From Vampirovibrio chlorellavorus (GTDB taxonomy: Bacteria; Cyanobacteriota; Vampirovibrionia; Vampirovibrionales; Vampirovibrionaceae), in contig LAPX01000007.1 in NCBI GenBank assembly GCA_001858525.1, positions 434,001 to 498,000 of the forward strand: a DNA stretch of 64,000 nucleotides. The letters run 5' to 3'. Below the pieces are notes generated by a model. The model saw only the letters and a list, made by a program, of their open reading frames with translations. It was not told where the DNA came from and did not search any database. A program made the position numbers and the translations under genes. This document shows, in pieces, positions 1 through 64,000 of the stretch (the stretch's first letter is position 1; every line of letters starts with the position of its first letter).

Positions 1-1186
1 GGAGATTCGGCGGCATTTTACCCGGCTGAGCACCCACAAAGCCCTTGGCGTCCCGCAGAAAAATAACCACGTTATTGCGGGTCACATCCGGGTCCTGCTG
101 CACAAAGAAGGGAAACACCAGCAAAGCCCGGCCATTGGGCAATTCACTCAAACTGACCGGACGGTTCATAAACTCGGTATTGGTATCCAGGGTCAGGCGC
201 TTGCCATCCACTTCCACAAACAACTTGCCGGTGGGATTGAAGCTGGCCTGATACAGCACCGTGTCATCCACGGCCAATGGATGGTTTACCGAAATGGTTT
301 CTCGTTTGGTTTCTTTGCCCTGCGCGTTTAAGACCGACAGATCGGCGTAATACTGCTTGACCACCGCGTTGTTGGCTGGAGTCTGGCCCTCCGGGTAGTA
401 CTCAATGCGAAAATCGTTGACCCGAATTTTCCAATCCGGCACCGAACCCAGCCAAATAGAGGGATCGATGTTGGTTTTGAACATTTGAGAGTCTGGCAAG
501 GCAAACGTCTCACCCGGAACGGCCAGCTTTTGGGCCTTGAACCCGAAAAAGACGCCATAAACCGAAGCCAGTAGCATCAGCAAAATCCCGGTGTGTACCA
601 CCACCGCCCCAAAGCGGAAAAAATTGCCTTTGGTGGCGTACAACAGCTTGGCATCCGAGCTTTGCGGGTTGGCCGGTGCCTGATGGACGGCGTAGCGCTG
701 TTTGCGCAACCAGCCAGAAACTCGTCCCACGGTGGCCTCCATGGGTTCCGGAGAGTCCAGAAGCAGCCGTTGCGGGCTGTGTTTAATGTAGCTGGCGCTG
801 AAAAAAGTATTGCGGGTGGCCGCCAGAAAAGCGGGCTTCAACCACTGGAAGCTGCCAAAGAGCAGATTAAAGAAAAACAACACTTCCAAGGCCACAAACC
901 AGTAGGAAGAGTAGACGTTAAACAGGCCCATGGCCTTGAAAGTTCGGTAATTGGCCCCAAAATCCCGCTTGATTTGCTGAAGCTCTACAATCCCCTCTTG
1001 GGGGATCAGCACGCCCGCCATGGTGGCCAAAGCCAACAGAGACAAGAGCACAATGGCCAATTGCACCGAGCGAAAGCAGGCCAGCATGCCCCAAACCTGC
1101 TCCGGGAAAGTTTTTGGCCGGGGCGCTTTATGGGAAGCCTTTAAGGCCGGTTCGGCAGAGGACTCCGGTGAGGAAGAGAAAGGCAT
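1..1186 (-). CDS. resB: Cytochrome c biogenesis protein ResB/Ccs1, partial
   Basis: The reading frame is open from an ATG at 1186 to the left edge, giving 395 codons without a stop, so the 3' end lies outside the window. The protein has a hydrophilic N-terminus, a membrane helix (RSVQLAIVLLSLLALA), a second helix after VYSSYWFVALEVLFFFNLLF, a third (RFGAVVVHTGILLMLLASVYG) and then a large periplasmic region, which is the ResB order. In System II cytochrome c maturation ResB works with CcsA/ResC to pass heme to apocytochromes outside the inner membrane. The partner gene would be expected to the left, out of view. The family match comes from topology and recognised motifs such as the start of the ResB domain (FRSVQLAIVLL) and GVLIPQ. 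Confidence 0.88.
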   Translation of the reverse strand, partial: MPFSSSPESSAEPALKASHKAPRPKTFPEQVWGMLACFRSVQLAIVLLSLLALATMAGVLIPQEGIVELQQIKRDFGANYRTFKAMGLFNVYSSYWFVALEVLFFFNLLFGSFQWLKPAFLAATRNTFFSASYIKHSPQRLLLDSPEPMEATVGRVSGWLRKQRYAVHQAPANPQSSDAKLLYATKGNFFRFGAVVVHTGILLMLLASVYGVFFGFKAQKLAVPGETFALPDSQMFKTNIDPSIWLGSVPDWKIRVNDFRIEYYPEGQTPANNAVVKQYYADLSVLNAQGKETKRETISVNHPLAVDDTVLYQASFNPTGKLFVEVDGKRLTLDTNTEFMNRPVSLSELPNGRALLVFPFFVQQDPDVTRNNVVIFLRDAKGFVGAQPGKMPPNL

Positions 1187-1580
1187 AAGGGGATTCTCAC
1201 AAGGTTGGCATAGAGCGTGAGGGGATCAGAGAAAAAAGCTCCATCATTATCCCCCAATGGCGGGACAACTGACAATGAGGCTACAACTATAGTAATCCGA
1301 GACGCCTCCCGGTCCTTTGGGAAATATCAAACAGAGAGCCGTCCTGAAACAAACACCCGGCCAAGCAAAGAATTTCCAGGGAGATGAAGGCCCACTGAAA
1401 CCCGATTTATTTTTTTTAAGTGAGTCTCCGCGTTTCTAAAACTGCGTGCAGCTCAAACAAGTCGTGGAACGGCTTCTGGCAAATCTGCCTAGCCCGTGCT
1501 TTTCACTCGCTGTACTCAAACAATTACAAACGCGCGAGGAAGGGAGACTCACTTTTTAAAATTGAAAGAGGCGAAGCCTG
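1187..1580. other. Gene-free stretch upstream of resB
   Basis: No credible reading frame was seen. The stretch should contain the resB promoter and the 3' region of the next minus-strand gene. About a third of it is the dispersed hairpin element at 1419-1553. Confidence 0.6.
1419..1553. repeat. Dispersed hairpin element, full copy 1
   Basis: The outer arms are complementary (AGTGAGTCTCC at 1419-1429 and GGAGACTCACT at 1543-1553), with a second paired segment just inside (GCGTTTCTAA against TTACAAACGC). The interior shares three blocks with the copy at 46029-46175: CGTTTCTAAAACTGCGTGCAGC, split here at the arm boundary, a TGGCAA..CTGCC mini-hairpin near 1478-1490, and CTCGCTGTACTCAAAC at 1506-1521. 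It lies in the untranslated region after the gene at 1581-2090. The sequence shows a repeat that can fold. Whether it acts as RNA or is a non-autonomous mobile element is open. Confidence 0.8.
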
Positions 1581-2090
1581 TTAGCTGCCTTTTTTGAAAA
1601 AGCCCCCAGCCACCGGGATAAACTGGGCCAATTCCTGCTCGGCCTTGTGCAAAGCCACTTTAAGGGCGCTATTTTCCAAAGCCAATTCCCGAATCTGCTG
1701 GGACATCAGTCGGTTATCCCGCTCGAACTCACTATTTTTGAGCCTTAAAGCTTCTAGCTCATCCTGCAGGGGATGATCCAGCATGTAAGCCAATACATGA
1801 TCGGCGACCAGCTTGGCAAAATCATTCCAATGGGCCTCTTCCACCGAAGGCGTGGAAGTCCACAAGCCCACTTGCGGCTGAGATTGATACTGCCGATAGG
1901 CGTCTAAGCCATCCTCCAGAGTGAAAGGCAGGTTTTGCTCCAATTCACGCAGCCCCTCGGCCGGCTCAAGGGAATGGTCATTCTCCCTGGGCACCGGGCG
2001 TTCGTCCAAAACAGCGGTAGCCGGAGAAGCGGGCTTCTCTTCCGTCTGCTTAAAGGTCTGCTGGGGCCAACACTCGTAGGAGTACTGCAT
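1581..2090 (-). CDS. Hypothetical coiled-coil protein
   Basis: 169 aa, not recognised. The N-terminal third is Glu/Pro rich and probably disordered. Residues about 75-100 are more hydrophobic (FAKLVADHVLAYML). From about residue 108 to 158 there is a heptad-like, charged helix typical of a coiled coil (ELEALRLKNSEFERDNRLMSQ and on). There is no signal peptide or membrane segment, so a cytoplasmic adaptor or structural role is possible but unsupported. The start ATG is at 2090 and the stop is followed by the hairpin element at 1419-1553. Confidence 0.65.
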   Translation of the reverse strand: MQYSYECWPQQTFKQTEEKPASPATAVLDERPVPRENDHSLEPAEGLRELEQNLPFTLEDGLDAYRQYQSQPQVGLWTSTPSVEEAHWNDFAKLVADHVLAYMLDHPLQDELEALRLKNSEFERDNRLMSQQIRELALENSALKVALHKAEQELAQFIPVAGGFFKKGS

Positions 2091-2193
2091 TGCTTCAACT
2101 CTCCATACCTACCGTCTCATTATAAAGAGTCGGCGATCTGCAGGCCACAGCATTGCCCCAAGTTGACACAAAGTGTTACAGCCATTTGAATGG

Positions 2194-3081
2194 CTACAAA
2201 GCCACCGCCTGCGTGGACCAATACCGTTGAAGCTCTTGATAAGCGCCCACAATGGCCTTCATTTTTTCTTCGTTGCCATTGGGTAAATCCGGATGATACT
2301 GCAAGGTCATCTGCCGGTACTGCTTTTTGACAGCCTCCTGAGAAGCCCCAAAGGTCACTCCCAAAGTTTGAAAAGCCTGAAGGATCTTGTTATCCGGCCG
2401 GGAGGCATAATTTTGCCCGGTGCCACTGCCCCGATGACTGTGAGATTTTTGGCTATTCCGGGGGGCTTCATCGCCCATCATGTCGCACCAGTCATCAAAA
2501 GTGAAGCCGCGCTCCGCTTCGGCGGTGTAATTGGCGTTGTAAATCTTGTCGTAGTTCTTTTTGTAGGTTTCCACATCCTTGCGAAATTGGGCGAACAAGG
2601 TTTGGCGCTCTTCGTGGCTGGCCTGAATAAAGGCATCAATCTTTTTGAAGGAATCCAGCGTGAAATAATGCCGCCAATTGACATCCCGGCCGGTCAAGTC
2701 CAGCTCGAAGTCCCGCAGGCTCTCCAGTAACGCCTTGTCTGCGGCGGGCATATGCTGACGAAAATAAGCGAAAACCCGCAACTTATACTGCTCCCGCTTT
2801 TCAGCACTTTCTGCCCGACTGGACAATTTTTCCTGACGGTACTGGGCAATCTCCCGGCCCAACTGCCGCCGAAAGGCCGGTGAAAACTTCTGGAACAACC
2901 GATCGCCAAGCAAAGTCACATCATCCAGCCAATCAATGGACTTAAAAAATTCCAGCAGCTTTTTCTCCCGAAAAGCGGTATTGCCGGTCAACAGATAGTG
3001 CTCCAGTTGACGCTTGGTATCGGGGGATAAAAATGAAAATACCGGCAGCGGGTGCGCGGTGAAAAAAACGGTGGCGGTCAT
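2194..3081 (-). CDS. Protein with C-terminal J domain
   Basis: 295 aa from the ATG at 3081. Longer frames reach 3327 but would run into the divergent gene at 3161, so this start is preferred. The last ~65 residues form a J domain (ILQAFQTLGVTFGASQEAVK, then the diagnostic HPD in LQYHPDLPNG), which stimulates Hsp70 ATPase. The first ~200 residues are helical and charged with no Gly/Phe or zinc-finger regions, so this is not DnaJ itself but a class III J-protein with its own client or location domain. The segment between the two is Ser/His/Gly rich (about residues 205-225). Its partner DnaK is not in the window. Confidence 0.82.
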   Translation of the reverse strand: MTATVFFTAHPLPVFSFLSPDTKRQLEHYLLTGNTAFREKKLLEFFKSIDWLDDVTLLGDRLFQKFSPAFRRQLGREIAQYRQEKLSSRAESAEKREQYKLRVFAYFRQHMPAADKALLESLRDFELDLTGRDVNWRHYFTLDSFKKIDAFIQASHEERQTLFAQFRKDVETYKKNYDKIYNANYTAEAERGFTFDDWCDMMGDEAPRNSQKSHSHRGSGTGQNYASRPDNKILQAFQTLGVTFGASQEAVKKQYRQMTLQYHPDLPNGNEEKMKAIVGAYQELQRYWSTQAVAL

Positions 3082-3124
3082 GCCTAACAGAATACCACCG
3101 GCCCTCGTATCCCCCAACCACAGG

Positions 3125-3152
3125 TTGGCGATTCCTGAAAGACGCTTACAAT
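3125..3152 (+). promoter_or_regulatory. Sigma-70-like promoter very close to a start codon
   Basis: TTGGCG at 3125-3130, a 16-base spacer and TACAAT at 3147-3152. Transcription would begin at about 3159, so the message of the gene starting at 3161 would have almost no leader. No Shine-Dalgarno sequence precedes that ATG. Confidence 0.5.
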
Positions 3153-3160
3153 GACAACAT

Positions 3161-3817
3161 ATGAAGCGCTTGATCATCACCTCTGATTTAATAAATCGTT
3201 GGGCCTGGATGGGTTTCCTCAGCCTCGGCCTGCTGACGTTACAACCCTTTGCCAGTGCCGGGGACACCTCCCAGATTCCTATTTCGCCCCCAGTGCAACG
3301 CAGCGAACCGGACAAGCGCTTTATCAATTACACCTTGCCCGCGGGAACCGCCTTTCACGTGCTGCTTCAAACCCCGCTCAGCACCGAGATCAACCAGCTT
3401 GATGATCCGGTGGAAGTCATTAGCAACCAGCACATTTATCTGTACGAAGAATTGATGTTCCCTAAAAACACCCGGTTTTTGGGAAAAATCATCCAGCTAG
3501 AGCCCCCCATTCAAGGCCGAGAGGCTATATTGGCCGTCACCTTTCAGGAAATCATTCTAGACAATGGAGAAAAGCTTCCCATTCAGGCCCATGTGCGCAC
3601 GGATCGAAAAGATCACACCTGGGGCGGCAAGCTGACCTCAGGGACTAAGCCCTATCTGTCCACCCAGCGAGTGGCAGGCATTGGGGAATACAACAAAGTG
3701 GTGTTTGGCGGGCCCAGGGCGATGGGCACACATATTACCATCCCGCCCGGGGAACACTGGACCATCATTCTGGATCAGCCGCTCAGCATCACCAAAGCCA
3801 AAGCCGACCTGTACTAA
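3161..3817 (+). CDS. Secreted protein, beta-rich
   Basis: 218 aa with a clear signal peptide (positive MKRLIITSDLINR, hydrophobic core WMGFLSLGLLTLQP, then FASAGD with an AxA cleavage site). The mature part is beta-rich, with the alternating pattern LPAGTAFHVLLQTPLST, P-K-N-T-R-F-L-G-K-I and IPPGEHWTIILDQPLSI. That arrangement resembles the beta-barrel fold of TrbI/VirB10-type proteins, but there is no transmembrane anchor or neighbouring secretion system, so this is only a fold suggestion. It is divergent from the J-domain gene. The likely location is the periplasm or envelope. Confidence 0.65.
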   Translation: MKRLIITSDLINRWAWMGFLSLGLLTLQPFASAGDTSQIPISPPVQRSEPDKRFINYTLPAGTAFHVLLQTPLSTEINQLDDPVEVISNQHIYLYEELMFPKNTRFLGKIIQLEPPIQGREAILAVTFQEIILDNGEKLPIQAHVRTDRKDHTWGGKLTSGTKPYLSTQRVAGIGEYNKVVFGGPRAMGTHITIPPGEHWTIILDQPLSITKAKADLY

Positions 3818-3844
3818 CAACCATTCAAGTCAGCCAGCCCGTTT

Positions 3845-4186
3845 TTAGCTAACCGCATCCGCCTCATTGGTGTAGATGGGGATGGTTTTGTTCAGGTTGG
3901 TCAGGTTGACCAGATTGTTGACGTAGTTCTGCAAGCCAAAAGCACCAAAAGTGCCACCGGCCTCATCGCAAACCCGTTTGCAAAACAGCATCACGCTCAG
4001 CCCGGAGCTATCCATAAAACTGACCTTGCTGAGGTTCAAAATAATATTTTTCTGCCCTTGGGACACAAAGCCCGCCACAGAAGATTTAATGGCTTCGCAA
4101 TTCCGAAAATCCACGTTTTGCGCTTCAATATCCACAATGGTCTTGTCGCCACTATCCCGGCTCAAGATCTTGGTTTCGGTACTCAT
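3845..4186 (-). CDS. STAS-domain anti-sigma factor antagonist
   Basis: 113 aa, a single STAS domain of the SpoIIAA/RsbV type. The phosphorylation loop is plain (FMDSSGLSVML, with Ser in DSSGLS). In this family a dephosphorylated antagonist binds an anti-sigma kinase and frees a sigma factor; the kinase phosphorylates the Ser to switch it off. No RsbW-like kinase or sigma factor gene is adjacent, so the partner must be elsewhere. The start ATG at 4186 is preceded by a GGGAG Shine-Dalgarno-like sequence. Confidence 0.88.
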   Translation of the reverse strand: MSTETKILSRDSGDKTIVDIEAQNVDFRNCEAIKSSVAGFVSQGQKNIILNLSKVSFMDSSGLSVMLFCKRVCDEAGGTFGAFGLQNYVNNLVNLTNLNKTIPIYTNEADAVS

Positions 4187-4347
4187 GGACCACTCCCTCG
4201 AACATCTATCCTATTTTATGTTCTATTATCCCATCGTTTTATGCAAGGGGAAGAGCACCGGGCCTCACCAGAATCCTTTGAATGTAGTAGATCTTTCAAT
4301 GCCCCTCAGTTACACTGAAGGCAAAGTATTGGAGGAACCCTTGTAAA

Positions 4348-7029
4348 ATGGCACTTTCGGGCACACTTTCAGGCGCAACTATTCGGGAAAAATTTATCCG
4401 CTTCTTTGCCGAACAATACGGCCACAAGCACCAACCCAGTGCCAGCCTGGTTCCCAGCAACCCCACGGTGTTACTCACCCCGGCTGGCATGCTGCCCTTT
4501 GTCCCCATCTTTCTGGGCATTGAGCCCCCACCCAGCCCCCCGCGTGTGGTCAGCGTTCAAAAATGCGCCCGGGTCAGTGGCAAGGCCTCCGATCTAGAGT
4601 TTGTGGGCCGCACCCCCCGGCATCATACGTTTTTTGAAATGCTGGGCAACTTCAGCTTTGGCGATTACTTCAAAAAAGAAGCCATCACCTGCGCCTGGCA
4701 ATTCGTCACCCAGGAATTGGGCCTGCCCCGAGAAAAACTCTGGGTGACTGTTTTTCAGGATGATGATGAAGCCAGACAACTTTGGCACGAGATTGCGGGC
4801 ATTCCGCTGAGTCAGATTATTGGCCGCAGCGAGAAAGACAACTTCTGGGGTCCCCCTGGCCCCACCGGTCCTTGCGGCCCCTGTTCAGAAATTTTCTACG
4901 ACCGGGGCGGGCTGCCCGCCGGTAGCCCGGAGACCAATCCGGATTTGCTGGACGAAGATCGCTTTGTGGAGATCTGGAATCTGGTGTTTATGCAGCTTTT
5001 CCAGGATGAAGCAGGCAAGCGCACCCCGCTGGAGCATAAAAACGTGGATACCGGCATGGGGCTGGAGCGAATTACTATGGTCATTCAGGGGAAAAACAAC
5101 ACCTTTGAAACCGATTTGCTGTTCCCGTTGGTGGATCAGGTCTCCAAGCTTTGCAAAATCCCCTATAAACAAAGTGAAGCCACCGATGTGGCCATGAAAA
5201 TCGTGGCCGATCACATCCGCTGCATCAGCTTTGCCGTGGCCGACGGCATTACCCCCAGTAACGAAGGCCGGGGCTACATTATCCGCATGTTATTGCGCCG
5301 GGCAGTGCGTTACGGCAAAAAATACCTGGGCTTCCAGGAGCCTTTCTTGTATCAATTGGTGGCCACGGTGCGCAACCACTACCAAAACCCCTATGAGGAA
5401 TTACGTTCCCGCTATGATCACATTGTGGAAACCGTGAAGCTGGAAGAAAAGCGGTTTTTGGAAACGCTGGAACGGGGCTCTAAAATTCTGGATGAAACCC
5501 TGGATCGCCTGAAGGCCGAAGGGCTGAAAACGGTTCCCGGCGAGGACGTTTTTAAACTCTACGATACATTTGGCTTTCCCCTGGAACTGACCCATGATAT
5601 CGCTCAGGAAGAAGGGTTTGCCATTGATCAGGAGGGCTTTGAGGCCGCTCTGGATGCCCAGCGAGACAAAGCCCGCTCTGCTCGGGGCAAAGGCGAAGCC
5701 ATCGTCAAGGATCAACTCTACAGCGAACTGCTCAGCCGAGTGGGTGGAACTCAATTCGTGGGTTATGAGCAGTTAAGCGCCACGGCCTCCGTCAAAGCTC
5801 TGATTGTGGATGGCGAAGAAGTTCAAAAAGTGGAAGGCACCAACCAGCCCTTCCAGGCCATTTTAGACACCACGCCTTTTTACGCGGAATCCGGCGGACA
5901 GGTGGGCGATCGCGGTTCTTTTTCCAGCGATAATGGCTACCAAGGCCTCACCGTAGTGGTCAATGACGTGACCAAAGTCGGTGATTTGTTTGTCCACCAT
6001 TGCCTGTACGACCAAGGCGAAGGCCTGAGCGTTGGCGATACCATTGTGGCCCATGTCGACCCCGTGGCCCGTCAGCAAGCGGCCATTCACCATACGGCCA
6101 CCCACTTGCTGCAAGGCGCCTTGCGAAACATTTTAGGCGATTCCATCACCCAGGCCGGTTCCCATGTGTCCCCGGAAGGAGCCCGTTTCGACTTCACCTT
6201 CAATCGGGGACTGAAGTCCGACGAATTGGCACGGGTCGAATACCTAATCAACAAGTGGATTCAGGAAAATATCGCCCGAAATGCAGAATTATTACCCATT
6301 GAGGCGGCCCGCCAGTCCGGCGCCATTCTGATGGCTGGCGAAAAATACGGCGAGGAAGTCCGGGTAATTTCCTACGGCGAAGCCAGCAAAGAGCTTTGCG
6401 GCGGAACGCACGTTCAGCAGTTGGGTGAAATTGCCCTGGTTAAAATCGCATCCGAAGGGGCCATTGCCTCCGGGGTGCGGCGGATTGAGATTGTGGCTGG
6501 CGAAAAAGCCTACAAGCAGTTCAAGCAGCTAGAGCTGGAAATGCGGGACATGGCCGAACTGCTGAAGAGCCCCGCCAAAGAAGTGCCCGGCAAGGTGCAA
6601 AAACTGGTGGATGAACTCAAAAACCGTGAAAAAACCATTCGCAGCCTGGAAGAAAAATTGGCCTTGCAGGAAATCAAGGGCTTGCAGGCACGGCTGACCC
6701 CTGAGCATCCCATTCTGGTTCACTTTTTGAAAGACTACAGCGTGGATGGGCTGAAGCTGATTGCCGAAAAACTGGCCAAAGCTTGTGGCCCTCATGTCAT
6801 CGTGCTGGCCGGAGATGCCGATCAGAAAGCCGCTTTTGTGGCCAGCGTTTCCGAGGAGTATGTCAAGCAAGGCATCAAGGCTGGCGAGCTGGTAAAGCAG
6901 GCTGCTCAGATCTGTGAAGGCGGCGGCGGCGGAAAGCCCAATTTTGCGCAAGCCGGTGGAAAAAATGCCACTCGCATTCAAGATGCGCTGAAAGCCGTCG
7001 AAGATATGCTCAAACCGGCTTTGTGCTGA
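4348..7029 (+). CDS. alaS: Alanine--tRNA ligase
   Basis: 893 aa, the usual length for full AlaRS. The catalytic domain is at the N-terminus (KFIRFFAEQYGHKHQPS, RVVSVQKCARVSGKASDLEF, FFEMLGNFSFGDYF). The editing domain carries the zinc-binding HHTATH near residue 580 and CGGTH near residue 684. The C-terminal domain has the Gly-rich GGGGGKPNFAQAGGK. It charges tRNA-Ala in the cytoplasm and hydrolyses mischarged Ser/Gly-tRNA-Ala. The start is supported by a GGAGGA Shine-Dalgarno sequence ending about ten bases upstream of the ATG. Confidence 0.98.
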   Translation: MALSGTLSGATIREKFIRFFAEQYGHKHQPSASLVPSNPTVLLTPAGMLPFVPIFLGIEPPPSPPRVVSVQKCARVSGKASDLEFVGRTPRHHTFFEMLGNFSFGDYFKKEAITCAWQFVTQELGLPREKLWVTVFQDDDEARQLWHEIAGIPLSQIIGRSEKDNFWGPPGPTGPCGPCSEIFYDRGGLPAGSPETNPDLLDEDRFVEIWNLVFMQLFQDEAGKRTPLEHKNVDTGMGLERITMVIQGKNNTFETDLLFPLVDQVSKLCKIPYKQSEATDVAMKIVADHIRCISFAVADGITPSNEGRGYIIRMLLRRAVRYGKKYLGFQEPFLYQLVATVRNHYQNPYEELRSRYDHIVETVKLEEKRFLETLERGSKILDETLDRLKAEGLKTVPGEDVFKLYDTFGFPLELTHDIAQEEGFAIDQEGFEAALDAQRDKARSARGKGEAIVKDQLYSELLSRVGGTQFVGYEQLSATASVKALIVDGEEVQKVEGTNQPFQAILDTTPFYAESGGQVGDRGSFSSDNGYQGLTVVVNDVTKVGDLFVHHCLYDQGEGLSVGDTIVAHVDPVARQQAAIHHTATHLLQGALRNILGDSITQAGSHVSPEGARFDFTFNRGLKSDELARVEYLINKWIQENIARNAELLPIEAARQSGAILMAGEKYGEEVRVISYGEASKELCGGTHVQQLGEIALVKIASEGAIASGVRRIEIVAGEKAYKQFKQLELEMRDMAELLKSPAKEVPGKVQKLVDELKNREKTIRSLEEKLALQEIKGLQARLTPEHPILVHFLKDYSVDGLKLIAEKLAKACGPHVIVLAGDADQKAAFVASVSEEYVKQGIKAGELVKQAAQICEGGGGGKPNFAQAGGKNATRIQDALKAVEDMLKPALC

Positions 7030-7098
7030 AGCTCATTGTTATAGTCAGCTCATTCATCCGGTGGATTGAATGCCGTATTTTTTAGACTGCACTCAATT

Positions 7099-7130
7099 TA
7101 ATTTCAAATTAATGTACAGAATTGAAATTA
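7099..7130. promoter_or_regulatory. Inverted repeat upstream of porin promoter
   Basis: A perfect 9-bp inverted repeat (TAATTTCAA at 7099-7107, TTGAAATTA at 7122-7130) with a 14-base centre. It lies about 50 bp before the porin -10 box and has no T-run after it, so it looks more like a protein-binding dyad than an alaS terminator. Confidence 0.4.
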
Positions 7131-7158
7131 TTCCGGATAAAGATTATGCAAAGAATTG

Positions 7159-7186
7159 TTCAGCCCTTCACAACCCTTTTTATAAT
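7159..7186 (+). promoter_or_regulatory. Porin promoter with consensus -10
   Basis: A perfect TATAAT stands at 7181-7186. A -35 box could be TTCAGC at 7159-7164 (16-base spacer) or TTGTTC at 7156-7161 (19-base spacer). The start of transcription would be near 7193, leaving a leader of about 200 bases before the porin ATG at 7394. Confidence 0.6.
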
Positions 7187-7278
7187 GAAAGCAACGGTAA
7201 GCGAGTTTTCGGGGCAGGAATTAAGATCTTGTGAAGACATTCGCTGTAGCGTTGGCAACTTCTTGTGGAGGTGCTAGG

Positions 7279-7338
7279 ATGCTAACTCTCGAAGGTTGCT
7301 TTTGCGTTTGGTGGGTAGAAGGACTTTCAGTTAATTAA
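7279..7338 (+). CDS. Possible leader peptide (19 aa) before porin
   Basis: An ATG at 7279 has an excellent Shine-Dalgarno sequence (GGAGGTG at 7267-7273, 7 bases between GGAGG and ATG) and is followed by 18 sense codons and TAA at 7336-7338. The peptide is MLTLEGCFCVWWVEGLSVN, with two Cys and two adjacent Trp. It lies inside the long 5' leader of the SLH-porin gene, 55 bases before the porin ATG. Bases 7255-7262 (GCAACTTC) can pair with 7291-7299 (GAAGGTTGC), placing the start signals in the loop of a stem. A role in translational control or attenuation of the porin is an inference. It could also be chance. Confidence 0.4.
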   Translation: MLTLEGCFCVWWVEGLSVN

Positions 7339-7393
7339 GGTAGGTATAAGGTAAGTCAAATTGTTATTGAACCAAATAGGAGTTGAGTTAGAT

Positions 7394-9295
7394 ATGACTT
7401 CAAGAAGAGTGACACCCTTGCTGCTCGCGGCAAGCATCTTCCTGACGGGAGCTACCGGTGCCTTCATTGGTTCGACAACGTCCGCCCATGCCATTACCAG
7501 CGTGGACGAGCTGACTGATGTAAACCAAAACCACTGGGCTTACGAAGCTCTGCAGGATTTGGTTGAAAAGTACGACGTTATCGAAGGGTACCCGGATCAC
7601 ACTTTCCGTGGAGAGCGCAATGCGACCCGCTGGGAATTGGCAGCTGCCCTCAACGCGTTGATTAAATCCGTTGGCCGTGACTTGGCTCGCCTGGGTGCCG
7701 AGAAAGCTGATAAAGCTGACCTCGAAACACTGGCTCGTCTGCAAGATGAATTCAAAAACGAGTTGGCTGCCTTGCAAGCTCGTACCGAAGCTCTGGAATC
7801 TCGCGCCAGCGCCATTGAAGCTAAAAACGCCGAGCAAGATCAGCGTTTGAGCTTGCTGGAAAGAACCCAATTGCACGGTGACGCCAGCATTGGTATCTTG
7901 GCCGACATGAACGGCTCTGGTACCCGTGATCAGCTGAGCGGTCGTAATGGCAACGATGGTATCCGTGATTCCATCAGCGCTATCGGTCGTCTGCGCTTGA
8001 CCATGGACGTCCCGGTAAAAGAAGACAAAGAAGATTCCAAAATCGGTGCCGGTGAAGTCCACACCCGCTTGATTGCCGCTTTCGGTCGTATTTCTCCGAA
8101 CGCTGCTAACCAAGCCAACGCTGGTGCTTTCGGGTCTTACAACAGCTTGTCCAGAATCGCTAGCGATGCTGCCCTGGCTAACGAAGGCTTTGGTAACAGA
8201 GGACTTGCCGGCGGCTCCACCGGAACCAACGTACGTTCCTACCTGTACCTGGAAGATCTGCACTATCACCAACACTTCAAATCCGGTATTCCTCTGTTGA
8301 CTGACTGGATGTTGGGTGCTGGTTCCGATGATAACAACTGGGCTACCACTGGCGACCTGTACGTCGGTTCCATGCCTTGGCGTTATCTGTACGACAAGAG
8401 CCCATACCGTGGTAACGAAAACACCCAGTTCCAAAACAGTGCTTTCGTAAACACCCCCGGTATCGCTATCAACCAAAGCAACCCCATGTTGGCCTACCAA
8501 TGGCACCAAAAATTGGGCTCCGATGATCTGAGCGCCGATTTGACCACTGGTATCGGTACCTTCAACGTGGGCGATGTAATGGATGGCTTGTCCGCTACTT
8601 ACGAAGCCCGTTTGAACTACCGTTTGTTTGACGTACCCGGTAACGTGTACGCTGGTGGTTACAACGTATGGTCCGCTGGTAGCAGCAACAACGCTAACAA
8701 CTACCTGACCGGTGGAAGCAGCTTTGTTGACTCCGCTGGTGATCCGATTGTCCCGACCAACCGTTCCGGCGGTGTCACCGGTTTCCGTCCTGGTAACGGT
8801 ACTTACAGCGTAAATGCTGTGTACGCAGGCTGGAACCAGGAGTGGTACAAAGGCATCGGTACGACCGTTAACTACTTGTACAGCAACGGTGGCCAAAACA
8901 ACTTCTTCCTGAACAGCAACAACCAGCTGTTGGGTAGTTTTGGCGCCACCACCCGTGGTGGAAACGCGACCCTCAGCCCCTTCACCGTGGCTGTTCGTCA
9001 GTCCATCTCCGGCGTGTTGAACGTTCCCATGAAAGTCTTCGGAGTTCGTGAGAACGATGTATTCGGTATCGGCTACGCTGTTGTTGACCTGTACAAAAAC
9101 AACATGGGTCAAAACAACTTCAACCGTACCCGTTTCAACCAATCTTGGGAACACACCGCGGAAGCTTACTACAAGTGGGCTGTCAACGATGCGATTTCCA
9201 TCATTCCTAGCGTACAGTTCATCAACAATGGCTTCGGTGTCCAACAAAATGGCAACACCTGGGTCGTTGGTTTGAGAACCAGCTACGCGTTCTAG
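7394..9295 (+). CDS. SLH-domain outer-membrane porin
   Basis: 633 aa from the ATG at 7394, which has AGGAG at 7378-7382; an in-frame start at 7361 would add 11 residues and fits a signal peptide less well. The order is signal peptide (to about residue 34, ending TTSAHA), an SLH domain (VNQNHWAYEALQDLVEKY, then GYPDHTFRGERNATRWE), a coiled coil (about residues 95-160) and a long beta-barrel with Asn/Gly/Tyr-rich strands ending in a C-terminal aromatic (TSYAF). This is the layout of cyanobacterial SomA/SomB-type porins, where the SLH domain binds a peptidoglycan-linked polymer and the barrel lets small solutes pass. Codon choice is more restricted than in neighbouring genes (GGT, GCT, CGT, AAC), which suggests very high expression. 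Confidence 0.92.
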   Translation: MTSRRVTPLLLAASIFLTGATGAFIGSTTSAHAITSVDELTDVNQNHWAYEALQDLVEKYDVIEGYPDHTFRGERNATRWELAAALNALIKSVGRDLARLGAEKADKADLETLARLQDEFKNELAALQARTEALESRASAIEAKNAEQDQRLSLLERTQLHGDASIGILADMNGSGTRDQLSGRNGNDGIRDSISAIGRLRLTMDVPVKEDKEDSKIGAGEVHTRLIAAFGRISPNAANQANAGAFGSYNSLSRIASDAALANEGFGNRGLAGGSTGTNVRSYLYLEDLHYHQHFKSGIPLLTDWMLGAGSDDNNWATTGDLYVGSMPWRYLYDKSPYRGNENTQFQNSAFVNTPGIAINQSNPMLAYQWHQKLGSDDLSADLTTGIGTFNVGDVMDGLSATYEARLNYRLFDVPGNVYAGGYNVWSAGSSNNANNYLTGGSSFVDSAGDPIVPTNRSGGVTGFRPGNGTYSVNAVYAGWNQEWYKGIGTTVNYLYSNGGQNNFFLNSNNQLLGSFGATTRGGNATLSPFTVAVRQSISGVLNVPMKVFGVRENDVFGIGYAVVDLYKNNMGQNNFNRTRFNQSWEHTAEAYYKWAVNDAISIIPSVQFINNGFGVQQNGNTWVVGLRTSYAF

Positions 9296-9317
9296 GATCT
9301 CGAATCTCAAGAACAAG

Positions 9318-9349
9318 AAAAACCCTGGGTTTCGGCCCAGGGTTTTTTC
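9318..9349 (+). terminator. Rho-independent terminator of porin
   Basis: The stem AAACCCTGGG/CCCAGGGTTT with a short loop is followed by a run of T, 22 bases after the porin stop codon. Confidence 0.9.
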
Positions 9350-9445
9350 TATGATTTTATTGTTGGATAAAGCACCCAAGGCAAAACCGTCCGAATCTGG
9401 GATGATTGGGACGGTTCACATTCTATGTAAATAGAGACTGACAGG

Positions 9446-10183
9446 TTAAGAGGCCTGGCTGACAACAGGAGAGCGCCGGGTGAAGGCATACAACTGGGCG
9501 GGACGATGGTAGCCTTCCATTTTGGTTTCGCCAGTGTCTTTTAAAATATCAGAAGCCAGAATTTTCTTGCGGAAATTCCGCTTATCAAGGGGCTTACCCA
9601 GAACCAACTCGTAAACCCGTTGCAGTTCAGTCAAGGTAAACTTCTCCGGCAGTAACTGGAAGGCCACAGAAGAGCTTTCCAAATGCCGTTTGAGCTTGGC
9701 CAGAGCCATTTGCACAATTTCATAGTGGTCAAAGGCCAATTCAGGCAATTCACTCACGCTAAACCATTTCACATCTTCGGCGTTGGCGTGCGCTTGCAGG
9801 TGAAGTTTTTCAGCACTGACCAGGGCGTAATAGGCCACCGTGATAACGCGGGCCCGAGGATCTCGGTCTGGCTTGCCGAAGGAGCCCAACTGCTCCAGAT
9901 AAATATTGTTCACGTTGGTTTCTTCCAGCAGGCGACGGCTGGCCGCTTGCTCCAGGGTTTCTCCCACATGGATAAAACCACCGGGAATAGCCCACATATG
10001 CTCATAAGGGGGCTGCTTCCGTTGAATCAGGAGCACCTTTAACTGGTTCTGAATGACGGTACAAAGGACAATATCCACAGTAACCAGCGGTGTTTCATAA
10101 CAGGACAATACGGTGCTATGAACGGCATTGGCCGTGGCGCTGTTCTTACTTTTCTGAATGGTTTCAATAAAGCTATCCGTCAT
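9446..10183 (-). CDS. NUDIX protein with C-terminal winged helix (NrtR-like)
   Basis: 245 aa. A NUDIX domain spans about residues 30-165 (LVTVDIVLCTVIQNQLKVLL, then the Nudix box GGFIHVGETLEQAASRRLLE). A C-terminal part (LTELQRVYELVLGKPLDKRN, FRKKIL) has the winged-helix pattern of the NrtR family, which represses NAD-synthesis genes and is released by ADP-ribose. The Nudix box is degenerate: the usual RE pair is RR and the following Gly is Asn, while the EE pair is kept. That fits a protein that binds rather than hydrolyses its ligand. No NAD gene is adjacent. An ADP-ribose-type hydrolase is the alternative. Confidence 0.8.
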   Translation of the reverse strand: MTDSFIETIQKSKNSATANAVHSTVLSCYETPLVTVDIVLCTVIQNQLKVLLIQRKQPPYEHMWAIPGGFIHVGETLEQAASRRLLEETNVNNIYLEQLGSFGKPDRDPRARVITVAYYALVSAEKLHLQAHANAEDVKWFSVSELPELAFDHYEIVQMALAKLKRHLESSSVAFQLLPEKFTLTELQRVYELVLGKPLDKRNFRKKILASDILKDTGETKMEGYHRPAQLYAFTRRSPVVSQAS

Positions 10184-10321
10184 GGGTTTCCATCCAATTG
10201 ATCAGCCTGTATTTGGGCTATCGGTATGTACCCTGGCCTATAGCATGGGATGTGAACGGCCAGTACCCCTAAAAGCAGTGAGTGAAGCGAAATCCGATGA
10301 GGCAGGGCTTCCGCTACGTTT

Positions 10322-10349
10322 ATCATACTGTAAATCCATGGATTTTCAA
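10322..10349 (-). promoter_or_regulatory. Putative promoter of the NUDIX gene
   Basis: Read on the minus strand: TTGAAA (10349-10344), a 16-base spacer and TATGAT (10327-10322). It would give a leader of about 130 bases before the ATG at 10183. Confidence 0.4.
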
Positions 10350-10394
10350 TCCCTTATGACAGAAGGCTAAACCCGATGCGCCCTTGCTTTGAGC

Positions 10395-11009
10395 TTATAA
10401 GTGTCCAAAGGGGGTTTTGCGGGCCACCACCAATCCGCTGGGAGTCTCCAGGTCGCTCACTTCCCATTGCGGGTCCTGATGAACTGCCTCGATAAAGTCC
10501 TGCATTTTATGGCGATGAGAACGGGTATTATCGGCAATCAGTAAACCGCCTGTGATTAATAACTGACGGGCCAGTTGCAGGTACTGGCCATATTCGGACT
10601 TACGGGCGTCCATAAACATCAGGTCAAAGGTTTGTCCCTCGGTTTGCAACCGGCTTAAAACGGTGATGGCGTCCCCATGGTGCAGGGTAACCCACTCAGC
10701 CAGCTGGGCCTGTTGCAAATTGAGCAACGCTTCCGCCTGACGTTCCGCTGAAGCATCGATGGTGTGCAGGGTTCCATCAGTGGCTGCGGCCGCCTGAGCC
10801 AAGTGCAAGGTTGAGTAGCCGATAGAAGTTCCCACTTCCAGCAAACGGCGATAACCACCAATCACCGCCAGCAAATACAACAGGCGAGCCTCTTCTCTGG
10901 GAAGGCACCAATGGGCCTTCAGACGTTCCTCTTGCGATTCCAGTGGCTGAACCACGGTATTGATATGGGTAGGGGGGAAAGAGGCACGTTCAGGAGCAGG
11001 GAAAGACAT
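10395..11009 (-). CDS. Class I SAM-dependent O-methyltransferase
   Basis: 204 aa. The SAM-binding motif I is LLEVGTSIGYSTLHLA, followed by an acidic residue at the end of strand 2 (LHTIDASAE) and FDLMFMDARKSEYGQYLQLA, the pattern of caffeoyl-CoA/catechol-type O-methyltransferases. The metal-binding Asp (MDARK) and the Asp-Asn pair (LLIADNTR) are present. The substrate cannot be told from sequence. Its ATG overlaps the stop of hemD (TGATG), and AAGGA inside hemD can serve as Shine-Dalgarno, so the two are translationally coupled. Confidence 0.85.
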   Translation of the reverse strand: MSFPAPERASFPPTHINTVVQPLESQEERLKAHWCLPREEARLLYLLAVIGGYRRLLEVGTSIGYSTLHLAQAAAATDGTLHTIDASAERQAEALLNLQQAQLAEWVTLHHGDAITVLSRLQTEGQTFDLMFMDARKSEYGQYLQLARQLLITGGLLIADNTRSHRHKMQDFIEAVHQDPQWEVSDLETPSGLVVARKTPFGHL

Positions 11010-11788
11010 CAGCGGGATTCCTTTGCTTCAAAATACTGGCAGATGGCTGCACTTAAGGCCGCCAGCGTGAACTGTTCCGGCTGAATGTCCACACGCCCAA
11101 AGGCCTTTAAGGCGGCTTGAGCGGTGCGAGGCCCCAGACAGGCAATCACACTTTGAAAGTTGGACAGACGACCCGACTGTATCAAGCCCTGTTGAAAGGC
11201 CTCCACGGCAGAGGTGCTGGTAAACACCACCAAATCTATGGGATCAGCCAAAGCCTGTTTTTCCGCCTCACTAAACTGGGACTTCAAACGGGTTTCGTAA
11301 ACTGTACAAGCCGTGACCAATGCCCCCTGGGCTTGCAAAGCGGTTTTGAGATGCGGATCAGCCAGATTGCCGCAAGGCCAAAACACACGCAGCCCAGATA
11401 CAGCATAACTTTCGGCGAAATAGTGAACGGCACTGCGAGCATCGTGAACCGGAGAAACAAACCGGGCCTCAAGCCCATAGGCTTGGAGCGTCTGCTCTGT
11501 GGCGGGGCCAACGCAGGCCAGAGACAAGGCGGGGCACAGCGCGGCAGAGAGTTGGGAGCCAATGGCCCTCACCGCGTTTTTACTGGTAAAAAATACCCAA
11601 TCGTACTGGGTCCAATCCGGTGCCGGAAAGGAGACTGTCACCACCTCAATCAGGGGCATCGACAGGACAGAAAAGCCCGCAGCACGCAGGCTTTGTTCAA
11701 AAGCCTGATCCTCCCCCACCTCCAATGGGCGGGTGACCAGAATACGGGGTCTGGCGGTGCACTGGGAAAAACCGGCATCAGCCGCCAT
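11009..11788 (-). CDS. hemD: Uroporphyrinogen-III synthase
   Basis: 259 aa from the ATG at 11788, chosen because GAGGA lies 8 bases upstream; a TTG at 11818 is a weaker alternative. The protein has the HemD two-lobed pattern: RILVTRP at the N-terminus, DWVFFTSKNAVRAIG for lobe 1, VACVGPATEQTL-type linker (LACVGPATEQTLQAYG), then IDLVVFTSTSAVEAF and IACLGPRTAQAA in the second half. It closes and inverts ring D of hydroxymethylbilane to give uroporphyrinogen III, needed for heme and for B12, which the RNR at 38.6 kb uses. It is the first gene of a two-gene operon. Confidence 0.93.
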   Translation of the reverse strand: MAADAGFSQCTARPRILVTRPLEVGEDQAFEQSLRAAGFSVLSMPLIEVVTVSFPAPDWTQYDWVFFTSKNAVRAIGSQLSAALCPALSLACVGPATEQTLQAYGLEARFVSPVHDARSAVHYFAESYAVSGLRVFWPCGNLADPHLKTALQAQGALVTACTVYETRLKSQFSEAEKQALADPIDLVVFTSTSAVEAFQQGLIQSGRLSNFQSVIACLGPRTAQAALKAFGRVDIQPEQFTLAALSAAICQYFEAKESR

Positions 11789-11877
11789 GGGCAATGTCCT
11801 CTGTTCAACGGGCTGCAAAGTAGCAGTACCTAACTATAATAAAAATAGAGAAGCCCTGTGGCAAGGAAAGTGAGCGT

Positions 11878-12342
11878 ATGATCTCAAACCAGTCACCGCC
11901 GCCTTTGATGCAGTTCATTCCGGATGGCGGACGTTTGGCCCGCCGTCAACGTGCCGCTCAATTGCTGGAAGCGGTTATTGATGAGCGGATTGAACCACGC
12001 ATGGCCATCAACCGCTGGCCAGAACCCGCGACAGAGCCAGACCCGTCTATGGATTGCGCTTATCAGGCCTTATGGCATTTTGAAGCCGATGAGGACAAGC
12101 AAAAATCCGAACTATTTTACATGGATGCCCAACTGGAACTGCTGCGTCAAATGAGCCTGGCCTTACAGCAAGGACACGATTTACCCGGGCACATTTTGGC
12201 CTTGTATCGGCCCCGAGGCAAAGTACGTTTTTTTCAGGAAAAAGCACCCTGGACGGCCCTACCCTTGTGGGGAAAACGCTTCTGGCAACAGGCCAGATAC
12301 ATTTGGGGGCAAGCCCTGCACTTATTAGAGGCCCAGCATTAA
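11878..12342 (+). CDS. Hypothetical protein
   Basis: 154 aa, not recognised. It has a good Shine-Dalgarno (AAGGAAAG, 7 bases before ATG) and a TATAAT box at 11835-11840, so it is probably expressed. The sequence is rich in Gln, Leu and Trp with two helical stretches (YMDAQLELLRQMSLALQQG and LWGKRFWQQARYIWGQALHL). There is no signal peptide or membrane helix. It is divergent from hemD and ends 45 bases before a bidirectional terminator. Confidence 0.65.
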   Translation: MISNQSPPPLMQFIPDGGRLARRQRAAQLLEAVIDERIEPRMAINRWPEPATEPDPSMDCAYQALWHFEADEDKQKSELFYMDAQLELLRQMSLALQQGHDLPGHILALYRPRGKVRFFQEKAPWTALPLWGKRFWQQARYIWGQALHLLEAQH

Positions 12343-12387
12343 TCAACAGAACCCATTGCGGCTGTCTTGAAACGATTTCCGAAAACT

Positions 12388-12420
12388 AAAAAGCCCCTGA
12401 TTGAGTCAGGGGCTTTTTTC
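12388..12420 (+). terminator. Rho-independent terminator, probably bidirectional
   Basis: AAAAAGCCCCTGA/TCAGGGGCTTTTTT around a four-base loop (TTGA). A-run and T-run flank both sides, so it could serve the plus-strand gene ending at 12342 and the minus-strand lipoprotein ending at 12461. Confidence 0.88.
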
Positions 12421-12460
12421 AATCAAAAAACCAATCTAAAAAAGACGGTTTCCGATATGA

Positions 12461-12772
12461 CTAGTGGTGCTCAGCAGCGCCATGCTCTTCAGCAGCATGC
12501 TCAGCGGGAGCAGCAGCGCCTTCAGCGGGAGCAGCAGCGCCTTCAGCAGGAGTAGCAGTGGTTTCGGTGGTGCTGGTGGTGGTTTCGGTGGTAGCAGCGC
12601 CTTCAGCAGGAGCAGCGGTGGTTTCGGTGGTAGCTGCTTCAGGGGTCATGCTGGTGGTTTCGGTGGTGGTTTCAGTGGTGGTAGCAGCTTCTTCGGATTT
12701 GCAACCGGTCAAGGTCAAAGTGGTAGCAGCAGCCAAGCCCAACAAGGTCACGGTCAACAATTTGGATTTCAT
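12461..12772 (-). CDS. Low-complexity lipoprotein (Thr/Ala/Glu-rich)
   Basis: 103 aa. The signal sequence ends in a lipobox (LTLTGC), so the mature protein should be lipid-anchored at Cys23. Everything after that is low complexity: repeated TTETT, TPEAATTETT and PAEGAA units, ending in AAEEHGAAEHH. The DNA repeats too (two near-identical 21-base units around 12500-12545). It has a strong Shine-Dalgarno (AAGGAG). No enzyme domain exists; a flexible envelope spacer or metal/proton-binding His-rich tail is possible but unproven. A plus-strand Gly/Ser-rich frame over the same DNA is its mirror. Confidence 0.8.
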   Translation of the reverse strand: MKSKLLTVTLLGLAAATTLTLTGCKSEEAATTTETTTETTSMTPEAATTETTAAPAEGAATTETTTSTTETTATPAEGAAAPAEGAAAPAEHAAEEHGAAEHH

Positions 12773-13130
12773 TATGAGTCTCTCCTTAACAATGTACGTA
12801 CTTGAAAATAGGAACGAACTAAATTACCAACTAAAAAAACCACTCTCTAGGCCGTGAAATGGGTTAGAAATCACAATGCCGTCCCTTTGTTTAGCCAAAC
12901 AGTTCCCTGGGTTCAAAAAAAGGACGCCTACCTTTCGCAATGGCTCTCGCAGTTATTTTTGGTGCTCTCTCGGTGACTTGATAGTTGGTGGGTATCAAGC
13001 TTTTAATTAGCGTAATTAAACCCTATGGAAAGGCAAGGGTCAAGAAGCAGCCCGGATTTTTAAAGCCGACTCCTGCAATCTTTATATTTCGTTTATCAGA
13101 TTCCAGACAAAGTTGAAGGACATCCAAGCA
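12773..13130. other. AT-rich divergent intergenic region
   Basis: No gene is seen. It holds the upstream signals of the lipoprotein (minus) and cutA (plus). Two adjacent dyads are present at 12977-13020. Confidence 0.5.
12977..13020. promoter_or_regulatory. Two adjacent palindromes upstream of cutA
   Basis: CTTGATA (12977-12983) pairs with TATCAAG (12993-12999), and TTTAATTA (13002-13009) pairs with TAATTAAA (13013-13020). They look like operator dyads placed about 110 bp before cutA. No regulator is assigned. Confidence 0.4.
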
Positions 13131-13478
13131 ATGAGTATAACGACAGAAACTACAACCTGCCTGGTTTTGGTGACATGCGCCAACATGACACAAGCCCAAA
13201 AAATTGCCACGCACATTGTTACGAAAAAATTGGCGGCCTGCGTCAACATTCTGGGAGAGAACTCACCGTTACAATCGTTTTACTGGTGGGAGGGCAAAGT
13301 GCAACAGGCCTCAGAAATTTTACTGATGATCAAAACCCGGCTGGATCGCCTGCAGGCACTGGAACTGGAAATTAGGACACTCCACAGTTACCAGATTTTT
13401 GAATTCATCGCCATACCCATTCAGGCAGGATCGCAGGACTATCTATCCTGGGTGACCCAAGAAAGCTGGGCCACTTAA
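13131..13478 (+). CDS. cutA: CutA-like protein
   Basis: 115 aa from the ATG at 13131, which has AAGGA ten bases upstream; a start at 13113 is less likely. Family motifs are clear: LVLVTCANMTQAQKIATHIV at the N-terminus, KLAACVNI, FYWWEGKVQQASEILLMIKT and LHSYQIFEFIAIPI. CutA proteins are very stable trimers with a ferredoxin-like fold, first linked to tolerance of divalent metals; a signalling role is also considered. It is monocistronic here. Confidence 0.94.
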   Translation: MSITTETTTCLVLVTCANMTQAQKIATHIVTKKLAACVNILGENSPLQSFYWWEGKVQQASEILLMIKTRLDRLQALELEIRTLHSYQIFEFIAIPIQAGSQDYLSWVTQESWAT

Positions 13479-13518
13479 GGCGTTCAGCCTCTTTTTAGGC
13501 ACTTGCCCACAAAAGTCC

Positions 13519-13547
13519 TTGTCCCTATGGGCATCATAAGGAATAAT
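13519..13547 (+). promoter_or_regulatory. Putative mreB promoter
   Basis: TTGTCC at 13519-13524, a 17-base spacer and AATAAT at 13542-13547, about 70 bases before the mreB start. Confidence 0.4.
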
Positions 13548-13619
13548 AAAAACATTGAGGACTTTTCGAGAGGCGACCGTCCGAAATGAACAACCGTTAG
13601 TTTTGCTGAGGTAAGGATT

Positions 13620-14672
13620 GTGGGACTTTTTGATTTTTTTCGCAAAAGCACCAATGACATGGGCATTGACCTGGGTACTGTAAACACCCTGGTTTGCACC
13701 ACCACGAAAGGCGTCGTCCTCAGAGAGCCCTCCGTAGTCGCTATCGACTACAGTAAAAATCCACCGGAAGTGATTGAAGTGGGCTTGGCTGCCCGCGAGA
13801 TGATTGACCGCACCCCCGGCAATATTCGGGCCACTCGCCCCCTGCGGGATGGTGTTATCGCCGAGTTTGAATGGGCCGAAAAAATGCTGAAACGGTTCAT
13901 TGAAAAAGTAAACGGTGGCCCCGGTGCCTTTGGCATGCGTCCGGGCCGGGTGGTCATTGGTATTCCCAGTGGCGTAACCGAAGTAGAACGTCGGGCTGTG
14001 GCAGATGCCGCATTGCAAACCGGCGCCAGTATCGTGAACCTGGTTGATGAACCGATGGCTGCGGCCATTGGGGCTGGCATGCCTGTGGATAAACCCACGG
14101 GTTCCATGATCATCGACATTGGGGGCGGTACCACCGAGATTGCTGTGGTCAGCTTGAAAGGCTGCGTGGTTTCCAAAAGCTTGCGCACCGCTGGCGATGA
14201 ATTGAACGAGAACATTCAGGATCACCTGAAAAAGACCCACAACCTGTCTATCGGGGAGCGCACCGCTGAGGAAATTAAAATCCGCATGGGGTCCGCCTAC
14301 CGCAACCAGGAAGAAGAAGAAATGGAAGTGCGTGGCTTGAACCTGCTGAATGGTTTGCCGCATACTATTACCATCAACAGCACCGAAGTGCGGGAATGTT
14401 TGTTCCCCACACTGATGGAAATCGTAGCTGGCGTAAAAAGCACCCTGGAAATGACCCCACCTGAACTCGCTGCCGATATCGTGGATCGCGGCATTGTGTT
14501 AGCTGGTGGCGGGGCTTTGCTGGCTGGCATGGATGAACTGATTGCTAAAGAAGTGGATGTGCCGGTTCATATCGCCAACGATCCATTGTCTTGTGTGGTG
14601 CTGGGTACGGAAAAAATGCTGAATGACCCCACCTACCTCTCCATCCTCGACGCCACTGAGTTTCGAGGCTGA
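13620..14672 (+). CDS. mreB: Rod-shape protein MreB
   Basis: 350 aa, normal length, with a GTG start preceded by AAGGA. Actin-fold motifs are complete: phosphate 1 (GIDLGTVNTLV), phosphate 2 (IIDIGGGTTEIAVVS), adenosine motif (VLAGGGALLAGMDELI), plus VVIGIPSGVTEVERRAV. It forms membrane-bound filaments that guide cell-wall synthesis and keep the rod or curved shape. The usual partners mreC and mreD are not adjacent; trmL follows instead and overlaps its 3' end. Confidence 0.97.
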   Translation: MGLFDFFRKSTNDMGIDLGTVNTLVCTTTKGVVLREPSVVAIDYSKNPPEVIEVGLAAREMIDRTPGNIRATRPLRDGVIAEFEWAEKMLKRFIEKVNGGPGAFGMRPGRVVIGIPSGVTEVERRAVADAALQTGASIVNLVDEPMAAAIGAGMPVDKPTGSMIIDIGGGTTEIAVVSLKGCVVSKSLRTAGDELNENIQDHLKKTHNLSIGERTAEEIKIRMGSAYRNQEEEEMEVRGLNLLNGLPHTITINSTEVRECLFPTLMEIVAGVKSTLEMTPPELAADIVDRGIVLAGGGALLAGMDELIAKEVDVPVHIANDPLSCVVLGTEKMLNDPTYLSILDATEFRG

Positions 14673-15135
14673 TCCTAAAATCACCATAGTCCTGGTAGAA
14701 CCCAGGATTCCTCAGAACACGGGGAATATTGCACGCCTGTGCGCCTGCACTGGTGCCGACCTTTATTTGGTGGGCAGTTTGGGCTTTCGACTGAATGATA
14801 AATATCTGGAACGGGCTGGTATGGATTATCTGGATGACATTCCCATTCAGCATGTGCCCGATTTTAAAGATGTTAAAGCCGCTAAACCCGGTTGGACGCC
14901 CTATTTTGTCAGCACCAAAGCCACCCAGAATTATTCAGACGTTCAGTACCCGGAAAATAGCCTGTTGGTGTTCGGCAGTGAAAGCCACGGTCTTCCGGCC
15001 TGGTTGATTGAAGAAAATCCGGAAAACAGTATTCGTATTCCTATGCGCCCAAATAGCCGCAGCCTGAATCTCTCCAACTCCGTGGCCATTGTGTTGTATG
15101 AGGCCATTCGTCAGCGCTTGAATGTCACCCCATAA
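14623..15135 (+). CDS. trmL: tRNA (cytidine(34)-2'-O)-methyltransferase
   Basis: 170 aa if it starts at the ATG at 14623, which overlaps mreB by 50 bases; conserved sequence begins about 20 residues later (KITIVLVEPRIPQNTGNIAR). SPOUT-fold motifs 1-3 are present (EPRIPQNTGNIARLC, LLVFGSESHGLP, IRIPMRPNSRSLNLSNSVAI), the last forming the trefoil knot. TrmL methylates the wobble base of tRNA-Leu in the cytoplasm. The stop codon TAA lies within the first bases of a half copy of the dispersed hairpin element. Confidence 0.92.
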   Translation: MTPPTSPSSTPLSFEADPKITIVLVEPRIPQNTGNIARLCACTGADLYLVGSLGFRLNDKYLERAGMDYLDDIPIQHVPDFKDVKAAKPGWTPYFVSTKATQNYSDVQYPENSLLVFGSESHGLPAWLIEENPENSIRIPMRPNSRSLNLSNSVAIVLYEAIRQRLNVTP

Positions 15136-15182
15136 CTCGCTGTACTCAAACAGTTACAAACGTGTTGAGAAGGCAGCCTTAC
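15134..15182. repeat. Dispersed hairpin element, right half only
   Basis: AACTCGCTGTACTCAAACAG followed by TTACAAACGTGTTG matches the right half of the full copies at 1419-1553 and 46029-46175. The left half is missing. It begins at the last two bases of the trmL stop codon and fills the space before the convergent Crp/Fnr gene. Confidence 0.7.
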
Positions 15183-15189
15183 CTTAAAT

Positions 15190-15939
15190 TTAATAGAAAA
15201 AGGCGTCTTCAGTCTGGGCGATTTCTGACAGCTTATCCAGGTCGGTAATGACAATTTTGCCGCCCCGAAGGTAGTTAATGCAGCCGTACATTTTTTTCAG
15301 GCGACTGATGATGCGCACCGATTCTTCATAGGCAATGCCAGTCATGCTGGCAATGTAATCGTGCGGCAACTGAATATTCAGTTGCTTGCCCACCGGCGTG
15401 TCCGTATAGCCATCCCGCTTAAAGTGGTACAGCAAAATCTTGGAAACACGGGCATCCGTCTTCTTCACCACCTGATTGTGGGTTTCGTAGTTAAACCACA
15501 ACACCTGACCCAGGGCCGTAATCATGCCCAAAGCCACCTTGGGGAACCGTTCTACCAGCCGCACGAAATTATTTTTTTCCAGATACATCACCGTGGAATC
15601 GGTCAATGCTTCTGCGGAATAGGGCATGGGCTTGTCGGTCAAGGCGCCGGTCACCCCAAAAAACTCACCCACGGAAGACAAGCGCACAATGGTGCTTTCC
15701 CCGTCAGAGGAGTATTTGACCAACTTCACGCAGCCTTTGAGTACAAAGTAAATTTTAGAGCCGGTATCGCCCGGCAAATCCCGCTCGTAGAAAATGACCG
15801 TTTCTTTATCGTAGTTAGCTTCGTAGAAAAAACCTGCAATTTCTTGCAGCTCTTGATCCGTTAAGCTTTCAAACAGAGGAATTTTACGAAAGCGGGGAAT
15901 CAGATCGCTTTTATTTTCGAGTGAGAGAGCCACGGTCAA
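15190..15939 (-). CDS. Crp/Fnr-family transcription regulator
   Basis: 249 aa, with a TTG start at 15939 that has GATGAGG upstream. The N-terminal cyclic-nucleotide-binding-like barrel is at residues about 20-135 (FYERDLPGDTGSKIYFVLKG, VRLSSVGEFFGVTGALTDKP), then a long dimer helix, and a winged helix at the C-terminus (HDYIASMTGIAYEESVRIIS). There is no Cys cluster as in Fnr, so it is not an iron-sulfur oxygen sensor. Ligand and targets are unknown. A well-formed promoter stands at 15992-16020. Confidence 0.9.
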   Translation of the reverse strand: MTVALSLENKSDLIPRFRKIPLFESLTDQELQEIAGFFYEANYDKETVIFYERDLPGDTGSKIYFVLKGCVKLVKYSSDGESTIVRLSSVGEFFGVTGALTDKPMPYSAEALTDSTVMYLEKNNFVRLVERFPKVALGMITALGQVLWFNYETHNQVVKKTDARVSKILLYHFKRDGYTDTPVGKQLNIQLPHDYIASMTGIAYEESVRIISRLKKMYGCINYLRGGKIVITDLDKLSEIAQTEDAFFY

Positions 15940-15991
15940 GGTGCCTCATCAAGGTCGCTGAGAATAATCTTCGTGTCGAGATTACACAGTT

Positions 15992-16020
15992 ATTATAGGA
16001 GTAATAAAGATGGCCCGCAA
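15992..16020 (-). promoter_or_regulatory. Sigma-70 promoter of the Crp/Fnr gene
   Basis: On the minus strand: TTGCGG (16020-16015), a 17-base spacer and a perfect TATAAT (15997-15992). It gives a leader of about 45 bases. Confidence 0.6.
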
Positions 16021-16031
16021 GCACAAGCCCG

Positions 16032-16910
16032 TTAAAAGCGCACTTGGCGCAAGGTCCGATCCGCTGGGAGGAAGCTGACCCCTTGCCCACAATTCGGTCC
16101 CATGCGGGGGGCCACCGCGGGCGGCACCATGGGCCGAATGTAATGGGCCCAGCCGGTAAAAGCCACCGGCACAAAGCCCGGCTCGCCCAAGGCGTCCTCA
16201 TCCTCGGCTTCGGCCACCGACCGGGAGAACAAGGCGTGTTCAAAGCCCTGAAAAAAAGGACTCAAGCGCAAAGCTCCACAGGGCCGTCCCTGAACCACCT
16301 GCACCACCTGGGCATCCGATAAGGCTTGTGCCACCGCACGGCCCTCCAGGGTTTTCAGATTGATGCTCTCAAAGGCCTGCTTCTGAATGGCCGGGGATCC
16401 ACGGGTGTACTCGGTGAGCGTAAACATCAATTGGGGGTCTTGTTTGGTCCAAAGGCCCAGCTTGTCCCGAATTTGCCGCAAGGAATAAGGTTTTCCGCCC
16501 AACAGATAACGGGCCTCCGTTTCCAGATTGCGCACATCGGCAGCACTGCGGATGGGGTATTGATTGATGATCATGCGCAAGGCCAGGGCATTGTGCGCAT
16601 TAATCCAGTAAGCAATTTTGTCATTGGTCTTCGGAAAACCCTTGGGATCGCTCTCTGGCGAGGAGGCCGCCAACTGCTCTAAATACTCATTGAGGCGGCG
16701 GGGGTAAGCCTTTACCTTGCCAAAATCCACTTCCCCTTTCTCGTTCACGGCAAAGTTCAGCACATCCTGCCACACATGATGCCGGAACGGATGCGTTACC
16801 AGGCTGTCATTCAGCACCCGACCGGCCTGAGCGCCACTGGCAAACCCAAGCAGGGCCAGCATGGCGACTGCCAAAAGCAAATATGGAGTTGCCAAGCGAA
16901 ATAAACGCAA
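16032..16910 (-). CDS. Secreted DUF547 protein
   Basis: 292 aa with a signal peptide (LATPYLLLAVAMLALLGFAS, then GAQAG). The mature part is a DUF547 domain, recognised by KIAYWINAHNALALRMIINQ, the KPYSLRQIRDKL stretch and the later LRLSPFF. The function of DUF547 is not established; some members are thought to have a papain-like fold. It likely acts in the periplasm. The C-terminus (CGQGVSFLPADRTL) overlaps the upstream region of the crp-like gene. Confidence 0.82.
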   Translation of the reverse strand: MRLFRLATPYLLLAVAMLALLGFASGAQAGRVLNDSLVTHPFRHHVWQDVLNFAVNEKGEVDFGKVKAYPRRLNEYLEQLAASSPESDPKGFPKTNDKIAYWINAHNALALRMIINQYPIRSAADVRNLETEARYLLGGKPYSLRQIRDKLGLWTKQDPQLMFTLTEYTRGSPAIQKQAFESINLKTLEGRAVAQALSDAQVVQVVQGRPCGALRLSPFFQGFEHALFSRSVAEAEDEDALGEPGFVPVAFTGWAHYIRPMVPPAVAPRMGPNCGQGVSFLPADRTLRQVRF

Positions 16911-17037
16911 CGGGGTTTATCCTCTATCCGTAATTTGGTTTTCGGCAGGACTTGCCAAACCTTTAATTCAGGGCAAAGCCTTGTTTTAAGACTCTAACTA
17001 CAGGTGATGAAAGCGCGTTGAGTGATGAAGCCCAACG

Positions 17038-17073
17038 CAAAAGCCCCTGCCAAACTCCCAATGGCAGGGCTAA
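17038..17073 (-). terminator. Terminator of the aldo/keto reductase gene
   Basis: On the minus strand AGCCCTGCCA pairs with TGGCAGGGGCT (one extra G), followed by TTTT, just downstream of the stop at 17082. Confidence 0.75.
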
Positions 17074-17081
17074 TCCTTAAT

Positions 17082-18218
17082 TCAGGTGGACAGCAAGGCC
17101 TCCATCTCGGCCAAAGCCAAAGGCGGCACACTGGCCACGGCCAGATTGTCCTTGACATGCGAGGGTTGCTTATGGCCCACCAAGGGCGCCAACACCCCCG
17201 GATTGGATCGCACAAACTGCAAGCAGGACTGAGCAGGAGAACTGAGCCCCTCAAAGCGCGGCAAACTGGCTTCCTTTAACAACTGCCCTTGCAGCAGGGG
17301 AACGCTGGTAAACACACCGATTTCCAGCGCCATAGCCGCTTCCAGCAGGGATAAAAACTCATCCTCTACCGGCTGGTTGGGCAGGGTCAGGGCTTCCGTG
17401 AAGGCCAAATTGAACGGCAACTGAATAAAGCGGAAGCCGTGATTTTTACCGCCCACGCTTTCCGCCAGGGAGACCACGGTTTCCAAACTCAGGAACTCAC
17501 TCTGCTCTTCAGCGCTGACCCGGAAACAATTCCAGGTGGCCAACCCGTAATAGCGAATGCGCCCATCGGCCCGAGCCGATTCATAAAACTCAAACGCCCG
17601 GTTAAGGCGCTCCATAAAGACCTGGCGCCCCACTTCCGGCAACTGGGATTCCGCCGCGTTGTGCAGATACATCAAATCCAGCGTTTCCACACCCAGGTTG
17701 GCCAGACTGAGATTGAGCTGATCATTGAGATAAGCCGGGGCCATGCAATGCATGCCGCCCGCAATATCATTCGGCTGAATCAGGCCAGAGGCCAAATACC
17801 GCTGCTGGAACCAACTGCGGAAATCCTCGCCCCGCTCCTGCATGGCCGCATCGGGGGCAATAAAGCCGTTTTTGGAACTGATAAAAATCTCGTCCCGCTG
17901 GAAACCCTGTGCCAATAGCGTTTTCAGGGCCTGCCCCACGGAACGCTCCGAGAGTTGGTAGCGGTAATTAATGGCCGCATCCAGCACATTAACCGCCCCG
18001 GAAGCCACCGAGCGAACTGCGGCCTCAGCCATCAACTGACTGGCCTCAGCGTCCACCCCGCCTAAATAGGTACCCATTCCCAAGCTGGTTAACCGCAAGT
18101 TCTTTACAGTGGTTCGAAAATGTCCTTCGGCAATGGGCAAGCCCGCTTCGTTCTTGCCTTCAAAGCGAGTCTGATACCGCTGGGTTCCCTCTGGGGTGGC
18201 AAAACCGGGAATGCTCAT
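17082..18218 (-). CDS. Aldo/keto reductase family oxidoreductase
   Basis: 378 aa with a GAGGAG Shine-Dalgarno before ATG. Aldo/keto reductase features: SLGMGTYLGG near the start, NVLDAAINYRYQLSERSVGQ with the catalytic Asp and Tyr, IFISSKNGF with the catalytic Lys, and LDLMYLHNAAESQLPEVG with the active-site His. The C-terminal NADP-binding pattern is VRSNPGVLAPLVGHKQPSHV. It should reduce a carbonyl with NAD(P)H in the cytoplasm. The substrate is unknown. It is longer at the N-terminus than typical members (about 40 extra residues). Confidence 0.9.
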   Translation of the reverse strand: MSIPGFATPEGTQRYQTRFEGKNEAGLPIAEGHFRTTVKNLRLTSLGMGTYLGGVDAEASQLMAEAAVRSVASGAVNVLDAAINYRYQLSERSVGQALKTLLAQGFQRDEIFISSKNGFIAPDAAMQERGEDFRSWFQQRYLASGLIQPNDIAGGMHCMAPAYLNDQLNLSLANLGVETLDLMYLHNAAESQLPEVGRQVFMERLNRAFEFYESARADGRIRYYGLATWNCFRVSAEEQSEFLSLETVVSLAESVGGKNHGFRFIQLPFNLAFTEALTLPNQPVEDEFLSLLEAAMALEIGVFTSVPLLQGQLLKEASLPRFEGLSSPAQSCLQFVRSNPGVLAPLVGHKQPSHVKDNLAVASVPPLALAEMEALLST

Positions 18219-18332
18219 GTAAGGACTCCTCTAAAAAACCACTAACGGCCAATAGTTTACCGCGATTGGGAAATGGCGTATAGCCCAAAACAGCCCTTAG
18301 AAAAGCGCGCGCTATCCAGAGAATCGGCCCCC

Positions 18333-20147
18333 TTAGGTGTGGGTCAACAACTCCTGATACTCGTAAAACTGGCGATACAGGCCCGGCTGCTGGAGTAACT
18401 CCAAGTGAGTGCCCTGCTGGGCGATACGTCCCTGCTCCATGACCAAAATGCGGTCAGCCTGCTGAATGGTGGACAACCGATGGGCCACCACCAACACGGT
18501 GCGATCCGCCATAACCTGATCCATGGCCGTTTGTACCAGTTGCTCGGTCACCGGATCGATGGCCGAGGTGGCTTCATCCAGCACCAAGATGGCCGGATCG
18601 TGATAAACAGCCCGGGCAAACAGCAACAACTGCTTTTCCCCGGCGGACAGATTCTTGCCCCGCTCTTCCAGCACCGTTTCAAAACCCTGTGGCAAACGCT
18701 GAATCACTGAAAGGGCCTTACTTTTTTCAGCGGCCTGCTGCAAGGCGGGCAACAAGTCGGGGTGATAGGGGGTCAAGGCAATGTTTTCACTCACGCTGCG
18801 GGAAAACAGAAAGTCATCCTGCTGAATGGAGACAATATTACGGCGCAGGGCGTGCAGGTTCCAGTCCCGGACATCCTTACCATCTAGCTTCAGCGATCCG
18901 CTGGTGACATCATAAAAGCGCAACAGCAACTTGATCAACGTGGTTTTACCGGCCCCGGACGGCCCCACAATGGCGATTTTCTCACCGGGACGAATGTGCA
19001 AGCTGATGTCTTTCAGAATGAGATGCTGGGGGTTGTAGCCAAAGCTCACCTGCTCAAGCTCAATGGCCCCATCGGCCTTGGGCAAGGGCACCGTGACCGC
19101 TTCCTGGGCCAATTGGCGGTACTGTAAATCCGGTTGATCCTGAAACAGGGCCATGACCTTATCGATAGATGCCAAGCCCGATTGCAGGATGCTGTACTTC
19201 TCGCTGACATCTTCCACCGGCTCAAACATTTTGCGCACAAACAGAAAGAAGCCCACCAGCGCCCCGATGGTCAAGGTGCCACTGTGAACCTGCAAGCCCC
19301 CCAGCCACAGCACCAACACCAGCGTAATCAGGGTCATAAACTCCACCACGGCGTTAAAGGCCGTGGAATAAAAAATGGAATCGAGGCCACTTTGTAAATT
19401 ACTGCGGTTCAGGGTCTCAAAATGACTGTAGTTTTTGGCTTCCCGGCGATAGAGCTGCACCAGTTCCATCCCGGCGAAATTTTCCTGCAAAAAGGCATTG
19501 ATGCGGGCCGCTTTCACCCGAATGTCATCGTAAGCGTGCCGTGCCCGGGTGCGGAAAAACTCCATCATGGTCAGCAACACCAGCATAGAGCCCACCGTGA
19601 CCAAGGCCAACTGCCAGTCCATCACCAGCATGCCAGCCAGCGCCCCCACGATCATGGCTAAATCGGCCAATATGGCCAAACCGCCTGAGGAAAGCATCTC
19701 ACTGAGGTTTTCAATATCGGAAGTCAGCCGGGTGACCAGCTTGCCCAAGGGGTGCTTGTGGTAAAAGCGTGGGGACAGGGTTTGATAATGCCGGTATAAA
19801 TCGGTGCGCAAATCCCGAATAATTTTTTGGCCGGTGTTCTGCGATTCGGCCATTTGCAGATAGCGCACCCCATAATTGATCAGCAGCAATAGCCCAAAGC
19901 CACCCGCATAGACAAACAACTGGTTGAGCTGCCCGGCCCGAATGGGGCCATCAATGGCAAAGCGAATGATAAAGGTTTGTCCCATTTCCACTAGGGAAAT
20001 CACCGGCAACAGCAACAGGGAAATGATCAGCGACTTTTTGTAAACCCGCATGTAAGGCCACAGCTTGCCCAAGAGCTTCAGGTCTTTCAGGCCCGATTCC
20101 CGCCGCTCCGAAGCTTTGACCGGTACAGCCAGCACGTCCATGCTCAT
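18333..20147 (-). CDS. ABC exporter, half-transporter with consensus ATPase site
   Basis: 604 aa: six-helix membrane domain (about 30-320) and an ATPase domain (about 360-600). All motifs are intact: Walker A GPSGAGKTT, signature LSAGEKQLL, Walker B AILVLDEATSAID with the catalytic Glu, and switch His in VAHRLSTIQQ. Its ATG overlaps the stop of the upstream ABC gene by four bases (20144-20147), so the two products very likely form a heterodimer that moves a lipid or drug-like substrate out across the inner membrane. The signature motif has SAGE rather than SGGQ. Confidence 0.93.
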   Translation of the reverse strand: MSMDVLAVPVKASERRESGLKDLKLLGKLWPYMRVYKKSLIISLLLLPVISLVEMGQTFIIRFAIDGPIRAGQLNQLFVYAGGFGLLLLINYGVRYLQMAESQNTGQKIIRDLRTDLYRHYQTLSPRFYHKHPLGKLVTRLTSDIENLSEMLSSGGLAILADLAMIVGALAGMLVMDWQLALVTVGSMLVLLTMMEFFRTRARHAYDDIRVKAARINAFLQENFAGMELVQLYRREAKNYSHFETLNRSNLQSGLDSIFYSTAFNAVVEFMTLITLVLVLWLGGLQVHSGTLTIGALVGFFLFVRKMFEPVEDVSEKYSILQSGLASIDKVMALFQDQPDLQYRQLAQEAVTVPLPKADGAIELEQVSFGYNPQHLILKDISLHIRPGEKIAIVGPSGAGKTTLIKLLLRFYDVTSGSLKLDGKDVRDWNLHALRRNIVSIQQDDFLFSRSVSENIALTPYHPDLLPALQQAAEKSKALSVIQRLPQGFETVLEERGKNLSAGEKQLLLFARAVYHDPAILVLDEATSAIDPVTEQLVQTAMDQVMADRTVLVVAHRLSTIQQADRILVMEQGRIAQQGTHLELLQQPGLYRQFYEYQELLTHT

Positions 20148-22207
20148 GAAGCGGCCCCCTCGGAAGCGTTTTCCAGCAGCTCCGCCAAATCCTCGTCCTC
20201 ATCATCTGCCGACGCGAGCGATTTCTCACCGTTCGTTTCACCATCCAGCGCCCAATCCCCCAGAGAGGCCCTCAGTTCTTGCAGACGATTTAAATTCTGA
20301 TACAAGGGCTGAGTGGCCAGCAATTCGGCATGGGTGCCCACCGCCAGAATTTTGCCCGCGTCCATCAGCACCACCCGATCGCACAGACTGACCAGTGAAA
20401 AGCGATGGGTGGCAATCAGCGTGGTTTTATCAGAAAAGACTTGCCGAGCCCGCAGGGCAGACACGATATTGCGCTCGGTGTCCGCATCCACATTAGAAAC
20501 CGGATCATCCAGCACCAGCACTTTGGCATCCATTAAAATGGCCCGAGCCAAGGCCACCCGCTGGCGCTGCCCGCCGGACAGCATCAAGCCCCGCTCTCCC
20601 ACCAGCGTTTGATATTTCTGGGGTAGGCCCTGAATATCCAGATGCACGCTGGCCGTCTGGGCGGCTTCCACAATGCTGGGCCAGGCGCCTTGATCTGCGC
20701 CATTCAGACCATTTTCCATCACATCTGGCTGACCAAAGGCAATATTTTGTTGCACAGAAGTTGAAAACAGGAAGCTGGCCTGAGGCATAAACACCATATT
20801 GGCCCGCAACGCCTCCAGCGGAATCTGGGTAATGTCCTGCCCATCCAGAAACACGGTATTTTCGGGCACTTCCAAAACGCGCGGCAACAGGCGCAACAAG
20901 GTGGATTTTCCGCTGCCCACCGAACCGACCAAGGCCACTGTTTCACCGGGACGAATGGTTAAATTGACCGCTTGCAGTACCGCCGGATGCCCGTCCTGTG
21001 GTGTTGCTGCGGAGGGTGATGCTAGGGTCTCGGTCTCTGAAGCCTCTGCCTCTGAGGTTGGTAGGGAGGGCTTGGCATAAGGATTTTGATAGGCAAAGGT
21101 CAGGTTGCGAATCTCGATTGCTCCCCGCACCGGCGGCTGCGTTGCAGCGGATTCAGAACGGCCCTGCTCAGAACCATCCTGAATATTAGATTGGGCGCTA
21201 AAGACCTCATCCAAGCGTTGCAAGGCCGCTGTGCCCTGCTGAAAGATAGAAATGGTCCAACCCAGGGCCATGGTGGGCCACGCCAAATGCTCCAGGTACA
21301 TGGTGAAGGCCACAAAGCCGCCCCAGTCCAGTTGTTTTTCAATGACCTGCCAGCCGCCCACCAGCAAGACCAGACCTGTACTAATGCCACTAAGGCCCGC
21401 TAGCAGCATAAACAGCAAAATTCGCTCGTGAATCAACCGGGTGTAAGCGCCAAAGTAGGCATCGCAGACCTTTTGAAACCGCTGATTCTCCTGAGACTCC
21501 CGCACATAGGACTGGATGACCATCATGCCATTCAGATTTTCCTGAGCCACGGTGCTGATCTCCCCCAGCACGGTTTGCACATCGTAGAAGCCCTGTCGTA
21601 CTTTTTTGCTGATTTTGCCCATGAACACAATCACAAAGGGGTATAGCAGGAAGGTAACCACGGCCAGCTTCCAGTTCAGGCTCAGCATCATGGGGATGGT
21701 CAGCGTATAGGCCAGCAGGGTGTTCACCCCCAGCATAATGCCGCCGCCGGTCAGGTACTTGGTGGCGTCCACATCGTTGGTCATGCGGGACATCAACTCC
21801 CCCGGCGGATGGGCGGCGAAATAACTGGCGGGCATTTTCAGCAAATGGCCATACAGCTGATTGCGCAGGTCAAATTCCAGACGACGGCCAGCCCCCAATA
21901 AATAGTGGCGAGAGGCCACCCGGCAGATCAGCACCAGCACGGCCAGCCCGGCAATAATCCACAGATGGCTGTAGAAGTCCTGCCACAGCATATCGGGCGC
22001 CATTTTTAACTGCGTGTTTGCCGGTTGGTAGATGGCCTGAATGGCATCCACAGCCGCTTTAATTTGCAGGGGGATGAGCAGGCCCAGCCCATTGGTAAAG
22101 CCCAAGGCCAATACGCCCAAGGCCAACTCGGTTTTGTAGCGCAAAAAAATGGCCCGATATTTTTTTAACAGACCCCAGAGGGCCATGGGTGGCGAGGCGG
22201 TGGTCAC
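20144..22207 (-). CDS. ABC exporter, half-transporter with degenerate ATPase site
   Basis: 687 aa, GTG start. It has a six-helix membrane domain, then an ATPase domain with Walker A GSVGSGKST, signature LSGGQRQRVALARA, Walker B VLVLDDPVSNVD and switch His ATHRFSLVSL. The residue after the Walker B Asp is Asp, not the catalytic Glu, as in one subunit of heterodimeric exporters such as TM287/288 and BmrCD. A Ser/Thr/Glu-rich insert of about 40 residues precedes Walker A (SEAEASETETLASPSAATPQ), and the C-terminus has an acidic tail (SADDEDEDLAELLENASEGA). It is paired with the downstream overlapping gene. Confidence 0.93.
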   Translation of the reverse strand: MTTASPPMALWGLLKKYRAIFLRYKTELALGVLALGFTNGLGLLIPLQIKAAVDAIQAIYQPANTQLKMAPDMLWQDFYSHLWIIAGLAVLVLICRVASRHYLLGAGRRLEFDLRNQLYGHLLKMPASYFAAHPPGELMSRMTNDVDATKYLTGGGIMLGVNTLLAYTLTIPMMLSLNWKLAVVTFLLYPFVIVFMGKISKKVRQGFYDVQTVLGEISTVAQENLNGMMVIQSYVRESQENQRFQKVCDAYFGAYTRLIHERILLFMLLAGLSGISTGLVLLVGGWQVIEKQLDWGGFVAFTMYLEHLAWPTMALGWTISIFQQGTAALQRLDEVFSAQSNIQDGSEQGRSESAATQPPVRGAIEIRNLTFAYQNPYAKPSLPTSEAEASETETLASPSAATPQDGHPAVLQAVNLTIRPGETVALVGSVGSGKSTLLRLLPRVLEVPENTVFLDGQDITQIPLEALRANMVFMPQASFLFSTSVQQNIAFGQPDVMENGLNGADQGAWPSIVEAAQTASVHLDIQGLPQKYQTLVGERGLMLSGGQRQRVALARAILMDAKVLVLDDPVSNVDADTERNIVSALRARQVFSDKTTLIATHRFSLVSLCDRVVLMDAGKILAVGTHAELLATQPLYQNLNRLQELRASLGDWALDGETNGEKSLASADDEDEDLAELLENASEGAAS

Positions 22208-22331
22208 GTTCTTACATCAGTCTTACATCAGCCCAATACAGATTAGAGGCTTACCCTATTGTACGGTCGCAGGCATTATTCCGTCCAGTGATGCGGTGTG
22301 ATGGATTGGATGAGGGGATCCCGACAAGGCA

Positions 22332-22388
22332 TTGACATGCCCCCCGGTTTGATTCATAACTATGCTTGTAATCGATCTCAGACCTCAT
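22332..22388 (+). promoter_or_regulatory. Upstream region of tRNA-Val
   Basis: A perfect -35 (TTGACA at 22332-22337) stands about 50 bases before the tRNA. The -10 is poor (CATAAC or TAACTA, 17-19 bases downstream). Confidence 0.4.
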
Positions 22389-23949
22389 GGGCGGTTGGCG
22401 CAGTTGGTAGCGCATCACATTGACATTGTGGAGGTCGCTGGTTCGAGTCCAGTACCGCCCACCATTCTTTACACTCAGGCAAATTGACGATCTTATCGAA
22501 GGGTTTATTCAGCTCATAGCGTACATTTTGACCCTCTAGCCACAAGTTCGAAAACACCAAACTCAGAATCTTTCTTTTTTGTTCTACTTTCGAACTTTTA
22601 AATGTACTGGCCGCTCTTGAAATCACCTGAAGCAAAGTCACAAAGCTGTTTCTGAACTCTGAATCGTCCTTTGTGTAATCCATAATTTGATGACCCAAGC
22701 TTTGTCGTTCAGCCTGTAGTTGAAGCCTTTTTTTGTCGTAGGTTTCTTGGGTAATACTCTGGTCGAGGTAGAGGTTTAACAATCGATCCAATCGTATATC
22801 TATTTCGCTGAACTGGTTTTGTAATTGCTGCGCCATGGCCAGCATATCGGAACGCTGATCATCGTACTGACTTTTCAACCGTTCCTGAATTTTCATAATC
22901 AGGCTTTCGGGGATGTTAATCCGGCTCAAAACATGTTCTACAACTTCAAGGGCAACCTCTTCCCGAATACGCCCGGCCTGACAAACGTCTTTACCTTTGG
23001 CTTTAGTGCAAGCCAAGTAAACATACCGGCCCTTTTTAAGGTCTGAAACAACCTGGCACCCACAATCAGCGCAACGCATCAGCCCCCGAAAAATAAACGG
23101 CTTTTTAGCCCGCTGCTGTATCCTGATTTCAGGCGGATTTGAAACAGATGTACCGGCAATGATGGCCTGACAGCGGTCAAAAAGTGCTTTATCGATCAGC
23201 TTAGGGTAAGCATGAGGATAACGCTGCCCCCGCACCATCATTTCCCCGTAATAAAACGGGTTTTTGAGGATATTGGCCATACTGGCCTTGGTAATCGTTT
23301 TACCGGTTCTAGTAGAGGTTAACCCCCAATGCCCGGTTAGCTTGGCCAGTTCGCCCATTGAAACCGTGCCCGTAGCGTATTCCTGAAATAGGCGTTTCAC
23401 CAGAAAAGCCCGCTTGCTGTCCAAAGTTACCGTGGCTTTCTTACTCTCTGGATCCCGCACATTCAAGTAACCCACTGGCACATTACCAACCACTTCGCCT
23501 TTGCTCAGCTTAAACTCAATGGCTTTATTGACGTGTTGCCGAATCTGCCCCACGTAGAGCTTGGCCCCTAAAATTGAAAAATCAAACTGAAGCTGTTCCG
23601 TCCAGGGCGTATTTTTGTTGATGATGAGCCGCTCATTGTAAGCATGGATTTCCAGCTTGTCCTGCTCAATCAGGGTTTCAATCAGGCCATATTCTTTAAA
23701 CCCCCGAAGCAAGCGATCAATGGAATGTACCAGCAACACCGTGCGCTTCTTTTGTTTTTCGATGAAGCTCAGGGCTTTGAAGAACTGCTTTCTGTCCCCA
23801 CGGGTTGAAGATTCAACCACTCGAAAGGTTTCCAGAATATCCAGACTCTTTTCCCGGCAATAATCCAACAACTTGGCCTCCTGAGCATCCAGAGAGACCC
23901 CGTCCTCCTGCCCTACGCTGGAAACACGGGTAAAAATCACGGCGTTCAT
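22378..23949 (-). CDS. Large serine recombinase
   Basis: 523 aa from the ATG at 23949, which has AGGA eight bases upstream; ATGs at 23955 and 23997 are alternatives. The N-terminal resolvase domain carries the nucleophile Ser10 in FTRVSSVGQ, with LLVHSIDRLLRG as the catalytic Arg region. A recombinase domain follows (SMANILKNPFYYGEM), then a zinc ribbon (MRCADCGCQV ... CTKAKGKDVCQ) and a coiled coil. It catalyses integration and excision. The last ~28 codons lie antisense to tRNA-Val and give the tell-tale peptide LDSNQRPPQCQC, so the natural C-terminus in the unintegrated form may differ. Confidence 0.93.
   Translation of the reverse strand: MNAVIFTRVSSVGQEDGVSLDAQEAKLLDYCREKSLDILETFRVVESSTRGDRKQFFKALSFIEKQKKRTVLLVHSIDRLLRGFKEYGLIETLIEQDKLEIHAYNERLIINKNTPWTEQLQFDFSILGAKLYVGQIRQHVNKAIEFKLSKGEVVGNVPVGYLNVRDPESKKATVTLDSKRAFLVKRLFQEYATGTVSMGELAKLTGHWGLTSTRTGKTITKASMANILKNPFYYGEMMVRGQRYPHAYPKLIDKALFDRCQAIIAGTSVSNPPEIRIQQRAKKPFIFRGLMRCADCGCQVVSDLKKGRYVYLACTKAKGKDVCQAGRIREEVALEVVEHVLSRINIPESLIMKIQERLKSQYDDQRSDMLAMAQQLQNQFSEIDIRLDRLLNLYLDQSITQETYDKKRLQLQAERQSLGHQIMDYTKDDSEFRNSFVTLLQVISRAASTFKSSKVEQKRKILSLVFSNLWLEGQNVRYELNKPFDKIVNLPECKEWWAVLDSNQRPPQCQCDALPTAPTAHEV
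22389..22464 (+). tRNA. tRNA-Val (anticodon GAC)
   Basis: 76 bases with encoded CCA. The acceptor stem GGGCGGT/ACCGCCC is perfect; the D arm has GCGC/GCGC, the anticodon stem TCACA/TGTGG holds the loop TTGACAT, and the T arm contains GGTTCGAGTCC. The 3' side faces the mobile element that starts directly downstream, and the recombinase gene is read antisense through the whole tRNA. Confidence 0.95.
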
Positions 23950-23971
23950 AGTCATGTTCCTATGGTCATTG

Positions 23972-24060
23972 ACACAAAATTGGTATTTTGAGGGCACCTA
24001 CTAAAATCATACACACAAAATCAGTTTTTATTGTAGATGATAAACCCCTCATACACAAAA
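23972..24060. repeat. Three ACACAAAA motifs spaced 40-41 bp
   Basis: ACACAAAA occurs at 23972-23979, 24013-24020 and 24053-24060, directly upstream of the recombinase gene in an AT-rich gap. The even spacing (about four helical turns) suggests binding sites for an autoregulator or for the recombinase. Function is inferred only from position. Confidence 0.4.
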
Positions 24061-24087
24061 AGGATCGATACTCTGTACATAGAAGCC

Positions 24088-25242
24088 TCATTCATTACCC
24101 TCAGAGGCTTTCAGGGTATTTGTATTAGCCAAAAGCTCATAGAGCGAATCATTCAGGTAGAAGTTTTCTTTCCATATCTTATGTTTACTGAGCAAGCCGA
24201 TTTCAATCAGTGCCTCCAGGTACTTGGTAGCGGTGTTTCGGTGTACCTGCAACTCATTCATGATAAATTCCACCTTGGTGTAAGGATGGCAAAACAGGTT
24301 ATTCAGCAAATCCTGACTGTAGATCTTGGGCAATTCACTTCTCAGGCGGTGCTTATGGGACTGCATCAAATCACGAATCTCTAAAATCAAGCGGGTTGTT
24401 TGAATAGAAGTTGTCTCGATACCATCCAGCATGTATAGCAACCAAGGCTCCCAATCCGTGTGAGAGCGGGTGGACTGCAACAAGTGATAATAACTAGCCT
24501 TATTCTGGTTAATGTATCTGGACAGGTACAACACCGGCATATCCAATAAACCCTGCTTTACAAGATACAAGATATTGATAATCCTGCCGGTACGGCCGTT
24601 TCCATCATAGAACGGGTGGATACTCTCAAACTGGTGATGAATAACCGCCATTTTAACCAGGGGATCCCAATCACACAGGCTATCGTCGTTAATAAATTGC
24701 TCCAGATTGCCCATCAGTCGAACGATCTCATTGGCATCCTGAGGCGGCGTATAGACCACTTGGCCCGTCTGTTCATTTTTAAGGGCGGTTCCCGGCACTT
24801 TACGGAATCCCGCCGAATTTTCCTCAAGAATAGCCTGCATGTCCAGGATCATGGTATTGGTCAGCAAGCCAGTTTTTTGAACCAGGGTAAAGCCGGTACG
24901 CAAGGCCGTGGCGTAATGATGAACCTCTTTAGCCCCCAGCGTTTTAAATTTATTTTTGGCGGCATCGCTCTGATAGAGGTCATCCTGAGTGGTAATGATG
25001 TTTTCAATGGCGGAACTATCCTTGGCCTCTTGCAGGGACAGGGTGTTAATCAGGATAGCCTCATTGGGAATAAGCGCCGCTACCCCCTTGAGTTCCGCCA
25101 GCGCCCGATGCGCCTTGGCCAGCTTCTTTAAAACTGGCTTGGTTTCCAGCTCGCCCGTAAAGGGGAGCATTTCCAAAGGCTTTGGCGTGGGCACGGCTCC
25201 AGCCATGGCCGCTTGCGTGGATGAGTCTTTAGGCGTTGCCAT
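24088..25242 (-). CDS. Fic-domain protein (AMP-transferase type)
   Basis: 384 aa. The Fic core HPFYDGNGRTGR (residues 209-220) matches HxFx(D/E)GNGRxxR, with the catalytic His. An N-terminal inhibitory motif SSAIEN (76-81) fits (S/T)xxxE(G/N), placing it in class II, where the helix blocks ATP until displaced. The C-terminus is a winged-helix-like segment (NELQVHRNTATKYLEALIEI). Fic enzymes attach AMP or related groups to hydroxyls of target proteins. No separate antitoxin exists, as expected for class II. It overlaps the upstream gene by 14 bases and is part of the element's cargo. Confidence 0.93.
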   Translation of the reverse strand: MATPKDSSTQAAMAGAVPTPKPLEMLPFTGELETKPVLKKLAKAHRALAELKGVAALIPNEAILINTLSLQEAKDSSAIENIITTQDDLYQSDAAKNKFKTLGAKEVHHYATALRTGFTLVQKTGLLTNTMILDMQAILEENSAGFRKVPGTALKNEQTGQVVYTPPQDANEIVRLMGNLEQFINDDSLCDWDPLVKMAVIHHQFESIHPFYDGNGRTGRIINILYLVKQGLLDMPVLYLSRYINQNKASYYHLLQSTRSHTDWEPWLLYMLDGIETTSIQTTRLILEIRDLMQSHKHRLRSELPKIYSQDLLNNLFCHPYTKVEFIMNELQVHRNTATKYLEALIEIGLLSKHKIWKENFYLNDSLYELLANTNTLKASEGNE

Positions 25243-25612
25243 GGGATTCCTCTTCCAAGCCTTGCGGTAAAAGACATTCAGCCATAAAAGCTTGGGCCTC
25301 TTCTTCCGTCATGACCTCACTATCGGCATAGGCAAAAGGTTCCTCCAAAATGGGTTGCCCAATGCCCTGTTTTAATCGCTCAATTTCCGTTTGGAACAAC
25401 GCCACAGGATCCGCTCCCGGCGGCTCAAAGCACAGATCCACCATCAAAACCGGGTGGGCGCTTCTTCCGTAAATTTGGCCTTTGGAATTGCGATAGACTT
25501 CAAACAGGCCATACATGGGCGCACCGTTTCTTTCGGGGGCAAACTCATCCCCCTCCCAATCGTGGGTGGTAAATTTAAAAATCTGGTATTCGGTTGGCGG
25601 GTCACAGGTCAT
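25229..25612 (-). CDS. Hypothetical protein between restriction enzyme and Fic
   Basis: 127 aa, not recognised. The N-terminal half is beta-like with aromatic residues (EYQIFKFTTHDWEGDEFAPE, GAPMYGLFEVYRN); the C-terminal half is acidic and helical (MTEEEAQAFMAECLL). Its start overlaps the stop of the restriction-modification gene by four bases and its end overlaps fic by 14 bases, so all three are translated together. An accessory role in either system is possible but not shown. Confidence 0.7.
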   Translation of the reverse strand: MTCDPPTEYQIFKFTTHDWEGDEFAPERNGAPMYGLFEVYRNSKGQIYGRSAHPVLMVDLCFEPPGADPVALFQTEIERLKQGIGQPILEEPFAYADSEVMTEEEAQAFMAECLLPQGLEEESHGNA

Positions 25613-28344
25613 ACTTTTTTCCTTTTGGCGCTTTTCGGTTTGCTATCCGCCAGCAAGGGGGCTTGCTCCTGTTCATACAGCGCTTGGTTCAGGTGGAACA
25701 GATCTTCGTTGTAGTTTTTATCGGGGTTATATTTCCAGCCGTACACCTTGCACACGGACTCATCCAGCTTTTTGTGCAATTGGCTCAGCTTACTGGCTGG
25801 CTCATGGAAAAAAGCGTTATACAGCTTGGTAATACCCCATTGCCGGGCTTTCATTTCATCCATGCGGTAATTTTCCAGCTCGGTCATAATGTCTCGCACC
25901 GGCTGTTTTAGTTTTTCAGGCGCATCCCACAGAAAAGGGAAGGTTTCAAAACAAGTAGTATTGGTATAACGAATCCGATCTTCCAAAGTGGAGCATTGCG
26001 CCTTCACCCAATCCCGGTGCAGTTTGGAGTTTAAAGCCCCAAGGATATAGAAATCATCCGAGGCAACTACCATATTATCGACACCGGGTAACATTTTCTG
26101 GTGAGGGTAAACAACAAAGGTTTTCCACTTAGAAACACGAGGTATTGCAAAAGAATACTGCAAAGGAGATAACGCCTTCCTTAAGGCAGGCCGTTTTTCA
26201 CCAAACTGCCACCACTTCTCTGCTGTTGTCTTTCGTCTAACCTGTTCTCTAACAGGCTTGACCAAGTTCTTAACATGCTCGTAAGGTTCCAGGTATAAAG
26301 ATGCCTGCTCTAGCGAAAGATCATTAAAGTCAATAATCCAACGATCAGACATTAAATCTGGGGTATCAACCAAATTCCGGCCCATCGAAAAAAGTTTCAA
26401 TACCTCTTTATTTTGAATCCGTTTTTCTATCCAATCCTTTGCTAATCTATCTTCAATATAAAAGCCCTTCCCTACCGGCACAACACCTTGGAAGCAGATA
26501 TTTTGATTGCAGAGAAGTCTTTTTGCTGATGTTACATCGACTTCCGCTTTTAAACTGCTGTTTATTTCAGTAACTGGCATTTCATCTAAAAATAATTTTT
26601 TAGGCTTTGTTTTTTGCCAGTTAACAATACTGACATGAACCTTTGCTTCTCCCGACCAAGGTTGGGAAGAAATAGCGTCTGATAAATAGCCTTGATTTTC
26701 CGTAATAAACTGCAAGGTGGCTGTTCGGGTTTCATTTTGAGATATTGAGTTTGTACCAACCAATCCAATCCGCTCAGCCTCTTGATCATGCGCTTTTCTA
26801 AACCAATAGGCGCAATAATCAGCGCTCTTAGGAAATTCTGAGGCGGGGTAAAGCTGCCAAATTTTTTCTATATACTCATCACTAAAGCCTGACTCTCTCA
26901 GTTGTCTACTGCCAATAAAAGGCGGGTTACCAATAATGGCATCCACTTGGGGCCAGTCGGTAAACAAGGCATCGGCGCAAATAATATTTTGGTTCAGGTT
27001 GTCCAGGGGTAATACATCTTCTGGCAGGTTAAACTTATTCACCGCCACTTTGCGGCCAATTTCCAGCGTTAAGCGGGCCAGTTCCACGGCAAAGGGCTTA
27101 ATTTCAAGGCCGTAAAACTGCATGGGGCTTACCATGGAAATTTGCGCCCCCTGCAAGTCCTTAGCGCTTTTGGCGTGTTCCGCAATCAAGTCCATTAATT
27201 GCTTTTCCAGGCGCTTCATTTCCTGAAAGGCAATGTACAAAAAGTTTCCGCTGCCACAGGCCGGGTCTAATACTTTGTACTTGCGCAAATCGGTCAGGCA
27301 TTTTTTCAACTTAGTAATATTGGTTCCGGCTTGCTCAATGCGCTCATCCCAATAGCGCACAATGGTGGGGTTCACTATTTTGTATATATCCACCTCACTG
27401 GTAAAGTGGCTCCCTTGCACGTGGCCAATGGCCCGCTCAAAAATCGTTCCGAAAATGGAAGGGCGCACCTTTTCCCAGCGGTAATCGTAGCCCAGCCGGT
27501 ACAGGGCCTCCAATTCGCTTTTTTCCAGCTCTACCGGGGTAATGGTACTAAACAGGCCACCGTTAAAATACCGAACCCCTTTAAAGCGTCCACCGTTGGC
27601 TTCTTTCTTGCTGTTCATCTGGCTAAATAGGCCATGTAACAGGTTATAGCTATCTTGCGGCCGCTCCGTGCAATCTTGTAGCAAGTCCGTAAACAGGTTA
27701 TCCGGCAACAGGCCAATATCTTCCGCAAACAGGCACAACACGCATTGCAACACAAAGCGCTGAATATCCTCTTCCGTGGCTTTGTAATGCTCTCGCCGGG
27801 CCAAAATGGAGCGGTATAAGCCACTAATTTCAGCGGCGGCTCCCTCGGTCACATCGACTAAATTCTGATTAAAGCGGGGCTTTTGGCCAAGCATAAACAG
27901 CAAGGCTTCCGGGTGTTTGCTCAACTCATCCAGCGTCAGGACTTGAACCGGGGTATCGACCTGAATGTTAAAGTCATAAATCCAAAACTCATCAAAATTG
28001 CAGAGAATCCCCACCGCTGGCTTGGGAACGCAATACGTCCAGTAGGTTAAAAGTTGGTTGTAATGCTCATTCAGGGAGGAACCCCGCTGTTTCATCTCAA
28101 TAATGGCCACACCCGGAAATAGGCAATCTAAAAAGCCGGTATTGCCGCCTTTACTACTGCTTTTTTGAGCAAATTCAAAGGTTCCCTTTGCCTCCAATAC
28201 ACCGCCATAGCCAAAGCATTGAAAAAAGCGATCCAAAAATACTTGGGCCTCACCCCGCTCCCGGCCATGGCAATTGGCCTTCACCCAATCCCGAAAGGCC
28301 TCCAGGCTGGTCACTATCTTATCCTGAGTCATTGTCATGGTCAT
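25609..28344 (-). CDS. MmeI-like single-chain restriction-modification enzyme
   Basis: 911 aa, close to MmeI (919 aa). The N-terminal nuclease motif D73-x9-E83-x-K85 (LDCLFPGVAIIEMK) has exactly the MmeI spacing. A central N6-adenine methyltransferase has motif I LDPACGSGNFLYIAF and motif IV IIGNPPF. The C-terminal third should recognise the DNA target. Such type IIL/IIG enzymes cut and methylate with one polypeptide, so self-protection is by hemimethylation by the same enzyme. In this element it can act as a defence or stabilisation gene. All catalytic motifs look intact. Confidence 0.9.
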   Translation of the reverse strand: MTMTMTQDKIVTSLEAFRDWVKANCHGRERGEAQVFLDRFFQCFGYGGVLEAKGTFEFAQKSSSKGGNTGFLDCLFPGVAIIEMKQRGSSLNEHYNQLLTYWTYCVPKPAVGILCNFDEFWIYDFNIQVDTPVQVLTLDELSKHPEALLFMLGQKPRFNQNLVDVTEGAAAEISGLYRSILARREHYKATEEDIQRFVLQCVLCLFAEDIGLLPDNLFTDLLQDCTERPQDSYNLLHGLFSQMNSKKEANGGRFKGVRYFNGGLFSTITPVELEKSELEALYRLGYDYRWEKVRPSIFGTIFERAIGHVQGSHFTSEVDIYKIVNPTIVRYWDERIEQAGTNITKLKKCLTDLRKYKVLDPACGSGNFLYIAFQEMKRLEKQLMDLIAEHAKSAKDLQGAQISMVSPMQFYGLEIKPFAVELARLTLEIGRKVAVNKFNLPEDVLPLDNLNQNIICADALFTDWPQVDAIIGNPPFIGSRQLRESGFSDEYIEKIWQLYPASEFPKSADYCAYWFRKAHDQEAERIGLVGTNSISQNETRTATLQFITENQGYLSDAISSQPWSGEAKVHVSIVNWQKTKPKKLFLDEMPVTEINSSLKAEVDVTSAKRLLCNQNICFQGVVPVGKGFYIEDRLAKDWIEKRIQNKEVLKLFSMGRNLVDTPDLMSDRWIIDFNDLSLEQASLYLEPYEHVKNLVKPVREQVRRKTTAEKWWQFGEKRPALRKALSPLQYSFAIPRVSKWKTFVVYPHQKMLPGVDNMVVASDDFYILGALNSKLHRDWVKAQCSTLEDRIRYTNTTCFETFPFLWDAPEKLKQPVRDIMTELENYRMDEMKARQWGITKLYNAFFHEPASKLSQLHKKLDESVCKVYGWKYNPDKNYNEDLFHLNQALYEQEQAPLLADSKPKSAKRKKV

Positions 28345-28350
28345 TGTTTA

Positions 28351-29517
28351 CTACTTTCCTTTCGCCTCAAGCATTGCCAGCCTGAGCGGTTGAAACTGGC
28401 ATAAGGCCCGTTCGATTTGCTCAAAACCCAAAACCGCCACGGATGAAGCCAGCTTCAACTCCTGTACATCTTTCCGCAAGCGGCTCAAACTGCGATCGGT
28501 GCTTTTCCACAGGCTTTTAAAGCCCGCCCAGCCGATCTCGTCTATTATAGTATAGGCGGCTACCAGTTTTAAAATCTGGTTATCCTTGGCATTGGGCTTG
28601 GCGATTAATACCTGTTGGTACAAATCAACAGTACTTTTACCAGCGGATGCCGTTATAATGGGCACACTGGCCTGGTAAGGTTTCCAGTAATGCCATAAAA
28701 CCTGTTGAGACAGGCTTTCACTGAACAAGGCTTCAAACTTTAAAGCCGTTCCGGCCATGGCCTTGGGCTGCAAGCGCTCCATGACTTCCCGAATTTTCCG
28801 GCGGCTCCCAAAGCGGGCCTCCATGCGAAGCACCTGCTTTTTTCGGTCAAGGTCGGTCTGTTTCAGTAAGCTCTGTTGAATGGTTACATCATCCTCATAG
28901 GCTCGCTTGGGGCTTTTTTGCGCTTTCTCCAGGTCTTTCACCTTGTCATAAAAGGCCAGTTCAAAATCATTCGAATGAATTTTATAGAGATGGCCCCCAT
29001 TGCGGTAGTCGGTTTTGGCCACATCCAGCCAGCCGTTAATATTGACCTTAGCCAGCGTATGCAACACGCTACTACAGGCCATTCCTTCGCCCAGCAAAAT
29101 ATTTTTACTGTAATGTACCGCACTGGTTTCAGCGTATTTCAGGTCATGAAAAGCCGTTATCACCCCTTGACAGGCCATTCTGTCGCTTAGGGTATCTAAA
29201 ACCCGCTCAAAATCGGCGGTGGTCAACTCATCAAAATTATTACCGTATATCAGCTTGGGTAAAGAACATTCAACCCGCAATGTAATGCTATAACGCCCAC
29301 CCGAATCAATCCGCCCATTCAGGGTCATGCGGGGCATGTATAAACCTTGGCTAGCATCCGCCTTGGTGGGATTGCAAACCGCCTTTAAATGGCTTTCCGA
29401 ACGACTGAGGTTGTTCCCAAGGCCCAAAATCGTTTTGGCGTTGGGTTTAAACTTTTCCGGCTTAATCACCCTAAATTGATCGGCCTGAAGGGTCAAAACG
29501 ATAGTATCTATCATCAT
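28351..29517 (-). CDS. Phage/plasmid replication protein, gene II/X family
   Basis: 388 aa. It resembles filamentous-phage gene II protein: the start MIDTIVLTLQ, the segment SLPKLIYGNNFDELTTADFE, FELAFYDKVKDLEKA and the basic/acidic strand VLRMEARFGSRRKIREV fit that family in order. Gene II proteins nick one strand at the origin and start rolling-circle replication. Its presence means the element is, or was, a replicon such as a plasmid or inovirus-like phage. The N-terminus overlaps the SpoVG-like gene by 47 bases. No morphogenesis genes (gene I, coat proteins) were seen. Confidence 0.78.
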   Translation of the reverse strand: MMIDTIVLTLQADQFRVIKPEKFKPNAKTILGLGNNLSRSESHLKAVCNPTKADASQGLYMPRMTLNGRIDSGGRYSITLRVECSLPKLIYGNNFDELTTADFERVLDTLSDRMACQGVITAFHDLKYAETSAVHYSKNILLGEGMACSSVLHTLAKVNINGWLDVAKTDYRNGGHLYKIHSNDFELAFYDKVKDLEKAQKSPKRAYEDDVTIQQSLLKQTDLDRKKQVLRMEARFGSRRKIREVMERLQPKAMAGTALKFEALFSESLSQQVLWHYWKPYQASVPIITASAGKSTVDLYQQVLIAKPNAKDNQILKLVAAYTIIDEIGWAGFKSLWKSTDRSLSRLRKDVQELKLASSVAVLGFEQIERALCQFQPLRLAMLEAKGK

Positions 29518-29785
29518 TTACAGCTTTCCTTTGTTTACCCATTTCGTCATAAATGGCCTGTTCAATGCACTGGCCCAGGGGTTTTGAAATGGGGTGGAAC
29601 ACATACCGACCGTTTTTCATGGGGTAGGTAATGCGGTATCCCCCACTCAACTTGAGATGAACCCCGATGCTGTCCAGTACCAGGGCATCATTCAGCACCA
29701 CTTTGGCCATGGCGATTAAACCGGCCGCTTCTCGAATCAGAGTCAGGTGAACCTCAGTCACTTTGGTTTCAGACGCTTGACTCAT
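29471..29785 (-). CDS. SpoVG-like protein
   Basis: 104 aa. The first ~75 residues follow the SpoVG fold: TEVHLTLIREA, then AMAKVVLNDALVLDSIGVHL, YRITYPMKNGRYVFHPISK and a final helix LGQCIEQAIYDEMGK. SpoVG proteins are small DNA/RNA-binding regulators. In filamentous phages the gene next to the replication gene encodes a single-strand DNA-binding protein, so this one may fill that role here; that is an inference. Its ATG overlaps the stop of a 50-codon gene (ATGA at 29782-29785). Confidence 0.72.
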   Translation of the reverse strand: MSQASETKVTEVHLTLIREAAGLIAMAKVVLNDALVLDSIGVHLKLSGGYRITYPMKNGRYVFHPISKPLGQCIEQAIYDEMGKQRKAVNDDRYYRFDPSGRSI

Positions 29786-29934
29786 GCGCTTTGCATCCCC
29801 TCAGACTCTATTTCCAGCAACAACTCCACAAAATTCAGCAACCGATCCGCCATTACATTGGCCTCGGCTTCAGAAACAGGCTCGTCATAGAGCGAAGCCA
29901 AATCCGGCGCTAAATTATGGGAAGTCGTTTTCAT
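29782..29934 (-). CDS. Micro-protein (50 aa) coupled to the SpoVG-like gene
   Basis: ATG at 29934, TGA at 29782-29784 overlapping the ATG of the next gene by four bases. The product starts MKTTSHNLAPDLASLYDEP and is acidic with one amphipathic helix (VMADRLLNFVELLLEIE). It is not recognised. The overlap and its place as first gene of the replication operon support it being real. A TATAAC box at 29947-29942 lies so close to the ATG that the message would be nearly leaderless. Confidence 0.55.
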   Translation of the reverse strand: MKTTSHNLAPDLASLYDEPVSEAEANVMADRLLNFVELLLEIESEGMQSA

Positions 29935-29941
29935 ACTTCCA

Positions 29942-29972
29942 GTTATAGCGAAGGAGCCAGCCGATTTTTCAA
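29942..29972 (-). promoter_or_regulatory. Putative promoter of the replication operon
   Basis: On the minus strand: TTGAAA (29972-29967), a long 19-base spacer and TATAAC (29947-29942). The four-repeat array at 29974-30013 abuts the -35 box, which is the place for an activator or autoregulator. Confidence 0.4.
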
Positions 29973-29973
29973 A

Positions 29974-30013
29974 CTTAGGATTGCTTAGGTCTACTTAGGG
30001 TTACTTAGGATCA
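29974..30013. repeat. Array of four 10-bp repeats (CTTAGG every 10 bp)
   Basis: CTTAGG occurs at 29974, 29984, 29994 and 30004 with an exact 10-bp period; the last four bases of each unit vary (ATTG, TCTA, GTTA, ATCA). One copy per helical turn puts all sites on one face of the DNA. It lies between the 241-aa gene and the replication operon. Iterons of an origin or an operator array are both reasonable. Confidence 0.75.
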
Positions 30014-30020
30014 AATTTGT

Positions 30021-30746
30021 TCAATCGGTCTTTTGGGTCGAAAACAGCCTTAAAGGGTACAGGCCAGCGGCGGTCAAGGCCTCTACAGTCCGAACCGGGG
30101 TAAACAAGACTGAGGTTTTAGAGACTTGAAAGAAGGCATCCTTCAACGGGCCACGAAAGTTCAGGTTCTCAAGTATCTTGGCAATTGGCTTTTTTAAAGG
30201 CTCCTCAAGGTTTTGGTTGAACTCCTCCAGGGTGATGAGCCGATCAGGGTGTTTCCAAACATATTCAAAGAAGCGGTAATTTTCAGAGTCGTAGGCGGGT
30301 TGGGCTATTAAAAAACAATCATTTAGCAAGATATGACGACTTAGATCGTCAAAGCGAATGGAAACTTGCTCTGTGAGGGTTTGAATTAACGGTTCCTGAT
30401 TGGTCTGAAGACTGGCACGAAGTTTCTTTGCGTAGGCCGAAAATTTGGCGTTGGGCGTTAACAGAAAAGCAGTAGACCGGATTCTTGCAAGTGTTAGCAT
30501 CCCCTGAAACTCCGAAGAAAAGTCCCCAGGGCGTTCATGCACAATGATTAATTTCTCATCCGTTTCAAGTTTTGAAAGAATCGCTCGCATATCACCAGCC
30601 ATTAAAGGGGGTTCAAGAGCTACAGATTGAGGTATGCGAATTTTAGAACCCTTGGGAGATAAAGCTATTTTTTGTTCAATGAGTTGAACGACATAAGCGA
30701 TTTTTACGATTGGATCGATTAAGGGCTGAGGCATTACATTTTTCAA
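30021..30746 (-). CDS. Hypothetical protein of the mobile element
   Basis: 241 aa, not recognised. It is predicted soluble and mostly alpha-helical with a few beta segments (SKIRIPQSVALE, EKLIIVHERPG, TAFLLTP). It has no Cys and no obvious catalytic motif. The first 75 residues (VVQLIEQKIA..MRAILSKLETDEKLIIVHE) could be a winged helix, which would suit a regulator binding the adjacent CTTAGG array, but this rests on pattern only. It is the outermost gene of the element. Confidence 0.65.
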   Translation of the reverse strand: MKNVMPQPLIDPIVKIAYVVQLIEQKIALSPKGSKIRIPQSVALEPPLMAGDMRAILSKLETDEKLIIVHERPGDFSSEFQGMLTLARIRSTAFLLTPNAKFSAYAKKLRASLQTNQEPLIQTLTEQVSIRFDDLSRHILLNDCFLIAQPAYDSENYRFFEYVWKHPDRLITLEEFNQNLEEPLKKPIAKILENLNFRGPLKDAFFQVSKTSVLFTPVRTVEALTAAGLYPLRLFSTQKTD

Positions 30747-31240
30747 CTTTTATAAAACAATATAAGGAAATCCATGATAGGCGGGAAACGAACCGAAAAA
30801 CAAGAAAAAAAATATTTTGCCTTTCCCTTCAGGGGTTGTGCGTCACCCGCTTATCAGGAGCTTCCAAAAGTACCTTTTAGTTCTATATTCTGGCTATGCA
30901 GATAAAACTACCTCCTGAATCCTTTCCAAAAGGGGACTCATAGCGATAACTTCGGAGTAATGCTTGGTTCGAATAACATCAATAACGTGCCACCATATTT
31001 TTATTCTTATCAAAATATGCTTATGCTCTGCACCACTAGGGGAAATCGCAGATTAAGCATATTATTTAGAGCGTAAAAATTCTCACTCCTGAGCCTGTAA
31101 GCAACCCTGTTTTCTCCATCGAACGTGGTTCCTTTTTTGCCCAGACAATTTTTCACAATCAGTTGTTTTTAACCCAGTATTCTAATTGATATCTACTTTT
31201 GATACTAATCCACTCTTGTATCAGCCGCACTTAATTAACG
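30747..31240. other. AT-rich gene-free stretch at the element's far side
   Basis: No credible gene. It contains a perfect 10-bp inverted repeat with a 30-base loop (AATATGCTTA at 31014-31023 and TAAGCATATT at 31054-31063) and is the likely place for the second attachment junction and for the promoter of the acetyltransferase at 31241. Confidence 0.5.
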
Positions 31241-32326
31241 ATGCTGGGATTGCTTATGACTGCCGATTCAATAGCGCCTCTAGCTCCTCAGAAAAACCAT
31301 CATCCTTATCAGTTACAAAGTTTTTACGACTGCTGGTGGCAGTATTTAGCCCCTAAATTCAACATTCTGGACGCCCAGAATAACCTTGCCATCCACCGCC
31401 GAACTGTATTAAAAGGTGTGCGACTCAATGAGCTTCGTTACGCGGGTTGGAATAATGCCTGGTTCCAGGATTTTGATCAACAATGCTACGAACAATTTAT
31501 GGCAATGCAGGACAACAAAAATTGGGATTATTTTGCTTTAACCTGGCCTGAAAGCCGCCGAAATATACAACTATTAAAGCAATTGACCGCAACTGGACTG
31601 GAAATCATTGAAACACCTACTTCTACCGCCTATTGGATTGATTTGCATAACGGCTTTGAAGCTTACCTGGACAAACTGAGCTCCACCAAACGCAAAGACA
31701 TCCGACGCAAGCTCAAAAAAGCCGAGCCTCTCCATCCAGAAATGCGGCGTTTTTCAGGCGCAGAAGGCATCCAGCAATTCTTTTCCATCTTTTTTAAACA
31801 CCATTTGCATTACTGGAAACAAAAAGCAGGTCATTCCTATTTCAGCGATGCCAGAGAAAGGGCCTTCATTGCAGCTTGGGCAGAAGCCCTGGACCAGGAA
31901 GGGTATCTGCTTCTGGAAGGATTCTATTTAAACAACACCCTCACCAACCTGACCATGAACATCCTGATGGATAATACCCTTTACTCACTCATCACCATTA
32001 ATACTGGCGCATACCCCGAACTCGCCCCAGGGCTGCTGAGCCTGTACTACCGAGCATCCCGTGCTCAGGACTATAACATCCTCCAAATTAACATGGGAGA
32101 TGGCGAACACGGTTATAAACCTGGTATTGCCACCCGCACGGATGCTTACCACTCCCTGCTCTTTGCCAACCCAAAATCCTTAGCGGGTTTGGCCTACATC
32201 AACTACATCAAGCTAAAAAATACTCCCCTGATTTCAAAACCAATTCTCAACGGTATTGCTATCAAAATACCTGATTTAAAAGCCATAACCCTGCCCGGCC
32301 TGTTCCCCGAAATCACTTTCGAGTAG
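31241..32326 (+). CDS. CelD/BcsL-type GNAT acetyltransferase-like protein
   Basis: 361 aa (a second ATG at 31256 is possible). The central to C-terminal part fits the Acetyltransf_6 (CelD) family: the basic STKRKDIRRKLKKAE helix, FSIFFKHHLHYWKQ, EGFYLNNTLTNLTMNILMDN and a final YKPGIATRTDAYHSLLFANP. Members are associated with polysaccharide or aminoacyl modification. It stands alone at the edge of the mobile element, so recent acquisition is possible. The donor and substrate are unknown. Confidence 0.78.
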   Translation: MLGLLMTADSIAPLAPQKNHHPYQLQSFYDCWWQYLAPKFNILDAQNNLAIHRRTVLKGVRLNELRYAGWNNAWFQDFDQQCYEQFMAMQDNKNWDYFALTWPESRRNIQLLKQLTATGLEIIETPTSTAYWIDLHNGFEAYLDKLSSTKRKDIRRKLKKAEPLHPEMRRFSGAEGIQQFFSIFFKHHLHYWKQKAGHSYFSDARERAFIAAWAEALDQEGYLLLEGFYLNNTLTNLTMNILMDNTLYSLITINTGAYPELAPGLLSLYYRASRAQDYNILQINMGDGEHGYKPGIATRTDAYHSLLFANPKSLAGLAYINYIKLKNTPLISKPILNGIAIKIPDLKAITLPGLFPEITFE

Positions 32327-32428
32327 GACGTTCTTTGCTCCTCGTATACACAATAGCGCATCCACTCAAAAAATAAGGCCCCATCCACCAAATAGAATTT
32401 GCGGCTTTGTCACCAAAACTGGCCTCAA

Positions 32429-32463
32429 TAAAAAACGTCCCAGTGGCCACTGGAACGTTTTTG
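32429..32463. terminator. Terminator between convergent genes
   Basis: AAAAACGT-CCCAGTGG pairs with CCACTGG-AACGTTTTT. It has A- and T-runs on either side, so it can stop the acetyltransferase message from the left and the merR-metallothionein message from the right. Confidence 0.85.
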
Positions 32464-32473
32464 TCTTTATTCA

Positions 32474-32596
32474 CTACTTTTGATGGCAGCTGCATTGCGG
32501 GCCGCATTCGCACGGGTCGCAAGTGCACGGATTGCAAGTGCAATCTTTCGTTTTTTCAGCGTGCAGCATCAAACTGCGCATTAACAAATTTTGCAT
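32474..32596 (-). CDS. Metallothionein-like Cys-rich peptide (40 aa)
   Basis: ATG at 32596, TAG at 32474-32476. The C-terminal half is CTCNPCTCDPCECGPQCSC followed by HQK, with eight Cys in CxCxxCxC spacing. The CxCxPCxC run is like the N-terminal cluster of cyanobacterial SmtA, and only about 21 residues precede it. A consensus Shine-Dalgarno (AGGAGGTG) sits nine bases before the ATG, inside the last codons of the MerR gene, and the two frames overlap by 16 bases. It should bind thiophilic metal ions in the cytoplasm. The peptide is shorter than SmtA and lacks its His-rich zinc-finger part. Confidence 0.75.
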   Translation of the reverse strand: MQNLLMRSLMLHAEKTKDCTCNPCTCDPCECGPQCSCHQK

Positions 32597-33021
32597 GAGT
32601 TTTCACCTCCTTTCTCTTGAGTGTTATCTTCCAGACAGTTCAGAATGGGGCAATGATCCACGCTGCCAGTGCCGGAGCAAGCCGAGGCCAGATCGTTGAG
32701 TACCTTTTTCATGGCCTGCAAACTCTGGATTTTTGCTTCAATATCCTGAATCTTGTGCTCAGTCAGGCGCTTTACCTCACTGGCAGAATGATCGGCGTGC
32801 AACTTGAGAGCCAACAGCTCCTTCACTTCCTTGAGCGAGAATCCCAACTCCTGGGCTTTTTTAATGAACCGCACCCGCTTCACATCATCGACCTGATACA
32901 AACGGTATCCCGCCTCGGTGCGAACGGGTTCCGGCAACAAGCCTTCCCGCTCATAATAGCGAAGCGTTTCAGGGTTCACGTTGGCCTGCTTGGCCAGTTC
33001 TCCAGATTTCAGGGAATGCAT
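32581..33021 (-). CDS. MerR-family metal-responsive regulator
   Basis: 146 aa with GGAGG before ATG. N-terminal MerR helix-turn-helix (GELAKQANVNPETLRYYERE), long dimer helix, and a metal loop with Cys115 and Cys124 (ACSGTGSVDHCPILNC). At the position where ZntR/CadR/MerR have a Cys in the partner helix this protein has Ala (HADHSASEVK), which points to a monovalent Cu/Ag-type sensor like CueR, although the Cys-Cys spacing is that of ZntR. The extra C-terminal CKIC is unusual. It most likely controls its own operon, which includes the metallothionein-like peptide. Confidence 0.9.
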   Translation of the reverse strand: MHSLKSGELAKQANVNPETLRYYEREGLLPEPVRTEAGYRLYQVDDVKRVRFIKKAQELGFSLKEVKELLALKLHADHSASEVKRLTEHKIQDIEAKIQSLQAMKKVLNDLASACSGTGSVDHCPILNCLEDNTQEKGGENSCKIC

Positions 33022-33045
33022 TGGGGTGTCCTCCGTATGAACCTA

Positions 33046-33076
33046 CTTTAATCCCTGTACCTTGATACGGAGTCAA
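33046..33076 (-). promoter_or_regulatory. MerR-type promoter/operator
   Basis: On the minus strand: TTGACT (33076-33071), a 19-base spacer and TTAAAG (33051-33046). The over-long spacer contains an imperfect dyad CTCCGTA/TACAGGG, the arrangement that MerR proteins untwist to activate. It is 25 bases before the merR ATG. Confidence 0.75.
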
Positions 33077-33257
33077 GCCCTGAAAAAGAATTTCTTTTTA
33101 CACCCCAAAATGCCCCGGCCATAACCCTAAACCCACAAGGCAAAGAGAGAAACCTTGTCTTTAAATTGCTTTTCCCGACCGCTAGCCGACAAGCCCTGTC
33201 CTGAAGGAATCAGTCAGGGTTTATCTTTCGGAAAACAAAGTCCCAATATTAAGGAGA

Positions 33258-34829
33258 CTACTCTTTGCTATTGAGGATCTTATTTTTATGCCACACCACA
33301 CTATAAAGGTCGTGACGGCGATCCTTCAGGTTCATCACCGTGCCAGAATGGCGGGCCCGATAAATATATTCCAGTCGCAAATCGGCAAAAGCCACGGTTT
33401 CCACGTTGGGGGTGGTGTCGGCGGCAATGCCATCGCGGGCAAAGTAGAAATCGCACGGGGTTAAAATGCAGCTTTGGGCGTACTGAATGTCCATGTTGTG
33501 CACCCGGGGCAGGTTGCCCACATTGCCGGACATGGCCACATAACACTGGTTCTCAATCGCTCTGGCCTGGGCGGAATAACGAACCCGCAAATACCCTTGG
33601 CGCTCATCGGTACAGAATGGCACAAACAAAATGTTGGCCCCTTGATCGATCAAGTGCCGGGCCAGTTCCGGGAATTCACAGTCATAACAAATCAAAACGC
33701 CAATCGGGCCGCAATCGGTCTGAATGACGCTCAGGTTGTCGCCACCCTCAATGTTCCACCAATACCGCTCATTGGGCGTAGGATGAATCTTGGGTTGCTC
33801 GTGAATGGAACCATCTCGCAAGCACACAAAAGTCACGTTCTGGATTGATCCATCCTTCATTTTAGTGGGATGCGAACCGGCAATGATATTAATGTTGTAC
33901 TTAATGGCCAGACGCAGGAACATTTCCTTGATTCTCTCGGTATATTCCGTCAGCCGATCAATGGACTTATCCGGCGGAATGGGCTCATTCTCAATGGAGA
34001 GCAACTGCAAGGTAAACAACTCCGGGAACACCACAAAATCCGAGCGGTAATCCGAGACCACGTCCACAAAGTAGGTCACGATCTGCTCAAACTCTTCAAA
34101 AGAATGAATGCGTCGTTGCTCGTATTGCACCGTAGCCACCCGCACCGATTCCGGCAATCGCCCGGCATTGGTGCGTGATTTCCCCTCTGGTTCTGGTGCT
34201 TCCGGATTCCGCCAAATCATATGGGTGGCCGTGCCCATGGACTCCTTGTCACTGGGCAGGTAATCGGGCAGAATTCCCATAATCTCAAAGCCCTGGCGCA
34301 ACTGAAAGCTGGTGGTAGGATCGTTGATTTTACGGTCTTTGACCTGCTCAATATATTGCTCCACCGTACCCACCTGCTTCAGCCGTTTCTTCAGCAGCGG
34401 CATACGCCCACCAAAGACAATGCCCTTCAGGCGATAGTACCGGCATAATTTTTTGCGCTCGCTGTACAAGCGCTCCCCAATGCGCAAGCCCCGATAATCA
34501 GGATCAACGAAGATTTCCATGCCATAAAGATAATCCCCCGTGGCCAAGTGGGTAGAGCCGTAGCCGCCGCCCGTAATTTGACGCCAGGTGTGAGCGGCCA
34601 TAGCCACTTGCTCTGACACCCGAATGGTGGCGCAATAGCCCACGATTTTAGAATCGTAAACGGCCACAAACTGCCCTTCCGGATAATTGTTCAGCTGGCC
34701 TCTCAAAATATCCAGGGAGTAAGGCGGAATATCGGGATACACTTTCTCAGACAACAGTTGAATTTCAACCAAGTCGGCTGGGGTAGCGTTACGGATGACC
34801 AGTTTGGCTTTGGTGGCTTTGTTTTTCAT
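33258..34829 (-). CDS. GNAT acetyltransferase-nitrilase fusion
   Basis: 523 aa from the ATG at 34829; in-frame starts up to 34901 exist and no clear Shine-Dalgarno decides. The N-terminal ~180 residues are a GNAT domain (LVIRNATPADLVEIQLLSEK, DYLYGMEIFVDPDYRGLRIG with the acetyl-CoA loop). The rest is a carbon-nitrogen hydrolase with the Glu-Lys-Cys triad in VVFPELF, EQPKIHPT and ICYDCEFPE. This fusion matches the nitrilase branch related to Rim1. It could amidate or deamidate a small compound and acetylate it, but the substrate is unknown. It is monocistronic. Confidence 0.9.
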   Translation of the reverse strand: MKNKATKAKLVIRNATPADLVEIQLLSEKVYPDIPPYSLDILRGQLNNYPEGQFVAVYDSKIVGYCATIRVSEQVAMAAHTWRQITGGGYGSTHLATGDYLYGMEIFVDPDYRGLRIGERLYSERKKLCRYYRLKGIVFGGRMPLLKKRLKQVGTVEQYIEQVKDRKINDPTTSFQLRQGFEIMGILPDYLPSDKESMGTATHMIWRNPEAPEPEGKSRTNAGRLPESVRVATVQYEQRRIHSFEEFEQIVTYFVDVVSDYRSDFVVFPELFTLQLLSIENEPIPPDKSIDRLTEYTERIKEMFLRLAIKYNINIIAGSHPTKMKDGSIQNVTFVCLRDGSIHEQPKIHPTPNERYWWNIEGGDNLSVIQTDCGPIGVLICYDCEFPELARHLIDQGANILFVPFCTDERQGYLRVRYSAQARAIENQCYVAMSGNVGNLPRVHNMDIQYAQSCILTPCDFYFARDGIAADTTPNVETVAFADLRLEYIYRARHSGTVMNLKDRRHDLYSVVWHKNKILNSKE

Positions 34830-35253
34830 AGGAAGAGATTTACCAATCGGTTGGGGATTAAAAAATCTTAGCATAGTAAACCGGCTTCCCCTAACGACCA
34901 ATGGCCTTCATCCGTGCTTGCCAACGGCTCTGCTTAAGAACTCAGCCCTATTCAGCGCCCTCATCGCTGAAAAGTCTCGATATTCCATTCACTTTACCGG
35001 CTGACCTTCTGACCCGAACGGCCCTCTCAAACCTTGGACAAACGCTTGTGTAAAATCCTTAACGCACTTTTTGGTTTCTGCTAGAATATGCACACTTTGG
35101 AACCGGTGCGCCCAGCATTTGCTGAATTCAACGATTCCAAAGACCTCGGCAACGTCCAGTTTGGTACCTGGCCTGGGTTTGCATACCAAGTCAACTTCAG
35201 GCAGGCTCTCCAAACCCTCAGGAATAGTCAAGACAAAGAAAGAGCAATACAAG
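34830..35253. other. Promoter and leader region of korAB
   Basis: No gene seen. The right part is the ~160-base leader of the kor operon, following the promoter at 35059-35087. Confidence 0.5.
35059..35087 (+). promoter_or_regulatory. Putative korAB promoter
   Basis: TTAACG at 35059-35064, a 17-base spacer and TAGAAT at 35082-35087. Confidence 0.45.
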
Positions 35254-37101
35254 ATGAACCGCACGCATGATTTATGCTGGATGATCGGCGGCCCACAAGG
35301 TACAGGGGTTGACTCCTCAGCCACCCTGTTTGCCCGCTCCTGCGCTGTAGCCGGCTACTGGATTTACGGTCGCCGTGAATACCACTCCAACATCAAAGGT
35401 GAGCATAGTTACTTCCAGGTTCGGGTTAAAAACGAACCGGTCTATAGCCACACCGATCCCGTCAACCTGTTGGCCACTTTTGAGAATTCAACCGCCCAAT
35501 TGCACGCCTTTGAAATCGTGGACGATGGCGCTTTCATCTATGACCCCAAAGTCACCGATCCCACCAAACTGGATTTAAAACCCGGCGTATTGCTGTTCCC
35601 CATTCCGTTTGATCAGATTCTGGAAGAGATTGCCCAGGCCACTGGCAAAACCCAAACCAGCCTGTCCATTATCAAAAACACCGTGGCTGTAGCGGCCTCC
35701 ATGGCCCTGTGCCAGATTGATATCAGCGCCATTGAAGAAGCCCTGAACGGTATCTTCACCGGCAGCAAGGCCAAACTGGTTTCGCTGAACATGCAAGCGG
35801 CCACCAAGGCTTACGAAATCATGAACAGCAACCCGGATACGGCCAAGTTCAACTACGTAATGGAAAAGCCAGCTAACAAGCCCGCCAAAGGCTCTCGTTA
35901 TATGCTGAACGCTGCCATTGCCACCGGCCTGGCCAAGCTCAAAGCGGGCTGCCGTCTGCAAACCTACTACTCCATTACCCCGGCTGTGGATGAGTGCATC
36001 TACCTGGAAGATCTGTCCGAGTACGGTTTGCCGGTTGTTCAGTGCGAAGACGAAATCGCCGCCATTAACATGGCCATCGGTGGTGGTACCACTGGCGTTC
36101 GTGCCTCCACTTCCACCTCCGGCCCCGGTATGGACCTGATGACCGAAGGCCTCGGCTGGGCGGGCATCAACGAAGTGCCTGTGGTTATGTTCAACTACAT
36201 GCGGGGCGGCCCCTCCACCGGTTTGCCCACCCGTCATGAGCAAACCGACATGCTGGCTTGCTTGTTCAGCGGCCACGGCGAGTACCCCAAAATCGTGATG
36301 TGCCCCGGCGATGCCAAAGAGCAGTTCTTTGACACCTTCAAAGCCTTCAACTACGCCGATCGGTACCAAACCCCCGTTACCTTCATCAGCGACAAGCTTT
36401 TGGCCAACAACACCGTGTGCTTCCCCAAATTCGATGACAGCAACCTGAAAGTCGATTTGGGTGTTATGGCCGGTAAAGACGCCAAATTTGATGAAAACAA
36501 CATTGAAGCGGCCTTGCAAAAGTTCCCCCGCTTCAAAATCACCGAAGACGGCATCTCCCCTCGCGCCTTGCCCGGTATGCCCGGCCACATCTACTGGATG
36601 ACCGGTGACGAGCACTGCGAATACGGCCACATTACCGAAGAGCCGGAAATCCGGATTCCCATGCAGGAAAAACGGATGAAGAAGCTGGATCTGGCGGCCA
36701 AGGAAATCCTGCCGGAAGACCAACTGGTGGTTCACGGGGCTAGCAACGCACCGATTACCATCGTCAGCTGGGGTTCCACCAAAGGCGTGATTCTGGACGC
36801 CATCAAAGTGCTGAAAGAAAAGCACAACCTGGATGTCAACTTCATTCAGATCCGCCTGTTGAGCCCATTCCCGGTGGAAGCCTTCAAAAAAGCCATGGCC
36901 AACGTAAAACGGGCCGTGGTGGTGGAAAGCAGCTTCGGCGGCCAAATCACCCAGTTGATCACCATGCGTACCGGCATCCAGATTGAGCACGAAGTGCTGA
37001 AATGGAGCGGTCGTCCGATCTCTGAAACCGAACTGGTTGCCGCCATTCAAGAAATTAACGAGAAACAGTCCAGAAAGGTGGTATTGTCCTATGGTCTCTA
37101 G
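35254..37101 (+). CDS. korA: 2-oxoacid:ferredoxin oxidoreductase, fused gamma-alpha subunit
   Basis: 615 aa from the ATG at 35254; an in-frame start at 35071 would add 61 residues without family resemblance. The N-terminal gamma domain (WMIGGPQGTGVDSSATLFAR, YGRREYHSNIKGEHSYFQVR) is followed by the alpha domain with GGTTGVRASTSTSGPGMDLM and GPSTGLPTRHEQTD, and a domain III at the C-terminus (ITIVSWGSTKGVILDAI). With korB it converts a 2-oxoacid, probably 2-oxoglutarate, plus CoA to the acyl-CoA and CO2, reducing ferredoxin. The substrate is inferred from the gamma-alpha plus beta layout. Codon choice suggests high expression. Confidence 0.92.
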   Translation: MNRTHDLCWMIGGPQGTGVDSSATLFARSCAVAGYWIYGRREYHSNIKGEHSYFQVRVKNEPVYSHTDPVNLLATFENSTAQLHAFEIVDDGAFIYDPKVTDPTKLDLKPGVLLFPIPFDQILEEIAQATGKTQTSLSIIKNTVAVAASMALCQIDISAIEEALNGIFTGSKAKLVSLNMQAATKAYEIMNSNPDTAKFNYVMEKPANKPAKGSRYMLNAAIATGLAKLKAGCRLQTYYSITPAVDECIYLEDLSEYGLPVVQCEDEIAAINMAIGGGTTGVRASTSTSGPGMDLMTEGLGWAGINEVPVVMFNYMRGGPSTGLPTRHEQTDMLACLFSGHGEYPKIVMCPGDAKEQFFDTFKAFNYADRYQTPVTFISDKLLANNTVCFPKFDDSNLKVDLGVMAGKDAKFDENNIEAALQKFPRFKITEDGISPRALPGMPGHIYWMTGDEHCEYGHITEEPEIRIPMQEKRMKKLDLAAKEILPEDQLVVHGASNAPITIVSWGSTKGVILDAIKVLKEKHNLDVNFIQIRLLSPFPVEAFKKAMANVKRAVVVESSFGGQITQLITMRTGIQIEHEVLKWSGRPISETELVAAIQEINEKQSRKVVLSYGL

Positions 37102-38080
37102 TCCCACCCCCTTAAAAACGCCGCTGAAAGGCACTCAGCTCAAAAGCGACGTCCATTCCGAATGGTGCCCCGGTTGCGGCGACTTCGGGATTACCAACTC
37201 CATTCAGCAAGCCATCGCTGGTCTGGGCATGAAACCCTGGGAAACCTTCATCGTCTCCGGTGTCGGTTGCTCCGGTAAAGTGCCTCACTACATCCACACC
37301 TACGGCATGCACACCTTGCACGGTCGCTCGCTGGCTTTTGCCCAGGGCGCCAAGCTGGCCAACCCCAACCTGCACATCATCGCCGCTGGTGGTGACGGTG
37401 ACGGCTACGGGATTGGTGCGGGTCACTTTGTCCACGCCGGTCGCCGGAACATGGACATGACCTATGTGGTGTTCAACAACGAAGTGTACGGTTTGACCAA
37501 AGGGCAGGCCTCCCCCACGTTGGCCCAGGGGGCTCAACCCAAATCCCTGGCCCTGCCCAACCCAACCACCGCCATCAACCCGGTGACTTTGGCTTTGGCT
37601 TGCGGTTACACCTTCATTGCCCGTAGTTACGCCTTCGATGCCAAGCATTTGAAGGAAACCATCATGAAAGCCATCCAGCACAAAGGGATGGCGCTGATTG
37701 ACGTACTCCAGCCTTGCCCCACCTACAACAACATCCACACGAAAGATTATTTCGCTGAGATGGTGGATGTGGGCGGCAGCCAAGTGCCTCGGGTTTACTA
37801 CCTGGAGAACGAAGGCTACGATGGCCGGGTGCAAAACCCCAACGACATCAATGAAGTCAACGCCAAACAGGCCCAATGCTTCGAGCAGGCCCACAAGGTG
37901 GAAGACCGAGTCGCTCTGGGTGTTTACTACCAGATTGAACGCCCCACGTTCCAGGATATTCTGCAAAAGAATATTCCCCTGCTGAACGAGTTCACCCCGG
38001 TAGAACTGCCCTACTACGACCCCAAGACCATGATCGCCAACACCGATCTGTCCAAAGCGGCCGCCGAATTCACCATTTAA
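37091..38080 (+). CDS. korB: 2-oxoacid:ferredoxin oxidoreductase, beta subunit
   Basis: 329 aa from the ATG at 37091, overlapping korA by 11 bases, with AAAGGTGG inside korA as Shine-Dalgarno. The thiamine diphosphate site is clear: WCPGCGDFGI, GVGCSGKVPHYIHTYGMHTLHGR, AAGGDGDGYGIGAGHFVHAG and VVFNNEVYGLTKGQASPT. Cys residues in CPGCGD and later (DVLQPCPTYNN) fit the single 4Fe-4S cluster of this subunit type. It works with korA in central carbon metabolism as a ferredoxin-linked bypass of 2-oxoglutarate dehydrogenase. Confidence 0.94.
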   Translation: MVSSPTPLKTPLKGTQLKSDVHSEWCPGCGDFGITNSIQQAIAGLGMKPWETFIVSGVGCSGKVPHYIHTYGMHTLHGRSLAFAQGAKLANPNLHIIAAGGDGDGYGIGAGHFVHAGRRNMDMTYVVFNNEVYGLTKGQASPTLAQGAQPKSLALPNPTTAINPVTLALACGYTFIARSYAFDAKHLKETIMKAIQHKGMALIDVLQPCPTYNNIHTKDYFAEMVDVGGSQVPRVYYLENEGYDGRVQNPNDINEVNAKQAQCFEQAHKVEDRVALGVYYQIERPTFQDILQKNIPLLNEFTPVELPYYDPKTMIANTDLSKAAAEFTI

Positions 38081-38102
38081 TCGGCCGGGTCATTAGCAAT
38101 CT

Positions 38103-38135
38103 AAAAGCCCCATCGTTTTTCGGTGGGGCTTTTGC
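38103..38135 (+). terminator. Terminator of korAB
   Basis: AAAAGCCCCATCG/CGGTGGGGCTTTT around a short T-rich loop, about 25 bases after the korB stop. Confidence 0.88.
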
Positions 38136-38255
38136 TTACTGATATTCTTTGATTGGCAACAAAGACAGTGTTTTCTTTTTGTTTTAAGGTAACTAAAACA
38201 GTTTCACACCTTTTTTCCACATCACCTGCCCAGTCAAATATAAAAGGAGGCCCCT

Positions 38256-38546
38256 ATGGGACTCAATTGTTCAAAATTCAATGACGCCGACAGTTCAATT
38301 AAGCGTCTTTTCAGTGCCAAAGCCCGCCAGGAACATCGAGCTCAAAAAGAGCGTGTTCAGGAGCGCATTGCGCAAGCCCGTGAAGATTTCAAATCCAGAC
38401 GTCAGCAAGAAAGTAAATCTGTCAATCTTCTTCTGCAACAGATACAGGACGAAGTGCATTTAGAGCAAAGCGTTAAACTGCGAAAGCAATTACCCAACGT
38501 TCCTCGGCACGCCGCTACCTTCCCCGGTCCGCAAAGTAAGTACTAA
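38256..38546 (+). CDS. Small charged hypothetical protein
   Basis: 96 aa, not recognised. A very good Shine-Dalgarno (AAAGGAGG, 5 bases before ATG) supports it. The sequence is basic and glutamine-rich, almost all alpha-helical (KARQEHRAQKERVQERIAQA, SVNLLLQQIQDEVHLEQSV), with no membrane segment. It lies between the kor terminator and the convergent nrdJ, ten bases from the nrdJ stop, with no obvious partner. Confidence 0.65.
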   Translation: MGLNCSKFNDADSSIKRLFSAKARQEHRAQKERVQERIAQAREDFKSRRQQESKSVNLLLQQIQDEVHLEQSVKLRKQLPNVPRHAATFPGPQSKY

Positions 38547-38556
38547 GCCCCCAAAA

Positions 38557-41316
38557 TCAAGCACAGCCTTGAGAGTGCCCGCAGTTGTGGCAGCGATAGC
38601 ACGCCCCATCTCGCAGGGTAGCACTGCCACACTGACTACACGGTGGGGCCTCTGCCCATAAGTGGGCCAACGGCGAATCAGGGGCACTCGCCCCCGCATC
38701 CACCGGAGCACTTTCGGCCAGGGCCAGACGGCTGACAATGCGCTGGACTTCCGCACCGCTGGGGGGCACTTGGGCCAATTCAAACTGCCCCAAATACTCC
38801 ACGCCTAAAATACGAACGATCAAATCCACCAGCGAACTGCATTGACGCACATTGGGATGATTGGTCAACCCGGCAGGGCCAAAGGCGGTAAAGGCATAGG
38901 CTTCCACAAAACGCGTCAGGGGAACGCCCGCCTGCAAGGCCAGAGACACCGCATACAACCAGCATTGCAGCAAGGCTTTTACCGTCTCATCGGTGAAGGT
39001 ACCATCCAGGGTAATGGCGGCCAACCGGTGATCGGGGAACGTCTGCGCCTGAAGGTGCAAGGTCTGGCCAGCCACAGACACCGTCATAGGTGGCTCGGTC
39101 TGTAAAGGGGCTGCCAAGGAAACAGGGGAAGCCGGTTGAGCGCTGAGGGGTTGAGAAAACTTGCATCCATCCCGGTACAAGGCCACCCCCTTCAGGCCCA
39201 AACGCCACGCGGTGACATAAAGCTGCTCAATATCCGCCACGGTGGCCGAATTGGGCAGATTGACCGTTTTGGAAATGGCCCCCGACAAAAAAGGCTGCGC
39301 GGCGGCCATCATGCGGATATGGGCCATGGGAGCGATGCAGCGTGTGCCTTGCCCGGAGGCCGTAGCGCAATCGAAAATGGCATAATGGGCCTCTTGCAAA
39401 CCGGGAGCCCCTTCCACCGTGCCGGTCTGATCCACATAGGCCACAATGGCCTGTTGTTGGGCGTCCGTGTATCCCAACCCTCGCAAGGCCTGAGCTACCC
39501 CATGGTTGACCATCTTCAGGGTGCCGCCCCCAGAGAGCTTCTTCCACTTAATCAGGGCGAAATCCGGCTCAATGCCAGTGGTGTCGCAATCCATCAGCAA
39601 GCCGATGGTGCCAGTGGGGGCCAAAACGGTGGCTTGGGCATTGCGATACCCGTAGCGCTGCCCCAGAGTGAGCCCCTCATCCCACACCGTCGAAGCTTCC
39701 GCCAAGAGGGCTTTGGGGCAATACTCAGGTTGAATGTCTTTCAAAGCCGCTTGATGCTGCTGTATCACGGCCAACATGCTGTGCTGATTGTCCGCATAAG
39801 CACTAAATGCCCCCAAGCGGGCTGCCAATACGGCAGAGGTGCGATAGGCTTCTCCGGTCATCAGGGCCGTAATGGCCCCGGTGACGGCATAACTATGCGA
39901 ACTGTCATAGGGTAAGCCCCAGCGCATCAGCAAGGCTCCCAGATTGGCATAACCCAGCCCCAGCGGTCGATAATCGTGACTGTTTTGGGCAATGCGGCTG
40001 GTAGGGTAGGAGGCCAGATCCACCAGCAGTTCCTGCGCGGTGAAAAAGACCCGGCAAGCCTGCCGAAACGCCTGAGTGTCCAACTGCCCATCCGGTTGCA
40101 CAAACTTCAGCAAATTCAGCGAGGCCAAATTGCAGGCCGTATCATCCAGAAAATGAAACTCCGAGCAGGGGTTGGAACCCCGAATCCGCCCACCGGTCGG
40201 GCAAGTGTGCCAATCGTTGATGACATCATCAAACTGCACCCCCGGATCAGCACAGGCCCAGGCACATTCGGCAATTTGCCGCATCAAATCTCTGGCCTGA
40301 AAAGTCTCAAAGACCTCCCCCGTGGTGCGCAGAGTGGTTTGCCAAGGCTCATCATTCAGATACGCCTGCATAAAGCGGTTGTTCAAACGCACCGAATTGT
40401 TAGAATTCTGCCCAGCCACGGTCTGATAGGCTTCCCCGTTAAAGTCCCCCGAGTATCCAGCCTGAATGAGGGCTTGGACTTTCAGCTCTTCCTTGCGCTT
40501 CCAGTGAATAAAATCCACAATTTCGGGGTGATCCATATCCAGACAAACCATTTTGGCCGCCCGTCGTGTGGTGCCCCCGGACTTGGTGGCCCCCGCCCCC
40601 CGATCCAGCACCTCCAGGAAAGACAACAATCCCGAGGAGTACCCGCCGCCGGAGAGCTTTTCCTGCTTGCCCCGAATGCGAGAGAAGTTGGTCCCCGTGC
40701 CAGAACCGTATTTGAACAGCCGGGCCTCCGTTTTCATCAGCTCAAACAGGCCCATCAGGTCATCGTCTACCGATTGAATAAAGCAGGCCGAGCATTGGGG
40801 ATACTGGTATGCATTGCCCGTCGTTTCAATCTGTTGGGTTTGCGGATTCCAAAACCAACTGCCTCCGCTGCCTTCAATGCCATACTGATGCCACAACCCG
40901 CAGTTAAACCACACTGGGGAGTTAAAGGCCCCCATCTGGTGCAGCAATAAATGGGTCAGCTCCCCTTCAAAAATCTCAGCATCCTCAGAGCTGGCAAACA
41001 CACCGACCGCTAATCCCTGTTGGCGAAGGGTGGCGGTAATGCGATTCAAGACCTGCTTCAGGCTGGTTTCACTGCCCGAGCCCGGCACCCCCAGCTTGCG
41101 GAAGTACTTGGAGGCCAGAATATCGGTGGCCAACTGGGACCACTCGGTAGGGACTTCCACACCCTTCATCTCAAAAACCACTTCCCCCGTGGGGCTGGTA
41201 ATACGGGCATCCCGGCGCTCAAAGGTCACCGCATCAAAGGGATGCAGGCCCTCCTGGGTAAAAAATCGCTGGAAGCGCAACCCCTGTTCCGGGTTGTGGC
41301 TGGGGCCAGACGCCAT
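38557..41316 (-). CDS. nrdJ: Adenosylcobalamin-dependent (class II) ribonucleotide reductase
   Basis: 919 aa from the ATG at 41316, chosen for the AAGGAG seven bases upstream. The active-site pattern is intact: PVWFNCG, YPQCSACFIQSVDDDL, NPCSEFHFLDDTACNLASLN, ATVLAPTGTIGLLMDCDTTG and an FALIKWKKLSGGG segment, all typical of vitamin B12-dependent RNR. The C-terminus ends in a zinc-ribbon of CSQCG...CYRCHNCGH type, which helps re-reduce the enzyme. It makes deoxynucleotides with or without oxygen. No class I genes are seen in the window, and hemD at 11 kb serves the shared tetrapyrrole route. Confidence 0.95.
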   Translation of the reverse strand: MASGPSHNPEQGLRFQRFFTQEGLHPFDAVTFERRDARITSPTGEVVFEMKGVEVPTEWSQLATDILASKYFRKLGVPGSGSETSLKQVLNRITATLRQQGLAVGVFASSEDAEIFEGELTHLLLHQMGAFNSPVWFNCGLWHQYGIEGSGGSWFWNPQTQQIETTGNAYQYPQCSACFIQSVDDDLMGLFELMKTEARLFKYGSGTGTNFSRIRGKQEKLSGGGYSSGLLSFLEVLDRGAGATKSGGTTRRAAKMVCLDMDHPEIVDFIHWKRKEELKVQALIQAGYSGDFNGEAYQTVAGQNSNNSVRLNNRFMQAYLNDEPWQTTLRTTGEVFETFQARDLMRQIAECAWACADPGVQFDDVINDWHTCPTGGRIRGSNPCSEFHFLDDTACNLASLNLLKFVQPDGQLDTQAFRQACRVFFTAQELLVDLASYPTSRIAQNSHDYRPLGLGYANLGALLMRWGLPYDSSHSYAVTGAITALMTGEAYRTSAVLAARLGAFSAYADNQHSMLAVIQQHQAALKDIQPEYCPKALLAEASTVWDEGLTLGQRYGYRNAQATVLAPTGTIGLLMDCDTTGIEPDFALIKWKKLSGGGTLKMVNHGVAQALRGLGYTDAQQQAIVAYVDQTGTVEGAPGLQEAHYAIFDCATASGQGTRCIAPMAHIRMMAAAQPFLSGAISKTVNLPNSATVADIEQLYVTAWRLGLKGVALYRDGCKFSQPLSAQPASPVSLAAPLQTEPPMTVSVAGQTLHLQAQTFPDHRLAAITLDGTFTDETVKALLQCWLYAVSLALQAGVPLTRFVEAYAFTAFGPAGLTNHPNVRQCSSLVDLIVRILGVEYLGQFELAQVPPSGAEVQRIVSRLALAESAPVDAGASAPDSPLAHLWAEAPPCSQCGSATLRDGACYRCHNCGHSQGCA

Positions 41317-41457
41317 ACAAAAGCTCCTTAAACGGAAATCAATCCTCACACGCTCTTGATCATACCCTGTGTTGCCGGGCCGAACATCCTCCCAATAATC
41401 AGGCGAGTATTCCGGCACAACTTGTTTCTAAAACTGCTTAGCAGTCAACAAAGGCGC

Positions 41458-42264
41458 TTAAAAAATGCGGGCGTATTCGTTGAGATAGTTGCTCAGGGCT
41501 TGTAGAAATACGGTCATGGTCATCAGCATTACGGCGATGCCAATGGAAGGCTTCAGGGCAAAGCTGAGCTGAAATACGGGCATCTGCTGAGCGGTTCGGT
41601 TCATGATGCCCAGCATGAGATCCACGGCCATGGTCACCACCATGATGGGAGAAACCAACTGCACCCCAATCAGAATAATATTGCCGGATAGTGTGACCAG
41701 ATAGTCCACACTGATGGCTTGAGCAAAGTTATGCTGCATGGCATACAGGGGAAAGACCTGAAAACTGCGCTTCAGGGCGCTCAACATCCAGTGAACACCG
41801 CCCAGTTCAATGAACAACAGAATGGTGATGTTGTTAAACAGAGTCTCTAATAGCATGGCCTGCTTGCCGCTGGCCGGGTCCATAATCATGGCTGAGGACA
41901 ACCCGATTTGGTTGTTCATGACGTTCCCTGCGGCATAGGCAGCCTGCAAGATCATATCGGCCATAAAGCCCAGAAAAGCACCCACCACAATATTCAGGAC
42001 CAACTGAATCAGATAAGAGGGGTAGTCTCCACCGGGGGAAAGCGGGCCGGTATCCTGATGCGGCGGCACCAGCCAGGCCATGGCCCCCGTAAAGAAAATA
42101 GCCGCACTGATTTTGAGCACAATGGGAATGTTCTTACGGTTAAAAATCGGTCCAGTAGTGGTAAATGCCAGCATGCGGAAAAACATCAGCAGCACCCCAT
42201 CGACTACCGGCCCCAACTGGTGGTGGAGCCGACCGAAGGATTCCAGAGCCGCGTCAAAGTGCAT
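41458..42264 (-). CDS. fliR: Flagellar export protein FliR
   Basis: 268 aa, usual length. It has several hydrophobic helices (VDGVLLMFFRMLAFTTTGPI, YLIQLVLNIVVGAFLGFMAD, VDYLVTLSGNIILIGVQLVS) and the FliR pattern of a start near GRLHHQLGP and PIFNRKNIP. It is part of the FliPQR export gate in the inner membrane. It starts nine bases after the fliQ stop and is last in the fliM/N-O-P-Q-R cluster. Confidence 0.92.
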   Translation of the reverse strand: MHFDAALESFGRLHHQLGPVVDGVLLMFFRMLAFTTTGPIFNRKNIPIVLKISAAIFFTGAMAWLVPPHQDTGPLSPGGDYPSYLIQLVLNIVVGAFLGFMADMILQAAYAAGNVMNNQIGLSSAMIMDPASGKQAMLLETLFNNITILLFIELGGVHWMLSALKRSFQVFPLYAMQHNFAQAISVDYLVTLSGNIILIGVQLVSPIMVVTMAVDLMLGIMNRTAQQMPVFQLSFALKPSIGIAVMLMTMTVFLQALSNYLNEYARIF

Positions 42265-42273
42265 ACAAGGGTC

Positions 42274-42786
42274 CTATTGCTTGGCGTCTTTTTGCAATGT
42301 CATTTTCTCGGAAATACTGAGAGCGCCCCCTTTGCCCCGACCTTGCCGAACCTTAAGAGTGGCACCAGCGGCCCCATCACTGTCGGGCATTTCCCACTGG
42401 GCGGCAAATTCTTTCAATTTAGCGCTGTTAGAACCTTCTTTGGCTTGCAATTCAAAAAAATGTTTAGCCCGCAACTGGCCAGGGGTTTGGTGCCGGGTGC
42501 TGGGCATGACGAAAATACCGTCCTCTGGCACATCGTTAAAGGCAATCTGCATGGATTCCCGCACATAGTCCATCATCATGTTCATCATCAAGCCGCCACC
42601 CAGCAATAAAATGGCAAAAACACCCACGATTTTGGGCGCAGCAGCAATGGTTTGTTCTTGTACCTGGGTGACCGCCTGCAAAATACCCACCACCAAGCCA
42701 ATACCAGCAGCCATCAGCACCGCAGGCAGAGACATTAACAGGCTAAGCATCAGCCCACGGCCCAAATGTTCCAGCAATATCTCCAT
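42274..42786 (-). CDS. fliQ: Flagellar export protein FliQ with long C-terminal extension
   Basis: 170 aa. The first ~85 residues are a normal FliQ (LMSLPAVLMAAGIGLVVGIL, QAVTQVQEQTIAAAPKIVGV with the family's Q-x-x-E-Q, then LLGGGLMMNMMMDYV). FliQ is normally about 89 aa, so the remaining ~85 hydrophilic residues (QTPGQLRAKHFFELQAKEGS, KVRQGRGKGGALSIS) are an unusual extension, probably on the periplasmic or cytosolic face depending on FliQ topology. It lies between fliP and fliR with short spacers. Confidence 0.9.
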   Translation of the reverse strand: MEILLEHLGRGLMLSLLMSLPAVLMAAGIGLVVGILQAVTQVQEQTIAAAPKIVGVFAILLLGGGLMMNMMMDYVRESMQIAFNDVPEDGIFVMPSTRHQTPGQLRAKHFFELQAKEGSNSAKLKEFAAQWEMPDSDGAAGATLKVRQGRGKGGALSISEKMTLQKDAKQ

Positions 42787-42844
42787 GAAATTTCGTCCTC
42801 ACTGAGGCATTACAGCCCCTTGTGCCTCGTTAAAGCACTGTTAC

Positions 42845-43486
42845 CTAGTTAAAGCTCTGCACCAGGCCGTTGACAATCAGACTCCAGCCATCCACGGCCA
42901 CGAAAATCAGAATTTTAAAGGGCAGAGAGATAATGGTGGGCGACAACATCATCATCCCCAAGGCCAGCAGGATATTGGCCACTACCAGGTCAATAACAAT
43001 AAAGGGAATAAAGATAATAAAGCCGATTTCAAAGGCGGTTCGCAGTTCACTGACCATGAAAGCCGGAGCCACTTCCCACAGGCTCAAATCCTTGGGAGAG
43101 TCTGGCGGTTTATTTCGGGACAACTGCAAGAAAAAGGCCACATCCGACTGTCGGGTTTGCCGCATCATAAAGGTTTTCAAGGGTTCAGAGCCACTGACCA
43201 TCATTTGAACCACCGACCCGTTGCGCCGCATAATGGGATCCAGCTTTTGGCCAATCTCCCCAAAGACCGGGGACATGGTGTACATGGTCAAAATCAGGGA
43301 CATACCCACCAGTACAATGGCCGGGGGCACTTGCTGGGTTCCCAACGCTGTCTTTAATATTGAAAAAACAATCATATAACGCAAAAAACTGGTCATACTC
43401 ACCACCACCAGTGGGATGAGCGACAATGAGGCCATCAGGATGATTAGCTGGAGGGCCGGGTCCAGCTTTCCAAACATCACATCCAC
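42845..43486 (-). CDS. fliP: Flagellar export protein FliP
   Basis: 213 aa. Family signature regions are present: LIPLVVVSMTSFLRYMIVFS, LGTQQVPPAIVLVGMSLILT, and VAPAFMVSELRTAFEIGFII followed by PFIVIDLVVANILLALGMMM. FliP forms most of the export-gate pore with FliQ and FliR. It lacks a long cleavable signal peptide and starts directly before the first membrane helix, as in shorter FliP/SctR proteins. Confidence 0.95.
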   Translation of the reverse strand: MDVMFGKLDPALQLIILMASLSLIPLVVVSMTSFLRYMIVFSILKTALGTQQVPPAIVLVGMSLILTMYTMSPVFGEIGQKLDPIMRRNGSVVQMMVSGSEPLKTFMMRQTRQSDVAFFLQLSRNKPPDSPKDLSLWEVAPAFMVSELRTAFEIGFIIFIPFIVIDLVVANILLALGMMMLSPTIISLPFKILIFVAVDGWSLIVNGLVQSFN

Positions 43487-43555
43487 AGCATGTCTTTCCT
43501 TTCCTTACATCGTTCCTGAGAAAATCCCTCACAGCGCACCCAAAGGCGGTGTGGT

Positions 43556-44008
43556 CTACTTCATGCGAGAGGACACAATCCACTGAATACTTTGGGCGAA
43601 TCGAGCCCCAAATCCCTGACGTCTGGGCAACGCGCGGGCCACCGGCGGGGTGGCGTACCAAGGCTCTAAACGCTCGGTTTCCGTCACCACCGGAATTTCT
43701 TCCACGGCCACCTCGCTGGCCAGTGGCTCCAACTTGGACAGCAGGTTGGTTTCCTCGCCCGAGGCGGCGATTAAAAAGCGCTCCGAACCGGAACGAATGA
43801 CATAAACCGTATTCCGTGGATCTAGCGGCAAGGAGGACTCCACTTCCAGCGTGGGCATCTCCGGGCTGACCTTGGCCGATCCCCCGGATAGAAAGCCGGA
43901 CGAACGACGGGCATAAAAGTAGGCCCCGTAAATCAAGCCCACCGCACCCAGGGTGTACAACACAAACGTCCCCAAATACTGCCACAAAGCGCCTGTCTGA
44001 TTCATCAT
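43556..44008 (-). CDS. fliO: Flagellar protein FliO
   Basis: 150 aa with one N-terminal membrane helix (YLGTFVLYTLGAVGLIYGAY) and a cytoplasmic domain with the FliO pattern SSLPLDPRNTVYVIRSGSER, FLIAASGEETNLLSKL. FliO helps assemble the FliP ring in flagella and is absent from virulence type III systems, so its presence marks this cluster as flagellar. It lies between the FliM/FliN-like gene and fliP. Confidence 0.85.
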   Translation of the reverse strand: MMNQTGALWQYLGTFVLYTLGAVGLIYGAYFYARRSSGFLSGGSAKVSPEMPTLEVESSLPLDPRNTVYVIRSGSERFLIAASGEETNLLSKLEPLASEVAVEEIPVVTETERLEPWYATPPVARALPRRQGFGARFAQSIQWIVSSRMK

Positions 44009-44046
44009 ACCGGTCCGTCCTTTACGCTATCCTGCTGATTCAACAA

Positions 44047-45402
44047 CTACCAATCCTCTTCGCCTTCTGCGGCTTCATCAAAATCATCGTTCAAAAAGCT
44101 GTCCAGATCCATCTCGTCATTCGAGCTGGCGGGCGGTTCATCGCTTTGAGCCGGGACCTCCGCCATGGCCGCCGTTTCTGGAGCGGACAAGGCCAAACGT
44201 TCCCCGGAAGCCTGAGCCGCATCCGCCGGAGTTAAAACCCGATTGACCCGCACCCCAAAGCGATCCCCCACAATGATCAGCTCACCCAGGGCCAAGGCCT
44301 TGCCTTCCACGCTTAAACTAACCTGATTGTGCAGCAGATCATCCATCTCAATGACCAAACCTTCGCTCATCTGCTTCAATTGGCGCAAAGGCAGCTTGAT
44401 CGGCTCAAACTCGGCAGAGACTTCAATCATCAGGTTATCCCACAGGTTTTGCCGAGCCGAGGCGCCTGAGGTCTGAGTATCCATTGGGGTATCCATCTCG
44501 TCAAACTCCTGTTCGTAAGGCATGGTAATGGCCTGAGGACGACTTATCTTGACTGAAAAAGGCAGATGCTGGCCCGATTGTGTTTCTACCAGGGCCATGT
44601 GATCCAACTGACTGTCTTCCAACACAATCAGATCGCCCGGCTCCAGATGATCCAAATCGGATAAAGGCACCCGGCTGCCTCCTACGTGAATTCGGGCCGG
44701 GGCCAGTACATGAAAAAAAAAGTCATCGGGGACAGTATCCACAGGCTGGGCGGTCGCCGTTCCTTGCTTCAGGGCCGAAACCGGCACACTGAGAACAATT
44801 TTTCCCACCTCAAGGCTATCCATCAAATGGGCCGCCTGTATGGACCCCAAGGCCTGCTCCAGCTCACCCGCGGATTCATCCAGACTGGCCACCCACAGCA
44901 ATTGAACCAGTTCCGGTTCCGGCTGGTGGGTTTGAACCGGTTTTTTCAACAAGTGCTTCTTGAACAAGGCCAGCAAATCCCGACTGAATTCATTCAAAAT
45001 GGTGGCTTCCAGCGGGCTCAGTTGCCGAAAACTAAAACCAGCCTCTGACTGGAGACGTCCCCCTAAAACCCGATTGAGCAAACTGGCGCACAAAGACTCG
45101 GACAAACGCAGCAAGGCCGCTGGGGGCTGCCCAGCGTGGGCATCGGTTTGTTTTTCCAACTGAAGCTGGGAAACATGAAAATCATCCAGACGCCAAAAAT
45201 AATGGGGCTTCTCGCTGAGCCCTAAAAAGGCCAGCTTCACCGGCACCCCCCAGAACTGGGAAAGCACCTCGCCCAAACGCGGGGTCAGTTGGGCACAAGC
45301 CTGGATCTGATCCTGCCAAGGGCTGACCCGGCCCACTCGGGGAACCGGGTACGACCGATCATTCAACTGGCTCGCCTTGCGGCTGTCCACACTCATATCC
45401 AT
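44047..45402 (-). CDS. FliM/FliN-like switch protein with two SpoA domains
   Basis: 451 aa. After an N-terminal region that looks FliM/SctQ-like (FRQLSPLEATILNEFSRDLL, residues 125-145) there are two SpoA-type segments: about 228-295 (FHVLAPARIHVGGSRVPLSD, LEPGDLIVLE) and about 320-391 (LMIEVSAEFEPIKLPLRQLK, ALGELIIVGDRFGVRVNRVL). It ends in an acidic tail (DLDSFLNDDFDEAAEGEEDW). Flagellar FliM and FliN normally carry one SpoA each; two in one chain is the layout of SctQ from type III secretion. Next to fliO-P-Q-R it probably builds the C-ring or export docking ring. Confidence 0.8.
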   Translation of the reverse strand: MDMSVDSRKASQLNDRSYPVPRVGRVSPWQDQIQACAQLTPRLGEVLSQFWGVPVKLAFLGLSEKPHYFWRLDDFHVSQLQLEKQTDAHAGQPPAALLRLSESLCASLLNRVLGGRLQSEAGFSFRQLSPLEATILNEFSRDLLALFKKHLLKKPVQTHQPEPELVQLLWVASLDESAGELEQALGSIQAAHLMDSLEVGKIVLSVPVSALKQGTATAQPVDTVPDDFFFHVLAPARIHVGGSRVPLSDLDHLEPGDLIVLEDSQLDHMALVETQSGQHLPFSVKISRPQAITMPYEQEFDEMDTPMDTQTSGASARQNLWDNLMIEVSAEFEPIKLPLRQLKQMSEGLVIEMDDLLHNQVSLSVEGKALALGELIIVGDRFGVRVNRVLTPADAAQASGERLALSAPETAAMAEVPAQSDEPPASSNDEMDLDSFLNDDFDEAAEGEEDW

Positions 45403-45705
45403 ACGCTACTAACCAATCAGCGCTCTCTTCCAGCTCGTTTCTGCAACAGCATACCGAATTGCCCGAATGCAGGCATCCATCCAGTGGTCTACACAAATCC
45501 GCCTTGCCATCGGCCAATGGGTGAGGGTTAAAACGGTTTGTTTTAGAATGATATTCAATTCCACGCAAGGATCGACCAAAACGGCATCCTACCCCTCATG
45601 TTGATCGCCTTTTGTGTTGATGCTATAAGTGGAACTCAAAGATTTACCGATTTTTATCGAACCCGTATTTAGTGTGTCCCCTCAACCGTAAAAAGGTATT
45701 GCATC
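45403..45705. other. Intergenic region with rpsT promoter
   Basis: No gene seen. The right half carries the rpsT promoter at 45601-45629; the left half should hold signals for the divergent flagellar operon, of which none stands out. Confidence 0.5.
45601..45629 (+). promoter_or_regulatory. rpsT promoter
   Basis: TTGATC at 45601-45606, a 17-base spacer and TATAAG at 45624-45629, about 70 bases before the start codon. Confidence 0.55.
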
Positions 45706-45960
45706 TTGCCAAGAATTAAATCCGCCAAGAAACGTGTTGATGTTGCCGAACGCAACCGCCAACGCAACATTGCTTTCAAATCTGCTATCAGAACCGCTAT
45801 GAAAAAAGCCTTGAACGGCGAACTCGCTGCTCGTCAAGAAGGTTTGAAACTGGCTTTCAGCTTGCTGGATCGCGCTGTGCTGAAAGGGATTCTGCACAAG
45901 AATACCGCTGCCCGCTACAAATCCAAAATGGCAGTGGCCCTGAACCACACCGCCGCTTAA
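45706..45960 (+). CDS. rpsT: 30S ribosomal protein S20
   Basis: 84 aa, with a TTG start at 45706 preceded by AAAGG. The sequence is typical S20: basic N-terminus (RIKSAKKRVDVAERNRQRN), SAIRTAMKKALN and KGILHKNTAARYKSKMAVAL. A weak TTG start is known for rpsT in E. coli, where it serves feedback control, so the same may apply. A terminator follows 20 bases later. Confidence 0.97.
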   Translation: MPRIKSAKKRVDVAERNRQRNIAFKSAIRTAMKKALNGELAARQEGLKLAFSLLDRAVLKGILHKNTAARYKSKMAVALNHTAA

Positions 45961-45979
45961 GCAGCAACACTCCAAGTTT

Positions 45980-46014
45980 TAAAAAGCCCTCTGCCCCAAA
46001 GCAAAGGGCTTTTT
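45980..46014 (+). terminator. Terminator of rpsT
   Basis: AAAAAGCCCT pairs with AGGGCTTTTT (allowing one slip) around a GC-rich loop of about 15 bases, followed by a T-run. Confidence 0.85.
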
Positions 46015-46028
46015 AGTGTTTAAAATAC

Positions 46029-46175
46029 AGGTGAGGCGATCTGCATCCACACGTTTCTAACTGTTTGAGTACAGCGAGTTAGAAAAGAGGACTTGGCAGC
46101 CTTGCCAAAAGCGCTATTAAGTTTGTATGGGCTGCACGCAGTTTTAGAAACGTGTGGATGCAAGTAGCCTCACCT
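46029..46175. repeat. Dispersed hairpin element, full copy 3 (opposite orientation)
   Basis: The arms 46029-46057 and 46148-46175 pair (AGGTGAGGC ... TGCATCCACACGTTTCTAA with the reverse complement), with only a 3-4 base mismatch bubble. The interior contains the reverse complements of the blocks seen at 1419-1553: GTTTGAGTACAGCGAG (46064-46079) and GCTGCACGCAGTTTTAGAAA. The outer stem sequence differs from that of copy 1 but is just as self-complementary. It sits between the convergent rpsT and glycosyltransferase genes. Confidence 0.85.
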
Positions 46176-46197
46176 ATAACAATTCATTCGCAGGTTT

Positions 46198-47226
46198 CTA
46201 CAATAGGCCCAAAATAGCCGACTGCACCTGCTCAACCGAGATTTGGCGCATACAGGCCAAATGCTGCTCGTCCGTATAAGGACATTCCGCCTGTTCACAA
46301 GGCCAGCAGGCCAAAGTTTCCGGCGGGGTGATCATCCTTGAGGCCCCATGGGCCAATGGCCCAGTTCGTGCCAAGGCGGTTGGCCCATAAATGCCCACCA
46401 CAGGCACACCGGTGGCTGTGGCCAGATGCATGGGCCCCGTATCGCCGCCCACCACCACATTGCACTGAGCCAACACACTGGCTGTACCCAGAATGTCGTA
46501 TCGTCCGCAGTGGTTTTGCACCCGATGCCCAGTATCCCCAAGGACTTTTCCCAGTTCCTCTAAAATGTGCTGAACCAGAGGCGTCTCATCCGGGCCACCC
46601 ACCAAAAGCACCTGAAGGTTCGGGTTGTGGGTGAGCAGCGTCTCAATAAGCCCAACATAAGCGGACCCTTCCCAAGCCCGGTTGGAGCGCTTAGCCCCCA
46701 CCCCGGGGATCAGGCCCACCCAAATGACGCCATCCGGCTTGGCGGGCAATACATCAGTCTCCTGAGCGGGCCGCAAGGCAGGCACATTGGGCAACGGGTC
46801 TGGCAGCGTTGGCAATAGGCGTAGGAAGGGCTGATAAAAATCGCTGGCGGCATGGCGACGCGGCACCGTACGCTGGGCTTGCCCCTTGCTGCGTAATTTT
46901 TCCTTATGATACACCGCACTGTAGCGGGGCATTACCAGAGCGGTGAACAGCATCGACTTCAGGGACGGGTGCAGATTGATGACCCCATCCACCCCCCATT
47001 GACGAAACTGCCACGCCAGCTGCCCCAAAGCCCAAAGACCCTGCCGCTTCTCCCAGGTCCACACCTGATCCACCCCCGCGAACGAGGCCACCAAAACCCG
47101 ATAAGCCGGACTGGTCAACCAGTGGACTTCCATGTCCGGATACGCCTGCTTGACCGCCTGAACGGACGCCGAGGCGTGAATTAAATCGCCCAAAGCCCCC
47201 CAGCGAATCACCAGCAAGCGCTTCAT
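46198..47226 (-). CDS. Glycosyltransferase family 9 (heptosyltransferase-like)
   Basis: 342 aa from the ATG at 47226; upstream in-frame codons lie within the preceding gene. GT9 features: KRLLVIRWGALGDLIHASAS at the N-terminus, LQVLLVGGPDETPLVQHIL in the middle and the donor-site CNVVVGGDTGPMHLATATGV, then VVGIYGPTALARTGP. Four Cys near the end (CWPCEQAECPY...C) match other members. It should add a heptose or related sugar to lipopolysaccharide core on the inner face of the membrane. Its start overlaps the end of a second GT9 gene by four bases. Confidence 0.9.
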   Translation of the reverse strand: MKRLLVIRWGALGDLIHASASVQAVKQAYPDMEVHWLTSPAYRVLVASFAGVDQVWTWEKRQGLWALGQLAWQFRQWGVDGVINLHPSLKSMLFTALVMPRYSAVYHKEKLRSKGQAQRTVPRRHAASDFYQPFLRLLPTLPDPLPNVPALRPAQETDVLPAKPDGVIWVGLIPGVGAKRSNRAWEGSAYVGLIETLLTHNPNLQVLLVGGPDETPLVQHILEELGKVLGDTGHRVQNHCGRYDILGTASVLAQCNVVVGGDTGPMHLATATGVPVVGIYGPTALARTGPLAHGASRMITPPETLACWPCEQAECPYTDEQHLACMRQISVEQVQSAILGLL

Positions 47227-48365
47227 ACCAAGGGCTCCTGAGTAGGTGCCTCGGGAAGCTGCCCAAGCCCCAGGGCGTCCCGTGCCTGTTCTAGCACCTG
47301 CTGTGGGGTCAACTGGGTCATACAGGCCAGCGTTTTCAAGGGGCACTCCCGTTCAAAACAGGGTTGGCAATCCAGTTGGGTGGTCAGAATGGTATGTTGC
47401 CCCCCCACGGGTCCCGTTCGGCCCGGGGCGGTGGGGCCATACAACCCGATAATTTTTGGAACGCCCACGGCATCAGCAATGTGCAGGGGGGCGCTATCCA
47501 GACCAATCAGCAACTGGACTTGCGGAAACAAGGCGTATAAATCGGGCCAATCCGTCTGGCCCACCCAGTTCAACACCTGCGGGGAATCGGCATGCTCTCC
47601 CAAAATGGTGGCGGCCCGAGGGGCGTCATTGGGCGCCCCCAGCAGAATGACCGAAACATCCAGCCGAAGTAGCAAAGGCAGCAATTGGGCCCAGTGTTCC
47701 AGAGGCCAATGCTTGCTGGGCCACCGGGTAAAGGGGGCCAGCACCACCACAGGACGATGGGGCAACGGCAAGGCCACAAGGAGCATCTGCACCTTGGCCG
47801 CCGCCTGCGAATGCACAGGGGGCAGCACAAATTCAGGAGCGCTCACCTCACAGCCAATGGCTCGGGCGAAATCCAGATAGCGCTGAACCGCAGGCGTATG
47901 GGCATCCCGAATAATCATGGCCGGAAGATGGCGATTGTAGAGCAAATCCGCGCTTTCCCGGGTGGCCTTAAAACCATACCGAAACGGAATTTGAGCCAGC
48001 CAGGGCCAAATCGCGCTTTTCAAGAGGCCCTGCACATCAAAACTGAGTTGATACCCTTCCGCCTGAAGGTCTCGCACCAATGCCCGCACCTCATGCCACA
48101 AGGATGGCCACTGGGCAGGCTTTGTGAGTAATGAGAGCCAACGCTTACGGTGAGAAACATGCAGCCGATCAATCAAGGGATGATTTTCCAGTAACGGAGC
48201 GGCGGCGGCCTCCACCAGCCAACCCACAAAGGCGTCCGGATGCTGGCGCTTCAGGGCAGCCAAGAGCGGCAAAGTGTGCATAACATCGCCATGGGCACTC
48301 AGCCGCACGATTAAAATGCGTCTGGCGGCGGGAGGATTAGAAACGGAGGGTGGAGGGTACTTCAT
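47223..48365 (-). CDS. Glycosyltransferase family 9 (heptosyltransferase-like)
   Basis: 380 aa from the ATG at 48365. It shares the GT9 plan with its neighbour: RRILIVRLSAHGDVMHTLPL, VVVLAPFTRWPSKHWPLEHW, VQLLIGLDSAPLHIADAVGV and KIIGLYGPTAPGRTGPVG. The Cys-rich end is CQPCFERECPLKTLAC. It is probably the earlier-acting partner in LPS core synthesis, translated together with the overlapping downstream gene. Confidence 0.9.
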   Translation of the reverse strand: MKYPPPSVSNPPAARRILIVRLSAHGDVMHTLPLLAALKRQHPDAFVGWLVEAAAAPLLENHPLIDRLHVSHRKRWLSLLTKPAQWPSLWHEVRALVRDLQAEGYQLSFDVQGLLKSAIWPWLAQIPFRYGFKATRESADLLYNRHLPAMIIRDAHTPAVQRYLDFARAIGCEVSAPEFVLPPVHSQAAAKVQMLLVALPLPHRPVVVLAPFTRWPSKHWPLEHWAQLLPLLLRLDVSVILLGAPNDAPRAATILGEHADSPQVLNWVGQTDWPDLYALFPQVQLLIGLDSAPLHIADAVGVPKIIGLYGPTAPGRTGPVGGQHTILTTQLDCQPCFERECPLKTLACMTQLTPQQVLEQARDALGLGQLPEAPTQEPLV

Positions 48366-48452
48366 GGGATAAAGCGGTTGCCTGCGGCTGGTATGAACAA
48401 TGTAACTTATAATGAAAGCAAGGGTCAAAAACTAAATTAGCGGGAATCTCCA

Positions 48453-49865
48453 TTGGATTGGTTAAATAACACCTCAGAATTAATGATGGTGGCCATACTG
48501 GTCACGGTGGTTTCTGCTGCCATTATCTTCATTTTGCTGCGCAAGCCCCCGGAAAAATCACTGACTTCAGACAGTGCGGGACCTGCTTCCACCCCTGGCA
48601 ACCCTGCCCCACCTTCCCCCAAGGACCACAACAGCCTGATTGAACACTTAAACCAGGGCAACGCCTTCGTTCGACAGTTTCAGTACGAACAAGCCCTGTT
48701 CCACTTCAAGGAAGCTATCAAACTCAAGCCGGAAGATGGCTCGATTCACTTTAAAGTGGGGCGTTTACATGTACAGCGGGAAGATTTTAAGAATGCCCTG
48801 GCCGCTTTTAAGACCTCACTCGAGCTAAATCCCAAGCAGGTGGAAGCCCATTACGAAATGGCCCGCATTTATCAACACCTGCACAGTACGGAAAAAGCCA
48901 ATAACGCCCTGGGAAAGGCCCTTAAAATCAATCCCACTCACACAGAGTCCCTCAAGCTAAAAATAAAGCTGCTGGAGCAGGAAAATCGTTTACAGGAAGC
49001 GCTGGAGCCCATTCAAAAACTGATTGAAAGCAGCTCGAACCCCACCAAATATCAGGAACTGCTGGCAGAATACCAGATGAAACTGGGCGACTACTCCAAA
49101 GCCATTGCCTCTCTGGAAACCCTGATCAGTCAAAATCCCCATGATCAGCTGTATTATCTGGGGAAAGTGGGACAAGTCCACTTCGATCAGGGTGAATACG
49201 ATAAGGCCATTGAACAGTTCAAGCGCATTTTGCAAGAGCAAGGCACCGCCCGGATGGACGCCGCCTTTACCCGAGCCATTAAAAACCAGATGGCCGCCGC
49301 CTTGTGTAACGAAGGGGTCAAACGTTATCAGGCTCACGACCCACAAGGGGCCATTCAGCACTATCAGGACGCCCTAGTCTATGATGATAGCAACGCCGAC
49401 ATCCACTACAACCTGGGGAAAGCACTGATAGAGGCAAAGGATAGCGGCAAGGCCATGCGTCATTTTGAACTGGCCCTGTCCATCAACGCCAACGATGCCA
49501 GTTGCCACTATGAACTGGCCGTTTTACAGGATGAAAAGGGGCTGGTACAAGAAGCCTTGAACCATTACCAAAAAGCCCTGGAACTGGAACCCAATAACGC
49601 CCAAGCCTGCTTTGGTCTGGGCACCTTGTACGGGGTGGACGGCAATCTGGAGAAGGCCATCCAGATGCTGAGCACAGCCATCCGTATCAATCCCAACTAT
49701 ACCGATGCCTTTTACAATCTGGCCGTGGCCCTGGAACGCAAGAAAGACATTAACAAGGCCATTAAGTTCTATAAAAAGGTGCTCAGTCTGGATAAAAACC
49801 ATGAAAAAGCCAAGAGCAATCTGGCCCACATCCAGCACACCCATAAACAAGGGCTTCGTCGCTAA
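48453..49865 (+). CDS. Membrane-anchored TPR-repeat protein
   Basis: 470 aa with a TTG start at 48453. One N-terminal membrane helix (LMMVAILVTVVSAAIIFILL) is followed by a Pro/Ser linker and about ten tetratricopeptide repeats from residue ~65 (QYEQALFHFKEAIKLKPEDG, DFKNALAAFKTSLELNPKQV, DYSKAIASLETLISQNPHDQ, NINKAI-like end). TPR arrays bind other proteins, so this is a scaffold on the inner membrane. The partner is unknown; the four membrane proteins that follow are candidates only by position. Confidence 0.88.
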   Translation: MDWLNNTSELMMVAILVTVVSAAIIFILLRKPPEKSLTSDSAGPASTPGNPAPPSPKDHNSLIEHLNQGNAFVRQFQYEQALFHFKEAIKLKPEDGSIHFKVGRLHVQREDFKNALAAFKTSLELNPKQVEAHYEMARIYQHLHSTEKANNALGKALKINPTHTESLKLKIKLLEQENRLQEALEPIQKLIESSSNPTKYQELLAEYQMKLGDYSKAIASLETLISQNPHDQLYYLGKVGQVHFDQGEYDKAIEQFKRILQEQGTARMDAAFTRAIKNQMAAALCNEGVKRYQAHDPQGAIQHYQDALVYDDSNADIHYNLGKALIEAKDSGKAMRHFELALSINANDASCHYELAVLQDEKGLVQEALNHYQKALELEPNNAQACFGLGTLYGVDGNLEKAIQMLSTAIRINPNYTDAFYNLAVALERKKDINKAIKFYKKVLSLDKNHEKAKSNLAHIQHTHKQGLRR

Positions 49866-49883
49866 AGTCAGGACAACTTTAGC

Positions 49884-51047
49884 CTAGCGAATCAACGGAT
49901 TCACCGAGCGCTGGGCCAAGGACTGGGAGACAAACGGGTTAAAGGCAGGCTGAAAAGGAATCGCCTGCTGACGGAAAGTCGGCGCTAACGCGGGGGCTGG
50001 CAATACTGGGGATTTTTCCACCACCGGCGAGGGAGCCTGAGCTTTCATGGCCTGCTTTTTCTCAAACTGCTTTTTATTCCAAACCCCGTTAATCCACATG
50101 GGGAACCAGCCAATGGCGCCAATCAGCACGGCAAAACTCAGCATATCGGAAGGCAGGCGGCGCACCTTGGCGTAATTTTCCAAGGCCCCTTTGGCTTGTC
50201 CTTGCAAGTTGGTGGCAATTTTCAGGATTTGCTTGGAACCGTCTTTTTTCCCAAGATCCAGGACAGCCTTAATACTATCGTCCACATTCTTAAATTTCTC
50301 AAAAGTCTTTTTGGCGGCGTCCACGGCCGCTTTTTCATCAATGGCCACATCCGGCTTGGGAGTGTGGGCTTTCACAAAGTCTTTCACGCTCTGCTTCAGC
50401 TTGTTTAAGGCGTCACCGACCGAGGCCTTCTCGTATTCCTTCTTCAGCTCAACATTGTTTAAGCCCTCAAAGGCCTTTTGCAGGCCACCATCATTCAATT
50501 GGTTAATGGCTTTTTCCAAGCCCTCGCCGTTGCCTTCTTTCACCACTTGCCACAAGGCTTGGGGGTTATCAATCTTGTAATTCCGAAAATCTGAATAACT
50601 CAGAACGCCGCCTTCTTTGGGCTTGACCAGATTGACCCCGGTGCGGCTTTGCGTCAGCTTGCTGACTCCATATACCAAGGGGGCCAAGGCAAACACAAAC
50701 AGGGTGATAGCGGTCAAATCGCGGCGCAGCACATCGCCCATTTCCCGGAAGTCGTTGTTTTCCTTGCCCCGCTGATAAGCCCGATACAAACGGGGGCCTA
50801 CGGTGCCGGGGTACAGCAACAACAACAGCGGCAGACGGGGCGGTTCCGCCAACAAGGCTTTAAAACGGCCCACGGAGACGCTGGTGTATTGAGAGAAGTC
50901 GGATTTCAACTGGTTCCCGATAAACCGGCTGACATTTTCTCCCAACTTGGGAGTCAATGCTTTTTCAGTATTTTTCGGCAAGTCATACGCCCACTGGGCG
51001 GCCTTGTAAGCAAAAGGCTCACTGGCACCAAAACGAATCTGGGTCAT
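49884..51047 (-). CDS. Membrane protein A of four-gene related set
   Basis: 387 aa, no known domain recognised. Layout: an N-terminal FG motif (IRFGASE), two hydrophobic segments around residues 72-133 (LPLLLLLYPGTVG and AITLFVFALAPLVYGV) with PRLYRAYQRG between them, a long charged helical middle, a third hydrophobic segment (MLSFAVLIGAIGWFPMWING) and a Pro-rich tail (SPVLPAPALAPTF). The same order recurs in the three neighbours at 51044, 52784 and 54259. Its ATG overlaps the end of the upstream gene by four bases with AAGGGG as Shine-Dalgarno. The function is unknown. Confidence 0.75.
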   Translation of the reverse strand: MTQIRFGASEPFAYKAAQWAYDLPKNTEKALTPKLGENVSRFIGNQLKSDFSQYTSVSVGRFKALLAEPPRLPLLLLLYPGTVGPRLYRAYQRGKENNDFREMGDVLRRDLTAITLFVFALAPLVYGVSKLTQSRTGVNLVKPKEGGVLSYSDFRNYKIDNPQALWQVVKEGNGEGLEKAINQLNDGGLQKAFEGLNNVELKKEYEKASVGDALNKLKQSVKDFVKAHTPKPDVAIDEKAAVDAAKKTFEKFKNVDDSIKAVLDLGKKDGSKQILKIATNLQGQAKGALENYAKVRRLPSDMLSFAVLIGAIGWFPMWINGVWNKKQFEKKQAMKAQAPSPVVEKSPVLPAPALAPTFRQQAIPFQPAFNPFVSQSLAQRSVNPLIR

Positions 51048-52540
51048 GCTTGCCCCCCTTCAGTCCACGGCCCCTGAACGGGGACCGCATAGCCGGGACG
51101 TTGCAGGCCAAACGGAGCGAATCGAGCGTTGTTCAAGCTACCCGGAGCCGCCGCCGCAAAGGCGTTGGATTGTCCCCAGCGTGAAAAAGCCGGCTCTCCA
51201 CCAAAGGGCAAACCGGCTTGAAAGGGCATCGCTGAAGGCTGCTGAGAACCAGTGCGCTTATTATTGTCATGATTCTTACGGGCAGCGGCCTCTTCCTTCA
51301 ACAGACGAGTGGCCTGATAAGTGCCGTGATTTTGAGCCCAAAAGGCCAGCTTCACCAGATAAGCCGCAGTCAGAGAGGTCACCCCAACACCCATCAACCA
51401 CTTTTTACTCATCAATTGCTTCCAGGTTTTGCCAGCGACATCACCCACCGCGGTTTGGCCTTCTTTCTCCAGATTGGCCCACAGTTTGTTCACGAATCCA
51501 CCAACCCGGGAGACATCGTTGCGAATGTCCGCAAAATTGCGTTGCTTCACAAACTCTGCTTTCAGCGTATCCGGGCGATAGGTGAACCAGGCTTTACCGG
51601 TGTTGTTCAAAGGCGCCTCATCCTGAATGACTTTGTCCAACTGGGCATAGGCGTTAATTCGATATTCGCGGTTGAATTCCCACAGCTTATCTTTCAAAGC
51701 CTTAAAGGCGTTTTCCGCTTCAGAGGACGCCTTCTCTTTGCCCAAGCGTTTAAAACCATTAGACATACGCTTGAAGCCATTTTCCTTGGCAAAGTCCACA
51801 GACTCATCCACCTCAGCATTCACCCAGGTTTCAATCAGTCCCCGAATTTCTTGTGCCCTGGCCTTAGCCTTATTAGAGGTTTTAGCATCAACCTCACTAC
51901 CTTTTATTAGATTTATTAGACCATTGTTAGCGACTTGCTCAATATCCGCAAATCCCTCACGCAGATACCTTTTCGCCTCATCAATCAAATCGGATTTCTT
52001 ATTAAACGTCTTTTTCCCCAAACGAGCCTGCAACCCCTCACCCAAGCCCTTAATACTCTCTGCGGGCAACTCTACAGCCGGATTCAAGGTGACCCGGTTC
52101 AACATGTAAGCCACAGCGGGCACTGCCAATAAACCAGGCCCAGTGGCAATTTCTCGCTTGGTCCCCTCGTAAAAATTCACCCAGTTCAAACCCTTCCAGT
52201 TCCCGGACAGCCAGGCCCCCACCTGCTCCCGGAAAGGCTTGTTTTTCACCGCCGGATCCTGACTGGGATCGTAGGAAACCTTGCCCTCTTGCAAGGAGGT
52301 CCACACCCGGGGCATCCACATGGCAATCATGTCCTGGGCCAAAAAGCCCCACAGAAAGACCTCGGTAATATTTTGAAAGGTGTTCACTGACCCGTTCAGG
52401 ATGGCACCGCCAAACTTCACGCCCGAAGCGGACCCGCTTTGGGTTGCAGGAGCCATTTTCCTGTCAGCGGCTTTTGGGCGCGCAGCAGGGGGCAGGTGAT
52501 GGGGAGGTTTACAGCCTCCATGTCCAACCGGTTGGGTCAT
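51044..52540 (-). CDS. Membrane protein B of four-gene related set
   Basis: 498 aa, function unknown. After a disordered N-terminus (a start at 52456 is also possible) comes VKFGGAILNG, then VFLWGFLAQDMIAMWMPRVW, a second hydrophobic stretch (GPGLLAVPAVAYML), a long charged helical region of about 230 residues, a third hydrophobic segment (WLMGVGVTSLTAAYLVKLAF) and a Gly/Pro/Phe-rich tail (AMPFQAGLPFGGEPAFSRWG). This repeats the plan of protein A with a larger middle part. It is the first gene of the minus-strand pair and is transcribed away from the plus-strand pair at 52784. Confidence 0.75.
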   Translation of the reverse strand: MTQPVGHGGCKPPHHLPPAARPKAADRKMAPATQSGSASGVKFGGAILNGSVNTFQNITEVFLWGFLAQDMIAMWMPRVWTSLQEGKVSYDPSQDPAVKNKPFREQVGAWLSGNWKGLNWVNFYEGTKREIATGPGLLAVPAVAYMLNRVTLNPAVELPAESIKGLGEGLQARLGKKTFNKKSDLIDEAKRYLREGFADIEQVANNGLINLIKGSEVDAKTSNKAKARAQEIRGLIETWVNAEVDESVDFAKENGFKRMSNGFKRLGKEKASSEAENAFKALKDKLWEFNREYRINAYAQLDKVIQDEAPLNNTGKAWFTYRPDTLKAEFVKQRNFADIRNDVSRVGGFVNKLWANLEKEGQTAVGDVAGKTWKQLMSKKWLMGVGVTSLTAAYLVKLAFWAQNHGTYQATRLLKEEAAARKNHDNNKRTGSQQPSAMPFQAGLPFGGEPAFSRWGQSNAFAAAAPGSLNNARFAPFGLQRPGYAVPVQGPWTEGGQA

Positions 52541-52783
52541 CGTTGAGAATTACACATCCACTTGGGAAAATACTGACTTAGAAATCCGAGGTGAGTCTAT
52601 AAAAGAGAGTCAACATGATCTGATGCTAGCTTGTTAAGAAATATGAACGAGGTTTTTTCGGTGGATGAACTGGTTTAATCTTAATCATTCAAGGGATGCA
52701 AACCCTATAAACGTAACACTTATTAACAAACTAACACTCGCTCTCCTGCTTGGTTTTAATACAAGCGGATACCTTTCCCCTAA

Positions 52784-54262
52784 ATGTACGTAAGACTGAT
52801 GGTAATGGAAGCAAGCCCACTTAAGCCACATTCCTATTCCAGCCGCCAGTACCGAAAACCCAGCCAACCGTCCTCTCCCAAATTCTCGGGTCTGGTTGAT
52901 GGCTTTTCCAATCTGATCGGTGTTGTTGACAGCAATCGGCTACTAGAGCTGATGGCCTCCGACGGGATTGGCATGATTGTGCCTCGCACAGTCCTGGCTT
53001 ACCACAAACGTGGTGCCGATGACGGGCGGGAAACCTTCCTACGGGAATTTTCCGGACTCGTGGGAAATGTACTCATCACTGGCTGGTTTGGCTGGGGCAT
53101 GCTGAAGGTGCTGGGCAACCGGGTCAATGCCTATAACCCGCATGGCCTCCCACTGGATGCCCATATTAACGCTGCCAACCTGAACGCTTTTAACCACTTG
53201 TACCAGTCCGCACTGGCAGACAAGCTGAACCCGGGCGAAGCTCGGACGACCTTTGTGAAAAAGGTTCTGGAATCGCTGGTTTCAGACAACCCGCAGTTCA
53301 TGTGGGGCGCCCAGCGAGAAAGCCTGCAAAAAATTGAAGACCCTGAGCAACAAATCCGCTTTTTGAAAGCAAATTTAACCAAAATATTGGGTCCACAGGC
53401 GGCCGAGGAAGAAATCGAGAAGCTGGGTGAAACGCTCACCGACAGCAAGCTCGACGCGTTGGGCAAAACGCTGGAAGCCCGCAACGGAAAACTCTCCCCG
53501 GATGCCTGCAAGGATCTAGCCCGTTTCTTTGAACCCAAGGGAGCTGTCCCTGATAAGCCTGATTGGGGAACCCTGAAACTGGATGAGGCCGCTAAACAGC
53601 GACTTCGGCAATTTGAAACCGACCCCGCATACAGCGACCTGGCCCAAAAATTGAAAGACGAGACCTTCAAGCAAAAAATGCTTCAGCGGACCCGGCTCAA
53701 GCTCTATCAGGACTCTAAACAGAATACGGAAACCTTTGTGGAACTGGTGGACAAAAAAGCGCTGGATTATGGGGTCACTGGCACGGTTCATATTACCGAT
53801 GGCAAAGAGCGCCTGTCCGGCTTCCAGAACCGTAAAAATGTCCTGCGGGAACTAAAGTATTATCTGGAGCACTATGTGGACCGGGCTGCCCACGAATCGA
53901 AGGGTAACCTGACGGAACTGGAAAACAAACTGTTTGGACGGGCCAAATCCGGCTTTTTACATCAACTATTGCCCAAAGCGGAAGACGGCTTGGTGACCGC
54001 GGCCCTGAAACACAAACATGCCCTCACCTGGATCCCCTTGACCTTATCCTTAAGCGCGGCGGGGCTGTTCACGTTCTACAACCAGTACATAACGGCTCAA
54101 AAACACGGTGGCCGCATGTTCTTCCCGGGCGAAGGCAATTTACAGGGCTTGGCCAGCCAACAGAAATCCGCCGTGTTGCCGCCCCCGGCGCCGCCTCATC
54201 ACAACTTCCGCCCAACTGCCGGATTTCAGCAGACTCCCGTCAGTGGAGGGATTTTGGCATGA
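52784..54262 (+). CDS. Membrane protein C of four-gene related set
   Basis: 492 aa (ATGs at 52784, 52799 and 52805 are all possible; none has a clear Shine-Dalgarno). Layout: disordered start, PKFSGLVDGFSNLIGV, the motif VPRTVLAYHKRGADDGRETF followed by LREFSGLVGNVLITGWFGWG, a charged helical middle of about 320 residues, a late membrane segment (WIPLTLSLSAAGLFTFYNQY) and a Pro-rich tail (AVLPPPAPPHHNFRP). PRTVLAYHKRG parallels PRLYRAYQRG of protein A. It is divergent from B across 243 bases and is coupled to the downstream gene D. Confidence 0.75.
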   Translation: MYVRLMVMEASPLKPHSYSSRQYRKPSQPSSPKFSGLVDGFSNLIGVVDSNRLLELMASDGIGMIVPRTVLAYHKRGADDGRETFLREFSGLVGNVLITGWFGWGMLKVLGNRVNAYNPHGLPLDAHINAANLNAFNHLYQSALADKLNPGEARTTFVKKVLESLVSDNPQFMWGAQRESLQKIEDPEQQIRFLKANLTKILGPQAAEEEIEKLGETLTDSKLDALGKTLEARNGKLSPDACKDLARFFEPKGAVPDKPDWGTLKLDEAAKQRLRQFETDPAYSDLAQKLKDETFKQKMLQRTRLKLYQDSKQNTETFVELVDKKALDYGVTGTVHITDGKERLSGFQNRKNVLRELKYYLEHYVDRAAHESKGNLTELENKLFGRAKSGFLHQLLPKAEDGLVTAALKHKHALTWIPLTLSLSAAGLFTFYNQYITAQKHGGRMFFPGEGNLQGLASQQKSAVLPPPAPPHHNFRPTAGFQQTPVSGGILA

Positions 54263-55110
54263 TCCAGCAGCCTAGCCCTCGCATTCATAATAATGCTCCC
54301 GCCACTTTAATCAGCCAGCACCCAACGGGCACCCGAAAAGCAGCCCATTCTGCGGTTCAATTTGGCAGTGCCGCACCAACGGGTCTGAAGCAAGTGCCAC
54401 CCAAAATCAGCAAGGCCTTGCAGTACTTTGACTTCCGGGATTTGGGTTTTTCCCACGTGGGGCAAATCCAGTTGGTATACGCCGGTTGCATTTTGTGGCG
54501 ACTCATTGCGGCCAACGAGCGGCGTAAAGCCAGCCCCTCCCAAAGCTGGAACGAGATCCGGGAAAGCGCCTTGCGGGATTCCGTGGGTTACGCCTTCTGG
54601 TTTTTTGGCACACCAACGCTTCAGCGCCTTTACCTGAAAGTTTTTCCGTCCAAGGAAATGGAAAAAGCCCTGATTCAACCCACCCGAAACAATGAAACCG
54701 GAGCTTGGGCCACCCTTAAAAAGTGGAATCCCATTTCCGGGTACGCCATCCCAACCAGTGAACAGGTTCGGGACATGAAAACCCAGGCCATAGCGCGTCT
54801 TAAAACTGCCGAAATCGAAAAAAGCAGCGAAAATTTCCAACGCGTGGAAAAGTATTACAAACGCTTGCTACACCATCGCAATATCGCCACCGGCATGGGA
54901 CTGCTCTCCACCATCGGGTTGTTGGGCATCGGCATTAACTACCTCAACTTCTACCTCACCCAGAAAAACGTGAAGGAGCGGGAAATCGCCCTTCTGAAGC
55001 CGCCCTTCCCACGTCCACCGGCCTTGCCCAGATTTCAGCCCATTGTATCGGCTCCCCCTGTATCAACGAATCTGGCGCCCAACAGCCTACCCCTTCAGCA
55101 ACGGGGCTAG
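54259..55110 (+). CDS. Membrane protein D of four-gene related set
   Basis: 283 aa, function unknown. It has AVQFGSAAP near the N-terminus, LVYAGCILWRLIAANERRKA then ESALRDSVGYAFWFFGTPTL (compare A: LRRDLTAITLFVFALAP), a shorter charged middle, the late membrane segment GLLSTIGLLGIGINYLNFYL and a Pro-rich tail (LLKPPFPRPPALPRFQPI). It is the shortest of the four. ATGA overlap with gene C and GGAGGG eight bases before the ATG show coupled translation. Confidence 0.75.
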   Translation: MIQQPSPRIHNNAPATLISQHPTGTRKAAHSAVQFGSAAPTGLKQVPPKISKALQYFDFRDLGFSHVGQIQLVYAGCILWRLIAANERRKASPSQSWNEIRESALRDSVGYAFWFFGTPTLQRLYLKVFPSKEMEKALIQPTRNNETGAWATLKKWNPISGYAIPTSEQVRDMKTQAIARLKTAEIEKSSENFQRVEKYYKRLLHHRNIATGMGLLSTIGLLGIGINYLNFYLTQKNVKEREIALLKPPFPRPPALPRFQPIVSAPPVSTNLAPNSLPLQQRG

Positions 55111-55143
55111 CGGCAACAGGATCAACGCTTGCTGCGCGAGATC

Positions 55144-56118
55144 TTAATGCCCAGTGCCCGATTTAGGCTTACTGCCCGAGGGCGGGGCAGTTTTCCCCTG
55201 AAAAATTTTCTGCAAAGGTCCAGGGGAAGCTTCTCCCCCAAACAGGCCGGATAACTTTTCCCCCAAGGGCACCTTCTTGGCGTCCGGGCGTTCCACCGAG
55301 ACCGCGTACAAACGGGCCAGCGCTTTTCGCAATTCCTCACCGTTGGCCATTTTTTCCAGCTTGCCATCCTGCACCAGAGAGATAGAACCCGTTTCCTCGG
55401 AAATGACAATGCAACGACTGTCAGAAATTTCAGTCAGGCCAATGGCCGCCCGGTGCCGAGTGCCGTACTGCCAGCTCAGCTTGGGATCTTCCGTTAAAGG
55501 CAGCAATACGCCTGCGGCCACCACCCGGTTATTGGCCCCAATCAAGACCGCCCCATCATGCAAGGGGGTGTTGTGATGAAAAATGGTCAGCATCAACTCG
55601 GTGCTCAACTTGGCGTCCAGGGCCGTGCCCATCTCCAGATAATCGCCACCGTGGCTGTTGGGCGATTCCAGCACGATTAAAGCTCCACGCTTGGCCTTGC
55701 TTAAAAAACGAACCGTCTCGGTCAATTCGTTAATCAGGTATTCCGCCTTGGACTCTTCCGGAGACTGGGTCACCGGACTGCCGCCAAACAATTCGCCTTG
55801 CCCTAAAAACAACAGCATCCGGCGCAATTCCGGCTGAAAAATAACAATCAGTCCGATAAAGAGAATTTGAATTGTGGCGGCAAAAATATTTTCCAGCATC
55901 GGCATGTGGAAAATATTGGCCAGCCACCACATGCCCACAAACAGCATCAGCATAATAAACAGCCCTTTCAGGAGCTGCTCAGCCTGGCTTTTGCGGATAA
56001 AGCGAACGTAAACGTAATAGATAATGCCCGTGAGGATGGCAATTTGAGCCAACACCTTCACCACAGGCATAACGGCCTGTTGGTCAGGGTCCCACTGCTG
56101 GATTATCCATTCCATCAT
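55144..56118 (-). CDS. cdaA: Diadenylate cyclase (membrane-anchored, CdaA type)
   Basis: 324 aa. Two to three N-terminal membrane helices (residues ~19-95) precede a DAC domain with both catalytic motifs: DGA at 188-190 (NTPLHDGAVLIG) and RHR at 221-223 (YGTRHRAAIGLTE). It makes c-di-AMP from two ATP; c-di-AMP controls potassium and osmotic balance in many bacteria. The C-terminus is extended and Pro/Lys rich (KTAPPSGSKPKSG). The usual partner CdaR is not adjacent. It is convergent with membrane protein D, 33 bases apart. Confidence 0.95.
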   Translation of the reverse strand: MMEWIIQQWDPDQQAVMPVVKVLAQIAILTGIIYYVYVRFIRKSQAEQLLKGLFIMLMLFVGMWWLANIFHMPMLENIFAATIQILFIGLIVIFQPELRRMLLFLGQGELFGGSPVTQSPEESKAEYLINELTETVRFLSKAKRGALIVLESPNSHGGDYLEMGTALDAKLSTELMLTIFHHNTPLHDGAVLIGANNRVVAAGVLLPLTEDPKLSWQYGTRHRAAIGLTEISDSRCIVISEETGSISLVQDGKLEKMANGEELRKALARLYAVSVERPDAKKVPLGEKLSGLFGGEASPGPLQKIFQGKTAPPSGSKPKSGTGH

Positions 56119-56474
56119 CTCAACTTACCAACGTTGCTACAGTAAAGAGTATCGGAAACCGTTGCTTGCAAAAGGCTTTGATAAACCCGACTCACTTGGA
56201 ATACGACCTGCTTGCAATAAAGTTTCAGAACCTGTGCGAGCCCAGCAAAAGCTGTCGAATCGCACCATTCATTCACAGGAGACACACCGTTTCAAAAAAG
56301 AGAGCCCTTGATTGACGTACCAAGAACAAACTTTTTTTATTTTAACGCATATCGCATCGGGTTGCGATCCAGCTCAGCATTTTTCCAGCATTCAACCCAG
56401 CGCTTCTGCATCAAAACACTGGGTTGAACCCTATAAACCGGTTAACCGGCAAAAAACCGAGAAAATTACTGCGC
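56119..56474. other. Gene-free stretch between cdaA and lysA
   Basis: No gene seen. It should contain the cdaA promoter and the 3' region of lysA. A perfect 10-bp hairpin stands at 56391-56428, and an AAACCGGTTAACCGG stretch follows it. Confidence 0.5.
56391..56428. repeat. Perfect 10-bp inverted repeat downstream of lysA
   Basis: TTCAACCCAG (56391-56400) and CTGGGTTGAA (56419-56428) with an 18-base loop. It lies 47 bases after the lysA stop but lacks a T-run on the lysA side, so it may protect the 3' end or act with Rho rather than be a simple terminator. Confidence 0.5.
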
Positions 56475-57878
56475 TTATCGGGCTGGCGTGGCAGACGATT
56501 CAGCCACCCGCCGCAAATGGGCGGGAATCAGGTCCTGCTGAATAATGGTGTCGTAGGTTTCTCGCTGAACCAGCACGTGCGCCTTACCGCCACCCACCAA
56601 CACCACCGCAGGACGGGGGAAGCGGTTGTAGTTAGAGGCCATACTGTAGTTGTAGGCGCCGGTTCCAAACACCACCAACACATCGCCGTTTTCCAGACGA
56701 GGCACCGGCAGGCCTTTGATCAGTACATCGCCGGATTCGCAGTACTTACCCACAATGCTGACCGTCTCTTCCACGGGAACGCCCACTTTATTGGCCACCA
56801 CGGCGGAATATTGGGCCTGATACAGGGCTGGACGAATGTTATCACCCATGCCCCCATCCACGGCCACGTATTTACGCACACCGGGCACATCCTTCATGCT
56901 GCCCACGGAATACAGGGTCAGCCCGGCAGTGGCAATCATACTGCGACCCGGCTCCATTAGTAATCGGGGCATGGGGTAATTCAAACGCTTGGCATAAGCG
57001 GCCAATTTCTCGGCAATACGGGCCACCGCTTCAGGCACGGCCGGGGGATCGTCCTGCCCGGTGTACATAATGCCCAAGCCACCGCCCACATCAATGTCTT
57101 CCAGTACCAGGCCACTGTACTGTTCCCGGATGTTGTAGTAAATGTTCATCATCACTTCGATGAGATCTTCGAAAGGCTTGATCTCAAAGATTTGAGAGCC
57201 GATATGGGCATGAAGCCCCTTGAGGGTAATGGTTTCCCGGAATTCTTCAAGAATGCGATCAATGGCCACTGGCAACTGGCTTAAATCGAAACCGAATTTG
57301 CTATCCACGTGGCCGGTTTTGATGTAGTCGTGGGTGTGGCACTCGATACCGGGGGTAATGCGCAGCAGCACATCCACTTTTTTACCCTTGGTGGCGGCAA
57401 TTTTATGAATAAACTCCAGATCCTGGAAATTATCGGCGGAAATGCGACCGACGCCATGATGAATGGCCAGCTCCAGCTCTTGAGTGGTTTTGTTGTTGCC
57501 GTTAAACAGCACCCGCTCCATAGGGAAACCGGCCTGAATGGCTGTGTACAGCTCCCCGCCGGACACCACGTCCAGACCCATGCCGCACTGCTCCATCAGT
57601 TTGACCAGGCCCATGTTCATGTTGGCCTTGCAGGCGTACAGGGGCAAGCTGGGGCCGGGGTAGGCCGTGCTCAGGGTGTCGGTGTAGGCTTTGGCGGCGG
57701 CCCGAATGGTAGTTTCATCCAGTACGAACAGGGGGGTACCATAGGTGCGGGCCAGTTCTACCAGATTAACCCCACCCACCACCGGTTGATTGTTGTCATC
57801 CAGGGTGTAGGAAATGGGTTTGAGAGAGGTGTTGGGCGCCGGTTGCTCCAGATCGCCGGGGAAGAATGCGCTGCTCAT
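56475..57878 (-). CDS. lysA: Diaminopimelate decarboxylase
   Basis: 467 aa from the ATG at 57878, with AAGGA seven bases upstream (a TTG two codons earlier is an alternative). The PLP lysine is Lys84 in LYACKANMN; the substrate and PLP-phosphate motifs are HIGSQI, DVGGGLGI and EPGRSMI, and the second-subunit Cys is in KYCESGDVL. It makes lysine from meso-diaminopimelate, linking to peptidoglycan precursor supply. It stands alone. The ~30-residue N-terminal extension is slightly longer than usual. Confidence 0.96.
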   Translation of the reverse strand: MSSAFFPGDLEQPAPNTSLKPISYTLDDNNQPVVGGVNLVELARTYGTPLFVLDETTIRAAAKAYTDTLSTAYPGPSLPLYACKANMNMGLVKLMEQCGMGLDVVSGGELYTAIQAGFPMERVLFNGNNKTTQELELAIHHGVGRISADNFQDLEFIHKIAATKGKKVDVLLRITPGIECHTHDYIKTGHVDSKFGFDLSQLPVAIDRILEEFRETITLKGLHAHIGSQIFEIKPFEDLIEVMMNIYYNIREQYSGLVLEDIDVGGGLGIMYTGQDDPPAVPEAVARIAEKLAAYAKRLNYPMPRLLMEPGRSMIATAGLTLYSVGSMKDVPGVRKYVAVDGGMGDNIRPALYQAQYSAVVANKVGVPVEETVSIVGKYCESGDVLIKGLPVPRLENGDVLVVFGTGAYNYSMASNYNRFPRPAVVLVGGGKAHVLVQRETYDTIIQQDLIPAHLRRVAESSATPAR

Positions 57879-58120
57879 GTGCAATCCTTTTTGCGTGAGA
57901 GGGAAAGTGTTTTCATTATGCCCTATGAAGATGGGCTTGTAAATTTGGGGCTCATGGGTGTATTGAAAGGAAGTCGTGAAGGTATTGAGAACTACGCAAG
58001 CGCTCTTTCTAGATAAAATTAATAAACCAAGCCGTTTAAGCCTTCAAGAGTGCACCTGCTAAACAAATTTTGAACTACTTTGCTTGAAATAACGGCAGGC
58101 TTCAGAATGTTAATTCAGGG

Positions 58121-59386
58121 TTAAACCAATTCCTGATCATCACCTATAAATCGCCCTGCTTTCTTACGAGCAAAAGAAAAGCCTCTAAGGATCAACAGAG
58201 GCCAAGGAATAGTAGCCTTAAACGTAAACTCTTTTCCTGGTATCCATTCACGTTTACCTTCTTGTTCATGTTTCTCCAGAACATCCGCCTCAAAGCCTCG
58301 CAATTCACCCTTGGCATGAATTTTAAGCCCTAAAGCGGAAAGCTCGGCATGAAAAGTCAGCGATTTTATTTGCTGAACGATTCTAGCCTCACGGTCACTG
58401 TCTTTCCATCCATAACCAGCACGATAAATGATTGAACCGATGCCATCACCCAACAGCGACAGATGAAATGAATCAGGCCCACTTAACTTCTCCAACTCTG
58501 GCCCACCGATGATTGAAAAATGTAGCGAATAGCTTGACCTTGTGGCGTGTACAAAACCGTTGGTCTGAACTTCAACACTGGCATCATCTCGCATTGTGAA
58601 ACGTTGCGACTCTGGAGAAAATTCCTGAAGCGTTAGATATTGAGAATCCCTCAGGCGCCATAGGGGATGACGATCCGGAGGGTCCATTTTTATATACCCC
58701 GGTACCGTTGGCCAAGCTAAACCATCCGAAACCATCAGGTCGTGCAGGTTTGTAGAAATTTGGGGTTTATCCAAAACTTTTACCTGCAGCCGCTCAGCAT
58801 CAGGCCGCATGTAATAGGGTGTACCAAAGCCCATTAGCGACATTTGCTCCCAAGGAATGGTCATATCTATGGTAACTCCCGATTTCTGACCCTCACCGGA
58901 AAGCATGACATTCAGAACTTTCTCTGAGACAACAGATCCGGCGATCCGAACATGCAGACCATCCGGAGTTTGCAAGACTTCGATATGAAAGCCTGATAGG
59001 TAATGGGTGATAGTTCCATAGCGATTGCCTAATTCCGGGGAATTGCTGGTAGCAATCTCACCACTATGAAAGCCCGAACGGGAAAAAGAGGTTTTGCCGT
59101 TCTTTCCATATAGGTTGAGCTTGTAAAGGTCGTACTTGCTGAGGGAAATGAAAAGGATGGGACACCCCAAACTGGTCTTACGAAACCCAGTTTCAGTGCG
59201 TTCAGATGAAGTGATCGGCCAAATGGCCAACTTTGGTTTATCCGTCCCGATGGGGTCAAACCTGAGCAGCAGGTGCTCGTGTGGATCAATCTCAAAAGAC
59301 GGGTCAGCCTTTGCAGTAAGAGCTATCTTCCCAGGGACTATAGGTGCACCCGTTTCAAGGTCAAACTCTGCATTCGTAATATCCAT
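58121..59386 (-). CDS. Hypothetical protein with internal duplication
   Basis: 421 aa, not recognised. Two halves look related: LHVRIAGSVV...VTIDMTIPWEQMSLMGFG (about residues 148-194) and LGLKIHAKGE...FTFKATIPWPLLILRGFSFA (about 350-408). The pattern IPWxxLxLxGF is shared and beta-strand content is high, so two similar beta domains in tandem are likely. There is no signal peptide. It is AT-richer than the core genes and lies in the island beside tRNA-Arg. Confidence 0.65.
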   Translation of the reverse strand: MDITNAEFDLETGAPIVPGKIALTAKADPSFEIDPHEHLLLRFDPIGTDKPKLAIWPITSSERTETGFRKTSLGCPILFISLSKYDLYKLNLYGKNGKTSFSRSGFHSGEIATSNSPELGNRYGTITHYLSGFHIEVLQTPDGLHVRIAGSVVSEKVLNVMLSGEGQKSGVTIDMTIPWEQMSLMGFGTPYYMRPDAERLQVKVLDKPQISTNLHDLMVSDGLAWPTVPGYIKMDPPDRHPLWRLRDSQYLTLQEFSPESQRFTMRDDASVEVQTNGFVHATRSSYSLHFSIIGGPELEKLSGPDSFHLSLLGDGIGSIIYRAGYGWKDSDREARIVQQIKSLTFHAELSALGLKIHAKGELRGFEADVLEKHEQEGKREWIPGKEFTFKATIPWPLLILRGFSFARKKAGRFIGDDQELV

Positions 59387-59514
59387 AGCCCAACCATTAT
59401 CCTACGAATGATCAGCATTTTTAATCAAACAAGGCCAAAAAATTTATTTTATAAAAATATCCTTCAGAAAGACTCAAACACTTATCCGGCAAAAAACTTG
59501 AGGACGGTTTTCCG

Positions 59515-59886
59515 GTGAGCAATGGAAAAGTAGCTTATCTCGCTTTCAAGGATGATTTTACCGATGTTGAACCCAAGTTGGATAAAACTACACTGCCAAG
59601 TAAATTTGCCGCATTTGGCAGAGTTAAAGTTGATATTAAGAACTTAGAAATCCACATCAATAATGCTGACAAATTAATTACTATTCAAGCTGAACTATAC
59701 CCCACCGAAAGTTCTGGCCTTTTCGATATTTTTAATTTTGATTATGATCCGACAAGAGGTCAAGAATGGAATCTTGCCACTGAAATAGTCCATCGAGGAG
59801 CACCACCTGGCAGTACCAGCTACATAATTTATGGGAAAGGAGTTTCCTTTTTTAAAAAAAGTTACTCTTTTAAAGACTTTTTTTAA
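59515..59886 (+). CDS. Hypothetical protein
   Basis: 123 aa with a GTG start. It is beta-rich (FGRVKVDIKNLEIHI, LITIQAELYPTES, TSYIIYGKGVSFF) with no signal peptide or known motif. It is AT-rich and divergent from the 421-aa gene, so it probably belongs to the same acquired block. An effector/immunity pair cannot be excluded but nothing in the sequence shows it. Confidence 0.5.
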   Translation: MSNGKVAYLAFKDDFTDVEPKLDKTTLPSKFAAFGRVKVDIKNLEIHINNADKLITIQAELYPTESSGLFDIFNFDYDPTRGQEWNLATEIVHRGAPPGSTSYIIYGKGVSFFKKSYSFKDFF

Positions 59887-59890
59887 TAGT

Positions 59891-60238
59891 TCAATCAGGC
59901 ATTTTGTGAAGCCATTTCATTGCCTCTGTTCTGGTATTGCCAGGAATATAAGGCCCTGAAGTCGTATTCCCTGTCCAATCATCGTAACAAAAATAATGAG
60001 CCGGATGCTTGTAACATACTATATAGATTGGGAAATCCAGCCCCAGACCCTCTGTAAAATACGGCCCCCGAAACCGATACACTGGTACGTGATGCAAATC
60101 CGCATAGCGTACCAGTCTAGTCATAGCTCTTCCCGCCGCCTTCTCTTTGGTGTAATCGGCAGGATCTTCACTATCCCACAGGTGAGCGCAGCCTTGTAAA
60201 AAAATAAACCCACTCAATAGTAATAAATATCTTTTCAT
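59891..60238 (-). CDS. Small lipoprotein, copy 1 of a tandem pair
   Basis: 115 aa with a lipoprotein signal (MKRYLLLLSGFIFLQGC, Cys17). The mature part carries RLVRYADLHHVPVYRFRGPY and two nearby Cys. It is clearly related to the next gene upstream: shared blocks are LLLSGFIFLQGCA, VRYADLHHVPVY and FRGPYF. The function is unknown and the location is the outer or inner membrane surface. Confidence 0.8.
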   Translation of the reverse strand: MKRYLLLLSGFIFLQGCAHLWDSEDPADYTKEKAAGRAMTRLVRYADLHHVPVYRFRGPYFTEGLGLDFPIYIVCYKHPAHYFCYDDWTGNTTSGPYIPGNTRTEAMKWLHKMPD

Positions 60239-60265
60239 GCAGCTTATCCCATTTGTTTTGCAGAA

Positions 60266-60616
60266 TTAATCCGGCTGACTTTTCAGCCAATTCATTCGTT
60301 CTGTATAAGGTTTAGTTTTCAAATAGCTACCTGAATCTTCAATACCAGTCAAATGATCATGACAATAGTAATATGAATTTGGTATTTTAAAGCACACTCG
60401 GTAAGTTGGGAAATCGCCTCCCAAGCTTTCCATAAAATACGGCCCCCGAAACTGATACACTGGTACGTGATGCAGATCCGCATAGCGTACCAGTTTTTCC
60501 ATAGCCACACCCGCTGCTTTGTCTTTGGTGTAATTCTCAGGGTTTTCATCGTCCCAAAAGTTAGCGCACCCTTGTAAAAATATAAACCCACTCAGCAGTA
60601 AAAAATATCTTTTCAT
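60266..60616 (-). CDS. Small lipoprotein, copy 2 of a tandem pair
   Basis: 116 aa from the ATG at 60616; a longer frame from 60712 would bury the signal peptide. The lipobox is LQGC (Cys17). The middle part (KLVRYADLHHVPVYQFRGPY) is nearly identical to copy 1, while the ends have drifted (FPTYRVCFKIPNSYYYCHDH against FPIYIVCYKHPAHYFCYDDW), which points to an older duplication. The function is unknown. Confidence 0.8.
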   Translation of the reverse strand: MKRYFLLLSGFIFLQGCANFWDDENPENYTKDKAAGVAMEKLVRYADLHHVPVYQFRGPYFMESLGGDFPTYRVCFKIPNSYYYCHDHLTGIEDSGSYLKTKPYTERMNWLKSQPD

Positions 60617-60727
60617 TATTTGACTTCCTTTACTCTCCGTGAAACCTATCTTCCCAACTTCGCATTCAATTGAACCGAATAAATTTTCGGTTTTGCAAAT
60701 ATCTGTATCCAATAATTAAGCCCCTAT

Positions 60728-60756
60728 AAAAAAGTCCGCGACCCAGCACGGACTTT
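60728..60756 (-). terminator. Terminator of tRNA-Arg
   Basis: On the minus strand AAGTCCG (60754-60748) pairs with CGGACTT (60738-60732) and a T-run follows, directly after the tRNA 3' end. Confidence 0.85.
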
Positions 60757-60833
60757 TGGTGCCCCCGGAGCGACTCGAACGCCCGACACCTTCCTTAGGA
60801 CGGAAGTGTTCTATCCAACTGAACTACGGAGGC
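60757..60833 (-). tRNA. tRNA-Arg (anticodon CCU)
   Basis: 77 bases with encoded CCA. The acceptor stem GCCTCCG/CGGGGGC has one T-G pair; the anticodon stem CTTCC/GGAAG holds loop GTCCTAA; the T arm contains GTTCGAGTC. It reads AGG codons. Confidence 0.93.
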
Positions 60834-61013
60834 AGCAAACAAAATCCTAGCACAAGGCCCGAAAGGGGCCAATGCCATTCCCAACCCACTCTATAACCCA
60901 ACCTGGGCTACCAGTACCCTGCCAGGCTATCCAATAGGCAACAGGAACGAACGGCTTTAACATCAATAAAGCAGCCGCCATGAAAGCAACCGCCATGGGG
61001 AAGGGGGAACAGG

Positions 61014-61265
61014 ATGGGTCAGCCACGGGAAATTCGAGTGCTTCTGGATGAGGATACCGCCCAGTTTCTGGACAGGGCCAAAGGCACCCACGGCGACACT
61101 TCCGTAAGCCAGTTTATCAACAGCCTGCTGCGTCAGGAACGCTTTCGACAAGGCTTTCCGGCCTACGTTAAGCCACCCGAACCATTGAAACCTTCTGCAA
61201 GACCACAGGAAAAATGGATGCTAATGCGAAGTGGACTTTTGCCCCGTTCGCCCCGCCCCACCTGA
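61014..61265 (+). CDS. Small protein with ribbon-helix-helix-like N-terminus
   Basis: 83 aa. REIRVLLDEDTAQFLDRAKG followed by SVSQFINSLLRQERF fits a ribbon-helix-helix DNA-binding fold (one strand, two helices). The C-terminal ~35 residues are Pro/Arg rich. RHH proteins are often antitoxins or small repressors, but no toxin gene adjoins it. It stands alone between tRNA-Arg and fliJ. Confidence 0.55.
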   Translation: MGQPREIRVLLDEDTAQFLDRAKGTHGDTSVSQFINSLLRQERFRQGFPAYVKPPEPLKPSARPQEKWMLMRSGLLPRSPRPT

Positions 61266-61511
61266 CAAACAGGCCTAAAACTCCCCGAATTTAAAATTCC
61301 TACACCCGGATGAGTTTGGCCGAAATAAACCACATGAACGAGGAAATCAACATCTGGCATGCCCTATCTTGTGTAAAGAACGAGTCCCCTCCCCGGGGAA
61401 ACGGTTCGAAGGGTGCGTGACGGATTACGGCTTTGTACCACGTCCGCAAGCAGAAAGAGAAATCCACTTTTATAAACATCCATTCAAAAATATCGGATAG
61501 GAGATACGGTC

Positions 61512-61976
61512 ATCGCCCTCAAGCAATACCGTTTCAAGTTGCAGGCCGTTCTGGATTACCGGGCTGAACAGCTCAACATGATCCAGCAACAGGTGGCCGA
61601 GGCGGAGCATCAAAAGCTCCTGATTCAAAAGCGAATTCAAGCCTTTGATGACGTTATCGCTCAAGCCTTCAGCGACCAGCAGCAACAAATGGCCAGCGGC
61701 TCCCTGAATCCACTCCAGTTGCAACAATTCCCCAACTATATCTGGAGCCTTAAACAAAGTCGCTTTCAAGAGACCCAGATCCTACAAGGTCAAGAACAAA
61801 AACTGACCCAACTGCGAGGCCTTCTGCAACAAGCCCTGATTAAAAAGAAATCTCTGGACACGTTGCGCGAAAAGGATTTTGTCAGGTACCAAAAAAGTAT
61901 CGAAAAAGCCGAAGAAGAGTTCCTGGCAGAAATCGCCCTCACTCGGGCCTGTCGAAAGAACCCCGCCTTCTCCTAA
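61512..61976 (+). CDS. fliJ: Flagellar export chaperone FliJ
   Basis: 154 aa if read from a non-standard ATC at 61512. The family N-terminus is YRFKLQAVLDYRAEQ, and the only usual start (TTG at 61539) falls inside it. An in-frame stop lies at 61473-61475, and between it and 61539 there is no ATG, GTG or TTG, yet AGGAG at 61499-61503 is eight bases before the ATC. The protein is one long coiled coil, as in FliJ, which sits in the export ATPase ring. fliI is not in view, and fliK follows. Confidence 0.78.
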   Translation: MALKQYRFKLQAVLDYRAEQLNMIQQQVAEAEHQKLLIQKRIQAFDDVIAQAFSDQQQQMASGSLNPLQLQQFPNYIWSLKQSRFQETQILQGQEQKLTQLRGLLQQALIKKKSLDTLREKDFVRYQKSIEKAEEEFLAEIALTRACRKNPAFS

Positions 61977-62007
61977 TCACCAAAAGAGTCGCCATTACCA
62001 CCCCAAA

Positions 62008-62069
62008 TAGCCAGTAAGCCCCTAATAGCCGTAAGACCCTTAGCCATAAGCCCCCTATTAGCCATAAGC
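62008..62069 (+). repeat. Short tandem repeats between fliJ and fliK
   Basis: Four imperfect copies of TAGCC-(A)GTAAGCCCC start at 62008, 62026, 62041 and 62059 (spacing 18, 15 and 18). They lie in the short spacer before fliK and are too irregular for a coding repeat. Confidence 0.6.
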
Positions 62070-62086
62070 CAAGGTAAAGCGTTTCT

Positions 62087-64000
62087 ATGCCCAGCCCACT
62101 TGATTTCATCCAAACCCTGTCTCAAAAAGTTCTAGCTGGCTCCAAAAATGAATTGGGCGCCAAATCCAGCATTGATGAAAGCAACAGCCCCAAGGCCGAC
62201 GCATTTTCCAGCGCCTTTAATCAGGCCCTGCGCACCAAACTGAACAAAGCAGAAAAATCCAGTCCCAACCGCACTGAGAAAGCGGCAGACGCTGCCAACA
62301 AACCGACCGTCGAACGGACCATCGAAAAAACCACGGCCAATAAACCCGATCAAAAAGACAACATCGACCCAAAAACGGACAAGACCAACAAAAAGGCTGA
62401 AGAAGAAACCACGGTTGAAATCGCCATGGCCGAGGGATTGACCACCCAACAGCCCCTGTCCAACGAACCAGAGCCGTCTTCAGAAGACGCCGGGTTCTCA
62501 AGCATTCAAACCGAAGAATCCTCCACCGTCGGTGAACCCGAAGGAAAAACAAAACTGGAGGAAAAGACGGAACTTACCGAAGCCACCACACCACTGGCGC
62601 AGTCCGTCAGTTTCAGCACCCTGTCCTCAGAAGCCCTCATCATGATGGGCCTGCCCGCGGAATTTCAGGTACAAAACACCCAGAACAGTTTCACACCGAC
62701 TACTAACGCAGACCCAGACGGTTCCCCGCAAAGCATCATGGACATTGAAGCCAGCAACCTGCCCACAGACCTCAGCGCTCCGCTGAATAATGCAATGAAC
62801 CTCATTCAAACCAACTTCGGGCTGCCTCAACCGCTGCCTATCCCTGGAAATAACCAAGGCCCCGGCTTTGAAGAAGCCTTGCAATCCGCCCTGCCGGATT
62901 TGACCCAAACCCAGGTTGAGAACTTGGCACCATCGAACGCCACCACCGAAATCCCGTTAGAGGCTCTGGAACTCCCCAATGGGCCAGACCCCAATGAATT
63001 CAACCCCATGTTAAACCAAACCAACCTGCCCAATAACTTCCTCACCCCGAACACGCCTCAAAACACCACAACACAAATTATCGAAACCACTACCTCACCC
63101 CTCACCACATCGTTACCGGAAATGGCACAAAACACACCGGAACTGGCCACCGCCTTCAGCTTGCCGACTCAGGAAATAGCGCCAGCAGGGCAAGGGTTGC
63201 CAGACCCATTCAGCCTGTCTTCCCCGGAAATGGCAGAAGAAGCGCTGGCCGTCTCTACTCCCCTGGGCAGCCGCCCCAAGGAAAACGCCGCCAGCACCAA
63301 GCCCCCAATGGACGAACTGCTCAAACCGATCACCGACTTGCAACAATCCCTCAGCGCCCTGAACGGAGAGATTGAAAGCATGACCCAAGGTCCGGACCCG
63401 GATCTGGAAAGCTCGGAAGCGTTTTCAGAAGAATCTTTGCCAGACCGTTCAGAGCAGGCTGGCAGCAGCAGCGATCCATTGGCACCCATGCCTTTTTCAG
63501 CCAATCTAGCAGCCCCCGCTGGCATTGCCGAAAACACGGCAGCCAACGCCTCTGGCAAACTGCCGCAATTTGCCTCACTGACCCAAAACCCGGTGGATCA
63601 AGTGGTGGATGGCACCGTTTACAGCGTTAAAAACGGGCACAAAGAACTGATTTTAAAAATCAACCCGGATAATTTGGGCGAAGTGCGCATTCGGTTGACC
63701 AGCCATGGCAACAACGAAATGAGTGCCCGGCTGATTGCCAGCACCAATGAAGGCCACGAACTGCTGAAAACACAGGCCGAAACCCTCAAAGCCTCACTGG
63801 AGGCCCAGGGAATACGCATTGATAAACTCAGCGTGATGCTGGCCGGACAGACCGACAACGGGGCCAATCCCAATAAACAAGATCAGGCCTCCGATTTCCA
63901 GCAACAATCATCCAATCAATCTCAGACCCAGCAACAAGCATTCCAGCAATCAAATCAGTCATTTAACCCGTTTTTCCAAGCCAATAACGGGGCATACCAA
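62087..64000 (+). CDS. fliK: Flagellar hook-length control protein FliK, partial
   Basis: The ATG at 62087 starts an open frame of 638 codons that runs to the right edge without a stop. The first ~510 residues are disordered, rich in Asn, Thr, Pro, Glu and Gln. The conserved FliK C-terminal domain begins near residue 520: HKELILKINPDNLGEVRIRL, ARLIASTNEGHELLKTQAET, KASLEAQGIRIDKLSVMLAG. After it comes a Gln-rich tail. FliK measures hook length and switches export from hook to filament proteins. The disordered ruler part is long for the family. Confidence 0.9.
   Translation, partial: MPSPLDFIQTLSQKVLAGSKNELGAKSSIDESNSPKADAFSSAFNQALRTKLNKAEKSSPNRTEKAADAANKPTVERTIEKTTANKPDQKDNIDPKTDKTNKKAEEETTVEIAMAEGLTTQQPLSNEPEPSSEDAGFSSIQTEESSTVGEPEGKTKLEEKTELTEATTPLAQSVSFSTLSSEALIMMGLPAEFQVQNTQNSFTPTTNADPDGSPQSIMDIEASNLPTDLSAPLNNAMNLIQTNFGLPQPLPIPGNNQGPGFEEALQSALPDLTQTQVENLAPSNATTEIPLEALELPNGPDPNEFNPMLNQTNLPNNFLTPNTPQNTTTQIIETTTSPLTTSLPEMAQNTPELATAFSLPTQEIAPAGQGLPDPFSLSSPEMAEEALAVSTPLGSRPKENAASTKPPMDELLKPITDLQQSLSALNGEIESMTQGPDPDLESSEAFSEESLPDRSEQAGSSSDPLAPMPFSANLAAPAGIAENTAANASGKLPQFASLTQNPVDQVVDGTVYSVKNGHKELILKINPDNLGEVRIRLTSHGNNEMSARLIASTNEGHELLKTQAETLKASLEAQGIRIDKLSVMLAGQTDNGANPNKQDQASDFQQQSSNQSQTQQQAFQQSNQSFNPFFQANNGAYQ

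Follow-up and report, generated by a model that had tools for sequence, protein, structure and literature searches.

The window analysed here, a stretch of 64,000 nucleotides corresponding to G000:C26:434001-498000, comes from a 3.03 Mb source genome (G000) whose near relatives in the genome collection are Vampirovibrio and Vampirovibrionales MAGs. Between positions 49884 and 55110 of the window lie four ORFs arranged as two divergent pairs. On the minus strand, gene B (51044..52540, 498 aa) is the upstream partner of gene A (49884..51047, 387 aa); on the plus strand, gene C (52784..54262, 492 aa) is followed by gene D (54259..55110, 283 aa). The members of each pair share a 4-bp ATGA overlap (B/A at 51044-51047, C/D at 54259-54262) and the pairs are separated by a 243 bp intergenic region (52541..52783), so that the coordinates, lengths and overlaps given in an earlier note on this DNA were all reproduced. 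With dN/dS values of 0.08-0.20 against two relatives, both congeners, A, B, C and D are real genes under purifying selection. A promoter-like match is present on the plus strand at 52543-52571, within the B-C gap, at a level not above chance for that region; promoter and terminator scans gave matches no commoner than in shuffled sequence, and no Rfam family was found in the 44-60 kb interval of the window, which includes the gap. The TPR gene described earlier as lying next to the four is present at 48453-49865, but its position beside them reflects more extensive synteny in one family and is lost elsewhere. On the other side, a CdaA-like (diadenylate cyclase) gene at 55144-56118 is convergent to D and is kept in f1 and in the f2 genome G010.

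The four proteins follow a common plan, in which a mostly disordered leader of 50-100 residues carrying an FxG motif is followed by a hydrophobic hairpin, then by a soluble domain made of helices and, after a late membrane helix, by a Pro-rich tail. We refer to B and C as N-type and to A and D as C-type modules. In A, the FxG leader precedes a hairpin at about residues 66-130, a soluble helical part, a late membrane segment at about 301-320 and the Pro-rich tail. The AlphaFold2 model of C has hairpin helices at 52-76 and 78-111, a soluble helical domain at about 130-384 (modelled at a pLDDT of about 85-90), a late helix at 403-440 and a disordered tail. That of D, with helices at 66-91 and 97-128 and a long late helix at 191-245, has the same module order with a much shorter middle; overall the models of C and D are of moderate confidence (pLDDT 69 and 64, respectively). 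Family-averaged hydropathy bears out the two early and one late hydrophobic segments previously ascribed to all four proteins in the case of A, B and C, whereas the second segment of D is weak by hydropathy and is a helix in the model. Between the two hairpin helices lies a conserved cluster of Arg or Pro-Arg, Glu and Arg-Glu/Asp, whose invariant or near-invariant residues are R86, R93, R101, E102, R109 and D110 in A; D70, P77, R78, E125, R129 and E130 in B; P67, R68, R76, E83, R87 and E88 in C; and R81, E99, E102, R106 and D107 in D. The hydrophobic segments suggest that the proteins are located in the envelope, probably in the inner membrane. N- and C-type modules have a similar weak charge bias, which does not fix their topology; with no opposite bias, antiparallel pairing of the two module types finds no support from this source.

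Searches of A-D against Pfam, NCBIfam, PHROGs, PADLOC and PDB sequences returned nothing above thresholds, in keeping with the earlier impression that they contain no known domain: none of the four has a Pfam domain. The nearest likeness is that of the helical middle of C (residues 157-375) to DUF445 (PF04286), which at 14.9 bits falls below the gathering threshold of 33.8 and is matched weakly by two of 16 C-family members, most having no match. Foldseek searches of the PDB with the models of C and D, both of moderate confidence, gave no match at E <= 0.001 (best E 0.94 for C and 0.24 for D), and C found nothing among viral models. Anti-phage defence models in PADLOC gave only two weak, sub-significant matches, and tblastn detected neither C in phages nor an f6 fusion (see below) in plasmids. 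The Fluc and SMR families were not among the Pfam and NCBIfam families listed at E values up to 1-10, and no catalytic, nucleotide-binding or transporter signature was found in the libraries searched.

Pairwise identity among A-D is low overall, and the evidence that they are related comes from profile-profile comparison with hhalign. Using alignments of 16-22 relatives, A matched D with a probability of 97.3% (E 2.7e-11) and B matched C with 95.5% (E 1.3e-8), with little signal between the B/C and A/D groups. With enlarged families the corresponding values were 97.6% for A and D and 97.9% for B and C, and a link of 91.3% appeared between C and A, spanning residues 52-115 of C and 70-135 of A. 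This is the region of the PR/RG-like motif that had been proposed as common to A and C, and the alignment upholds it. Taken singly, the remaining cross-group links are weak (C with D 55%, B with A 7%, B with D 3.5%), whilst some 40 control comparisons involving FliP, FliR, CdaA, the TPR protein, AtpB and other neighbours all gave 0.6% or less. In addition, N-type profiles match C-type proteins of other genomes directly (HMMER, E down to 2.1e-9). Kinship, far above that of unrelated membrane-protein controls, is thus supported, and A, B, C and D most likely all descend from one module. They are not equal paralogues, as the earlier note might have implied, since B is closest to C and A to D; judged from the profiles, the pattern is that of two paralogous operons, B-A and C-D, each comprising an N-type followed by a C-type gene.

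The FG or FSG motif noted earlier near the N-terminus is present in all four proteins (IRFGAS, VKFGGA, PKFSGL and VQFGSA). Among split modules, 52 of 74 carry an FG motif ahead of their first membrane segment, where shuffling gives about 17, and in the N-terminal halves of f6 fusions the figure is 20 of 21, against 2.6 in shuffles. The motif is not confined to the family. Across the proteins of the f6 genome G020 at large it occurs in excess at residues 10-30 (20 seen as against about 5 expected from the rate of FG motifs beyond residue 100), and leaders such as MEIKAINALSFNG sit on proteins outside the A-D family; no such enrichment at residues 10-30 was found in 400 kb of G000 or in f4 and f8 control genomes. 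As unrelated proteins of the sister lineage f6 also carry it, FxG supports a shared leader rather than homology and does not by itself indicate kinship. The f6 leader is often of the form M-K/E-I/V..., rich in N/Q and followed by xFxG, and is possibly a lineage-specific targeting motif. ORFs outside the family with such a short N-terminal leader were seen in f6 at L181:2528, L183:16542, L185:16317, L189:2963 and L191:5217, and at positions 107508, 259852, 336071, 345976 and 360319 of G020:C11.

Gene coupling is conserved in relatives: using first-start ORFs, the genes overlap in 21 of 22 BA pairs and in all 16 CD pairs. The BA and CD pairs are separate from each other in G005, G008 and G014, indicating that the conserved unit is the pair and not the divergent layout. 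In f6 genomes the N- and C-type modules are found within single ORFs of about 515-755 aa, one of them a BA-type fusion, usually accompanied by two tandem CD-type fusions. G000 itself has a third locus, also fused (G000:C26:189450-191234, 594 aa), which came to light when further paralogues were sought by searching genomes and scanning 400 kb, as the earlier note had proposed. One CD locus is fused in the f2 genome G010; its counterpart is the fusion L206. An alignment of L206 with separate C and D proteins misplaced the late segments and was left out of structure prediction. Split BA genes, adjoining or overlapping, occur in other f6 genera and in f10, f11 and f48, where both halves have an N-terminus of their own and, in most cases, a separate FxG leader. 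Fusion as the ancestral state was dropped on account of these pairs, and since both lineages have BA as split pairs, the split state is likelier to be ancestral for BA. Of 21 f6 fusions, 19 have an FxG motif where the modules join, which, if the split state is ancestral, would be a relic of the start of the second gene.

The fusions differ in how their two halves are joined. Among those examined (L180, L181, L182, L184, L186, L188, L190, L192, L194, L195 and L197-L199), an extra hydrophobic segment lies between the modules in 20/20 CD/E-type fusions and in 0/6 BA-type fusions, giving seven hydrophobic segments per fusion in the former as against six in the latter; the L206 fusion also lacks it. 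This inconsistency implies either that not every hairpin crosses the membrane or that orientation differs between paralogues.

Of 386 genomes sampled from the phylum, 172 match a fused profile; the matches listed all belong to f1, f6, f10 or f11, and most of these genomes are of 1.5-2.3 Mb. Non-matching genomes listed, which leave aside 194 further non-matching genomes, include oxygenic cyanobacteria and genomes of f5, f8 and two genera of f6. The B-type profile matches 185 of 289 genomes of the class, in f1, f2, f3, f6, f10, f11 and f48, with no match among the listed genomes of f4, f5, f7, f8 and f9. In the fused-profile count, where copies per genome were scored up to three, most matching f6 genomes have at least three. 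The family f6 probably represents the Gastranaerophilaceae, which are likely to be gut commensals. On this sampling, homologues appear near-universal in the Gastranaerophilales-Vampirovibrionales lineages, with none detected in the remaining orders sampled from the class or in oxygenic cyanobacteria. In a phylogenetic tree, the BA sequences, split genes and f6 fusions alike, form one clade and the CD/E/F6 sequences another, each with a support of 100, indicating that the operon duplication predates separation of the two lineages. The A-D proteins appear to form a clade-specific superfamily of core membrane proteins that is undescribed in the libraries searched.

How might these proteins work? 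We give about an even chance to the proposal that they form a clade-specific, core, heterodimeric scaffold or assembly unit of the inner membrane, built from a duplicated module. A single membrane module would have been duplicated to give an ancient two-gene operon, which would in turn have been duplicated to give the B-A and C-D copies. The N-type protein, encoded upstream, and its C-type partner, encoded downstream, would then form an obligate 1:1 membrane heterodimer whose stoichiometry is maintained through overlapping stop and start codons or through fusion of the two into a single chain. That exactly N- and C-type modules are coupled and fused is strong evidence for a 1:1 complex, and the partners are thus expected to bind each other. 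The hetero-oligomer suggested in the earlier note is supported in this respect within pairs, by coupling and natural fusions, but not as a four-protein unit, given the genomes in which BA and CD lie apart. The complex itself would have no enzymatic role and would serve the cell envelope as a scaffold or assembly platform, its helical domains and flexible tails acting as docking surfaces, with BA and CD as two specialised, possibly cooperating, versions of one unit. The lack of an enzyme or transporter signature in the searches, together with helical soluble domains and a flexible leader and tail, makes a scaffold the most economical inference. Core genes of small genomes are often those for enzymes or transporters, and this counts against it.

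The chief rival to the scaffold reading is a paired transporter or channel following the logic of Fluc or the paired SMR proteins, in which homologous modules enclose a path lined by the Arg and Glu/Asp residues of the hairpin. The conserved charged residues in the hydrophobic hairpin could equally mark such a path, invariant as they are and lying beside hydrophobic helices, and A-D share with these systems the encoding of homologous modules either by paired genes or within one fused ORF. Fluc in particular presents a like series of single genes, tandem gene pairs and single-ORF fusions with a linker helix (PMC3755343), to which the extra segment of every CD/E-type fusion could be compared. 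That segment is, however, absent from all six BA-type fusions and from the G010-type CD fusion. Unlike the small transporters, moreover, A-D modules have three hydrophobic segments, a disordered leader, long disordered tails and soluble domains of 85 to about 300 residues; they show no sequence or fold similarity that we could find, the PDB included, and N- and C-type modules lack the opposite charge bias. We consider a paired transporter unlikely.

Two further readings fare less well. A part in predation or secretion is suggested by the proposed, predation-linked type IV secretion system and the attachment pad of unknown composition in Vampirovibrio (PMC4451040), to either of which proteins resembling membrane scaffolds might contribute. 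Yet the family is near-universal in f6, the putative gut commensals, and so cannot be predation-specific; no secretion genes were recognised adjoining the f6 loci, which are flanked by ATP synthase and housekeeping genes, and we find the idea improbable. That A-D are merely four neighbours with independent functions, alike only as low-complexity membrane proteins, could draw on their low pairwise identity and on the loss of the divergent arrangement in three genomes. It is strongly disfavoured, and in our view highly improbable, in the face of profile alignments far above the controls, the direct HMMER matches between module types, and coupling and fusions kept for exactly these partners.

Returning to the scaffold, a bolder version, which we regard as decidedly doubtful, is that this duplicated-module superfamily forms the core of a structure in the envelope that defines the Gastranaerophilales-Vampirovibrionales, with the FxG leader, present also on unrelated proteins of these bacteria, as a signal specific to the lineage for docking to that structure or sorting to it. 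Kept in nearly all sampled f6 genomes and in the related Vampirovibrio, yet nameless in the libraries searched, the family looks like part of an undescribed core biology of the non-photosynthetic cyanobacteria. That one module exists both in coupled gene pairs and in fused form, the latter sometimes with a linker segment and sometimes lacking it, also makes the family a test case for the evolution of duplicated membrane proteins.

Two side observations may be recorded. Adjoining the f6 BA fusion are tandem small membrane proteins, c29 and c30 (L183:6540-7804 and equivalents), with an RP...ET...RE pattern; these were considered as relatives of the A-D modules and dropped, hhalign giving 0.4% or less. 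Elsewhere in the window, positions 22378-29517 are likely to be a mobile island, its ORFs assigned by eye only as recombinase-like (22378-23997), Fic-like (24088-25242) and a large DNA-methyltransferase-like protein with an NPPF motif (25609-28344).
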